NCBI GenBank assembly: GCA_950295325.1
Contig: OX485805.1
Location: 4,154,501 to 4,218,500 of the forward strand
DNA length: 64,000 bases
Direction: 5' to 3'
Origin: Polytrichum commune
Taxonomy: Eukaryota > Streptophyta > Polytrichopsida > Polytrichales > Polytrichaceae
Part shown: one piece after another, positions 1 to 64,000 of the stretch
How positions within the stretch are numbered: position 1 is the first letter of the stretch
Layout: each line of letters starts with the position of its first letter
Notes under the pieces: model-generated
Database searches by the model: none
Told to the model about the DNA's origin: nothing
Seen by the model: only the letters and a program-made list of their open reading frames with translations
Translations under genes and position numbers: made by a program

Positions 1-1232
1 GTTATGCAAATGCAAATGGATTGGTCTGTGGTGCAGACAACCATTCTATCTGCAGACATTCAACGAAATTGTTAGTTGAGGAGTCTTCCCTCAGCGTATA
101 TGTGTCCAGCTCTGCACTAAATCATGTTCTAGAATGTGGAGAATCTAACTAGGGGATAAATTATTAGGTGTAAGTATCTCCAATCCTAGGCCATAATACA
201 ATTGAAGGTCAAATAACTCAATTGCATCACCTAGTGACAAGGACAACTGTGCGGATGAATGACGAAAAGCGAGCATAACAGTTTTGACAATAATCCTTGT
301 ATTACAAAACATACTCCTAGTAAACACACAATTGTTTGTAAGAAACCCTCCAGCTTACAGTTGTTTGCACATGAGCAGGTCTTCAAAGCAAATTTCAATT
401 GATGCTGCAGAGGTTGTCAATGTAGCATTTAATGAACTCACCAGGTCCAGTATTCTTGTACATCCATAAATTACAGTACATTACTGTATGGATTTAATAA
501 TTCCCAGACAGGAGTGATATGCGGATTGGGAACAACAGCTCTGAAGGACACAAGGAATGTACATTGTGAGACCTAGGTATAGCTGTCCATGACAAGAGAG
601 CCAACACTGACCCCCCAAAAAACTATAAACAGCACTGACAATAATCACCTCGTAAAGAAACTAGAACCTGAGCCACAGCTTGTTAAAAACTTCATAGTTT
701 GCAGGATATACACATCATCAGACACAAACGATCTTGCGCACTAGAAAGTGTCAGAATCTAATCACATGTGTTGTGCTATAAAAACTGAGATTGAGACCAA
801 GCACCAAACATATTCTGCCAACCTACAGGAAAACTCATTAGTACAATGTATGATTTGAAGATGGACTCAAAGTGTCCTTTTGTCGCTTTAGTATTTTGTC
901 ATCTTTTTCCAGAAAGATTGAATTGGAGGACATGCACCATCTTCAATGGATCAATTTCTTTACTGAATGGGCACAAGCTGCTTTACTGGCATGCTTGAGT
1001 TCAATAGCAGCTCACTTGGCTGGCTAAACTACCCACCTGCGAAAGCTTCCGTCACCATGTCAAATCGACTATCATCAGCCACCTGTGTCTCTTTTTAAGC
1101 TCTAGGAGGGTGATTTCCCCTCAAGGACATCACGCTTGCCTAAGAGAAAACTGCCTTGGTACATCAATTTTAGGGGTCTTTGGAAGAAGAGTCTCGCTTG
1201 ACTTTTGTAAATTATGCATATATCATTAGTGC
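1..1232. other. 3' flank of phytoene synthase, no gene seen
   Basis: This stretch lies downstream of the minus-strand phytoene synthase stop codon, so its right part probably holds the 3' UTR. Only short, unconvincing open frames occur. No repeat, RNA gene or transposon end was recognised. Confidence 0.5.
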
Positions 1233-4200
1233 TTACATAGACCGCACTGCTGATCGTGGTGACGAAGGAGCTGGTGGTGGTACAAGTGCTCTGGCATAAG
1301 CAAGAGGAAGTGACGCGAGCTTCTTCACCTTGCCCACATAGGCTCTCTTTGAAAAATTGTCATAGTCGTTCGCCTCAATAGCATCCAAAATTTGTTGATA
1401 CAAAATGAGAGCTGACCACACCTGTACGACAAAATACCAGACCAATTATTGCAATGACATGTGCTCCAGCAGTGCAAGCCAAAGCCAACAATATCCATAC
1501 AATGAAGTGCACCAGGCACTAGGAACTGCTATTATCGATTATCAACCACCCTCATATTTTTCCAGACTGAGTGTACCATTGTACACTTAGTTTATTGCAT
1601 TATATTGCTGAGCACCAAGATACAATCAACATAAGAGAAACCTTATTAATAAAGACAGACTACCCACCGGCCAGCGACTGTCTTTGTCCAGCTCGCGCAC
1701 ACCTTTCTCTGCCTCCATGAAGAACATCCTTGCCCTCTTGATCTGATCTCTCATGAACGCCCTCCACTTGTCAGTTACCTTTCCTGCAAATATATCTTCG
1801 TCTGACAAACCAAAGCGGGCCAATTCATCTTGAGGAAGGTAAATTCTTCTACGCCGTGAACTGCAGTCAGCAACCATATCAGTATTAGGTACAGTGCACA
1901 AACCTATCCATACGTTTCAAATCATCAAAGATTGCGACTCGGCTTCACATCTCAAGTGCAATAGTTTGAGGATGGCTGGCACTTGATATTCAACAATGTA
2001 CAAAACTAGTGGATATTACTGAACCTGAATCACAACAAATACTTCAAACTTACTCTTCTCCAACGTCACGCAAGATGTTGGTAAGCTGATTGGCAATTCC
2101 CAAAGCCAAGGCAGCATTGTAGACATTTTGAGTGGTGGCCTTCGACTCTGGATCAATGCCCATGATAGGCACACTCATCAAACCAACAGTGCCGGCCACA
2201 TTGTAGCAATATAGGTACAGCTCGTCAAAATTGGCATATCGAGACTTGACCAGATCCATCCTCATCCCATCGATCATGTCCCTGAAGGGCTGCAAGGAGC
2301 ATCCAAATTAAGCAGGTTTCAAGCTACTCCTGATCAATCCCACTTAATAATCTCTTTGAGAATACACAGGTTACAAATACCCATAACTGAATCCATCTAA
2401 ACGTGCACATGAACATGAACAAACAAACAACCACATACTGTAGAACATGCTAGAAATAGACTGTAGCCAGCAGTGGTTGCATAGACAGCCTTGCAGCCAT
2501 ACTTGAGTGTTTGAACGCAGATTGCTAAGCAAAATCGTCAACCAAGCAATGCATAGAACAACTGATTTGCAGTGGTTGACAATCCTATTCCTATATATAC
2601 TAAAATTTGAGCGTTCCTAAAGTAGGAGAGAGGGGAAGTAAATTACCTGAATGTCCACAGGAAATTTGCTAACAGTATCAGCAAGAGCCGCATCCAGCAT
2701 ATCGTAGGGCTGACCCCGGAAAATGTCTTCCAATCTATCCTCCCATCTGTCAAGAGCAGTTGGAGTAATGTGAGATGCATTTGGCCCATCCACAAGTTCG
2801 TCTGTTCTCCTGCACCATACTGCACCCAGACACAGAAATTACAAACGAGAACTTAGGTACTGCACCTGAAGCTTGCAACCCCTCAGATTGACCTTGTGTG
2901 CAACAATTTGACCTAATTTGAGAATACAGCTGTATAGACAGAGGAAACACGTGATTCATGTCACACGGAGGGCCTATGAGGTTGATCACAGGCAATATCT
3001 CACATGTATTTACTTTACACAGCATTGCCGATGAAGTGATCACCCATGGAGAACATTGTAAAAGCAGATCTTGGTTATCACAACACATAATAATCTCAGG
3101 CACCCAGAACTTCTGGACTGGTAAATTGTGCTCAAATCCATGGGTGATTTAGTGCAGAAGGTGGCATACCATAGATAGCCCAGATGGCTCGTTGCCTCTC
3201 AGGAGTCATTAACTTTGTCCCTGCATCGCAACAACACAAAACATAATAAGCTGCCATAACAGGTCCTTGCAAAATATGCATGCAGTACCAACTTCAGTTC
3301 CCCCATAATTAGAGATCCAAAGACTATTAACAGGGGCCTATCCACAAAATGTAATCCTCATGTCCATCTCCAATTCCAGCCTGACCCATGAGTAGCTAGT
3401 TACGCCTTAATTCATGTGCAAGCGACATGGCCAGGTTCATGTGAACACATGTACTAGTGCATAGACTTGTGACATGAGAAAACCCCGTATTTCTACAAAC
3501 ACTTCGCCAGATCTATATTCTTGTTCGACATCCTTCCACAAAGCAAAAGGCACCATATAAATTTCGCTGACCATTGCCTCCGGGGCCTGAGGTGATGTGT
3601 GCAAAGCCATGGCATGTTCCCAATTACCAATCCTTCATAACAAGATGTCATAACAGGAAACATATCTTGGTGCATGCCAAGTTCTCTTGACCAGTTTATT
3701 CATCAATTAACAGAGTGACATCCTGCCAAAACCCGAATTTTTTCACCACCAACAAGCATTCAACAATGCAATACCAATTTCACTTCCCCAACATGAACGG
3801 AAGTTGATATGAACATTAAAAGTAATCCTCATGTCCATCTCCAATTCCAGTGTGCCTTATGGGTGACAGGTTAAGCTTCACATTCATGTGTAGGCAACAT
3901 AGTCAGGTTTAACAAAGTGTGCTTCATAATCCTCAAATGCAGTCAAGATGTGCTTGAGTGCAAATGCAATGGGCAACACAGGGAAGAGTGGTACGAGATA
4001 ATTAGTAAGAAGGCAAATAACTTGATTCATGCCAAGTATTCTTGACCAGTTATCTGTCAATAACATCCTCATTCAGAAGCAAGAATCAATCGTTGTCAAC
4101 TGACATCCTGCCATAACCTCACGATTCATAACCCCCAGGTATAGTGAAGTACACCAACAGGCATTCCACAATCCACCACCAGTTTCACTTCCCCAACATG

Positions 4201-5617
4201 AATGGAAGTTCGTACGGACAAATAAGGTAATCCCCATGTCCATCTCCAAATCCACTGTGCCCCATGAGTGACAGGTTAGGTCTCACATTCATATGTGAGC
4301 GACATGGCCAGGTTTAGCCTCAAATGCAGTGGAGATATGCTTTAGTGCAGATGCAATGAACAATAGAGGGAAGTGTAGTGCAAAATAATTAGTGAGAAGG
4401 CATAAAGATGGTGCATGCCAACTTCCCCAATATGAACACAACTTGATATGAACACAAAATGTAATCGTGTCCCTCTCCAATTCCACCCTCCCCCATGGAT
4501 GACAAGTTAAACCTCACATTCATATGTGAGCGACATAGCCAGGTAAAGCAATCCTTGTCTGAAGCAAAGATGTGCTCGAGTCCAAATGCCATGGGCACTA
4601 GAGGGAGGACGAGCAGTACAAGATGCAATATGAGAGAAGGCAAATAACTTGGTGCATGCTAAGCACTCTTGACCAATCACTAAAGGAACGGAAGTTTATA
4701 GGGACACATAATGTGAATTTTAAGGCCATCTCCACTTCCAGCATCCCCCATGGGTGACAGGTTAAGCCTCACATTCATGTGTGAGCGACATAGCCAGGTC
4801 AAGCAATCCTTGTACGAAGTAAAGATGTGCTTGAGTGCACATGTAATGGGCAATAGAGGAGGGATGAGTGGTACGAGATATGAGAAGCCGAATGTCTCGG
4901 TGCATGCTAAGTACTCTTGACCAGTCTTCAAAGGAAGGAAACGGAAGTTGATATGGATACATAATGTAATCCCAGTGTCCATCTCCACTTCCACCCTCCT
5001 CCATGGGTGACAGGTTGAGCCTCAACTTCATGTGTGAGCGACATAGCCAGGTGCAGCAATCCTTGTATGAAGTGAGGATATGTTTGAGTGCAAATGCCAT
5101 GGGCAATAGAGGGGAGATTAGTACGACGAGATAAAATTAGTGAGAAGGCGAACATACCCAAGTAGAAGGTCTTAGCGTACTCGGCACAAACCTCGCCGCA
5201 GCGGGTGTAGGCCTCCGCCAGAAGTTCCCTGGAGGTTCCGGAAGTCAAATCCCTCACATCATCTTGAAGGAGCCCGCGTTGGCTACGGTCATCCACGATG
5301 GCCACCTGCTTGGCCACCGCATCGTACACCTTCTGCTCCGCGGACATAGAGTTCCTGCCCGCGGGGTCGATGAGCACGCTGGATTGCACGCGTACATCGC
5401 TCCTCACATCCCTTGATGCCACCCTCACGTCCTTCAACACCGATGTGCATTTCGTGGCTACTCTCAACCCCTTTGTGGTTCGAGATTTCGACTTCAATAA
5501 TACAAAGAAGGCACCATCATGCGAGCCACGAACATCCGAGGGTCCGGCTAGGAAGCTGTCTCCACAGCAGAGGCTAGCTGTGCAGCTGCTAGCTCCTCGT
5601 AATCCCACAGCCTGCAT
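1233..5617 (-). CDS. PSY: Phytoene synthase, plastid precursor (six exons)
   Basis: Condenses two geranylgeranyl diphosphates into phytoene, the committed step of carotenoid synthesis in plastids. Exons by GT-AG boundaries that keep frame: 5617-5158, 3220-3170, 2819-2647, 2289-2054, 1860-1668, 1421-1233 (TAA at 1235-1233); total 1302 nt, 433 aa. About the first 90 residues are Ser/Arg/Val-rich and transit-peptide-like. Then come the family blocks [26 protein letters not shown], the first Asp-rich motif in [13 protein letters not shown], the second in [18 protein letters not shown], and the C-terminal [21 protein letters not shown]. Codons split across exons 1/2, 2/3 and 4/5 rebuild conserved residues, and the 5/6 junction falls between codons, which supports the model. 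The start is the first Met of the open exon 1 frame. Length suits a plant PSY, and both catalytic motifs are intact. Intron 1 (5157-3221) is unusually long and repeat-filled. The exact N-terminus is the least certain part. Confidence 0.95.
3360..5100. repeat. Degenerate repeat array inside PSY intron 1
   Basis: About six diverged copies of one unit sit in intron 1. Each has a phrase like CATCTCCAATTCCA, then GGGTGACAGGTTAAGC, then CACATTCATGTGTGAGCGAC and ATAGCCAGG. Copies begin near 3360, 3835, 4237, 4468, 4727 and 4976. The last three are spaced about 230-260 bp, the first ones more widely. The copies are similar enough to produce related open frames on the minus strand; these are repeat artefacts, not exons. 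Confidence 0.8.
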
Positions 5618-6149
5618 TGCGCAAGGCGCCCCCGCTAACTTTTTCCCTTCCTCAACACAAACAACCTCTCCTCAAAGAAAGCTGTTCTAAATGATTGCTG
5701 CAACCAAACCTCCAAAAACGCATACAGACACAGAACTAGCCCGGAAATAGAGCAGGCACTTCCACAAACTCACATTCTAGCAGCAGTGAGTTACCAGATG
5801 TCCACAACTGTCTAGCAGCACCGCAAACAGAAGAATTCTTTTAACTGTTTGCCAATAATCTCTAAAGGAGAGCATTCACCGGCAGCCCAACCAACCAACC
5901 AAATGTTTCACCACAGAAACAGCATCTGCGAGGATTATCCCCAAAGGAAACCCACAAGGTCACCGAACTCAAATTGAGTCCCTCCGAATCCAACAAAAAG
6001 CAGTTTCTAATTCCTTCATTTGCATTGTTGGGACGCATAGCCCGGCCCGCACTGCAGGTTGACCAGTGATGTGGAGCGCAGCCATCCTCGCAACCACTCC
6101 TCTGCGAACAGGCGTCACCCCTATCCTGCCCCCCTGGACCATCCGCGGC
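5618..6149. other. Upstream flank of PSY (5' UTR/promoter region)
   Basis: Immediately upstream of the PSY start. The first ~80 bp (minus strand) are purine-rich and plausible 5' UTR. No TATA box could be assigned confidently. No competing gene was recognised. Confidence 0.4.
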
Positions 6150-6800
6150 GCCATAGCCATCCCACCATAGCCACAAGCCATCCTGCCATCATGGTCATCA
6201 TAACCATAACCATCACCACCACCAGAGTCATTATAAGGTATGTGGGTGTTAGAATGGTTCTTTTTGCATGCTCTCCAGCTTCTACCGATTAGATTTACAC
6301 AACAAAACTCGTGTTGCATTAGTAATTTGCAATGATACGTCCACCCAAAACCGGGTTGAGAATTGGACCTCCCTTGATGTAGTCATGGTTATTGGAAATG
6401 CATGTTTGTTGATTTCCTAACTGCATACATAGATCCCCCCAACTACGTTCATTATTGAGTGTAGAGTATTTCTTAAAATTTGAAGACATAGTCCAATCTC
6501 TTTTGAACATGTGTCTTTATGGTGTTTGCTCTATGATCCTCACTGAAACACAAATTGATCAAATATAGGGGTCCGATTAAGAAAATGAGCCACTTAAGAC
6601 CCATCTACCTTAATCCATGGCCATCCTTCCATCAACCATCATTATTCACCATGTCCATAACCATAAGCTATAGCCATCTTGCCATCAACCATCATAGCCA
6701 TAAGCCATCATCATCATGCCATCAGTCACCATAGTCATCACAACCATAGCCATAAACCATCATAGTCATCATAGAGCCATAGCCATAAGCCATAGCCATG
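6150..6800. repeat. Degenerate CAT/CCATAG low-complexity repeat
   Basis: Two blocks (about 6150-6240 and 6610-6800) are built from CATCAT, CCATAG and CCATAA words in irregular order. This is a decayed minisatellite. The open frames crossing it are rich in Ile, Thr and His for that reason and are not real genes. Between the blocks (about 6330-6612) lies one copy of a dispersed repeat whose right end reads CCCATCTACCTTAA; other members are at about 20.4, 24.5, 25.5, 27.7 and 57.1 kb. Confidence 0.7.
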
Positions 6801-7029
6801 GGGAGGTTATGAGAATTGTGTGGCCTCACCTCATTGGCTACTCTCATCCACTTTTATCCACCGAGTTGCCCTTTTCCGTTGTTGTTGCTTGTGATGATGA
6901 GGCCATGTTGCTTTTTCATGAACAATGGAAAGTGCGGGAGCTTTCTTGCTCCTAAATAGGTATGTACTCCACAAAAGAGCATGATACCTATTTGTGACTA
7001 GGAGGCGACATCTTTGTCAAGTCACAATG

Positions 7030-7345
7030 CCACATTGTTCTATTGGTCATTAATGGCACGTGGCATATAATGTAATCTATGAGAATGTGGACTGGCACAT
7101 GGTGACCAGAAGGTATGTATTGAACCCTAGTTGCTCATGTCACATGATGAACATTATAATAAAGAACAAAATGTTGCTCACAATGTCGCTCATATTGTTG
7201 CATTGTTGTATTGGTCATTATTGATGTCACATGGCGTATGGTGTAACGTATGAGAACGTGGCTCTGGTACATGGTGACTAGCGGTATGTATCAAATGCAA
7301 AAAATGGTGACCTAGTCTCTCACACTATCGCATGTTGAACAATTG
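7030..7345. repeat. Imperfect tandem duplication, about 172 bp
   Basis: Two diverged direct copies can be lined up: the phrase ATTGGTCATTA near 7040 and again near 7212, each followed by a TGGCATATAATGTAA-like and GAGAATGTGG-like stretch and a CATGGTGAC-like phrase. The function is unknown. It lies just upstream of LINE copy 1. Confidence 0.65.
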
Positions 7346-7538
7346 TAGAAAATAATAAATGGTCATGCAATGACACAAGAAGATTATAAAAGGACAGGAG
7401 AGTTTTGGAGGTGCAACAATAGCAAGAACTATAATTCAATGCATTTAAAATGTGCATGAACCTTTTTATGAAGGTATTTATGTGAGAACTTAATAAATGC
7501 CCATTTTGCCATAGAACAATAACGAGATACGAGATATG

Positions 7539-10310
7539 TTACCCCCGCAACAATTATCCCATTGGCACATATTTCTATCAATGAATGCAATCCCGAAAGT
7601 GATATAGAAACCACCATCAATACTATCCAAACACACTTTGATGTTGCCCACATATATGAAGACAACGGAAGGCACCTCACCACTATCCCCAAAACTAGAC
7701 TACATTGGCTATGGAAACAATACCAACTTGCAAAAAACACCCCACATGGACTAGAACCACCCACACAACCATTTGAAACTGAAATGGTATGGTTATACCA
7801 AAGATACAAATACCGTATTCCTAAAAATGACCCTCTAAAACTAGCCCAATACACAATACCAACCCCAATATTAAACTTTCTCACCACATCATTCAATATC
7901 AGCCACTCATATTTTTCATCCCCAATCACATGCCCCACACAACTCAATCAATTTTACTCCCCATTCTCATGAGATAAAATATTTGGATCCTTAGGGAAAG
8001 CCTTTGACCATAAATGGAAAGGAATAGGCTATGCCCACCCCAATAATGCAACAGACCTACAACAAGCTATACACTGGGCCCGTCTTGCCGCCAAAAACGA
8101 CCCAAGTACCATCACAATATTCATTTCACCTGATACAAACTGGTACCAAAACTTTAACCCACATTCCGGCCCATTCCCAGACACACATATTATCGCCCAC
8201 TTTGCTGCAGATACTATCACATATGAAGAACCTACTATACCACCAGAACTTAACCTACCTAGGAAAGAACTTTCTACACTACAAATATTTTGCATACACC
8301 ATCAAAATAACTGCATAGGAACATATGAACAGCCAAATCGACTCACCCGTATTGTAAACAATCTCTCAATACCACAACCATATACACAAATTGCCACACA
8401 TACCCCTCCGAATACCCCTGTCAATCCTAACAAAAAGTGGTCCAAATTAACCTATCCCAATATCCCCACACTCAATGAAACACCTTTGCCTCAACTACCC
8501 GACTACCAAACTAACTTCCCATTAAAATTTCATCCACAATTTAGTTATTACACTGACGGTTCATTTAAAAAACCTAAGCTAATTTCCCCCGGAATATGGA
8601 GAAAATAAACTGCAGGATATGGCATTTATAGCCCTAAAGGGCTTAACATAGCCAAACGACTACATGGCCACCAGAATATCCTACGGGCAGAAATGATTGC
8701 CATCCACAAAACACTACGAATTATCAACGCCCAATATCCAAATGAACCCGCATACATATTCACCGACAGCCTAAATGTACTATATCTACTAAACATACAA
8801 ATTAAACATCCCACACTACACAATAGTCACCCCGACCAAGTCACACTTGCCTCCTTGGTACAATTGCTCCAAAGCCGCTCCCAACCCACTACATTATACA
8901 AAGTTAGAGCACATGTCAACATAGACGGCAACGAACAAGCAGATAAATTAGCAAAAGAAGGATTGGACCTTACCCATAGAAGGGCCACACACCCATACGA
9001 ACACGCCCATGCCACACCTTACTACTACCAAAAAGACGAATGGCCCTCCATGATAGACACGCCAGACAAAGGTCCAGTTAGATTTCTAGAAAAACAAATA
9101 AAAAAATATGACAAAATAAACAACTTAGAAACTATGGCCATACAAACCCCCAATATTTACAAATGGACAGGCAATGAAAACATTGACAAAGAATTTTCCA
9201 ATGAATTTTGGAATAACCCTACCATTACGGACAAGCAAAAATCATGCCTTGTCAAATTTCGTACCGGAACCCACATGGACTAAGCCAGAAAACAAATCTT
9301 CTTTGGTAGACAAAGATTCCCCACCATCACCTGTCCTATTTGTAATTCTTACGAACCTGATACATGGCTACATGTACTGCTAACATGTAGACAACAACAT
9401 ATACACTCACTACACGTCAAAAGACATAACAAAACAGTCTGGGAAATCAGAAAATTACTAATCTCTTCCGAAAAATCCCGATGCTACACTCTTATGAACG
9501 CAGGTACCTTTAATGACAACCCCCAAGAAAACACCGTCCCTACCTGGCTATTACCTTGCACATGTGGAACCCAAAGATGTCACTGTAACTCTCGCTTTAG
9601 ACCCGACATTCTTTGTGTCAAAGGGTTACCATATCAAAATGAACCCCCCACAAATATAGACCAAACACTTACCATACAATTCATTGAATTCACATACTGT
9701 AATGATAGATTTTCACCAGAAACACTAGAAGCTAAAGCTAACAAATACAAGCCACTGATAGAAAACATTGCTGCTCTAGGATGGAAAATTGATCCGCTCA
9801 TTGTTATTACAGCAGGCGCTAGAGCCGCAACACACATTCCATCAATGAAACTGCTTGAAGACAAATTTAAACTACCTATGCCCTCCATCCGTAATACCTT
9901 CAGAAACATCAATACCATTGCCATGTCCATCCTCATCCACAAAAGACGACTAGAAAATCACCAACCCCTACCTCAAATACAAGACCCCCCCTAGCTGAAC
10001 CAAAATCTTATATGAAAAACGTCCTCTCCGTACAATAATGAGCTCATGACCTAACACCTCAACTCTGCACAAAACACACCCCCTTATTAATTAACCCTTA
10101 TTTATACCCCTTTTTATGTGTTACTGGCTTCTTTTGTTGTTGGTTTCTATTTGTTACTGGTTACTTGTGACTATAGTGTCTACTCTCGAAAGGGGGAAGT
10201 AGTTCCTCACTCCTATTCCTATGTCCCGCGGACATAGGTCTAGGGGTGGAACGAACATACACTTCATTCATGTCGGTCCCCTAGGGGATCGAAGTTTCTT
10301 CTCTCTTCTC
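7539..10310 (+). mobile_element. LINE copy 1, 5'-truncated, RNase H plus RLE-like type
   Basis: A non-LTR retrotransposon on the plus strand. Homology to copy 2 (63.06 kb onward) begins near 7539. The reverse transcriptase region is missing, as expected from 5' truncation during target-primed insertion. The coding part ends at the TAG at 9992-9994. It is followed by a ~320-bp 3' UTR with two strong hairpins, closing in a TTCTC-type pyrimidine repeat at about 10296-10325. The plus strand is strongly A/C-rich, unlike the flanks. I see no clear target-site duplication. Confidence 0.85.
7562..9994 (+). pseudogene. LINE polyprotein C-terminal part (three premature stops)
   Basis: One continuous frame of about 811 codons with no frameshift, interrupted by TGA at 7970, TAA at 8606 and TAA at 9281. 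Order of regions: (1) 7562-8530, a conserved block of unknown role, with WLWKQYQLA, SYFSSPITC, KIFGSLGKAF and HWARLAAKNDP; (2) RNase H at about 8540-8960, with YYTDGSF, RAEM, FTDSLN and AHVNIDGNEQAD giving the D-E-D-H/D catalytic set; (3) CCHC zinc knuckle at about 9327-9385 (C-x2-C-x10-H-x4-C); (4) a second Cys cluster, PCTCGTQRCHC; (5) a PD-(D/E)XK-like nuclease segment at about 9600-9850, with RPDILC, IEFTYCND, EAKANKYKPL and ITAGARAATH. The RNase H and knuckle calls are strong. The nuclease call is by motif resemblance to restriction-like endonucleases of R2/Dualen-type LINEs. Confidence 0.75.
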
Positions 10311-10325
10311 TTCTCTTCTCTCTCT
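10218..10325 (+). other. LINE 3'-end hairpins and pyrimidine tail
   Basis: A perfect 9-bp stem CCTATGTCC/GGACATAGG with a 3-nt loop lies at 10218-10238. It is followed by the palindrome CCCCTAGGGG at 10278-10287, extendable to 10273-10292 with one G-T wobble. A TTCTC repeat then begins at about 10297. Hairpin plus simple-repeat tails are typical 3' recognition ends for LINE reverse transcriptases. Confidence 0.55.
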
Positions 10326-10537
10326 GAGAAAATGCATACCTCATATTATACTTGGGAGAAAAAGGCTTGCAAGTGTGAATGAACCGATGTGTTATGTATA
10401 TCCTTGTAAAACTTAAATTTCAAAACTTATGAGGGAAATGTGTCATAGTTTGGAATACCAACAAAGAAACTTCTATATCTGCACATAGCTTGCATCAAAC
10501 TTCTTTGGTGATGGCCCTAGTAGGAAGACGGGTCCCC

Positions 10538-10576
10538 ACGACACCCTGGCCTGACAGCCAGGGCCGACTGTGTCGT
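10538..10576. other. Two-tier inverted repeat (hairpin)
   Basis: ACGACA-CCCTGGC at 10538-10550 pairs with GCCAGGG at 10557-10563 and TGTCGT at 10571-10576, with an internal bulge. It sits in non-coding DNA downstream of the LINE and has no recognised function. Confidence 0.5.
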
Positions 10577-11042
10577 ATATTTGCACAGTGCCCAATATTC
10601 TAGTATGAATTAGGTGAAATCCAGCAAATCCAAAAAAATTGCACATTCATTATGTGCACATGTCAAAGTATTGTCCTTGCTATGGCGCCCGAATGGCCAA
10701 TATAATTAGGATTTGCACTTCGAAAAATGAGTCGTCTTTGAGATACATGGCAATAGGAGATGGACAGTTCAAATCAATTGCAATGCACAACTAGTCCAAC
10801 TTCCTAGGTAACTCAACTTTGAGCAATGTTTTTTTTGGAGACAAAAACTTTACATCTTTCACTCTTAGAGTTCTCATCTTCCATGTCGTAAAATAGATCA
10901 AACTCTCTATGGAAGATTGAAATTCTTATCATCTTCCATTAAAGTAAGGACTCTACAACCTACAACCCTTCGACTATACCCATTGGTTGAAAACACTTTC
11001 CTCCACCCTATCCCTAAGCCTATTACAACCCCTTTCGCTACC

Positions 11043-11081
<39 letters not shown>

Positions 11082-12263
11082 ATAATAATAATAAATCCTT
11101 GTCTATATGAAAATATATACATTGATTAAGAAATTAAGAAACATGTAAAATGCAATAACTTGTGTGTAACATCCATATATTGGTTTCATGTACTAAGGAA
11201 CATTTATTTGGTAGTTCTCCACACTCTTTACCATCTTCATATGCCCAACAATGTATTATGGGAATGTCTTTAGTCCAATCACCTTGCATTGTGAGGTATG
11301 GTTTGATCCACATGTATGTATTCAGGCGTAAATTATTTTACTATGGGTGGAAAAGAAAGAAAGGGTCCACAGTGACCTTGGGCCTACATCAAATAAAAGC
11401 ACTTGACCTCTTGAGTTGTGCCTTAGTTGAAGAGTGGAAAGTTTGTGTGTGCTATCATTTGTGTATAGGTAACTCACTACCATTGTTAAATATAACTTCT
11501 AGTAAATGATTGCATTGCACCTATTCTTGCCATTCAGATGACCCAAATATAGTTTATCAAGTGTGGTCATTAATAAATTTCCTTAATTGACCATGAAAGC
11601 ACAAGTCCATGATACCCCTCATAAAAAGGAGCCTGACAATAACCTTGGGTATATTGATATTTGAGATGTCAATCACCACATTTAGTGTTTGAATATCTTA
11701 AAGTTTTAATGTTTTAAAAGCCATTAGAGTCAAGGACAAAACCTAAGACAAATTTATTTCTCATAAGGGTTGGGGATGCTTAGAAATCAGAATCCTTGTT
11801 TGAGACCATTAATTTCATTGTTTTGTGAGTGCATGTGTGGGTTTGAAGTGGTACCTTGTCCATCTCAAAGTCTATCATGATCATGTTAAAAACTTATTAT
11901 CGAGGGGAATGATGACAATCTTAAAAGATATAATAATAAATAACAAGGTGGGAGTAGATACTACCTTAAAGGACAAATGGGAACATGAAACACTAGTATA
12001 ATGTAGAACACAGAAACACAATTGTGGTGCAATATTACCAAATTTGCATTTACCATATGTAACTTGCGCATGCATTACACAGGGTGAGCATCATGTGCTA
12101 ACCCCAAGTAACCATGAATGCAGCTTATTGACTCACTTATTAATAAGTAGACCCATTAAAAACCACCACAATAAACATATGTTTGGACACATATCTTGCA
12201 CAACATGAAAACACCTTTGAGATGTTTTGTAATGTTTACGTAAACTCATCCATCAAGTATGAA
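10577..12263. other. Non-coding stretch with (TTA)n microsatellite
   Basis: No supported gene. A run of TTA trinucleotides followed by ATA trinucleotides at about 11041-11095 forms a self-complementary microsatellite. The remaining open frames are short and unlike known proteins. Confidence 0.5.
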
Positions 12264-12272
12264 GAGGTCGCT

Positions 12273-12996
12273 CCAAGGGGGTGGACTCTTCATTGAGAAC
12301 CTAAATGGTGTATATGGGTCACTATGAAAATAGACCTCCTATATATGAGAAGTTTATAAAGAAAAATGAACGTTGACGTAATAACAACGTGCCAAAAAAT
12401 GGACTTGTATATTTACATTAAGCTTTTCAATTTAATGTGAAAAATGCCTTCACTACGTACACAAAATATAAATCATGAATCAAATAAGTCTTTAATACAC
12501 ATAAAATTCGCTTTCACTTTCCATTGAGGAAGTCATTGAATGTATTTTCATCCATAACATGTAACTCAACGATTGTATCAAACAAACAAAGACAAGAGCA
12601 CAATGAGTTAGCCACAATCCAGAGAGAAAAACTCACGGAAGCTCATGAGCGATCCAATAGCCTCTAGTATGTATATTTTAAAAACCTAGAAACCCAAAGG
12701 CAAACCCTAACAAGAACATGCATGGTAGCCATTGAGGCAATGACCATATGACAATGAATGAAAACATGAATCAAATGAAACTAAGACACCTATTGTCAGT
12801 TTTTTCTCCAAACCTTAAGGCCATGTTTTGTACATCTACCTTTACTTCAAAAACGATTATAGCCTTTTTTGATGTATACACTAGAGAAAAAAAATAATAC
12901 CTCTACCTTAAGCATGTTATGTACGCTGATGCTTCAAATAATACCCCTTTTTACACTTATGTTAGTTCATACGTGGTATGAAGAGTCCACCCCCGG
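12273..12996. mobile_element. TIR DNA transposon, non-autonomous (MULE- or hAT-like)
   Basis: A 724-bp element flanked by an exact 9-bp direct repeat GAGGTCGCT (12264-12272 and 12997-13005). Its ends are inverted repeats: GGGGGTGGACTCTTCAT on the left (within 12273-12293) and ATGAAGAGTCCACCCCC on the right (12978-12994). There is no coding capacity. A 9-bp duplication suggests Mutator-like; if the outermost base is chance, 8 bp would suggest hAT. Confidence 0.75.
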
Positions 12997-13492
12997 GAGG
13001 TCGCTTTGCTAAAACAAACCCCCAATATAAATTGAATGTGAGTTTCATCCCAACTAGACTAATTTGGATCTTTGATGTCATTCTTCAAAGTTAATTTCTT
13101 TAGATTATTAGCCTTTGTGCTATGGATTGGTTCACTACATTCTAATCTTCCAATGATGAGTTAATGTAAATGCCTTGAAACTCTAGAGTCCCCTCAAACA
13201 ACTTAAAAACCTACAAAAAAAAGGTACTAACCAATCACTCAACCAAACGCCAAAGTGTATGAGACTCATAACAATATTTAGCTGAGTGAGAATGCTTTGT
13301 GAGCTCCGGAATTTCTAACAAAGTGTTGTCCAAATCACTTTGTGGGTGATGCTCTACAAATGTGGGAATCATTATGAATTTATGTATCACTATTGCATGG
13401 AGGAAACACTTCAATACAGGCCATCCTAACACACATCAAGAAATTGATAAATTATGGGGAGCCAACATTGTAGCTCTAGCTAGAGTAACTTA

Positions 13493-14083
13493 GGGCCACT
13501 TCACACACAAGACTGAAGGCCCGTGACCATTGCAATCTAAGAGCTCTCATTGGTTGAAAGGTCAGAGACCGTCCAAGTTCACTTCATACACGAAGGTGAA
13601 GGCCTAAAGGCCCAAAGAAGATTTCATGGATGAAAAGTCTATGTGGAGTCTTACGTGGCGGACTTTAGATAAGGTTTCATGGTCTCACGGAATTTTTGTC
13701 AGGCCCACCTTCAAGAGATGGGCCTGACACAAATTCTTGGGGATCATGACTTCTTTTTGAAAAAAAATCTAACATGTTATAATTTAGGATAGCTTGTAAG
13801 GCATATTCCATAATAGATTTAGGACAAACAAACACCACCAAGCAATTCTCTTAAATTGATAGAGTTTGAGACATATTATATTAAACCAAATCCTCCCCTC
13901 TTTTTCCGCCAACAAACTATGCAATGGTCCTGCAACATGGTCCATTCTCCCTTCACACTATGCTTCATGGCCTGTGACTACATAAAACGGCTTTCCCAAC
14001 ACCCATGGTACGGCCTTTGGATGAGAGTCAAGAGTCCTCACCATTACAAGGTCACGGCTCTTGGCTCATGTGTGAAGTGGCCC
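13493..14083. mobile_element. PIF/Harbinger-type MITE, copy 1
   Basis: A 591-bp element with termini GGGCCACTTCACACA and TGTGTGAAGTGGCCC, flanked by TTA (13490-13492 and 14084-14086). A TTA/TAA 3-bp duplication with GGG-starting TIRs is the signature of PIF/Harbinger (Tourist-like) elements. A second copy lies in inverted orientation at 42115-42692. There is no transposase. Confidence 0.85.
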
Positions 14084-14719
14084 TTAGTGTGTTCGGGTTG
14101 TATCCAAATATAAGAACAAATTCATAGTGCTTAACCCCTAGTGCTTAACCCCTAGGTGTCCAAAAGGTCCAAACTAGGCATCTTCAAGCAAAAACAAAAT
14201 AGTGTATTTGACCTACATTCTTTCATTTTTAGCTAATCGCGTCAAAAGTGAAGCCATCTAAAATCAACTTGATATTCTTCAAGTTCTTTATTTGAATAAA
14301 TTAAACACTTCAATGTTATTGAAGATTTTAAGTTCAAATATGGGTGCCATGGGATGCAATTACCCACATTGTGCTTTGGTCATCAATCTTAAGTATGAGT
14401 TTAATTTTCATTGTCTCCTTGACATAAGATGATATATATAATAAGATTCTAGACACATTGATAAATAACAAACAATTCATGAATTTGGTGAAGCCCATAT
14501 AAATTGTGTGTATGATTGTATATCGAGACCCCATGTTTTTTAAGGGTTAATAATGTTACAATGGAATGAGTGATTAACATAGCATTACACAAACTTCTTG
14601 GCTGAGTTCCATGAGATCGGCTATCACATGAGCATAATTCTTCTGTAATTCCCAAATTCTCATTTCATGTAATGACAACTAATGTAAACTATGAACTTTT
14701 CGACAAACAACGGTAAATT
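14084..14719. other. Intergenic, partly shared with 41.0-41.4 kb
   Basis: No gene. Phrases such as TTTAGCTAATCG, TCAAAAGTGA and GACATAAGA, and a CCCATATAAATTGTGT block, recur in the same order at about 41.09-41.39 kb. This indicates an older dispersed repeat of about 330 bp (14210-14535 here). Confidence 0.5.
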
Positions 14720-14721
14720 AT

Positions 14722-15172
14722 CATAGTACACCCTAAACTCTGTAATATCAACCCCCATAATGTCACTCACTCTCTAATATCCTGAAACCCTAGGGAATGG
14801 ATGTTTGAACTTCAAATCTCACTCTTTATTGTCACATTTCTCTCCCTTATATCACGAAATTTGTCATTAATGCAAACAACCAAAGGAGTCAACCCACACC
14901 CTCGCATTGCGCCATGTGTCAATATGTGGAGTGTCTTCTTCTTCTTCTTCTTCTACTTGTTGAATGTTGGTGCATACATATGCCACATTACCCGGGAAGG
15001 CCAAATGGAGTGGACCACACCACACCATTAAAATGTTGCACTTTGTGTTATTCCATAGCGTCACATACTACACTAATTCTATAGTATCACGCATCCATGT
15101 TAACACTACAAAACTCCGTAATATCACGTGCACCACGTGTGTGATACTACGGAGTTTAGAGTGTAGTTTGAT
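14722..15172. mobile_element. MITE with CTCTAAACTCC-type termini, copy 1
   Basis: Left end TACACCCTAAACTCTGTA (about 14727) is the inverted counterpart of the right end TACGGAGTTTAGAGTGTA (about 15154-15171). Inside the right end is a further near-perfect stem pairing ACTCCGTAATATCAC with GTGATACTACGGAGT around a short loop (15112-15155). A related copy in opposite orientation starts at 58376. No coding capacity; superfamily not assigned. Confidence 0.65.
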
Positions 15173-15609
15173 CATAGCCTCTTTCTTTGGAAAAGAGACC
15201 ATCATGTAGCCGCTTAATAATGTTATGAAGTCCTTTTTTATCATTATTTATATATCCTCTTCATGTAGTAACCTACTTTTGAATTCGTCCATGCAAAGGT
15301 GAGCAGGACTCTTGGTGTGGGTATTGAGACGTGTTAAACAAGTAATGTGGAGTTTACTGTTATTGTTCATGACATATGGACGTGTGTGAATGTACGAAAA
15401 GTACGTTATTAAAGTGGCTGGGCAGGGTTAAGCTAGCCGGTGAAAGAGCTGACGTGGCGACCCAAGAAACATCCAATTGGCGAGTCACATGCACCTCATA
15501 CAAGTAGGTAGACTGAACCAACACTTGGTTCCATCACTGCTTCCTTCCATTGCCATGCAGTTTACCTCCGTGCCGTACCTTCAATTCGTACATCCGACAT
15601 GCGATGAAT
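15173..15609. other. Intergenic, nothing recognised
   Basis: No coding frame, repeat unit or transposon end could be supported in this stretch. Confidence 0.4.
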
Positions 15610-15955
15610 GGGGAGAACCGGCCGCTAGTTGCAGATGCACCGGTTGAGTTTGAGAAATAATTGGTTCAAGTCCAAGACCACCGGTTGAGTTTGAGAAATA
15701 ACCGGTGGAAGTCCAAGACCACCGGTTGAGTTTGAGAAATAACCGGTGGAAGTCCAAGACCACCGGTTGAGTTTGAGAAATAACCGGTTGAAGTCCAAGA
15801 CCACCAGTTGAGTTTGAGAAATAACCGGTTGAAGTCCAAGGCCTCCAGAGGATTGCCCATCACTGCTCGGGGAGAACCGGCGGTTAGTTACAGATAAACC
15901 GGTTGAGTTTGAGAAATAACCAGTTGAAGTTGAAGACTTCAGGAGAATTACTAGT
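15610..15955. repeat. 41-bp minisatellite
   Basis: Five head-to-tail copies of a 41-bp unit begin at 15639, 15680, 15721, 15762 and 15803, each containing ACCGGTTGAGTTTGAGAAAT and most an ACCGGT palindrome. A sixth diverged copy starts near 15898. The leader GGGGAGAACCGGC precedes both the array (15610) and the outlying copy (15870), so a larger segment was duplicated. The minus-strand open frames here are products of the repeat. Confidence 0.9.
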
Positions 15956-16024
15956 CATTTTAGAGGAATCTATTGAAGAAATATACCTCAAATGAATGAA
16001 GCAAAATCGGAATATGTTAACATG

Positions 16025-16305
16025 TAAACGGTTGGATTTAGAATCACTAGGATCTTGACCAACTATGCCCAAAAACTTCCCGGGCATTGTTGCCCATCAT
16101 TTGTGAGGAATCTAAAGATTATACCCTTGATTCAATAAAGAAAAACCAAAAGATCACAACGTGTTACCGATTGGATTTAGAATCACTAGGATCTTGGCCA
16201 ACTATGCCCAAAAACTTCCCGGGCACTGTTGCCCATCATTTGTGAGGAATCTAGAGAATATACCCTTGATTTAATAAAGAAAAACCAAAGGATCACAATA
16301 TGTAA
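16025..16305. repeat. Two-copy tandem repeat, 140 bp
   Basis: Two near-identical copies (from about 16030 and 16170) share TTGGATTTAGAATCACTAGG, CCCAAAAACTTCCCGGGCA and TTGCCCATCATTTGTGAGGA. A diverged fragment of the same sequence is at about 38.29-38.43 kb. Confidence 0.85.
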
Positions 16306-18589
16306 CTGGTTGGACTTGGCAACATGAGGATATCGATTCTTTGGCCAAGAATTGTTGGCAGTTGTGTAAGGTAGATGAGCTTATTACAGTTAGGTCCTTC
16401 CAAGAGGTTTGGCCTTTTTATGTGTGATAAATTTAGAAAATAATAATAATAAATGTGTTCAATAAATCTTGTATAAATTTAATGTAATAATAATGAGATT
16501 CAGGTGGTTAAACTCGATTTGTGACAAATTTTTAAAGAGCATATACGCAGAGTTCTGAAGTGTTTATGTAGGCGTGTCTAAAGTGGTTAGTGTAGAGCGG
16601 GTGCTAAGCATTAAATATCCAAATCAATGAGCCATTATATCAATCCTTAGAATAGCATTAGAAGTGTTTGTTTTAGGAGAATATCGAACCGCTTTGCATC
16701 TCAAGAGTAGATGTTTGAAAAAGGTGTGTTTACCTTAAGTTGAAGGTGAAAATGTTGGGAATCCTTTTAGCTTGAATTTTCTTACAAATAGATATTATCC
16801 TTAATTTAGCATCACCGAATTTAAATTTCTTAAATGAGATTAACTTGGGAGGAATCAACACATAACTCTTAAGGGGGTAAGTAGTTACCAAAGCTCGTAA
16901 CATGGCTGCCATGAATTGTAAGTCCAATTCTTCATGGCTCCTTAGCAAGGGAGTCAATAGAATAGATGGGGGAAATTTTCACTCAAAATGGAAGGTTCCA
17001 CGTAAGAGGTAGAAATCTAGAGGATGATGTCTACAACTTCATGAACGTTATGAAGGACTAGTTAACCCCTAAGTGCCCGAGCAACCATATATGGTTGACC
17101 AAAAATTTTGGCTCGTTTGTGTGTGGGTAGGTAAATTCCTTTGACCGCGTAAATTTTTTTGGCAGGCAATATGGAAGGGCAACTTTTGGATTGAGGCATT
17201 TTCGACCAAACAGAGTAAATATTCGATTTTAGAGAGGGTCGCAAAGGCATATATGTCCGTGATGTAAGGAATGGGTGGAGAAAGTGCTTTACTATTTCCT
17301 CAATGTTTCACCTAATTGGACTATTGTACTTGTTTTTGACATCCAAAGAGTTCTCATTATTCATTTCTTTTGAAAAGTGTCGTAGTGGAAAGAGTAAAAA
17401 AATTCTGTATTTTTGACCGTCGAATATTAGTATTCACAATTACCAATGTGAAGTAATTTGCAATATCAAATCGTCAAGTGTTAAAATAAAGAAAATGCAT
17501 TTCAAGAATTGCAAGGAGGATTGCGAAATGATTGGGATAGCTCTATATGCACCAATAAGAGGGACTTTTAAAGTAAATATCAATCTTCAACTACAAATAG
17601 ACCTAGTTTGTAACTGCAAAAAACCATAGTTGCGGTTCAAGATGGGCGCAAACAACTAACACAACCACTCAAGTAGTTATGTATAAATGGATATGTGACA
17701 GCTATTCAACCTCCTTTCCATCAAATCTTTGATAGGTTAGTCCATACTTATCTTCGATAATCTCATGATGATGATGTTAGCTCGTTAGAAACCTCTTGAG
17801 AAGCTAAGCAAAACAATATTATTACAGCAATAATGGAGCAAGAGTTAGGTACCATTCAAAGCCATCCATATTTGAAATTTAGGGACTTGATATGGTTGGG
17901 TGGAATTTGATGGTTGATAGCTTGTTGGAAAGTTCTCAACATGCCAAGCAAGATAGATTCCTCTTTTGCTTCATTAAAGCAAGTTCTATGGGTACAATTT
18001 GATCCTTCAAGGACTCAACAACCCGTATCTAGTTCTCAAGTGCTTAGCAAGAACCCTCCAACTTCCAAACAAGCCCATAAACTCAAGATTTGGAGCTGCA
18101 TTCGTCATAAGTTTTAATAGAGATGGTTAAGGTTTTTGGTTAAGATGTCTTTGCATTATCATTGTTGGTTATCTTATTTAAGCTCAATTCATTAGCATTG
18201 TTTTACCTGTCTCTTATGCCAAAAGTCATGGCAAGACAATAAATAAAAATAATGTAAGATGTCATCATCTTATGCATGATGCTGCAATCTCACGGATAAA
18301 ATTCCATTGTGGACATTTGTTATTTCTTTGAGAAAACATGGATGGGGGTTTGCCAAATGTCTCATGGACATGGTAAGGCCGTAAGGGGAGGGCTTTTGGG
18401 AAATGATGGCATGCCCTTAAGGCGAGAGCCTCAGGCTAGGCCCTTTAAAGCCGATTCTTGACCAACAAAATTGGTACTTTGCTAATCAAAAGACATAAAA
18501 ACTTCTCCTCGTTCAATTTGTTTGTCATAGTCTCATTGCTTATAAGAGCAAGGCCACTCCTTGGGTAAATTGCCAACACCCCCCCCCCC
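16306..18589. other. Intergenic, nothing recognised
   Basis: AT-rich DNA with only short open frames without family motifs. No repeat array or transposon terminus was identified. Confidence 0.4.
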
Positions 18590-19650
18590 TCCGTTGCTAA
18601 CATGACTGTAACGTGTTATAGCATATATTGTTAACATTCATTAGTCGTGGCTTCAAAAAGAAGAATTCTATATGATCTAAATCCACTAAATATAGTGTTT
18701 GCGCTTGTGACAAATGTTTTGGATTCGCCGTCACATAATGTGTTGTGACATGACGGACACTAACGTGCAATCCGTAAACTTCGCCGCATGCCCCAAGCGA
18801 AGTTGAAATGTGACCTCTTTCGCTTATGCCCCCTTCCCACCTGACTTTATCAAATAACAAAGTCTTTCCTAAAAACCAGGTAAAGCTCCCTCGGTTACAG
18901 CGGAGGCATCCGGCTATCCCAATGTGCTTACAAGAACTGGCTCCGGAGATTGTCGAGTAGGTTTTAGTTAAGTAGTTTTCACACATGTTCATTGTTCTAT
19001 CTACCAAGCAATGAATGTTAGGTAGCTTTTGTCCCATCCCCAAATGCCTTACTACTCGTCTATCTTACCATCGGTTTTTGTTAATGGAGCTCCTCGTGCC
19101 CTCACAGCTAAGACAAAAACCAACCAATCACAAGGACGGGAAGCAACACTTTTAAAAGCCCTACATTCTTGCCTCACGTCTAGGTACCAATGCGTGGGTC
19201 AGTGTTTGAGGCTTAGAAACCTCCACTTTTAAGCCACGCCGCATCGTTTGCCAACTAGGCTCGGGACTAGATAGTGTCGATGGTGCGAAGGCCGGTGCTT
19301 TTAGAACCAACTTTTAGGCTCAGCTAAAGTCGAGTGGGAAGGGGGCATTAGCTGGCTTCCTAGGGGGTGTGCCTTGCACTCGCATTTCTGCAGGCCACGA
19401 CAACCACTTATTAATTGCAAGCATAAGCTTTCTTGCTCTTGACCATTCGTAAGGTACTCAATGAAATGCCGCCCTTGCATGGGACCAAACAGCGGTCGTC
19501 GGTGACTAGAGTCAATTGGGATGCTTCTCACCCTCGTTCCCCATTTGCTAGATCCACATTCTGCGAGCTTTCCAGGATCACACTATCTACACTCCTATCC
19601 TCAGAAACAACCGCCTCAAGTTCGTATCGATAGAGTTAGCAAGGCCGCTT
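18590..19650. other. Possible organelle-derived insert, unidentified
   Basis: The base composition is more balanced here than in neighbouring DNA, and two blocks (around 18770-18960 and 19250-19640) have the texture of plant mitochondrial intergenic DNA. The phrase ATGCCCCCTTCCCAC occurs near 18826 and again inverted near 19340-19355. A 148-codon open frame lies at 19043-18597 (minus) but shows no motif I recognise. I cannot name any organelle gene in it. Confidence 0.2.
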
Positions 19651-22267
19651 TGATCCAGGCTAAATAAGTATGTCATTGAAATTTCACATAACAACAGGAT
19701 CAGTGGTATGTAGTTTGCAGGCTCTTCTTTCTGATCAGAACCTCCCCTTTAGACATTGGCGTAATTAAGTTGATATCTATTCGAAGGTCCACTTGGCATA
19801 TGTCTGTATTTCAAGACTTGAAATGGAATGTGGTCTATGTGTGTGTAAGGCCAGGGAGAATCAGGGCTTTTTGATTTGCTACCAGGAACTTGAATAATCA
19901 CACACCAGTTTTGGGGAAGTATACTGCTTTTTTAATGTCCATTTTGGGCTACCACTAGGATTAGCATGTATGAAGAACTGTAATGGTAATGGTAATGTGC
20001 TGAGGTACCTACCTGCTTCATTTGTGTGCCTGGGGTGCACCTTTCATAACACGTATGAGTATTCGTGAGTGTATTTACTGCATTTTTCCATACTAAGTAT
20101 ACATATGCTCCAAACATTATAACTTGTAGTTGTGTACATGTATGAAGAACCTCTAGAAAACATACAACATTTGTACTTGTATGATAGGATCACTCATTGA
20201 GGCTCATTTGTTTGGAAATGTGGAGGACCAGGAGTGTGATTACGATCCCACATTGATTGATATTTCTAGTGCACAAGGTGATCATCAAATCTACATTACG
20301 CTAGCAAATTTATGATGAAACATCAACAAAAATCACATTGTTATGATCATTGAAGGTGCATGTTTAACAAATTTTTAATTGAATACATAGAACCTCCCGA
20401 TTGTATGCACTATTGAACATGAAGTAATGATTTAAATTTGAGTCCTAGTCCACTATTATTCAGACATGTGTCTTTATGTTGTCTGTTCTTTGATCCTCCC
20501 CTAACCACACACCAATCAAGCATAGGAGTTCGATTAAGAAAAGTAACTGAAAGACACCCACATACCTTGTGTGGAAGGAGAGAAATGCTGTTGTGTTTGA
20601 CAAGGTGCAGTGATTGGTTCGAAAGGCTCACCAAACCTTTTGACTTGCTCACTTCAACGATGGCAGACTAGACTGGGAGAGAGCTTAAGCTGACTCAGAG
20701 AAAGTCCCGGAGGTTGCTAAGCAGGATGCCCTTAAGTTTGATAGGCATTGGGGTAAACATGAATTGCTTGTGTGTAGGCGTGACTTATTAGTTGTCAAGT
20801 GGGAGGGTGAAAGCCCAGTGATGGGCATTACTTATTTCATGACTCCATGGGGATCGTGATTTTCAGGATCCTCCCTGCTGCAGATTGTTTGTGGTTTCCT
20901 TTTCTTAAGCGATTGATTTGTCAATATGTTCAGAGAAAAAAGGGAGGTATCTCCTTCATTGTGTTTTCCACAAATAGATCTAGTCATTCCTATGAGACAT
21001 GAAATCCAAGCTTGACATGAGAGTGTGACCTCAGAGAAAGAAATGTGACAAATGTGTGCAGTTCACATTTCTTTCTTCAGGGTTACATTCTAAGAGAGTC
21101 TCTTGATTTCCTCTCCTGGAGTCTGATTACTATTGAAAGGAACCTTAGTATTCTCTTCAAAAATACACCTGTAGATACACTGATAGAATCGTACCAATAA
21201 GACGATTTTGCCATTCTTTCGAAGTAACCTCTTGGAAGGGAAACTGGGCAGAGTCCAAGTACAGGATTGATCACTAGGTGGAAGTAATACATCCTTGAAG
21301 CCTAGTAAATCAATTTCTCTGCTAAGATTCAAGTCACGACAGCAATATTCAGGTAGTACCAAAGTATAGGTATGTGGGGGGCGGATGAACAAAAGCACAA
21401 CAAAACTTCTCTTGCTCTCATGGCATTCCTGTATACATTCCAGATGACATGAGACATCAAAATAGCTCTAAAATGAAAAGAGAAAGAGACAGACAAAAAA
21501 TGTTTTCTCTAGTATTTCAATGCCCAGTGTAGGGACATCTCTACCCCCAAGGAGACAATAGGATTCTTCAGGTTAGTGCTGTATGTAGGTTAGAAAAGGT
21601 TGATTGTTGGCCAGCATCCAAAACCAAACCCAAGCACTGAAACAAGGTGACCACAGTAACTGGATTTATGACAAACTCGCAGTATGAACGTAGAGAATGA
21701 TGTAGAAACAAAGGGCACTAATTATCAAAGTGCGAGACCAACTGTTGCAAAAGCTGGTAAAGATTAACAAAATACAGACCTAGAAAACATGGCACATAAC
21801 AGGGATTCTATGTCAATCCAGCTTTACCTGTGAACTCCAGTGTAATGAGCAACGCTTAACAGAAACTGAAAGAGATGCTTTCTCAAAAAGTTCAGTTTAG
21901 AAATTGTTCAGATTCCCAAAATCCGCCTCACAATTAGCCAAACATACAACCGACTGGACTTGACATGGAAAGAAATCAAATGTTCATAGGAAGTACACTG
22001 ACCTGCGTGATAGTAGATACAAAGATAGTGATTTGACAAAATTTGAGCTTCTTCACCTAACTGACCAGATTGCTGGAGGATTGTCAGGGGTCTCAGCGTG
22101 GGCTTGAAGCTATTCTGTACTAGCTCCAAGCTTCATAACACCAATTCACAACAGATCTTGGGACCACTGTACTTCATTGAACATCTCAAGTCACATTTTT
22201 GGCAACTACATGCTACATTGTACAGGCTGAAACTAGCCTCAGGTCCTCCATAATTAAACAGTCTTAC
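19651..22267. other. Intergenic and likely CURT1 3' region
   Basis: The right part is presumably the 3' UTR of the minus-strand CURT1-like gene. A partial copy of the dispersed TTAAGGTAGATGGGTC repeat occurs at about 20440-20574. Otherwise only short frames with no recognisable motif. Confidence 0.4.
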
Positions 22268-24254
22268 TTACAAACCCTCCTCCCGAGCAGCACCGGTGAT
22301 CTTTCCCTTCAACTCCTCAATGTCCTCAACAAGCTCCTTGCGGCTTGACTGCAAGCCCATAAACCCAGCATGTGAGCAAGGCAAAATTACAATCAGCAAT
22401 CACCTTAGGTTGGCACACCTAAAACCAACACTATGTACCACGGTGATACATTTAGAGCCCCCACCTGTATGACTGCAATACATAGTGTTGAATACCTTAT
22501 CCTTGGAAGGATCAGCTAATGCCTTAGCATTGATGGCGTCAATGCACTGATAAGCAACATTCTAAATTCCCTGCTTGCTTGCAGATACATGTTCAGATTC
22601 TCACCTTGAAGAGCAAGTAGCGGTACACAAACCACCCGGTGTAGCCAAGACCAATGAGTTCCATAAGCTTAGGGAGCTGGAAAACACAAAAGAAACACCA
22701 ACCGTCAGAACAAGCAACCTGGACCATGTGATCCAAAAGATTGACTGGACACAAAATGAGCCTCAAGAAAATCTGTCAATTCGACCAGCAATCCTTGCAT
22801 AAATCGGACCATGGGCTTCACTTACCAGGGGCACGGAGTTGATGGCGCCAACGATGGTGGAGGACAACCATATGGCCACAAGAGCACCACCACCGTAGAT
22901 TGCAACGGTGGTCTTGTTCTCCAGACCGTCCCACTGAAACAAACAATCTTCCAGTATTAGCACCTAGAGATAAAGTCGGCCTACCAAAAACTCGCAATGT
23001 GAAGTTCTATCTTCACAAAGTCCACGCACCGAAAGTTATCTGAGCATAATGTTTCTTCTCAGACACCATGAAATGATGATCAAGCATTATGCTTAGATGT
23101 CGTCTGTCAAAGTTGAATAAGAAATTGCGACTAACTCGCATAAAATTGCAGTGCATGAGAAGTGGTAAGTATTGGAGCACACCTTAGCCTTCAGGTCGTC
23201 AACAAGCTCCTGAATTTGGGCAGAGCTGTCGGTAGTGCTGTCGTCGGATACAGCCCTGACGGGCAGGGGGCTGAACCTGGCGGACTCTGGAAAATAGAAC
23301 GGGACAGATCGGCTTCAATGAAAATCTCAATGACAAGATATCTAAGCATTAATTGTGTGATGAACTCAATCGTCAATCCACCAAAGCCTATGGATTCTAG
23401 TAGATGTCAACTTTTCTTTCCAGCTGCACATAGAATCCACATTCGACAACATACCCTCATTCATTCAAGTCTTCACATCGAATGATGTGCTCGATGTCCA
23501 TTATAATAGGTACGTGCAATGTACACTAGCTTAGTGATAATTTGAGAAGAAACGCCTCACTACGAAGGAAGCCTAGGTGTAAAGGGAGGGTTCAGATGTG
23601 TGTGAAAAACTAACAAACCGACAATTTTTTTGAACCAATTCCAAACCCATAAAACTCAAATCTAGCGAGAGTACGTAGAATTCACCACAAGCCACAATTA
23701 CATGAGCTGAAATACTGGAGATCCATGTCTCGTAGAAAAGCGCTGGATGTACAGTCACTATCACCATAATCGGCACTGCTGGAGGCTAATTCAAGCATCC
23801 AACATAGAGTACTAACCAAAACCTACGTACGGAGGCTCAGAGCAATCGATCAACTTCAAAATTTGAACCCAGACAAAAGTGGAGACCGTCCGCATTGCTA
23901 ATGTGAATGAATTTGCAGATTCGACATCTAGAATTTCACTCGTTTGATGCGGAAAAAAAGGGAAACCTCGCTAGCAGATGATGCAACCCTCGCATTCCAA
24001 GTGTCACATTGCCAGAATGCAATGTCCAGGAAACAAAACACCCGTAACCCAACATAATTTGGCCATTCAAAGTGCCACATGATGCACCCACCTGCTCTTC
24101 GGGCGCTCAAAGCCACGGACTTTCCATGGAAGCTCCTCCGCAGAGACAGAGGGGTGGAGGCGGAGGCCGACACGGCGGCGGAGCGCGAGCTGGTCGCGGC
24201 CACGGTGGTGGCAGCAGCCACGGAGCTGGACAATGTTGCGACGGAGGACGCCAT
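22268..24254 (-). CDS. CURT1: CURT1-type thylakoid curvature protein (six exons)
   Basis: Small plastid membrane protein of the family that bends thylakoid membranes at grana margins. Exons: 24254-24092, 23286-23183, 22933-22826, 22676-22605, 22546-22496, 22348-22268 (TAA at 22270-22268); 579 nt, 192 aa, all joints in frame. The N-terminus MASSVATLSSSV and the following Ser/Ala/Arg-rich ~55 residues look like a transit peptide. A stretch ending in IQELVDDLKAK precedes WDGLENKTTVAIYGGGALVA, the first hydrophobic segment through VGAINSVPL, the second (ELIGLGYTGWFVYRYLLFK), and a charged tail SSRKELVEDIEELKGK. I chose the internal Met at 24254 because it opens a typical transit peptide; an in-frame Met lies at 24344. 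The 51-nt exon 5 is unusual: other CURT1 proteins I know join LLFK directly to SSRKEL. Confidence 0.88.
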
Positions 24255-24434
24255 CTCTTCCGACTCGTAGAAGGCGGGAGCAGCGAGAGGGAGTTCCTTG
24301 CTGCTACGGCGGCGAGGATGGGATGGCGACAAGTGGGAGTCCAAGGGAGATGGGGAGATGGAGGAAGCCGCAAGCTGCGAAGGGGAAATCTGGCTATGGC
24401 GGATGGACCAACCGCCACCCTTTCCTAGGATAAG

Positions 24435-24477
24435 GTTTCTCTTTCTCTCTCTCTCTCCCTCTCTCTCTCTTTCTCAG
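24435..24477 (-). promoter_or_regulatory. GA-repeat upstream of CURT1 start
   Basis: A CT-rich run on the plus strand reads as (GA)n on the coding strand, about 180-220 bp upstream of the chosen start. GA repeats in this position are common in plant 5' UTRs and can bind GAGA/BPC-type factors. Function is inferred from position only. Confidence 0.35.
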
Positions 24478-24484
24478 AGGCCAC

Positions 24485-25870
24485 TTTAAGGTAGATGGGT
24501 CTGAAGTGGCTCATTTTCTTAATCGGACCCCTAAATTTGATTGGTATGTGGTTTTGTGAGGATCAAAGAGGAAACGTCACAAGGACACACGGTCAACAGA
24601 GCTTGGACTGCGTCTTCAAAAAATTAACAACTACTCTACATTCAATGGTGAACACAATTTGGGAGGATCTATGTACTGTAGCTCTTTAACAGCTTGGGTT
24701 GAAAATAATTAATTTTTGGGAAATTAAATTTCGTTGAGTGCATGTCTCCCATAAAAGAATTAACATTCAAAGAGTGTCTAAGATCATAATAATGCAAGTG
24801 ACATTCATTGGAGTCCAACAAAGTAGCATCAATTAACTTCAACGGTGTCTTCACGTTGTCTTAAAACAATACAAGCATGAATTTGCTCCACAAGTCATGC
24901 TGACACACTACCATAAAGATGGGAATGAGACAAGCAAGCGGGAATGCATGTCTAACTTATTTTAAATTACTGTTTGAATCTACCCAATTTTAGAATATTG
25001 TTTTTTGGGGTTGCCTAACTTACTTTCGCACTTTAATTAATTTTTAGGCAGAAAGGTGCCCAAGCTGCCAAAGAGCCACGGAATCTAGTTAAGAAATCAC
25101 ACAAACATGCACTTCTGATGGGGATTGTTAAAACGACGATAGAGACGTGTTGTGCGGTCACATGGCTTGTAAAAAATTGATTTTCAACGCACACATGAAG
25201 AGGAGCAAAGTGTCGGCTTTGCTTCCTCTTTCTTAACATTTCAACTTGCAATTACGATTGTTCAAAATTTGATAGGTCACGTGACCATGCAATGCATCTA
25301 TGTGGTTGTTTTTAACCACAGTGTGGTCGGTTTAACAATCCCGTTTTCGGTAAGCATAACTAAATTAGGGGAGACCCAATTTGTGCAAATATTTCATCGT
25401 AGATTTGCTAATGCAACGCAAGCTCTACTGTGTAAATTTAATTGGTTAAATGTAAGTTGAAGAACATGGAAAAAAAAACCACATAACACCCACATACTTT
25501 AGAAGGGTCCTAAGTGGCTCATTTTCTTAATCGAACGCCTAGATTCAATCGGTATGTAATTCGGTGAGGATCAAAGAGCAAACATCATAAAGACGCACAT
25601 TTAATAAAGATTGAACCACGTTTTCAAAGATTAATAACTACTTTAAACTCAAATGGTGAACACAATTGACAGGATCTGTGAATTCACTTAAGAAATCAAC
25701 AAACATGCAATTCTAATAATCATAACTAAATCAAGGGACGTTCGATTTTCAATCCGGTTTTTGCAGATGTTTCATCTTAGATTTGCTCATGCCAAAAAAA
25801 ATTGTTATGTAGAATCCAATCAGTAGAAGTTGGAGAACATGAAATCAAACCAAATAATAATCCACATACC
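24485..25870 (+). repeat. Two adjacent copies of a dispersed TTAAGGTAGATGG repeat
   Basis: Copy one starts at about 24487 with TTAAGGTAGATGGGTC and GTGGCTCATTTTCTTAATCG, and ends near 25500 with CACCCACATACTTTA. Copy two starts at that junction with the same GTGGCTCATTTTCTTAATCG and ends near 25868 with CCACATACC. The start and end are roughly inverted, suggesting a TIR element. Related pieces occur at about 6.33-6.61, 20.4-20.57, 27.5-27.75 and 57.1 kb. Copy one sits directly against the CURT1 upstream region. Confidence 0.55.
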
Positions 25871-26102
25871 TGAGGCTCTTCTCTATTCTGGGCCTCTCTT
25901 CTTCTGCCATCCTCTGCTTTTGGGTGTGATTTGCATTCTCCATTTCCACTCCTTTTCCGTGGCCTACACTACACTTAGCGTCTCATCTCCCACTCACCCT
26001 CTCCCTCCACACCCCTTCTTCATGGGCTACTTTTTAGGGGAATTGACTCCCCAAATAACCTAGGTAAATCACCACGACACCTAACTTACACCAAATAGGG
26101 TT

Positions 26103-26862
26103 ACTACACCGAACATTGTATTTAATGCCATATGGTGTTTTATGTCATTGTGGTAACTTTTTTTTTTTATGGCACTTCTTCAAGGATAAGTTCCCAAGTA
26201 TGTCATGGATGATTGAAATTTGGGTGGAATGTATGTCAATTTTTACAATAAATTTTGGTATATTTTGCATCTTAACGTTTTTGTAATGAGATATTGTCAT
26301 GGGTGACTAAAATGTGGATGGAGAATCGCTTAGTATGTGATGGTAATTGCAAAAGAAAAGAAGGAAAAAAAGAAGAAGGAAAGCTAGTGTTTGTTGGCTC
26401 TATCCCATAACATGGGATAGAGGTATTGTGGAGATTGTCCTTGAGTGGTAATAGAGCCCAGGGAATTGCATGTCGAAACTTAATGGATAAGGTTTGGTGG
26501 AGCTCAATGAAAGCTCAATGAAATTTCCATTCTAATATGAATAGAGCTAGTAATTGAGAATAATGACTTTTAAAGTGTCATTTTAGGACAGAGCCTCTCG
26601 TGGTAGAGCCACATTCCCATTTTTACATTCGACGTGCGTTCTCAATTCACCACCTCCTTAGCAAAACCGTGTGCCTGTGTTTAGGGTTTGGGTTGTAATT
26701 GCAACATTGTAAATCTATAATGCGCAAATATTTTTACAAGGAATGACAAATAATGTCAGGTTTACATTTAGTGTTGATGACACTACACATTCGGTTTACA
26801 ATTACAATTGAACAAGACAAATAGAATTGGTGACACTAATGCACTATTTAGTCAACTGTAGC
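26103..26862 (+). mobile_element. MITE of TTTAGTGTCA family, copy 1 (interrupted)
   Basis: It shares its interior with 38571-38956 and with an inverted partial copy at 52311-52600: TTTACAAGGAATGACAAATA, AATTGCAAC-TTGTAAATCT and GGTGACACTA blocks in the same order. The left end is ACTACACCGAAC; the right end lies near CACTATTTAGT (about 26850). A 342-bp foreign segment interrupts it at 26353-26694. Confidence 0.65.
26353..26694. mobile_element. Nested insertion with 10-bp target duplication
   Basis: The segment is flanked by identical GTAATTGCAA (26343-26352 and 26695-26704). It is absent from the two related MITE copies, so it is a clean secondary insertion. Its left edge is purine-rich (AAGAAAAGAAGG...), i.e. 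a pyrimidine tail if the element lies on the minus strand, as expected for a SINE-like retroposon. It includes a short palindrome around CCCATAACATGGG. No coding capacity. Confidence 0.7.
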
Positions 26863-28106
26863 TTTTGAATGGAGTTACTCACTGCGTTGACTTGCGGTTC
26901 CAAGTTACTAAGATAAAGTCAATTTTCCATTTTGACACGCAGAGAGATGTGGATCTAAGTGAGTGTGTCTTCTTACTTATTTGATGCAATAATTAAATTT
27001 CTCTAGTCATTTTGGTCCAACACTATTGTTACTATCATAGAAAAAATAACTATCATAGAAATTTATGAAATGTTAGAGAAATTCGTGTTAGTCACACTAA
27101 TGAACCTATTTAGTGTACATGCTTCGGAATGGCCACCAAGTAGATTAGTTACCGAAACACTTACTAGATGTTTCTGAGAAGCTAAAGTAGGTAAGCCTCG
27201 TTTGGCTGATTTTTATTGTTTGTTACCTTAAACTATTGTAGAGTGATGTTTGACTCAACACTTTGAGAGTCCACAACTGATTTGTATGTTGGATTGAGCA
27301 TGGTCTTGACACAATGTGAATACGACATGTGGCAAAATTTCTCCATTGCAATAATTGATTATTTTGTGTTGAATCAAACACCACACAAAATTTGTTGTAA
27401 GGCTCATATATTCTTGTGTCCACAAACTGCATTTGAAGAAGCCAAATTGATTCCAAAATGTTTTGGAGCTAATTTCAAATTGTTACGATGCATCAAAATC
27501 CACTAACATTGAACCATAAAAATGTTCAATAACTTCCCCCTCCCCCCTCCCCAAAAGAGTTATGTTGATTATTGAGCCTAAAATGGATAACAAAAAATAA
27601 ATACATGGTCCAACCATTCTCAAACACATGTCTTTTGAATGTCTGTTCTTAGGAAGGCATTGACCTTTTAGTAGCATCATATGACTGAATTGGAACCACA
27701 AGAAGGTGTCCAAATAATTGCAATAACCGAATTAGGCCTATCTACCTTAATTCCTACTATCATATGCGACCATAATATGGTCATGAGCAATTCACTCTAA
27801 CCCCTTTGACACTAGTTCGGATGGTTTTTTGACTATTTCAACAACTCCTCTTGTTCATGTTCAAGTTTGCTATGTTTTGTCACATGGAAAATTTTAGTTG
27901 AACAAAGTTTGCTATTTTGGATCAATTCAAATATGGGAGTGTGCTCTCAACTAGTTTATAATGGAACCGGTTCATGAACCAAAACTTGGCATATCAATTA
28001 GGGGCCGCATATCCTAAACATGTTTCTTGTTGATACCTATTGCAAATGACTCTCAATTGATTTGAAAATTTGCATCACACTCAAACGCAACATATCCTAA
28101 ACATCT
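26863..28106. other. Intergenic, nothing firm recognised
   Basis: AT-rich. A decayed copy of the TTAAGGTAGAT repeat seems to end near 27752 (TCTACCTTAA). No gene or complete element is supported. Confidence 0.4.
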
Positions 28107-28916
28107 GGGGGCATTCATGGTTGAGGTATTACTTTTGGGACAAAGGACTTAAGGACTTAAGGACTAGTGGATTTCGGCGTTTATCATGATTTACTATTAT
28201 TTGATCAATAAATTTTAAATAAATAAGTAGATAGTTCATAGGCTATATCAAGAAAGATATTATTTCTTATTAAATAATCACCAACAATAGAGAAATTCCC
28301 TATGAAATAAGTAGATAAGTCATAAAACTTGAAAAGGGGTCAAATGACTTGTTTGGGCCACATCAATGGCATTTTTTGCTATTCAGGTGTGCATTGGTGG
28401 TCAATTATTTCCTGTTTTGCATCTTGGTACCTTGGTATAAGTGTCATGTGTCCATTCATATAATTTTTTTTGTCCAATTCTAATACTAGACGTTCCTTTT
28501 AGGTGTGGGCGTGATTATATGTATTTTTTGCCATGTTTGGTGCCACATGTAAAGTTGGGCAATTGGTATTCAATATATTTTTTGTTCTGTTGGTACACAC
28601 TTGAACGATGATTGTGAGGAAAAAAATTGGGATCATTTCAATTAATTCTTGTTGTCCTTTTCATTCCTTGATCCTAAGGTGAACAATTAAGACAACACTC
28701 CTAAATGTCCTTTAAGGAATCAAAATGATATCTTAGATGACCCTATTCCTTCTAAATTAACTTTGTCGGTGTACTCAATATGGAGTATGAATTGTAGGTA
28801 CGATCCAAAATATGCTTCACAATACAAATCTAAGCATACCAAGCATGTGAAGTTATCTAAAAAAGTCCTTTTTCCGTTAGACACCCAAAAGTAGTACCCC
28901 AACCGTGAATGCCCCC
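28107..28916. mobile_element. TIR transposon, 810 bp, non-autonomous
   Basis: About 33-bp imperfect terminal inverted repeats: left begins GGGGGCATTCATGG (28107-28139) and right ends CCGTGAATGCCCCC (28884-28916), with roughly four mismatches. ATCT flanks both sides (28103-28106 and 28917-28920) as a possible target duplication. There is no coding frame of note; the superfamily is unclear. Confidence 0.7.
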
Positions 28917-30932
28917 ATCTACCATTGGAATTTTGGACATGTGTTGGAGGGTGAAAATCCATGTGGAAGGTGTGCAGTAGTGGCACCACTGCTTCAAATT
29001 GCAAAGCTTCTTAGAAAATTACAAAATAATGGTTTCAAGATTTGTGAGTTGATTTGAGTAAGTATATTACCCCTCTTTTGAATTAGGGTAACATTTTGTC
29101 ACTTAAGGATGATTCAAGTGGAGGTTCGATCAAAAACCAACCCAAATTTAATTTCTACATTAATTGTTGTCCCTCCAGACTACTATTGACATTCCTATGA
29201 TAATATCCTACATAATAGAACTTGAATGTTTAAAATTTGAATTACGAGTAGTCACCTCTAACATGCAAACATATACAGTTGGATTTGTCAAAAAAAACTT
29301 CAAATCTTCAACTACAGTCACTAAAATTGAGGTCACATTATTTGGGCAAATTTGAGGGAAATTGGACGCGGAAAGTTAGGAGTTAAGTTATGCAAGCCTA
29401 CTTGAATGTAAACTAACCTAGAGCAATTATGTTTCTAATCTAGTGTTTAAAGAACAACAAATGCAAAAGTTCATGCAAGAATGTTGAATCTTTGGACCTT
29501 ATGTGATCAGTCTTAATTAGACACCTACATTTGAGTGGTATATGGCAAGATATAGATATGGATATACTTAAAAAAGACACATGTTCCACTATAATTAGAC
29601 CAATGTGCTCACAATGTAGACATTGTATTTGGTTCAACAGTCCACACAATTGGGAGGGAGTATGTGAACTCTTGACGAGAAAGAGAATCTTCACTTCAAC
29701 CTCCTAAAAGTTTTTGCATGTCACCTCTGATTCTGAAACTTAAAATGACAATCTGCACGATTCTCAATTGCTTACCGAATTAGGCGACTCCCAGCTTGGT
29801 TAACAGTCACAATTGTCCATCAAATACACAAATCGGGCATTTGGCTTCCCAAGAAAATCCATATGCAGTCTTCCTAAAGTGAACTTTGTCAACTTCCATA
29901 TAAGTTTAAAGGCCAAATTTCAGATATGGCGATTCCCATAAAATAAACCCTCTATTCTGAGCATGCAAATTCATCGCAAGCTTGAAAGAATGTGTTGGTG
30001 CAAGTCCATTGTTGTCTTGAGCAAGGCCACAAAGTGTGGCTTTTTGCATGCATAGCCCACACTTTAGCGAGACACTAGATTATTGCAATCCCCAGGCAGT
30101 GTCTGGGGAGATTTTTGGGCATAATCAGTCAAGATCCTAGTGAAGGTTTGCAAAGATTGACAGAAATGGAATACCCTTGTAGGCATTCAAGTTTCCGGTT
30201 TCAACACTAGCGGATAAAGTAGTCAGTAAACTGCAAATTAGGAATCAAGAAAGATAGCTGATCTAAAGTTTTTAAAATTATGTACTCAATGCCAAGCAAT
30301 CAAAAACTAGAATGAAACAGAAAACAAGTCATGCATGCGGCGTACTCCAAAAGACCTTATTTTCAACAAGGAAACCAGGAGAGGTAAGACAAAACCCTGA
30401 AGTCAGCAAAAACAAAAGCCAGAAAGATAAATTTATTCTAGAAAGCATCCCAAATTTTGCCAAAGAAAAGGAAGTGCACAACGTTGCCATAAAATGGCAG
30501 CAATTTCTTCAGAGCAAACAATTTTACATTTCCCAGTGTGCAGGGTTGTTCTTACAGGCCAGACACTGGACAGGAAGCCCCAATTTTTAGAGCTTTCAGG
30601 TCAGCCCAGCTTCTTGCAGGGAGGCAACCATTCAATAACATGGCCACAAATGATTTGAGATAAGAACAACACAACATCTACCAGATTTTTTAAATAAGGA
30701 AATAAGAAACTGCTCATCTTAATCTACATAAACCTTGAATTCTCGTCTCAGTTCGATTAGTGGAGAGCGAGCACATGACTAAAGATCTATCAAGAATTAA
30801 TCTATCCTGGTGGTTTTGATTTTACAAACCTGTCCAAAGCATGGAGTTAGCTCCACTCTACACGAAAAATTATCCCACCACTTCCAAGTGCTACATACAA
30901 ACAAGTGGCAAACCATCATATCATCCTCATTG
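28917..30932. other. Intergenic and receptor-kinase 3' region
   Basis: The right few hundred bases are probably the 3' UTR of the receptor kinase. A phrase AGTGTCTGGGGAGA followed by GCATAATCAGTCAA (30096-30130) recurs at 39744-39775, marking another low-copy dispersed repeat. No gene recognised. Confidence 0.4.
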
Positions 30933-33900
30933 TTATTGTTCCTCTGGAGGCACTGGATCTTCTGGAGCCACCACAGGCACTAATAGCTCCTCCTCAGCAT
31001 CCACCTCAGGCATTTCCCTTAGGTTTTCCAAAACCTCTAGCATGTTGGGCCTCTCAGCCGGCACATGGGAAGTACACAGTATGGCCGCTCTCATGACATG
31101 TAGGATTTGATTAATGCGAGCTTCATCTGCACACTGAAACATAGCCATGTCGATGGCATTCTGCTCCCTGTTTTGAGCCCTCAGGGACCGGATCCAAGTG
31201 GGTAAAGTTGGCCCCACCCCAACTTCCTCACTGGCAGGCTTCTTCCCAGTGATCAGCTCCAGTAGCAACACTCCAAAGCTGTAAACGTCCCCTGACAAAG
31301 ATACCTCATCTGAAAATCCATATTCTGCACAGGATGCATCACGATGTCAATTTAGATCATAGACCTAGATCATTCTTGACTGACAGATGATGTATTCAAC
31401 TAATACATTGACAGGTATCCAATCACCCTGAGCAGCCTCTCTATCAAATTATTAGACCTTGCTCAGAATGAAAGTGCTTCTCCATGGTGTCTTTCTCCCC
31501 AAAAGAAACCTTATGGAACCTCCAAAAGCTAGATCATAGAATTCATGAATGAGTATCTTCTATACCTCGTGAAGTGCTCACATCTCAAGAGGCACTCTCA
31601 CTGATTTGATCGCTTCAAGATGACATTATGCTTGCAACTTTGCCACATATCTATATTATTTGAATTTCAGTCCATCATACAAGCTTCTCAATAAAACAAA
31701 TAAAATTTGTGATGAAGATGTTTTTACTTCTAAATTCATTATGGGAGCTCAAAAAAGGATACTTTATATTTTTAACTGTACAGATTGATCCTTTGATGGT
31801 GCCTCACAGATTCTTTTTTTGTGAGAATTCTGAAGAAACCCATGGAAATGTTGTTTTGTAGCACATCTTAGTGATACTTCCAGCAATTCCTAGCAGGCTC
31901 TTCAAGAGTCTATTTCAAAGCACCAGTTGACATACCAGGGGGAGTATAGCCAGATGGACCGATCCACGAAGCAGCAGTGGAGCCTTTATGGTTCCTTTTG
32001 ATGAGTCTTGACATTCCAATGTCCACGAGCTTGGGCTCCATCTCACAGTCCAGGAGGACATTGGCTGCTTTCACATCACAGTGCACTATAGCTTTGCCGT
32101 TCCCACAGGTACCATGGTGCAGATACACAAGGCCTTCGGTGATTCCCATTATGATCCGTAGCCGCACTTCCCACCTACACAAAATCAATCAATCAATCAA
32201 TCCAATCTCCATAGGGCATGTCCACATGACCGAAAGTTCCAGTCCACATGACCACATGGAAGATGACCGAAAGTTCCAGGCCAAGCATTTCCACGAGGCG
32301 GCATGAAAAAGTAACCATCTCCAATAAAATTGTTTACAGAAGTAAATAGGTGCTGTCAAATTGACTTACTTGAGTTGGCAGGAATGCTGGCCAGGGGGGT
32401 GCAAATGCAATTCAAGTGTGCCGTTGGGCACAAACTCCATTAGAGTGGCCAGGGTGTGTGGATTCATGTAGAATCCCATGATCCTCACCAAGTTCCTATG
32501 CCTGATTGACCCATAATTCATCATCTCTGCATCGACGATGCGCCTTGCCTTTCTCCCAAACCTGGCGATATTCCACTGCTTGACAGCGAACACAGTGCCA
32601 TCAGGAAGCACAGCTTTTTCAATATTACTGAACCCCATGGCCCGCCGGATGGTCCCACTCAAGCTGCCACTCATGGGGCCCGCTATCATTCCACTGGTGT
32701 CTGTGCAAGCAGTGGCAGCTTGGATCTCCTCCGCCGTTAGTTTTAGGGCTTTCAAATATTTAGAGAACAAGACCACCACCTCTGTCTGTTTGGGGTTCCT
32801 TCGGAGATACAGGAACTGGCAAAGGAGCAGAATGAAGATCAGAAGGATGCTCCCTTCAATGGCCACCCCTACCACAGAGAACAAAGAAAATGGCTTCTTG
32901 GGTGTAGGGGAGCTCACTTGCCAAGGGCACAGCCTGCCAACAGGTGTGCCACATAGCCCAGGATTGCCAAGAAAGGAAGTTGATGAAAGGTTGTGGAAGC
33001 TTCCGGTGTCAGGGACAAAGCCTTCCAGGTTGTTGTTTGAGACGTTTAGAAACACAAGGTGGGTCATGTTGGCAATTTTTTCCGGGATTCGACCAGAGAG
33101 ATTGTTGTCTGACAAATCCAGCTTGGCCAGATTCTGAAGGCTTGCCAGAGATTCTGGGATAGCTCCCTCCAAGGCATTGTGTGAGAGGTTCAGAAAAAGG
33201 GTTAAGTTCTGAAGCAGGCTGATAACTTCCGGGATACTGCCATTGAACTGGTTGGAAGAAAGATCTAAACTCTGCAGTTTAGAGCAGTTCCCAAGGCTGT
33301 CCGGGATGCCGCCTGAGAAATGGTTTCCTGACAAATCCAGGCCTTGGAGTTCACTTAAGGCTCCAAGTGAGGAGGGAAGCACTCCAGTAAAATAATTGTG
33401 GGAGAGATCCAAATAGGTTTGCAGCCTCACTAAATTCCCAACCGAGTCCACAGAGCCAGTCAGGTTGTTGGATGAGACGTTCAAGTACTCCAAAGAGGAG
33501 CAATTCAGCACCGAAGACGGCAGCAGCCCTGTTAACCTGTTGCCTCCCAAGTGGAGGAAACTTAGGATAGGGGACCAGCCTAACCAGTCGGGAACAATTC
33601 CAGTGAAATAGTTGTCACCCATGTTGAGGATCTTGAGTGCAGTGAAGTTTTGGAGCATGCCAGGGAATAAATCACTGAATCCACAGCCTTCCACATTGAG
33701 CTCCTCCAGTGCAGTGCACGACGACAGATTTGCAGGGAACAGACCTGAGAGTGAATTCCCGTTAAGACGCAACACCTTGAGGTAGTTGAGAGTACCAATC
33801 TGGTCTGGAAGTGGGCCTGAAATCTTGTTGCCACCCAGGTCCAGAGTCTCCAGGAATGGCAGATCCCCAATGTATGGGGTCAACTTCCCTTCCAGTTTCT

Positions 33901-34327
33901 TATCAGGAAGAGCAATGGAGATAACACGCCCCTGATTTGGACCTTGGTCCTGGCTACAAGTGACAGCATTCCAGTTGCAATAATTTGGTTGTGTGATATT
34001 ATTCCAATCATAGAAAGCTCCGGTGGGATCTGCAGTTAAGTGTCCCTTAAAATACTGCAATGCCAGGAGCTCCTGGTTTGGAAGGGAAGAAGGTGGGGGT
34101 GCCAGAGGAGTAGGTGGGGGAGGACTTGGCACAGGTGGAGGTGGAGATAGCGTAGGAGGAGGTGGAGATGGTGTGGGTGGAGGTGGAGATGGAGATGGTG
34201 GAGGTGGAGGTGGAGGTGGTGGAGGTGGGGGTGGGGGTGGAGGTGGAGGCGGGGGGGGAGGTGGATACGTTGCTTGAAATGGAGGAGGCTCAGAGTTCCC
34301 AATGTCTTGCACCAGAATTCGCTCCAT
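30933..34327 (-). CDS. Leucine-rich-repeat receptor-like kinase (three exons)
   Basis: Putative plasma-membrane receptor. Exons: 34327-32370, 32174-31936, 31324-30933; 2589 nt, 862 aa, in frame across both GT-AG introns. Regions: Pro-rich stretch (residues about 14-80, mostly uninterrupted Pro); LRR N-terminal cap at about 83-125 with NWNAVTC; roughly 12 LRRs at about 135-445 (LxxLDLSxNxFxGxIP pattern); juxtamembrane Cys pair CGTPVGRLC; transmembrane helix at about 484-507; kinase domain from about 545. Lys583 in AVKQW, Glu601, Asp686 (HCD in place of HRD), Asn691, Asp704 (DIG in place of DFG) and PPE are readable. The Gly-rich loop is degenerate (MGFSNIEKA), so catalysis may be weak or absent. 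No signal peptide follows the chosen Met, and an in-frame stop lies about 55 bp upstream. An upstream signal-peptide exon may therefore exist. Ligand unknown. Confidence 0.9.
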
Positions 34328-35100
34328 TGTCCATCTCGCTCTTGCTGATTCGCGCTGAGAATCTGAGGAACAATAATGTTCTCATATTAGAAAGCCTCAA
34401 AAGATGCAGAGCAGGTCCATAATCTACAAGTGGCTTTAAGAGTATGCATGTGCTTCAGCTGTACTATGAGTTCTCAAAAGAGGAGATTCCTTATGCATAC
34501 AAGCTACATTCACTGTTTCTATGAAAAGGAGAACATAGCATCTTCTTAATCTCAAGCTGGTAATAACTTCGTCAAGGTTTCCAGTCAATAGTTAATGGCT
34601 TTCTTATACACAGAGGGTGGTTTGAATCGTCTAAAGGATTAACACACTTATGTTCCTCTACCTAATGCGACTCCATGGCCATCTTGCTAACTCGCACTAA
34701 GATTTGAGGAGCAACAATGTTTTCCACCAGAAAGCACAAAAGATGCAGGGCAGGTCCACAAACTGGAAGTGGCTTTTGAGGGCATGCAGGTGCTTCAGCT
34801 GTAATATGAGATATTGAAGCAGAGGAATTCTTACATATACAATACACATTCGTTGTTACTATGAAAAGGAGTCAATGTAGCACCTTTATAGATAATCTCA
34901 AGTATATTGAAATCCGTTAAGATTTCCGAATAAGGGTCAGTAGATTAATAGCTTTCTTATACAAAGTGACCTTTTTTTAAATAGTCTAATGAGTTTGAGG
35001 AATATGATCTTCTCGCTAAGCAACTCCTTGGCTGATATTCAATGTGCAAAGTTACAGTGACGACTCTTATACAAGTTGATCTGTCTGATAATCTAACCCT
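34318..35100. repeat. Tandem duplication overlapping the receptor-kinase 5' end
   Basis: About 34318-34650 and 34665-34995 are direct copies, sharing AAAAGATGCAG-GCAGGTCCA, CATG-AGGTGCTTCAGCTGTA-like and CTATGAAAAGGAG phrases. A shorter third fragment follows (CTTATACAAGTTGATCTG near 35070). The first copy overlaps the first codons of the kinase gene, so the duplicated unit contains the gene's start region. Confidence 0.75.
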
Positions 35101-37379
35101 CAGAGGTGGAGAAAAAGATGAGCTCCCATGTTCACAAATCTCAAATTACCAAATGCATTGACAAAGTATTGTTGTATCATACAAACAAGGGGCAAGGTGA
35201 GCCTATCTCACCTAAATGTAGTTGTTGCCCTATAGATGGTAAGTCACTCAGGTCCACCTCTTCTGTTCTTCCCTCCAAGTTGGGGGTGCCATTCACGTAG
35301 CTGAGTGTTGCCTGTGGCTGGATACTGGGTGCACAAGAGCGTGGCAGGGAGAACAAAAACTTTAATACCAATGTAATGAAATGTGGTTGATGTCAAACCG
35401 AACATCTGGAAGATAAGGAAATTTATTGCTTCTTCAGGTCATGGGCAATGTTGATGCTATACCAAATCACTCTTCAAAACAAATCTACTTCGCATTTCCG
35501 AGGAGCAGTGTATCGAAATGCGATTGTCCGTAAGAAATCTACATGTAAAATGCGTGTGGGAGCATGTGAGGGTGTGAGTCCGGGTTTATGATTGCGATTA
35601 CTACTACTGGCACGACTCCAACCTGTTCACAATTATGCTTCCACTACGCAGACCAACAGGTTGCAAAATACTGTATTCTCCATACTTGATAATTAAATAC
35701 TCTTGTAAGAGATGCGCTAAAAGCCATGTGCCCAAAGCGCATGCAGTTTTGACTGATCTTGTTGGATCCCTCTTTGAAACTTCATTGCATTAGCACTACT
35801 ACCCTCTTCCATGCCAAGAAGATATAGCAAAAGGCAAATGAACAAGGGATCCACGTCGTGGCAGATATGATACATTCCCCGGCCAACATGGCTCAAGTGC
35901 AAACATGCGACTAAACAATAGGTTAGTACATGTCAGTTCAGTCAACCTGCGAATTAAGAGATTATCACTTTCTTCACCTCTAGTGCCCCGATTGAGTAAA
36001 GTCCCATCTCACATTGGGACCCCTAATATGAGAACTTCTACTATGTCCGAGTAAAACCTCGATGATGAGGAGTCAGTTGCACGAGAAACGATGGGCAAAC
36101 TTATCTCCTCGTGACAAGCCATTACAACACAAACGGAAGAACTCCTCACAAAAAATTTAGGCCTTCCATTTCGGAAGACTTTGAATGAGTCACAGTAGAG
36201 TAGCAGGAAATCTGGGGTTGAGAAATGAGAAAAGTATGAAAGGATTGAGGATTACCTGCGGGTGCGCAAGCCATGCGCAAAGAGAGGGCAATGCGCGAGG
36301 AGGAGCAAGAACAACAACAACAGCAAATTACTACGACCTGCCATTCGTGCCTCCCACCAATTCTATCCACCTCACATATCCACAATGTCGATCCCCTGCT
36401 ACTCTCAGTTTCAATAGATTATCCTCCTGTTGTTGCGCGTTCACAAGTGTAGTAGTACCACCTGCTGACTCTCGTCCCCAAGCTTCCGTTTTCTTCTACC
36501 CCTCATGCTAGACGAATTAGATTCACTTATACTTTCCCCCCCGATCCTCAGTTCGGCCCGCCATAGGCCGCAGCTCCACAACACCGATCCAATCTGCATC
36601 TTCTTCTACTTCCTACAATATCGGCAGGATTATCTCGCTCCATTTTTTTCTTTGAAAAAGTTTCAAACAAAATCCACTACGACATTCCTGCTCCAGATTC
36701 CAATGTGCCAGAGTACCACCGCCACGATCGAATTCCGTCAAACCTCATCGCTAACCTGAAGTCGTATACTATCTAAACTACTTGGTTGCCCCAGTTTCCG
36801 CACACTGCAGGGATCGCATCATCACTTCCCTGATCTGCATCTCCCTAACATCCACAGGTGCTCATACCGAGCAACGCAGCACCATTGCGCATCCAGCCGC
36901 GCTACATCTTCTTCCACCGCATTAAACGCTTGAAACATCCGCGCACCATTAATTCCCGAATGCTGCACCACCTCGAGATCTGGCAGATAAACTCACACCC
37001 TCCCACCAGATTCCGTCCCTGGGAGAGCGAGGTTAACCCAATGCCCAATCCAGCGCAGGAATGGCACCACTAGGAGACATCATCGCCATTCCAGCTCCCT
37101 CCTCCCCGAAAACACTCGCACCGCAGTAAGCTACTCCCCAGCTCCACAAACTTGGTCCAAGCTGGAAACTGCACACAGTGTACTAAGTTACAACTAATTC
37201 CAAGTTCGCTTCGCAACATTCAAGCTGATACTTAGAATACTCCGACGCTCCGAGGAGGCGGCTTCAAGAAGTTGGTTGGATTGTTTCAGTCTGACACAGA
37301 TGCAGTACCTGGGAAGGGTGCCAGAGCAGCACCGACGGAGTTGGTTGCTTGAAAAAGGGAAGTGCCACAACCAGGCGGG
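35101..37379. other. Intergenic; possible upstream exons of the kinase gene
   Basis: No gene is firmly supported. The plus strand is C/T-rich and G-poor from about 36490 to 37200. A minus-strand frame at 35371-35177 has a hydrophobic start (MVLKFLFSLPRSC) and could be an upstream exon of the receptor kinase, but no splice path was proven. Confidence 0.3.
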
Positions 37380-37690
37380 CAGCTCGATCAACAAGCTGGC
37401 CGTCGTAGTAAGTTTAAGTTACACGAGTACTGCTCCGCTTCCACATTGGAAGTCTCTTTGCGAGCTCCCCTCCCGCAAAATGGCTCTCCCTGGCCAAGGG
37501 GCTTAAAACAGGCGACTAGCTGGCTCCCGCTGCGCACGGCTCGCGCGGGGCGGATCCGACGTGCCTGCGGCGGGCGATGGCGTAAGTGCGATCGCAGGCT
37601 GCGAGCGAGCGAGCGAGGGGCGAGGTGAAGTGAGCAATTAAGGCGGCGATCCGAGTTCCGAAGCTCGGTCTCTAGTGGGGGAGGGGGGGG
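37380..37690. promoter_or_regulatory. GC-rich island, possible promoter/5' exon
   Basis: The only strongly GC- and CpG-rich patch in the window, including GCGAGCGAGCGAGCGAGG near 37600. Open frames on both strands cross it (plus 37362-37628; minus with MDPKQPPPPPP from about 37709) but match nothing I know. It may be a promoter or 5' exon of a minus-strand transcript such as the receptor kinase 3 kb away. Confidence 0.3.
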
Positions 37691-37802
37691 GGGTTGCTTG
37701 GGATCCATGGTCCTCCAAGAACATATAGGGACCAATTTGAAGCAATTTGAGGCAAATTGAAATTGAATCCTTGAACCAAATGAACATGGAGAATCGATCA
37801 CT

Positions 37803-38220
37803 ACACTAAAAAGAATATTTAGTGTTTGATTAAATTTAATGTTGTTACCACCTTACCCTGCCCAACATTAATTTTCAATTCCTTGACGATTAGTGTTAGA
37901 CATTAATGTGCCGCTACCTTCCGTGTTGTCACCTTCCTTCATGTGAATCATGGATTTCATTGGATTTGCGATTTTAGATGTGGCGCCCCACATTCATGCT
38001 CGTTGATCTCTCGTTTGTCGAAGTCGACGGCATTTTAGGGTTGATGTCTCCCCGTCTTACTGACAGTGAATTTAAACATGTAACTTCCACATACTACCAT
38101 AGTTGATATTTAGTGTTTGGATTTACATTCAATGTCACTTACTTTCATAGGGTTATTGACATTTAGTGTGTGCGTTCGTAATTAGTGTATCAAACACTAA
38201 TTATCCCTTTTAGTGTAGTT
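37803..38220. mobile_element. Small TIR element with CACTA-like ends
   Basis: The left end CACTACACTAAAAAG and the right end CTTTTAGTGTAGT are inverted repeats of 12-13 bp. TTTAGTGT words recur inside. The terminal CACTA suggests the CACTA/EnSpm superfamily, but the last base of the right end differs and no convincing 3-bp duplication is seen. Confidence 0.5.
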
Positions 38221-38570
38221 ACGCATGGATTGGTTGGAGTTCAAGACATCATGAAAATTGTCAATCGTTATGGAAGAATATGTGGAATTATCATGAATTA
38301 ATAAAGAAATACCCGAAAGATCACAACATGTAACCTACTAGACTTGGAAACAACTCTCCGGCGATAGTCGCCCATCACATGGCTCTCTCATATGATTATG
38401 CCCAAAAATCTTCCCGGACATTGCCTTGAAGCGAACCTTCCCTATGTGGACCCTACCTTCCGAATTGGTTCTTCAAAACATGGAGCTTCTTTTCTTGGTT
38501 TGGGTCACCAATGTTTCCCTCCAAAATGATGCCATGGAGGTTGCTTTGTTTAGTTGATTCTTACATAGGA
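38221..38570. other. Short intergenic stretch
   Basis: It holds a diverged fragment of the 140-bp repeat at 16.03-16.3 kb (AAAGATCACAACATGTAACC and TTATGCCCAAAAATCTTCCC near 38310-38420). Nothing else is recognised. Confidence 0.5.
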
Positions 38571-38956
38571 ACTACACTGAATATGATATTTAGTGTCATA
38601 TGGTATTTTATGTCACTATGGTAACTTTTCGGGTGACACTTCTTATGAATAAGTGAACAAATGTTGTCATGGATGATGGATGAGCGCATCCATTGGCCAA
38701 AACCCTACCTTCTCTTGTCAGCAACTTGTGATGAAAATGTTGTCCTAGCTGATTGAAATTTGGATGAGAACTCACATGGTAAAAGACAATAATTGCAACA
38801 ATGTAAATCTGTAAACCCCCGAAAAATTAATTTACAAGGAATGACAAATAATGTTGGGTTAATAGTTAGTGTTGGTGACACTACACCGCGGTGTACAGTT
38901 AGTGTTGAGCAAGACCATTATATTAGAATAGGTGACACTAAATATCATATTTAGTT
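38571..38956 (+). mobile_element. MITE of TTTAGTGTCA family, copy 2
   Basis: About 385 bp. The left end ACTGAATATGATATTTAGTG and the right end CACTAAATATCATATTTAGT are inverted repeats differing at about one base over more than 20 bp. This is the cleanest of the three copies and defines the family ends. No coding capacity. Confidence 0.75.
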
Positions 38957-41444
38957 TTAGGTTTTGAGGATTCTGAATTATTCTAGTCCAAGACATTCGA
39001 GATGAATCATCCACAAATCCTTACGGGGTCAAGTATTTGTGTTTATTGGATGAGGGATACATTGAGTCTTTTACTAAGTGATACTATATTCATGGAGACA
39101 TGCTCATTCATCATACATATCAAGAAAAATAGCGTGTGTTCTAATGTGTTCGTAGAATGATAGAAAAAATTAAAATTGAATAGTGCCAAGATGAGTAGTG
39201 CCAAGATGAGTAGTGCCAAGATGAGTGGTGCCAATCCTTTCAGTGATATTGTTGTTAAGAATAGTATTATTTAGTGAATAATGCCAAGATGAACAACACT
39301 CCCTCTATCTATTGGTGGCACTAATTTCACAACATACAAAAATTGAATGCCACCTTCACTACTTCCCCACACTCACTATTAACCCTCCCTCACCAATTGG
39401 GATAATTGATGTAGTGATGAACTTGAACTAGCCGTTTGCTTTTGTGTACTCGGGCAACTCTTCCTCTCTAATTTTGCAACACTTGCATTCCATGTGCCAT
39501 TGTGTATAGTAATAACTCCAGACATTTCTTTATCTCTGTCATTCACTTTTTTTTTTAAAAAATCTTTTATCTTTTTGAGGTCTTTTGCCACGCTTTCCGT
39601 ACTTTTTCCCCTTTTGCAAGTTTTGCTTTGGATCGTGAGCCAGTCCTGAATGCCAATGATGGGCAGCCGTGTATTGGACTCAACCCTTGGGGCACCACTT
39701 TACTCGCATTTACTGGCTTCAGTTCTGGAAGTCATCAGTGTCTGGGGAGAATTTTGAGCATAATTAGTCAAAATCAGTGAATGGGGAGTTTATGGGTTGA
39801 CTCGGATTGTTATCCCTCTTTCCAAGTATCATTCAGTGGTTGTCCATGCTCATCTGGTTGATGCCTAAGCTTATTAACTCAATTCGGTGAAAATCCTAAC
39901 TTTTTTAAGCTTTTCGATCATTTTCCTTAAGTTCTCTATAAGCAATCTGTTACAAAATTGACAAATAAAATAAGAACTCGGTTCACATACTAAATTTAAG
40001 GCAATTTGCACACTAATTCAACTTTGATTACTATGTATGATAAAAGATCGTTTCAAATCGTATTTTGAAAGAAATCATGATTATTCAAGTATGAAAACAT
40101 GAAACACCCTCAATAATACATGAAAACAACAACCAAAAATATGAAATCAACACCCTTGAACATCAAATAAATGGTGCAAAACATTTAAACAACACTTCAC
40201 AAAGGGATGGTGATGATAGCTTTGGTGCAATCTCGCCGCGGCACCGTACATGCAAACCCTTAAAGATAAAAAGAGACAAATGAAGGATTCGAGGTAAGGT
40301 GTGGGAAAATCATTTATAACCGGAGATACCCTCAGGCGACCCAAATAAAAACCGGTGGGAGATGGTGTGGGATAATTAATATGTGCCCACTCTTAAATGG
40401 GAAGGGATGAAAAATTGGCATCAACTTTACAAAAGCGGTTAATTTCCTATACACTTGATTTTTCCTTTAGTTATACAACCTAAAATACTTAGATTAAACC
40501 AATAATTTATCGATTTCACTCAGCTAATTTTACATTAAACGTCGGATCTCCCCATTCATTGGTCACAATCGTAGTGTTTCCAAGTGCAACTAGTTCCGTG
40601 TTGACATCTTTCAGTGTTTCCTTATTGATTCGAGGTAGATTCCACACGTTTTTTTTTATGATCGGTAATTTATCTCAAAGTCTTGAAACTTCAATTGGTT
40701 ATTTTTCAAACTAAAATGGTTCATTTGTAATTAGTATTAGGTTCTCACCATTCATTGGATGTTATGTATTGGCTCTGCCCTGAGGGAAGAGAGCTAGGGG
40801 TGGTCTATGAAATGGATCAAAGCCTGGCAACTAACGAGAACCAACCACATACGTGTTATGATTCTATGGTGTTACGAACTCACTCTTCAAGTAGAGTCCA
40901 ATTATAATTGAGTGTTTATCTAAATAAAGTGGTCTCTAAAACAAGCCAAAGTTCAGCCTAGGTCGGACAATTGACCATAAGTAGACACGTGCGTAAGATT
41001 ATTAGGGTAGAGTACACCTGCGACTAGCAGCTTGTTAATTTTTAGGCATCTAAGAAGCCCAAACCAAAGATAGTGTGTGTTGAGCTACATGCTTTCATTT
41101 TTAGCTAATCGTGTCAAAAGTGACCCTATCTAAAATCAATTTTATTCTTCAAATGTAATAATTTGATGTTCTTGAACATTTAATTTCAAATATGCAACCT
41201 ATGTGCCCTTGGATGCATATACATACATTATATTTTGATCATCAATGTTAAAGCATGAGTATTTTTTTTATTATCTCCTTGACATAAGACAATGTATATA
41301 ACAAGGTGCCAAACACATAAATATATAAACTGTGATTTATGAACTTGACCAAGCCCATATAAATTGTGTATATGGCCGTATATAGTGTTGGGCAAGTATT
41401 AAAATCAACACCAAACCCCGCCGGCTATCAAGGCAATATTTCAA
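38957..41444. other. Intergenic with a 15-bp short repeat
   Basis: Three to four copies of TAGTGCCAAGATGAG occur at 39181-39232. Low-copy repeat fragments are shared with 14.2-14.5 kb (at 41.09-41.39 kb) and 30.1 kb (at 39.74 kb). No gene supported. Confidence 0.5.
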
Positions 41445-41598
41445 TTTATAACCGTGGTTCTCATAATTTCAAATATTCATACTTGATTCATAACCATGGT
41501 TCTCATAATTTCAAATAATCATACTTGATTCATAACCATGGTTCTCATAATTTCAAATAATCATACTTGATTCATAACCATGGTTCTCATAAAATGAA
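41445..41598. repeat. 42-bp minisatellite, four copies
   Basis: Units start at 41445, 41487, 41529 and 41571, each carrying TTCATAACCATGGTTCTCAT (first copy slightly diverged). The exact 42-bp spacing and near-identity indicate recent amplification. Confidence 0.9.
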
Positions 41599-41828
41599 AA
41601 CCCAATTAACACAACCTCTTGAAAAAGTCACCGGTGCTTTGTTGATTCTTTCATAAAAACCATTGGATCTTCAAAATAATAAAAAGTAAACGTGACCGGA
41701 GATTCTTTTATTTTTATTTTTTTGAAAACCCCCGAAATCGGAGGTCGTTTGCTTCTAATATGTCATCAAAAACTGGAACCGGCGGTTAGTAACAAAATCA
41801 AATACCCCGCCCAACACTTGTTAATACT

Positions 41829-42075
41829 ATCAGTCCGAGATGACCCTAAATTACCAGGTGATGGTGGAGAGGTACTCATTTCCAAATGGAGTGGTTGGTG
41901 GTTCAACTCCTACTGTGAAATCTTCTCTTTATTTTATGTAAAAAAACTAGCTAGATAGGAACCAAGATCACACTCACGGCAAGGTAAGCAGTAAACCCCA
42001 CCTTGCACCAAGAAGATTATTGAACAAGGTGAGGCCAACAGACTCAAAATCATGTCAAATTGCCCAACGTTGGTT
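41829..42075 (+). mobile_element. tRNA-derived SINE, copy 1
   Basis: A dispersed ~245-bp sequence repeated at 53816-54060. It carries an RNA polymerase III A box TGGTGGAGAGG (41862-41872) and a B box GGTTCAACTCC (41900-41910), 27 nt apart. Both fit the tRNA promoter consensus and both are kept in the other copy, as expected for a SINE head. The 3' part ends near TTGGTTATTTATTC. Clear target duplications were not found. Confidence 0.65.
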
Positions 42076-42114
42076 ATTTATTCATTTATCTAAAACTATC
42101 TATCTATCTACTAA

Positions 42115-42692
42115 GGGTCACTTCACACATGAGCCAAGAACCGCGACCTTGTAATGGTGAGGACCCTTGACTCTCATCCAAAGGCCATACCATGGGTGTT
42201 GGGAAAGTTGTTTTATGTAGTCACAGGTCCTCAAGCAAGTGTGAAGTGAGAATGGACCATGTTGCAGGACCATTAAATATTTTGTTGGCGGAAAAACAAT
42301 TGGACCTAATATGGTTGTTTTAACATAATATGTCTCAAAATTTATCAATTTAAGAGAATTACTTGGTGGTGTTTGCATGGCATGGAATCTACCATGAATC
42401 ATGTCCTACTAGAAAGAATTATTTTTTTAAAAAGGTCATGGTCTCCTGGAATTTTCGTCAGGCCCACCTCTTGGAGGCGGGTCTGACACAAATTCCCGTA
42501 GACCATGCACCCTTATCCACAACCTGCCATGTAGGACTCCATGTAGACTTTTCATCCACGAAGTTTTCTCTGGGCCTTTAGATCTTCACCTCCTAGTGTG
42601 AAGTGAACTTGGACGGTCTCCACCTTTTCGACCAATGAGAGCTCTTACATTGCGATGATGAGGGGCCTTCAGCCTTGTGTGTGAAGTGGCCC
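42115..42692. mobile_element. PIF/Harbinger-type MITE, copy 2 (inverted relative to copy 1)
   Basis: 578 bp, with ends GGGTCACTTCACACA and TGTGTGAAGTGGCCC, flanked by TAA (42112-42114 and 42693-42695). The interior is the reverse complement of 13493-14083, including the GTCAGGCCCACC...GGGCCTGACACAAATTC-like inverted motif. It lies 40 bp after the SINE copy. Confidence 0.85.
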
Positions 42693-43067
42693 TAAGTAGG
42701 CATTCACCTATGTTGACTCCGGGGATCTCCAAACTTGCCTGTGGTCAGAAACATAATATATTGTTATGTGTCCTACCATTAATTACTACCAGGCACCAAC
42801 TTTTCCCCGGCTTTCCCTCTACCCACTTACCTACTTACCTACTCCCGTGCAGGGACAGGAAGCTGTAGCAGGCGGCATCCTTTGTGTTGGACAAGAAGAA
42901 CTTTATTGTTATGGTATAACTCCTGGAGTTCAATGCACCATTGAAAAAAAAACCCAAAAAAAAAGAACGCTTTCAATTGCCCATGATTGTTGCCGACTGC
43001 CCGCAAGTGTTCTTCCCTGCCATTTTGATCTTCTTGCAGCCTACGTGCTTATATTTACGCTTGCATG
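42693..43067. other. Short intergenic stretch
   Basis: No gene. A run of A residues with few interruptions at about 42945-42967 is the only notable feature. Confidence 0.4.
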
Positions 43068-44460
43068 GGTCCATGTTCACAACACCTATCACCGGTGACA
43101 TAACGTTATCCAGTTGAAAGAGGGAGTTGGGTGGGTCTGGGAATACGTTAGATAGTGTTCCCATATGATGCCTTTGGGATTCTTTGTTGTGCGTATTCAG
43201 CTTGATGTACTCTTGATCTCTTGGGTCAATTTAACCAACGGTTGTACCTTGAATGGATCCAACCCCGCCCATTAATCTCCACCCTCCAGTGCACCATCAA
43301 TCTCCCACCGCCCTCTGTCATTGGTTGGGGTTTACATTGATATGGGTCCATGTTCACAACACCTATCATTGGGGACATAACATTATCTAGTTGAAGGAGG
43401 GAGTTGGGTGTGTGTGGGAATACGTTAGATTGTGTTCCCGGACGATGCCTTTGGGATTCTTTGTTGTGAATATGTAGCATGATATACGCTTGCTCTTTTG
43501 GGTTAAATTTGACCACCGGTTGTACCCTAAATACATCCAACCCAGCCCCATTAACCTCCACCCTCCAATACAACATCAATCTCCAACAGTCCTCTGTCAT
43601 TGGTTGGGGTTTACAATGATATGGGTCCATGTTCACAACACCTATCATTGGGGACATAACGTTATCCAGTTGAAAGAGGGAGTTGGGTGGGTCTAGGAAT
43701 ACGTTAGATCATGTTCCCAGATGATGCCTTTGGGATTCTTTGTTGTGCGTATTCAGCTTGGTATACTCTTGATCTCTTGAGTCAATTTAACCAACGGTTG
43801 TACCTTGAATGCATCCAACCCCGCCCATTAATCTCCACCCTCCAACGCACCATCAATCTCCCACCGCCCTTTCTCATTGACTAGGGTTTACATTGATATG
43901 GTTCCATGTTCACAACACCTATCGCCGGTGACATAATGTTATCCAGCTGAAGGAGGGAGTTGGGCGAGTATGGGAGTATGTTAGATCGTGTTCCCAGATG
44001 ATGCCTTCGGGATTCTTTGTTGTGCATATTCAACTTGATATACTCTTGATCTCTTGGGTCAATTTAACCAACGGTTGTACCTTGAATGCATCCAACCATG
44101 CCCATTGACCTCCACACTTCCGGTGCACCATCAATCTCCAATTGTCCTTTGTCATTGGTTGGGGTTTACATTGATATGGGTCCATGTACACAACACCTAT
44201 CATTGTAAACATAACGTTATCTAGTTGAAGGAGGGAGTTGGGTGGGTCTCATGGAAATATGTTAGATTGTGTTCCCGGATGATGCCTTTGGGATACTTTG
44301 TTGTGAATATATAGCCTGATATACGCTTGCTCTCTTGGGTTAAATTAATCAACGGTTGTACCCTGAATGCATTTAGCCCCACCCATTAACCTCCATCATC
44401 TAGTGCACCATCAATCTCCAACTATCCTTTGTCATTGGTTGGGATTTATTTTAGGTTTAA
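43068..44460. repeat. Five-copy satellite array, period about 279 bp
   Basis: The phrase GTCCATGTTCACAACACC recurs near 43068, 43346, 43625, 43902 and 44180, and each copy also has GATGCCTTTGGGATTCTTTG and AACGGTTGTACC. The period (276-279) is mostly a multiple of three, so one minus-strand frame (43657-43226) stays open over 1.5 units. Other copies have stops. No known protein is recognised. Confidence 0.9.
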
Positions 44461-47400
44461 TGTGGGGGAAGGTCAGTATTTTTAGGCATTAAGTACTTAG
44501 GTCTTGGCTATTATATTATATACTCATGTTTGCTACATGATAAGGTTGCACCTAGTTGTTCACCAACATCCGCCTTACTCATATAGTGAATAATGGTTTC
44601 TACTTTTCACCCTTTGCCTCATTGGTTTTACATGGGAGAGGCATTCCTTTTAGGAAAGGAACCAACTCCTTCGTTTAAATAATGTTATGAAGGGTTAAAG
44701 TCAAAAAAGAATATTTTTTATTGGGGGGGTCATTTTTCATGAGGAGTGTAGTATGCGATCTACTCAAGAAAGAAGTAGCTATTTACATCCATGATAATGG
44801 ACAACGGATGAAATGATAAATACATTTGTTCACCCAAGTTTATGTGCTTCCATCCCAAAGAAAGCGATACCTTTGTCTCATATTTAAGTAAAAGTAGACT
44901 AAGCATAAGTCCATAATTATAAAATTTGGAATTCTATCATAGTATGATAAGATAGTATGGTGAAATCCTCCAATAGAATGTGCAAAATTGATTGTGATAG
45001 TCTTATAGTATTTGCTGTTATTGTATTACCACTATTCAACATTTATTAGCCCCTAGAATTGAAGCAATCAAAGAGTATGGATTTTGGTAATATATTTAGA
45101 TTTGCTTAAACACGTCATCTTTCCATAATTGGGAAGATTTCCACAATATTAATCTTCCCAAAAGAGGAAAATATTAGTGAAATGTTTCCTCCCCACAAAA
45201 TGATAGGTGTTATGAGCAATAAATAATCTTAAAAACATCATTGGTTGAAACTTTGATTCCTATGTAGAACCAATCGATATGTATATTTTCAACTATAAAT
45301 AACACTTGAATAGGCATCGGAGTCCCCAAATTGGTATAATAAATTTATTTAGTATGATATTTTTAGTGGATCCCTATGACAGGTGTTGCAAAACAAAATC
45401 ATTATTACATGTGCATTCTAGTTGGCTTCACAAATATTTTGCCCCTTCACTCAAGCAAACTAATTTGGGTCAAAATTCGATCCCCAAAGCTTGTAACTTT
45501 GTTTATTATTTCATATAGCAACTAGAGTATCTTGTTATAGTGGTAACAAATATTTAAAAATAGTATGAAATACTGATAAAGTAGTGTGGAACAACCTACT
45601 TGCGCATATCAATGTAGAGAATTCGGTTAGGATATGTGGTTGTGATCATATTCTTGTAAACAAAATTCATAATGTTGGCTACCATAATGAATCCCACATA
45701 GTAGCATCAACTTCTCCTCCCAACTTTGTCCTACACATACTACGTATGTGAAGGTATAAGTTGTTATATACAATAGATGTTTTCTAATAGCTACTTGAGA
45801 GTTGTATAGGTTAACCATCACTTTGACACATGTTGTCTCGGCTACTACACCCATTCACTATTAATGGTGGTGGTGAATGGCTTTATACTACAAGCATGTG
45901 AATTCTAGGCAATTGTCTTGCGTCATTGGAAAATTATCACGCGTCATTGGGAAATCTATAATTTTTTTCTTGGTGGTGATGTTTGATTTTTTTTCCCCCA
46001 CTCCTAACGATGCGCCTTGTTGATATCGATGCAAAGATCTTTTGCATATGATTGGTGGCCTCAAATAGATTGGTACACTCCGTGTAAGACTTCTAAAGTT
46101 TGAAACCAAATGTGTTCCTTGTAATTCAAGATGAAGTAGCTTTAGGCTAAAATTGTTTAGGTGTTCTCAACATATGTAGGTTTATGATGCATAATTAAAC
46201 AAGAGTTTATTATTTCTATTGATGAATGACACAAAAATATGCATTGTTTTGAATGGGAAATAAAAGAAATTAGGACATCCACAAGTGAATATTTTTTAAT
46301 GCCATACGTAACGATGATACATATGTATGAATTAAAGTAATTAGAATCCAAGGTACAAACTCTCAAGGAAGGCTTAAGTAGTGTTTATTACAATCATTTG
46401 TCACATTACAATTCAAAAGGGTTGTTATTTCACTTGTAAAACACAACTAACATGTCCTTCGTTATTCTTTCTCTCAAAAGGTTCCTCTAAGGACCTCTTT
46501 GCATTCTCATTTAATCTTGTCTTTTGGTTGTGATCTATAAGTTTATGTTCCCTCGTGGTGAAGTGTAACAACAATTTGTGTTAACTATGATTTTTTTTAG
46601 TGTACCAATTGTCTTTGTAGCCATTGGCCAGTGCATCTTCTATTTATCACGAGTACCTTCATTAATTGGTCAATGGTAATTCCAATGCACAACAAAAAAA
46701 TTATTTGTAACTTCCAAGATTTGATTAAACTTACAATTCCACAATTAATAACTAAAACCAAGGTCAAGCTATAGTTTTGGTTGTCGTGCACAACCTACAT
46801 CAACACCAACAACTGGGGTAATGCACAAGACCATAGTTAAGTTGGTTAACTTACACTTCACTCTCATAGATCATAGTTCATCTAAGATTTTTACTTCATA
46901 TGAGAACAATTCGTGCCTAAATTAAAACGATAACCTAGAGTTTATCCTAACACTTCAACTCACAATCTACCATCCCCACAATTACCTAATTGATCAGAAC
47001 TCCATTCTCATCATCTTCACTTGGTAAAAGGGTTCACTCACCTCAACTCTTCCCTACTCACAAACAAGACTACAATCGCACATTTAATATTAGGACTCGT
47101 TTGTCCTCCACCCTTCACATGTTTCAATAATAGTCAAGTAGCATGTCTCTCATATTGATTTTTGACCTTCTCTCTCCTCATCACTTGATATGCCCTTCCA
47201 CATGACTTAGTTTTCACTCAAATGGCCCCTCTCCTAGGTGTCCCTCAACATTTTTTCATTTCTATCACACGGTAATTCCCTTTCAATCTCACTTCACAAT
47301 GGTCTTTGTTTTTTTGCATCAATTGAATTAGCTCTCCACACACTCTTTGTCCTAGTCACTCAAGCCTCTCTATCTTTGAGCATTGGCATGCTATAATTCG

Positions 47401-48729
47401 ACACACTCTATGCAATATTGCCATCCTCGACCAATAGTTTAATTATTCAATTACGAGTAATCACTCAATTGCCACCTTGGGGCCAATAGTTTTATGGAAG
47501 CTCTTAAATTTCAAATGTGCATACGACACTTGTTGATAGTTTCGTGGACTCACTCTTAGTTTAATGCTATATGATTCTTCTTCTATTCTATGTTGAATGT
47601 TTTTAACTCGCAAACAGTGGTTTACCATGCGTCAACTTTATGAAACATATTGCTCAACTCTTGGACAATCGATCTTGCAAACTTGCGTTGTCACAACTTC
47701 AATCACCTCTCTACATTTCTTGTCATCTCTCACTCACAATCCAACTTACTCACAATTCCAACTCAATCAAATGCAACATAGTGCCAAAACATTTGTTCAA
47801 TAATTTCCTACACCAAATATATAACTTAGCCAGATGTTGGCAACTTCCACACAACATACGCTCAAGTTCAACAATAAGCTTTCTTACAAAGCCACAATCC
47901 ACGTGACAATTGTTGATTGTTATTAAATGTAGTTCAACTATTGACCTCGCACAATCTTTATGCTGAGGGAGACAATACATTCAAAACTGATAAAAGAAAT
48001 GTTTGTCTTTATCTCCCCCATGTGTCTCCTTGTGGCGAGAAGGAGAAGGTGATGTTCTAATCAACTAGGGACTCCTAAGCCCATGATTATAGTTCTAACC
48101 GCCTAACTCCGTCCACAATTCACTACAATAATATGCCGCTTAAGTACGAACTTTGAACTGGAGCCATTGGTGCGCACTTAGTTGGTATGGGCGGTTTTTT
48201 AATATTGATGATGCAAATAACGAAGAATATTGTGTTGTTATGTTGGAGGACGTTGATGAAGTTTTGATGTGAATTGAAGAAGAACCACTTATCGATGACA
48301 AAATCTTGTTTGTCAAGACATTTGCTGAATTCGAAAGTGCTACCGGCTTCAAAGGCTTTGAAGCTCTACATAGCACTGTCCTCAACCAATTGCTTTGCCA
48401 TGATGTTCAAATGGAAGTTGGACATATGTATGATGAATTGCGACGATTGTTTGAGACGTTTTAACGAAACGTGAATGTCAAACGTAAAAAATCATGCATT
48501 CGCGACAAATGATTATGCATGGCATGTTCAAACACCAACCTCATTGGAGGTAAGCATGAATGGAGAGTCACTTCCGCCCACTTCCTAATTACCACCTTTC
48601 CGTAGTGACCTCTATGTAATAGGCCAAGTAAACATAACCAATAACTTTTCCAGCTGGAAATGAAAGGGGTTGGGAGGTAAAGTGGGGGGGGGGGGGACAC
48701 TTCTAAGAGGGTTTGTTTTCAAGTTTGCA
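44461..48729. other. Long intergenic stretch, nothing firm
   Basis: AT-rich DNA. From about 46.8 to 48.0 kb the plus strand is C-rich and G-poor, a texture also seen in the LINE copies, but I could not align it to any LINE domain. No gene supported. Confidence 0.4.
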
Positions 48730-51090
48730 TTTGTTGAGGAGGATGGCAGAGAGGGAGCAAATGGCAATGGTGGTAATTGGATTTGCATTGTTTTGAGGTG
48801 GTTGGGGGGTAGTTTAAAGCTATTGGTAAGGGTTTTGAGGGTGGAAATGTGAATTGCTCTTTGTTGGCCAGTGGTTAGGACAATGAATGGCTAAATTTGC
48901 CAACTAAAGCAGTGATGGCTATAATGAGTGGGTGTATTTGTCAAAGTTCCTTTGTGTTGTCATTTATGGGAAATAATCATGGTAGTAGTGGGTTGGTTGG
49001 GGAAGGGGTCTTGGAATTGGAGATTTTTGATGTGAAGAATGTTTGGGCAAAATCAAGATGGGCAGATGCATGGGGTGGAGGGACAAGTGCAAAAGAGTAG
49101 CCAATGTGGGACGGTGTTGTCAATGGGGGTAGTAGAGGAAGATGTACCAATAGCGAGGCATTTCCGCAGAGTCTAGTGATGGGAGAGTAGGAGTTGTCAA
49201 ATGCGTTTTAAAGCCTTGATATATATTTTTGTGTGCAAACCCTAAAGGATAGGGTGGGTGCAATTTGCAAGAACATGGGGTCATGTGCCATGGTTGGAGT
49301 TTCCTAGAGGGGGCATAGTGAGCATAATGGGGAAAGGACTTTTTGGGCCCAAAAGAGGTGCTTGCAACAATTGCCCATGTACAGTCCACCCTCTATAAGT
49401 GTTAACAATTGGGAGTGGTAATATTGTTAACACTTATAGAGTGTTAACACTTATAGAAATATAGAGTTTAACAAATCAAAACATAACACGTATAAATGTA
49501 ACACAAGTAAAATATTTTTATAATACCAAATGAAGTTCCAAAATACAATTGAGGAGTCTCACTCCTCCATTTCCACTCCTCTAGGATGGAAGAAGGCATC
49601 TATAGAGGTCTGAACTCTGAAGCCTGAACTCTGAAGCCTTCCCCATCTCTACTGTCCTAGATTAAATTGAAAGACAGATGCAAACTGACTCTAAACCACA
49701 AGGACACAAACCCTATCCACAAAAATAATACAGCACCCTCAAAATTAATCAGACAAAACTCGCCACCGCTGCCGCGGGAGACTTGGAAGGCATATTTCGG
49801 CCAACCATAACTCACTCGTTAGAAGTCAGAATTCGACAAAACTACTACCATTGGAATCGTCTCCTCAATAGCTTTCTAATGGTATGTGATTCGCCCTACA
49901 AGTCTGAAATTCGAAAACAACATTCTCCGAAATTCGAACGCTGGTAGACTAGCTCAACCTGCTAGGGTAAACTTAGTTGACGAGGGAGGGACTTGCAGTC
50001 AATATCCTAAACCCTAATAATTTCTAAATGGGGGGTATGTTACAGTATGTTATAGTATATTACATGTGCTATGTTACAGTATATTGTATTGTATGGTATT
50101 ATATAGTATAATAATAAGTTAACAGATATAGAGGGCAAAATTACAAAGAGGGGAGTAGCCAATCAGTTAACACTTAACACTTAACGTTATTGTAGTCTCC
50201 CCAAGTAGGGAGTAGAAAAAATGTTAACACTTATGGAATTTTAACACTTATAGAGGTAACACTTATAGAGGGTGGACTGTATTGAGCATTGTGAAACTTG
50301 AATGCTTGGATGATGTGGGAATTAGGGATGGCGGAGTCCTTCCAAAAGGTGTTGGAGAGATTGTGGTTCAATGAGGTGTTCTTTGTCATCTATGAAAGGA
50401 TGAATGGTGGGTGTTGACTTCTTGGGTGAGGTGTTGTTTGTAGAAAGAGGGAAGTTGTGTGTCAAGGTTTTGGATGGGGCCTTTCCATAAGTTCTATTGT
50501 GTAGATAGTTGGGGTAGGGGTGGTAAATGTGAATGGCTTTGCCAACAGGGGGAGCATTGGCACCGGATTAACGAGGGTTTCAACCATGTCATCACCTTGG
50601 ATCAGACTTTGAGGATATGTACCGGGAGGGGGGTGAGTTTGTATTCATGTGAGGATGTCATGTAGAAGAAATTTGTTAGAGTGGTGTGTATGGTCCATGG
50701 GGGATTGTTTGTAGTTTCTTGGGAGATATGTTGAGACAAGGTTGTCAATGAAGATCTAGGTTGTGAGGTGAGGGTGGCATAGTGTGGTGGCTTTGTGCAA
50801 GGCCATAAGTTCCAAATGAAGAATATTTCGGCAATCTAGTAAGCGGAAGGCACGTAAAATGTTGTTGCATGGAGCATATAATCCCGTATCCCGCTTTGGT
50901 CAAGTTGTCTTCTTCGAATAGGGATCCATCTATGTATTTGGTTTGATGAGATGGGAACTTAAAAGGGGGATCAAGAGGGAAGGTTGGGAGGGGTGGGGCG
51001 GGTGGGGGTGGTTGATGTTTGGGTTTTTTTTTCATCCATGTCTTGGGAGTATCTAGGGAGCCTATTATGTTGGAGCTAATGTGCATGTGG
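48730..51090 (-). mobile_element. Decayed LINE copy 3 (minus strand), interrupted
   Basis: Read on the minus strand, the sequence around 50900-51000 gives FPLDPPFKFPSHQTKYIDGS, matching the lead-in and first RNase H motif of copy 1. Beyond the inserted MITE, 49380-49200 gives PCSCKLHPP, and about 48930 gives HPLIIAITALVG, parallel to the Cys cluster and the nuclease-region motif of copy 1. Many stops and frameshifts; certainly inactive. Boundaries are approximate. Confidence 0.55.
49382..50279. mobile_element. pogo/Emigrant-like MITE inserted in LINE copy 3
   Basis: An 898-bp element with perfect 23-bp terminal inverted repeats, starting CAGTCCACCCTCTATAAG (49382-49404 and 50257-50279), flanked by TA on both sides. 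CAGT...CCTCTATAA ends with a TA target are those of Tc1/mariner pogo-type elements, such as the plant Emigrant MITEs. The sub-terminal motif TTAACACTTATAGA is repeated several times at both ends, possibly transposase binding sites. No transposase frame. Perfect TIRs suggest it is young. Confidence 0.88.
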
Positions 51091-52310
51091 TGGAGGAGAT
51101 ATGTGGGATGAAGAACAAAAAATATGACGGCAAGGGGAATGGAGATCCAATCATGGACATATGAGTGACATGGCGTGGGGTTCTATGCAACCGAGGTAAT
51201 ATGGGAGAGAGGATGTGTTGGGATATGTGATGGTATTGCGTGGAGAGTGAATGAGTATTTAGGGTTTAAGGTTTAGCCATAATAATAGTGTGAGTAGCTA
51301 GAGCCATTGGATAAAAAAATGTTATCTCATGGGAAGGGGCTACAAACTGTGCTTAGGAATATTAGTCACTAAGTTGACCACTAGGTTTAGATTGTAAACA
51401 TATTTAAGTGCCATAAATGTTGCATACGGAATCAAGCATTTTTGGTTTTGTAATGTACCGGTGATTGGAAATAAGTTAGCTTGTATGATGAATATAGGTT
51501 TGAGACAATATCCACTTAGAAAATTCATAATAATTTGGATGTTGAGAAAAAATGAAATATTATGAATTGCTTCTTATTTCTATTTCTCTACATGTTTTTT
51601 TTTCCCTCCAATCGTACCTAAACCATAGATATGCTAAATCGCTTAACCGATTGGGAATAGATTGACTACCATATATGACATCTTAACAACACACCATTTA
51701 CTAAGTTAAAGAAAAAGTACGTGAGAAAGTCATTCCCTTAACCAACACAATTTACTTTGTTTATATGCCCATTCACCTTCTCAAAATATCTCACGTGGAT
51801 GAAAATGGCCTCACGAACATTTGTAGCTACAAAAGGATGAAATTGACATGCACTTGAATTTATTTTCTTCTAATAATCAATGTGTTGCATTGAAGCTCCA
51901 ATAATTTGTAACAATTGTAACAAAATTATCGATAGTACTTGTGACAATTGTCGTGACCCAAATCATTGTTGGTACTTGTTAGGATTGTGGGTTACAAAAT
52001 TAGGAGGTTTCATTGTACTATAAACCCTTGTACTTGAAAGCCAAAATTAGTTGGAAAACGGTGTTGGATTGGTGTATAGGTGAATGCATAATACTTCAAT
52101 ATACAATATCAACAATGATATGTCAAACTAGAATACAAAAAAAAATGCTAACAATCAAACATTGGTACTTGGTCAATATCACGATTGAAAATATTTGTGT
52201 GAAGTGAAGACCTTGTCCATAAGTGGGTTGGTTTTCGAAGACATGATGAGGGGGTAATAGTAAAAATTGACCCCTGTAGGTTGGTTGTTGATTCATCCCA
52301 ATTTAAGTTC
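51091..52310. other. Intergenic, possibly more LINE remnant on the left
   Basis: The leftmost few hundred bases keep the G-rich plus-strand texture of the LINE relic, but no domain can be read. The remainder is AT-rich with nothing recognised. Confidence 0.35.
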
Positions 52311-52600
52311 ACTAAGTACACTAAATATTGTCAACGATTCTATTTGTCTTGCTCAATACTAATTGTAAACCGTTCATTTAGTGTCACCAACACTAAATGT
52401 AAACTTGACATTGTTTGTCATTCTTTGTAAAGAAATATGGGCATTATAGATTTACAACGTTGCAATTATTGTTACTTACTAAGTGGTTTTCCATCCAAAT
52501 TTCAATCATCCATGAAAATTGTTCATTACATAATTGTTAAAATCCAAAATATACAAAATTTTGTTCCAGTATTTGGGATGACAATATTGATATTGGAGAG
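52311..52600 (-). mobile_element. MITE of TTTAGTGTCA family, copy 3 (partial, inverted)
   Basis: Reverse complement of the 38571-38956 family: TTTAGTGTCACCAACACTAA, TTTGTCATTCTTTGTAAA and GATTTACAACGTTGCAATTA in order. The left end is recognisable; the right end has decayed. A similar phrase (GTAGGTTGGTTGTTGATTC and ATAGGTTTGTTGCTGATTC) flanks it at 52277 and 52661. Confidence 0.55.
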
Positions 52601-53815
52601 AGGGAATTGTTGTATATGAGCGTACCTCTCATCCATCCAACATGAAAATTTGACCTCCTATAGGTTTGTTGCTGATTCGTCTCAAAAAACCTTGTAGTTT
52701 AGATTTTGGATAGGAAAAAAATCCAAGGAAATGCTTAAGGAAGACTTAAAAGATGATTTCGGTATTATCTAGTTGTCTCATATAAGTTTAATTAAGGCAA
52801 ACACATGTCAATCTAAAATTTCATGATTTAGATTGACAATTCATATGCTTGTTCGTGACTAAGGGTTTGAGAGTTTCTTAACAACAATACATGCATTTGT
52901 GATGGTCACTCATCTTACACTAATCACCCAATCAGTAGATGGGTTCCTTTTAATTTATCGTGCAGTGCCCAAGGATAGGCACACTCATCATCAAAAGCAG
53001 GATACTACATGTCTTGCATGTAGTATCCTGCTTAAGGCACTTTGGAATAGGGAGCAAGGACAATCAAGTATACAGAAAAAGTGCTAAGACCATGTATGGT
53101 ATACTAAGACCATGATTTTTTTGGTCAACCGCCTAAAAGTAGTAGTAGAGTGTTGTTTAACTTGGATGTTTTTTGCATGGTGCCCTCTATTGTTGTGTTA
53201 GGTACTCAAATATTAAATATCAAGAAGGGATCTTCTAAACTTATCATTTAAAGTAATGCTCCAAAGATAATGCCTAATTATAGTTTTGGATCACTTTCGC
53301 CTAAACCTATGCATGGTAATGAAGTTGTGTACTTGACCGTGCTTGCGCCCAATAGTCAATTGTCTCGTGTGAATTAATCAATTTTAGCGTAACTTTAGAT
53401 GTCAATACTGTAATTCACACTTAAGATTCACAATGTTCTTTAATTTAATCCTTTTATCATGAATTTGTTATCAAACTATAACCTTTTTGTTGAGTTGCGG
53501 CCACCGCATCCACAAATGCTCCAAAGGTCACTAAAATCCAATACATTCAGAGGGTTAAAAGACCATGGATTGTTTCTTTGTTTTATCCTTCGACTCTTTA
53601 GACTTTGCCTATGTTAAACTATTTTTTGTTTGATCAACCCACTGAGCTTTCCTCTCATTTCTTGGAACTACAAGTTTATTGCGTGAGTTATCTTATCATC
53701 TTGCCCATGGACTTTGAAGTTGGTTTTCAAAAGGATTTAAATGAATCATAATTCATAAATCATATTCTCATGTATGTAAATGCTTAGGGGCAGTCAACTT
53801 GAGGTACGTATTCTC
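52601..53815. other. Intergenic with a perfect hairpin
   Basis: No gene. A 17-bp perfect inverted repeat is present at 52995-53033 (separate entry). Confidence 0.45.
52995..53033. other. Perfect 17-bp hairpin
   Basis: AAGCAGGATACTACATG (52995-53011) and its exact complement CATGTAGTATCCTGCTT (53017-53033) are separated by the 5-nt loop TCTTG. It is too short for a usual plant microRNA precursor and lacks a terminator context. Its function is unknown. Confidence 0.7.
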
Positions 53816-54060
53816 TAGTCTAAGATGACTCTAAATTGTTGGGTGATAGTGGAGAGGTGCCCATTTTCAAATGAAGTGGTTGGTGGTTCAATTTCCGCTG
53901 TGAAATCTTCTGTCTACTTGACGAAAAAAAACAAGCTAGGTAAATAGGAAGCCCAGCCACAAAGTAAGCAATAAACCCCACCCTGCACCAAGAAGTTTCT
54001 TGAACAGGGTAGGGCCAACGCTCAAATTCACTTCGGATTGCCCGACGTTGGTTATTTAGG
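53816..54060 (+). mobile_element. tRNA-derived SINE, copy 2
   Basis: Diverged copy of 41829-42075. A box TAGTGGAGAGG (53847-53857) and B box GGTTCAATTTC (53885-53895) have the same 27-nt spacing as copy 1. The shared 3' half includes AATAAACCCCACC, GCACCAAGAAG and GACGTTGGTTATTTA-like phrases. Confidence 0.65.
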
Positions 54061-56404
54061 GTTTTATTTACATATTCTCTTCCTCAACTTTTTGTTCTTT
54101 CAACCTTATTCGCCGTCCATGGACTTATCCAGTTGTCCTTTCGCCTTCTAAATCTGTTAAGAGTTAGAGGAGGCCAACATGAAATACTGGCTTGAAAGAG
54201 AATTTGTGGTCTTCCGAGTTCCTGAATCCTTCTTCTCCCAATAATCTCGATTTTTGTAATCAAGTTAAAATCCACGTACTACAACGACACTCCTTTCCTG
54301 TTGAGATTGATCCTTTTGAAGCCACTTGCCTCTTTAATCAGAGAGAGACCATAGTCTTTTACCAAGAAATTCCTTCCAATCAATCATCAGACTTAGTCCA
54401 TTGTTCATCGCGCATGATTTGCACGAGAAAATGAAGTAGAATCTTTCCTCCAGCTATCTCCTGATGTCACTCAATTCCTCCTACTCAGAGTAATCTAATC
54501 TATGTTGCGGCTCCATTCCACCCATGACGGATCACTGATCAACTTATGCATAATCATTCAAGGGTCGCAGCAATCATCAGGGCTCGTTGAAGAAGAGAAA
54601 GCATCCAGCATTTCACCGTTCAATACCATCATCTCATACGGTGCACAAATCCTCGAACTAGCAGACGATTGACTCTTACAACCAAGTCGACTAGCGCATG
54701 AATGTCGACATATCCACCATTAGGAGTCTCTCCTTAATGGATTCTTTCCTTTCCTTGCAGTCAGTTCAAACTCATTCCACCTCAATACATGTGCACAAGA
54801 CAGACCATTGATTGCACACTGGTTCCCCCACATACTGTTTCCACACTCCCAACTCCGTGAGTGATGATCTACCAATCATCCACACTCCAGCACAACGACT
54901 CCTTGTTCTGGAGAATTGCTCGCAGTGTATGCATGACAATAGACCAACAAGCACATTCACTTTGGTAGTGACCCTAACACAACTAATTACTCATGTTTGT
55001 GAGTCTCGACAGCCACCTGGATCAACTTCACCTTCGATTTCCAAAAGCAATAGTAGAATTAACACATGATCAAGTTAAACAACCATTGACTTAATCACAT
55101 AAACAGTTTCTCTCATCCAACACAATATACCCAAATCAATCCTCACCCGTATGTGCAGTCGATGGACTGAGGACTCACTCCTCATCCGACGGTCCTTACA
55201 TGGTATATAGACCCAAATGGTATGGAATGAACAAAAATCCTCTAATACTTATACCTTACCGCTCTCAATAAACATGAGTTTTTCATTATAGATATCCAAA
55301 TGGCATTAATTTATTATAGAAGAGACATAAAAAAATTTGCAATACCAATCCAACACCAATTTTGACATGATTGTTTGGTAAAATACAAGTTTCATATAGA
55401 GAGGCCCCTCCAATTTCATAACAAAGCAATTTGTATGTCTTTGATGTTCTTCGGTATGTCAAAGGAATTTGGCTCATAGGAGCAAATTAATTTTTAGGTA
55501 GTTGGACTCTAGGAGCATGACAATGGGTGAGGTACTTCAACATCTTGTTTTGATTTTTGCATTCTCACGGTGTGTTATCTTGAAAGTATTGTCATTGTCA
55601 CCGACCTAGGGGATTGCACCTTTCATTAAAACCAAGAATCACGTGCGTTCACAATGTACTTTAAAAAATCCCTATATACAAGTTTCATGTTGTAAAATTA
55701 AGCAATACATGTACAATTTCAATGAAACTTAACAAATGATAGTATGTATACATAAAAAAAAGAATCATATATAGTCAGTAACATAAGTATACATAGGTTT
55801 TTGAATATATCAATCGGCCCCTATAACATGTATAATGCTACAACCTAACATTCATTAATAAATTTAATCATCAAATGATTAATAAGATCACATGTCATCT
55901 TCTTGTTGGTTCTTTTTTAATACCAACATAAGAAAATCTCCATGTTTGATGCATAACCGAATAATTCAATTGGATCCTATACAATCACCAAACTTTCTAC
56001 ACATCATGTAAACCCTCTCAACAAATAAAACTTTGAATGGAGCTGATTTTTTTGGGGGTTTAACTTCTTTTTTAATATAATTTTAGCTTCCAGTGTGTTC
56101 CAAAACTATACACCACAATCACGACCAAGCTCTAACATAGCAACACTACCATACAAATACATATGTTTACAAGGTCCTCCATATATTTACATAAATATTG
56201 AGTTATAATTTGTGTAGCATACATATACATGGTACAACAAAGTTCAAATTAATATATCTTTTGTGCACTCACATAAAGTTGTACGTGTTTAGTATAATGC
56301 ACCCCCGGTTCAATGACGAGGTTGAGCCTCCTAAATGTGCATGAACATAAAGTTAATAAACATAGCAAATCCCTCGGTTTCTTGGACTCTCTCACTCACA
56401 AAGT

Positions 56405-56439
<35 letters not shown>

Positions 56440-58375
56440 CTCATCATTGTTTATCACTTTTGAAACATGTTCAATTTTAACATGTTGCAATTGATTTGTG
56501 TCATTTTGTTGTTCTTTTTCTTTTTCTTTTTTGAGAAAGGAAGATTGAAAGATGAGATGATTGTCAAGGCTCCTAAAGGCTTGCATCATGGACCAATAAT
56601 AACTTATTTTCATGCCTTATTGTCGTGCTTTATAGTTAAAGGTCTCTTTTCTTTCTATTGTAACGTATTATTGTTTTTCCTTCACACATGAAACCCAAGT
56701 ACGTATAAGTTACCGATATACGATGGCATAGGTCAACACATGGAGGATGCAATGTCGCCCTTCTCGGTCCTCAAGGTTCAATCATGAAAGTCAATATACG
56801 GGTGCCTCCCATTCGGTGTTGCTTTTGTACATGTCACCATCCTTTGTGTCCCTTTACCAATTCATTGATGCAAACATCCCCGGCCTTACAAAATCTTTGT
56901 GTGCAAACCATCGCAAAGTGAGAAGGCATCCAATACATGTGCGAGTGATTAACTAGTATTTAGTTTTCTCACAAATATTGTACCATATTGTCTTATTCTT
57001 TTTTTGGCACAAATTGAACTTTGTACCATATTTTCATTTCAAAATCGCATGTCATAGTGTGTGTAGGCATTGTTCCAATTGGATCATTAGTTTGGAAACC
57101 CATATATGTATATATATATATATATGGGTTAAGGTAGATGGGTCTTGTATGGCTACTTTTTTTCTAACTACACTAATGATTTCATTTAGTGAGGTGGGCT
57201 AATAGTGTGTGTCAGATATTAGTGAAGGTGATACCATAAAATTAGTGCCATCGTAAAGTCTAGGATTTTGGGAGTTGAAAGTGTCAAAGTGATGGAAATT
57301 CTCAATGCAAGCTCTCTTCAAGTTTTTGGTGTTAGGAGATGCCTCAAGAGCGAGTGGTGTTGATTGAAAAGAAGGAGAAGAAGCCTCTTCAAACTCACTA
57401 GAACAAATTACGTAGTCTACAAACACCTTAGAACACACACTAAATGTATGGTAAACGAGCATGCACTCATGAATTTTGTATCACTCAGTAAGAATCTCAA
57501 CCCTCACTAATTTTGAGATTTGGCAAACATTGAGTGCTTTAAGAATGAGCACCGCATGCACTTAATGGGATAACCAATGTAGCCTACTTCTCATAGGATA
57601 GGAAACTCACAATTATGACTAGATGGTCAACATATGTAAATCAAGACCATAGCCACTTTCTACATACTTTTTGAAGCCCTTATGAATGTCATGTATTGTC
57701 AAAGTGAAGATTCTTATAATCATCAAATGGTTAATTCAATCCCCCCCCCCAAAAAAAAAAACAAAAAACAATTATGATGACTATTGAGTTTGGCTTGGCA
57801 TGTTTTGAGCATGTAATTAAGTCTCTTTTCAATACATGTAAACTGGTATTCATAAATGAGTGCCCCCACATTTGCAAAAGGTTTCAACTCAAGGGCCTCA
57901 TCAAGCATATTTATCTAGAGATGTTTGCACCAAATAATTAGGGATCCCATCAACAGCTCGGGGCCACTCAAGGCCAATCATGGAATTCATTCATCTTTGT
58001 TTTTCAGCGGGCAATATGCATCATAAGGCATTCCTCCATTAACATTATTAAATTATTTTGAACGCTTTATTGTGGGGGAAACCTAGGGGAGGTGGGGCCA
58101 TGGGATGGGCAAGGAGGGGGGGGGGGGGCATATGGTTGGATGGGCTTCATTCATATGCATGAGTGCAAGGGGTTGGGGACGGCACAAATTCAAGTATGCC
58201 CAATATACAACGTGGGGACGGTGACGAAGTTATCATCCCACCATTCCAAAAAAAAATGACAACCACATTAACAATGGGCCAGGCCAATGCATGTCAAACT
58301 AGTCATTGGACAATCAAGATTGTTAGCTATGTTGTATTTGTCTTGTTAGCTAATAGTTGCATGTCTTTTTTAAGA
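54061..58375. other. Long intergenic stretch with homopolymer features
   Basis: No gene supported. At 56404-56439 a run of 21 T is followed directly by 15 A. At 57097-57130 an AACCCATATAT...ATATATGGGTT palindrome lies directly against TTAAGGTAGATGGGTC, a copy of the repeat end seen at 24487. A G run sits near 58117. The 54.1-55.2 kb part is C/T-rich on the plus strand with no recognisable protein. Confidence 0.45.
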
Positions 58376-58690
58376 TGATACACTCTAAACTCCACAATAT
58401 CATGCTTTGTGGCAACCAAAGTGCATGTGATATTTTGTAGTGTTAACATGGATGCATAAAAAAAAATTATTATTGTAGCATGTGACAGTATGGAATAACA
58501 CAAAGTCAACATTGCATTAATGACAATAATTCAACAATGGCAAAGTGGTGCGTGCGAGCGTGGGGTTTGAATTCTTTGGTGGTTATTTCAATGTCAAAAC
58601 CCATGATATATGGGAGGGAAACATAATAACAAGAAATGAGATTTCTATCCAATGAGAAAATGAACCACAAATTGTCTATGGATAACACCT
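58376..58690. mobile_element. MITE with CTCTAAACTCC-type termini, copy 2
   Basis: It starts with ACACTCTAAACTCCACAATA and continues with TTGTAGTGTTAACATGGATG and ATGGAATAACACAAAGT, the reverse complement of 15030-15172. A second block (58515-58640) matches 14820-14910 in reverse. The right end is not clearly preserved. Confidence 0.6.
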
Positions 58691-58699
58691 AACATATAT

Positions 58700-59490
58700 G
58701 ACGCCCAAATTACCCCAAACACTCAACTTTTGATACAAACAATACATGAGATGCCAAAAAAAACATCTTCTGGGCACTCACCTAACCAAACCCAAGTGCA
58801 CCCTATGCCTAAACAACAATATATACACATGGCCACACCTCCTCTTTGCAATGCGCAAAACAACACATTGAAGAACTCCAAATAGCCATGCACAGTAAAG
58901 ATGTATTCCTTGTTGTTCAAACACTTTAAGCCAATAATTGATTTTTTCCCAATTTTAAAATGTTTCTCAATGTTACGATGTTTTTACAATAACAAATGCA
59001 TGCATCATCATCAATACACCACATGATGCAACAATCCCGGAATGGCTACCGCCATGTTGTTGCAACACCCCACCATGTCAACGCCTCACAAGACTGAGAC
59101 CCGCCATTGTCTATATGATAGGCCACCCAAACAATTGTCGCACACCATTACACCCTTCCCCCACAATAAAAATCCAATTCGTTGAATTTATATAGCAATG
59201 GTTGCTACCCGGAAACAACCATCAACACCAAACCTAACATACACAACCCATTAACAATCTATCTAAAGCCAGGGGGTTAGAAAGTAAATCCACTAGTAAT
59301 CATCATGGTTGGAGTTTGTGAAGCTATCCATGAACAATCCATATACATAAACTCAAAAATCCCTAAAAAAATCCCCAAAACAACAACAAAAATCTACACC
59401 AAAATGCCATGAAATACCTTACATTCTCAACATCAAACGAAATAAAACTAGACCGTCGACAAACATTGGTCGTTCCCCATCCCGTAAAGC
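58700..59490 (+). mobile_element. Decayed LINE copy 4 (3' coding fragment)
   Basis: In shifting plus-strand frames one reads CTLCLNNNIYTWPHLLF (zinc knuckle of copy 1: CPIC...TWLHVLL), then PEWLPPCCCNTPPCQ, TRLRPAIV and IKIQFVEF, in the same order as copy 1's Cys cluster and nuclease motifs. The Asp of RPD is lost (RPA). Several stops and frameshifts; inactive. The end is approximate. Confidence 0.6.
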
Positions 59491-59633
59491 AACACGTTGT
59501 GGTGTTAATTTATTCTTATTTTTCTAGTTCAACATGGTTTAGGTGAGAACATGACCTCAGTTGAACTAGTACTTGCAAAGACCATAGTTTGATAGGAAGG
59601 GCGGTGTATGTTGAAATCTACACGTGCTCATTG

Positions 59634-59678
<45 letters not shown>

Positions 59679-60778
59679 ATCTTGCTCTTGTTTAAAGCCA
59701 TATATTTTGTTTAAGCTTGTATTCCTTTACTTTATACCTATCATGCACACATAAATAAAAAAATAGTTACTGTATGGACTAAGTGTTCATAAGTATAGAT
59801 GAATGATACAAGGTGACTAGGGTTAAGGATGTAGAACACATCCCTAACACGTGGTAAAATTAGGGTTGTACAGAACTTACCTTGGGTAAGATCTCCAATA
59901 TAAACCCGTAAACCCTAAAAGAGGCTCTTTTTTACCATTCGCACAAGGGCTTGGTGAGGTAACTTGGAGCACACTTGCTGGGATACTAGATACGTGTGCT
60001 AAGTGAAGTAGAGGATACTTAGGCTATTCACAAAGGAGAGCATTCTACTTGTGGTGATACAATCATGGCTAAAGAACAGGTTTGAACACCCATTTGACAT
60101 TTTGTAATGAGTGTTACTACTAGCAATACTAATATGCATGTAATGTAAGTTTGATGTGTGTGACATGGATAACAACTGGGTCCTGCTGTTATTTACCTCG
60201 TGTACGTAACTAATCCTCAATTATTTGTTGGTTGGTTGCATGGGCACAGGTGAGGCAGGCCCTTCACACTTACAATACTACAAAGTATTGTGAATATGAC
60301 ATTTTATGTATTCCTTTTGGTTGATACTACTAGGCATATCTCCTGGTATGTTTTCCATATATATAATAGTTAGGGTACATCCTTGTTGGAGCAATGCATG
60401 AAGAGAGGTAATTAGATCTACAAAGGTATGATGGGGTCAGCCACAATTTGTTTTTGAGTACTTAGGAACTATGTATGAGTACTGAAACCCTAAGTATGAT
60501 ACAAATACTTATGAAAGTACAGTATATCGCATTATTACATGTTTGTATTGTTTACATACAATTAGACATGGGCGTTTACAAAGAGCATTGAACATACTTA
60601 GCCTTAAAACGATATGATGAGAAAGTTTGATTTGAGGTAATGAGGGTTATGAAAAAGTTCCCACCCACCCACCCTTGCATTGCAATGAAGAAGACATTGA
60701 AGGATTAGGCCTCTGAAAAGAGGAAGTTCAAGCTTTGCAAAAAGCGTTGAAAAGTCAGCTCTCTCTCTCTCTCTCTCC
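59491..60778. other. Intergenic with (CT)n microsatellites
   Basis: A pure CT run occurs at about 59637-59675, and a shorter one (about 60760-60777) directly abuts the start of LINE copy 2. No gene supported. Confidence 0.5.
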
Positions 60779-63700
60779 TTGAACCATGGGCACAACCTGG
60801 ATGGATACACCCTCAAGAAGAGAGGAGAACCACTAATCCCCCTTCATACCTACCTCGTTCAAGAAACATACGACATATGCCTCCAAAACCTAGCCAACGG
60901 AGAAACCCTTGGACCAAATAAAATCCCCAACACCATATTAAAAAGTATGACGCCTCGTTTTCACACACTACTACTACTACTCTTCTTTAATCATTGTTAT
61001 AAACAAAAACAAATCCCTACAAGTTGGAAAACAAGCCTCACCATACTCCTATATAAAAAGGGTAATCCATAATGCCTCACTAACCATAGACCAATAGCCC
61101 TCGCTAACACAATATATCACTAGCATTCTCTCTATATATGGAAAAAGACACAAAAATTTACATGACAGCCAAGAAGGTTTTAGAGCTGAGAAATGTACAT
61201 TAAGACAATTACAAACCACCATCTTGGCACTAGAAGACACTAAACTCACAAACTATGACATCTACATATTGTACATAGACTTGGTTCAATTGACCACGCC
61301 ATACTCCTTGCTCTCATGAAATATCTTGGATATCCGCAAGACATTGTAGCTATGGTAGGAAATATCTACTCACAATCCACCACAACATTCACTGGATAAC
61401 ACTTTGGCAAAACACAACCAATTCTCATACAAAGAGGAACCATACAAGGAGACACTTTAAGCCCATATCTCTTTAATATTTCCCTCGAACCACTCCTAAG
61501 ATGGTTACAAAAAGGAGATAATGGATACTCCTTCAAAATCTCAAACACAATAATAAGCTCTACAGCCTACGCAAATAATCTAGCTATTCTAGCTAAGAAA
61601 ATGGCATTTCTACAACTCCAACTTAACAAATTCGGCAAATTCTACGAATGGGCAAGGATGGATCTAGGCATCCCCAAATGCGCGGTCACCGGATGCCCCA
61701 ACAAATCAAAATTAAATTCATAAGCCTTCAAAACACAAATACGAAACACAAATATAAACTTTAGAAACCAACCAATACCCGTACTCAACCAACAAGAACC
61801 ATATATCTACCTTGGAAATCAACCTAGTTCCCTCACTACAACGGAAGACACAAACCCACACTACCACAACCAAACTAATAAAACAATGTAAACTCCTAGT
61901 TACATGCCTAACTACCATGAAACAAAAAATAAAAATGATCGATACAATTATATGAGTTGGCATTGCCTATCACTTCTACGCCGTCCCATACTCACTCCTG
62001 GCCATTAAAATACTTGACAAAAAAATATTTGCCCTACACAAATCTATATGCGGCCTATCATAATGTATATCAAACGTTGTCACACAACTATCACATGACA
62101 TGTTCAACATAGAAACATTCTCACTAAAAAAATTGCGTACATTGCATGTATTGGTGAACAACTCATTAATGCCCTCAATGACAAAGGAAGACTTGGAAAG
62201 ATATACAAATAATTAGTACAACATATACTTGCGAAGCACAACACCTAACATGTATCTCACATCATGATTGTACATGCTCATGAATCACAAGAACCCTATT
62301 TTCACTCAAAACAACAAGTGGAACCCACCTCAAAAGCACACTTGAAGCATTCCCCCTCGGCCCTACGCCACTAGAAACACAATGGATGCTACAAGCAAGA
62401 AATATACCAACATTAACCCCAACACTATCACAATATCTATACAAAATTAATATTACATAATACATTTGAACTAAAACAAATAACACTCCCCAATGGAACA
62501 CACGAAATGAGCAATGATGAATTCAAACATTATTACAACACACCAACAAAAATAAAGAAAATTGCATTAGAGTATGCTAGAACACTCTTTTGTGAACCCT
62601 CATGCCACAATCATTGTACAAGCCAATGCCTAACACACGCGGCACCAAACACCCTGAAAAATGAATATAAAATACAAACCATAACATACACATAAGACCA
62701 CAAGAACACCCCACCTACCCCCCCACCTCCACCACCATTAGAACATCCCACCCCCCCCCCCTACATCCTCGAAGATCCAACACACCTCCCAATACACAAC
62801 ATACTAAACGACTGCCCCAGCACATACAAAGACGAATACAAAATCATGAAAATGTTTACGTCTTACCTATGCCAATGGACACTCCCAAATGAAACAATTT
62901 ACAACAAATGGCTACCCCAAAGAGATTTGTTTCCTTGGAATGGTCAAAACACCATAACCCATAACATACTACTCCTCACGCAATATTACACCTGAAAACA
63001 ACACCAACATTTCACTTACATAATAATCACAAACTTCCATCAAGATCAAATAAAAAACACCAAAATCATTCTCCCACCACAAACCATACCCTTGTGTCAC
63101 ATTCACATCAACAAATGCAACTCAGAAGATGACATCACATACACACAAAGCACCATCCAAACCCGACACGATACCGCACACATCTATGACAACACTGGCC
63201 GACATCTGACTACCATCCCTAAACTAAGACTAAAATGGCTATGGGACCAATACCACTTAGCACTAAATAGACCACATAACCTTGAGCCCCCTACCCAACC
63301 ATTCGAAATAGAAGTAGCATGATTACACCAAAGATATAAATGTTAAACTCCTAAAAATGACCCCCCTAAAATTCTCGCAATACACACTCCCAAACACCAT
63401 CCTTGAACACCTTACAAGTTCATTCCAAACAACACGCTCATATTTTTCATCACCAGTGACATGCTTTACCTCACTCAACAATTCTACTCCCCATTTCCTA
63501 GAGATATAGTATTCGGATCATTAGAAAAACGTTCCAACAAGAATGGCAAGGCAAAGGATACGCACACCCACATACAGAAACCAAAGCCCAACAAACCCTC
63601 CACTGGGCACGCCTTGCAGTAAAAAACGACCCAAACTTTGTCACAATACTAGTAGCAGTAGATGAAAATTGGTATAACAACCTTAACCCCCACATTGGAC

Positions 63701-64000
63701 CCTTCCCAAATTCGCATGTAATCACACACTTCAAAGTTGACACCATCATCTACGAAGAACTAACAATCCCCCCCCCCCCCCGAATTGTGAATTGAACTTA
63801 GAACAGAAAGCCGTGCCATCCATATACTACAAAAATCGTACACCACAAAAACACGCCCATTGGATCACATGAATATACCCAACAAATGAACGACATCGCC
63901 AACACCCTACAAATCCCTGCAATGTTCAACCAAGTTGCACCGCCCATCAATGGCCACCCCAGTAAACTGCAATACAAAATGGGTTGAACAGGCATACACA
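60779..64000 (+). mobile_element. LINE copy 2, reverse transcriptase part, runs off window
   Basis: It begins at a CT microsatellite with a reverse transcriptase lead-in (about 60890-61065: GPNKIPN, IPTSWKTSLTILLYKKGNP). It continues with RPIALAN near 61090, SQEGFRAEKCTLRQLQTTI near 61160, a damaged palm motif near 61280, GTIQGDTLSPYLFNISLEPL near 61435, and AYANN near 61570, where active enzymes have YADD. A thumb-like region and a Pro-rich spacer with C runs follow. From about 63060 the sequence aligns with copy 1 from 7539 (GRHLTTIP, EPPTQPFE, SYFSSPVTC, HWARLAVKNDPN). Numerous stops and frameshifts make it inactive. The RNase H part would lie beyond the window. Confidence 0.8.

Follow-up and report, generated by a model that had tools for sequence, protein, structure and literature searches.

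In the extracts of the literature considered here, Dualen/RandI elements are described as LINEs that encode both an APE and a restriction-like endonuclease (RLE) (PMC4640811, PMC3636483); an RNase H is also listed for them (PMC4640811), and Dualen has been found in Chlamydomonas and its relatives (PMC8226300). In the same kind of extracts, plant L1 elements are reported to carry an archaeal-like RNase H with an arginine in place of the histidine and a CCHC knuckle located upstream of the RNase H (PMC4640811, PMC5348765), and the catalytic lysine of the R2-type RLE is given as the first lysine of a KX2KY motif (PMC5678591). For PCIF1, PMC6318281 assigns the ANPPF stretch to the methyltransferase part of the protein and states that disrupting NPPF reduces activity.

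The stretch of DNA analyzed here (the window; 64,000 nucleotides of Polytrichum commune contig OX485805.1) probably holds an RLE-type LINE family of the plant genome, whose copies here are all dead, with a non-catalytic PCIF1-like domain within its polyprotein. The polyprotein would have the order reverse transcriptase (RT), PCIF1-like domain, RNase H, CCHC knuckle, CXCX4CXC cluster and RLE. Among the papers listed by searches of the open-licence literature, we saw no description of a PCIF1-like domain in a non-LTR retrotransposon, nor of a Dualen-type LINE that is from a land plant or bears PCIF1. All features are on the forward strand unless stated otherwise.

Element copies in the window

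Counting tblastn matches at E < 1e-3 within the 64-kb window gave four copies (A to D), which were unequally decayed, in agreement with the original prediction of at least four copies of varying age. All four are broken, and the N-terminus, where an APE would sit, is missing from every copy. No copy in the window spans the RT to the RLE, and the two are never found in one copy; the RT is absent from copy A and, among the window copies, present only in copy D.

Copy A (7490–10325) represents a LINE without its 5' part. It had previously been placed from 7539; the element is real, and its start was set about 50 bases too late, as tblastn similarity to copy D extends back to approximately 7490. 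Its reading frame (7541–9994) contains three in-frame stops, at 7970, 8606 and 9281, and copy A is therefore dead. The frame is followed by a 3' UTR running to a CT-rich tract (10295–10325), which was assumed to mark the 3' edge. Within the 3' UTR, a hairpin with 19-base arms (84% complementary) and a 3-base spacer is found at 10208–10248, where RNA structure is possible. The hexamer TGAGAA occurs at both ends of copy A and is not claimed as a target-site duplication, as it is one among several 6–7-base matches there.

Copy B is encoded on the reverse strand (48807–50884) and comprises a degraded RNase H (50884–50618) and a CCHC-RLE region (49322–48807), which are separated by about 0.9 kb more than their counterparts in copy A. 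The sequence AACACTTATAGAG is repeated around the extra stretch (49391–50271), in forward orientation at 49429, 50243 and 50258 and in reverse at 49391, and the stretch is perhaps a nested transposon. Copy C (58797–59331) consists of a degraded and frame-shifted CCHC-RLE region. Copy D (60780–64000) comprises the RT, a linker and a PCIF1-like region and is interrupted where the window ends. Its start was placed at a CT tract, and matched sequence begins at approximately 60878.

Four tracts in the window satisfy a rule that asks for a minimum length of 18 pyrimidines and a minimum of three CT repeats, and three of these lie near copy ends: 10295–10325 (copy A), 59636–59678 (copy C) and 60759–60780 (copy D), the fourth being found at 24436–24475. 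The copy C tract is a (TC)20 repeat approximately 300 bases past the last copy C match. RLE LINEs often target repeats according to the extract of PMC4640811, and the CT tracts are possibly a microsatellite target or tail. Against a microsatellite target stand the edges of copies A and D, which were themselves set at the tracts, and a (TCT)n tract at 14934 that is excluded by the CT rule; the same rule found no tract past the 3' end of copy B in the window.

The window also contains features outside the LINE copies. A leucine-rich-repeat protein is encoded on the reverse strand (32366–34381), with an LRRNT_2 match, a long proline-rich stretch near the N-terminus and kinase matches below the cut-offs. 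The reverse-strand frame 4928–5671 gave no Pfam match and looks, by its motifs, like a phytoene synthase exon. In the sequence itself, these two frames are what points to a plant host. A 277-base unit is repeated five times in tandem at 43065–44448, with 84% matches.

RNase H, zinc knuckle and the RLE-like C-terminus

The RNase H domain of copy A (8540–8965) matched PF00075 with an E-value of 4.4e-14 when read across one stop, and of 4.1e-12 for a shorter piece; it also matched Ribonuclease H1 (8swb, E 0.0009). The complete D-E-D-H/D set claimed for this copy was confirmed, with all motifs located: TDGS (8552), AEM (8687), TDSL (8762), AHVNI (8909) and EQAD (8933). Its histidine aligned to that of Ribonuclease H1, making the domain H-type. 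The RNase H lies upstream of a CCHC zinc knuckle (9332–9388) of the form CX2CX9HX4C (CPIC-X9-H-X4-C), one residue longer than the spacing CX2-3CX7-8HX4C given for RLE LINEs in the published extract. An RHN motif (9422–9430) is found downstream of the knuckle. In copy C, the knuckle reads CX2CX9H and the final cysteine is missing. Further downstream, copy A contains a CXCX4CXC cluster (9557–9586), which is kept in copy B, retains three of its four cysteines in copy C and occurs in none of five RLE references. These references comprised three R2 fragments from the PDB and two frames of LINEs, L003 and L005, which contain CCHC and RLE motifs, were found in MAG records and are taken to be eukaryotic contamination there.

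The RLE-like segment (9599–9850) contains RPD (9599), IEF (9683), a KX2KY motif (KANKY, 9734–9748) and GAR (9815). The order of RNase H, CCHC and the RPD, IEF and KANKY motifs described previously for this copy is thus present, with GAR following. A pattern of CCHC, PD, D/E and K...Y, composed after inspection of copy A and the references, matched copy A and all five references and none of 200000 shuffles of the copy A protein. When a profile of copies A and B was compared with the references using hhalign, the CCHC, RHN, PD, K..KY and GAR motifs aligned in order (E 0.0016, probability 15.8). A column-shuffle test of the same comparison gave a score of 27.5 over 147 columns (hhalign probability 13.6), with 300 shuffles scoring at most 22.9; copy A alone scored 22.9 (probability 3.9), and 20 other window ORFs of at least 120 residues scored at most 15.2. 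With a four-row alignment, just 40 knuckle columns aligned with the references (probability 15.5). When the knuckle was removed and only the RLE core compared, 7 of 500 shuffles equalled or exceeded the real score with copy A alone (probability 2.1), as did 26 of 300 with copies A and B (probability 0.4). Support for the RLE thus leans on the knuckle, the core by itself being weak.

Single sequences of the RLE region had no matches in the PDB up to E 10, and the region's profile (hmmsearch) retrieved unrelated proteins only, with E-values from 1 to 2.7, so that no nuclease was found there; no relatives of the region were found in the viral_contigs and genome_contigs collections. AlphaFold models of the region were weak, with a pLDDT of 36 from a single sequence and 51 from three sequences. 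The latter showed strand, strand, helix, strand, with KANKY within the first helix, as described for R2 in the published extract; its Foldseek search returned nothing significant (best of 49 matches E 0.99). In the CCHC-RLE stretches, third codon positions change most between copies A and B and between A and C, in a protein-based alignment, which favours such a bias.

Of the PD-(D/E)XK-like arrangement proposed originally, RPD and KANKY hold, being present, aligned and in an R2-like order; the acidic residue lacks a confident assignment, the glutamate of IEF failing to align with the aspartate of the references in two comparisons. The fold itself is favoured by the motif order and by the knuckle-plus-RLE profile, and finds no backing in the models or the Foldseek search. 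The C-terminus of copy A is likely, though not proven, to be an RLE judging by its sequence, and its fold and activity, as well as the mechanism of transposition, would then be those of an RLE LINE.

A plant member of Dualen/RandI would also account for an RLE-like C-terminus combined with an RNase H that follows the RT-linked region. The N-terminal APE of such an element would simply not show in copies that have lost their N-terminus; no APE is seen, which counts against this assignment only to the extent that these copies could have displayed one. It is a real, if tentative, possibility, compatible with an RLE-type LINE family carrying a PCIF1-like domain and serving to refine that reading.

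The PCIF1-like domain

The original prediction did not include a further domain, similar to PCIF1, that precedes the RNase H in copy A and follows the RT in copy D. The product of 7541–8605 matched PF12237 over profile positions 14–106 of 176 with an E-value of 2e-10, scoring 40.9 bits compared to a curated cut-off of 31.1; the matched part corresponds to 7754–8032 (hmmscan). When the region was searched against the PDB (phmmer, up to E 10), two of the three matches were PCIF1 chains, with E-values of 0.0066 (6irx) and 0.06, and the third (E 0.62) was another protein. Pfam labels PF12237 as 'PCIF1 WW domain'; the PDB match here (7793–8125) includes PCIF1's ANPPF stretch. No WW domain was matched by Pfam in the scanned frames of copies A and D, both of which are broken.

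The counterpart in copy D (63074–63975; tblastn against copy A) shares 54% and 45% amino-acid identity with copy A over two stretches, and YFSSPVTC, FGSL and AHP are common to both copies. A Pfam scan gave no PF12237 match in copy D, where the region is frame-shifted. When the two copies were aligned as DNA (874 columns), mismatches at the first, second and third codon positions numbered 85 of 292, 72 of 291 and 155 of 291, respectively, and within the Pfam-matched segment 21 of 91, 15 of 92 and 42 of 91. This excess at third positions indicates that the two lineages were mostly constrained as coding sequence while they diverged, and that copies A and D died afterwards.

In the HMMER alignments to the PCIF1 chains, the place of NPPF is taken by AHPNN in copy A (8033–8047), just past the Pfam-matched stretch, and its counterpart in copy D reads AHPHT (63562). 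NPPF is thus aligned with AHPN and AHPH, and the catalytic motif is absent from both copies, as read from HMMER alignments of two dead copies in which the Pfam match ends just before the place in question. Because the changed motif is common to two diverged copies, it is probably ancestral to both. Since this place reads AHP followed by N or H in each of them, we infer a non-catalytic, RNA-binding role for the domain, which might serve to bind the element RNA at its capped 5' end.

The change could instead be a subfamily trait or a misalignment, with the domain acting in intact copies as an N6-adenine methyltransferase that marks the element RNA or DNA. The family-level matches to PF12237 and the PDB, as well as the codon-position bias, would fit such an enzyme; AHP is found in both diverged copies where PCIF1 has NPP, and we regard retained activity as unlikely.

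We favour a non-catalytic PCIF1-like module inside an RLE-type LINE. Its most specific form, in which a distinct land-plant clade of RLE LINEs acquired a domain of the PCIF1 type (an m6Am writer), located between the RT and the RNase H, and uses it as a non-catalytic RNA- or cap-binding module, is put forward tentatively and falls short of an even chance. If true, the family would place a PCIF1-derived domain in a LINE, as a transposon-borne member of a methyltransferase family in a land plant, where none had been expected, and so provide a counter-example at protein-family level. It would show LINEs acquiring enzymes of RNA modification in addition to nucleases, and the recognition by a LINE of its own RNA cap would become testable.

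Reverse transcriptase and comparison with known systems

The RT of copy D (60878–61792) is decayed, its YADD motif having become YANN. It matched PF00078 with an E-value of 7.5e-7 and 29.5 bits, 0.1 bit under the cut-off of 29.6. In the PDB (phmmer, up to E 10), R2 RTs were its sole matches, comprising five distinct sequences with E-values from 4.4e-13 to 3.8e-12. Three of these are named R2, and two are named 'Reverse transcriptase-like protein', which we take to be Bombyx R2. LINE-1 ORF2 is represented in the same collection by four distinct sequences, which were retrieved with a profile that includes R2; the copy D RT alone matched none of them within E 10. The RT piece had no relative in the viral_contigs collection.

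As an L1 yardstick we used a stretch of the IMG/VR contig L002, which we take to be a mammal-like L1 ORF2. In L002, one reading frame (2–3562) joins an unrelated N-terminal stretch to the L1 ORF2-like stretch, perhaps through host contamination or a chimeric contig. Direct blastp of the copy D RT gave 75–84 bits for the R2 fragments, 80 for L003, 70 for L004, 52.0 for L005 and 52.8 for L1, this L1 being mammal-like. L005, itself an RLE LINE, thus scores no better than L1, and in L004 an RT is present and an RLE was not seen. L001 was set aside as a 14-residue chance match. With frames unjoined, identities to the copy D RT were alike for L003 (21.0%), L005 (21.0%) and L1 (21.4%). A tree of eight RT sequences placed copy D on a long branch and L1 beside L003, with deep-node supports of at most 58, and was left out of the classification owing to this poor support. 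Taken together, the sequence comparisons suggest that the copy D RT leans to R2 over the tested L1, not decisively. An RT nested inside plant L1, the outcome that the original prediction had set against itself, is somewhat disfavoured by the R2-only PDB matches and by R2 bit scores of 75–84 compared to 53 for L1; the 52 bits of L005 and an L1 that is not from a plant weaken this contrast. The RT would belong to the same polyprotein as the RLE-like segment, joined to it via the PCIF1-like region common to copies A and D.

Some of these data would fit an ordinary RNase H-bearing plant L1 whose C-terminus merely resembles an RLE, as plant L1 can carry an RNase H (extracts of PMC4640811 and PMC5348765), the RLE fold is unproven and the preference of the RT for R2 over a non-plant L1 is modest. 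Against it stand the R2 RTs as the only PDB matches of copy D and the R2-like order of CCHC, RHN, PD, KX2KY and GAR. The RNase H, in addition, has a histidine and not the reported arginine, and precedes the CCHC knuckle in reverse of the reported order. Because the RNase H keeps its histidine and precedes the knuckle, the present family is most likely not a plant L1, insofar as sequence features can separate the two, and we consider that assignment very improbable. It keeps some weight, and the RLE-LINE reading is called no more than probable, since the RLE LINE L005 does not outscore L1 and no acidic RLE residue could be assigned. That the PCIF1-like match, which Pfam detects in copy A only, arose by chance or from a host gene fragment captured in that copy alone is barely credible, as the same region is found at the same place in copy D with YFSSPVTC, FGSL and AHP kept and with the codon-position bias.

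An RLE-type LINE family with a PCIF1-like domain shares its plant host and the presence of an RNase H with those L1 elements that have an archaeal-like RNase H, and differs from them in the histidine replacing arginine, the CCHC placed after the RNase H and the RLE-like end. The oomycete Utopia families likewise combine an RLE and an RNase H in one element; in the extract of PMC4640811 their RNase H is of archaeal type and located upstream of the RT, whereas the present family has an H-type enzyme that follows the PCIF1-like region. The cap m6Am methyltransferase PCIF1/CAPAM has the PF12237 domain in common with the family, in which NPPF is changed, the domain lies inside a LINE frame and no WW domain was found in the frames scanned. 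Dualen/RandI of the green algae resembles the family, going by its published description in extract, in having an RNase H and an RLE in one LINE of the green lineage. It is defined by an APE together with an RLE, whereas no APE is visible here, the N-terminus being absent from all copies, and a PCIF1-like domain is not mentioned in the extracts of the Dualen descriptions. For R2 and the other RLE clades R4, NeSL, HERO and CRE, the extract of PMC4640811 does not list an RNase H; neither an RNase H nor PCIF1 was found by Pfam in L003, and a CXCX4CXC cluster ahead of RPD occurs only in the present family when compared with the RLE LINE references. A land-plant RLE LINE would bear on how LINE lineages with an RLE parted from those with an APE. 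With R2 and its relatives the family shares the match of its RT to R2 RTs and the order of CCHC, RHN, PD, KX2KY and GAR(G).
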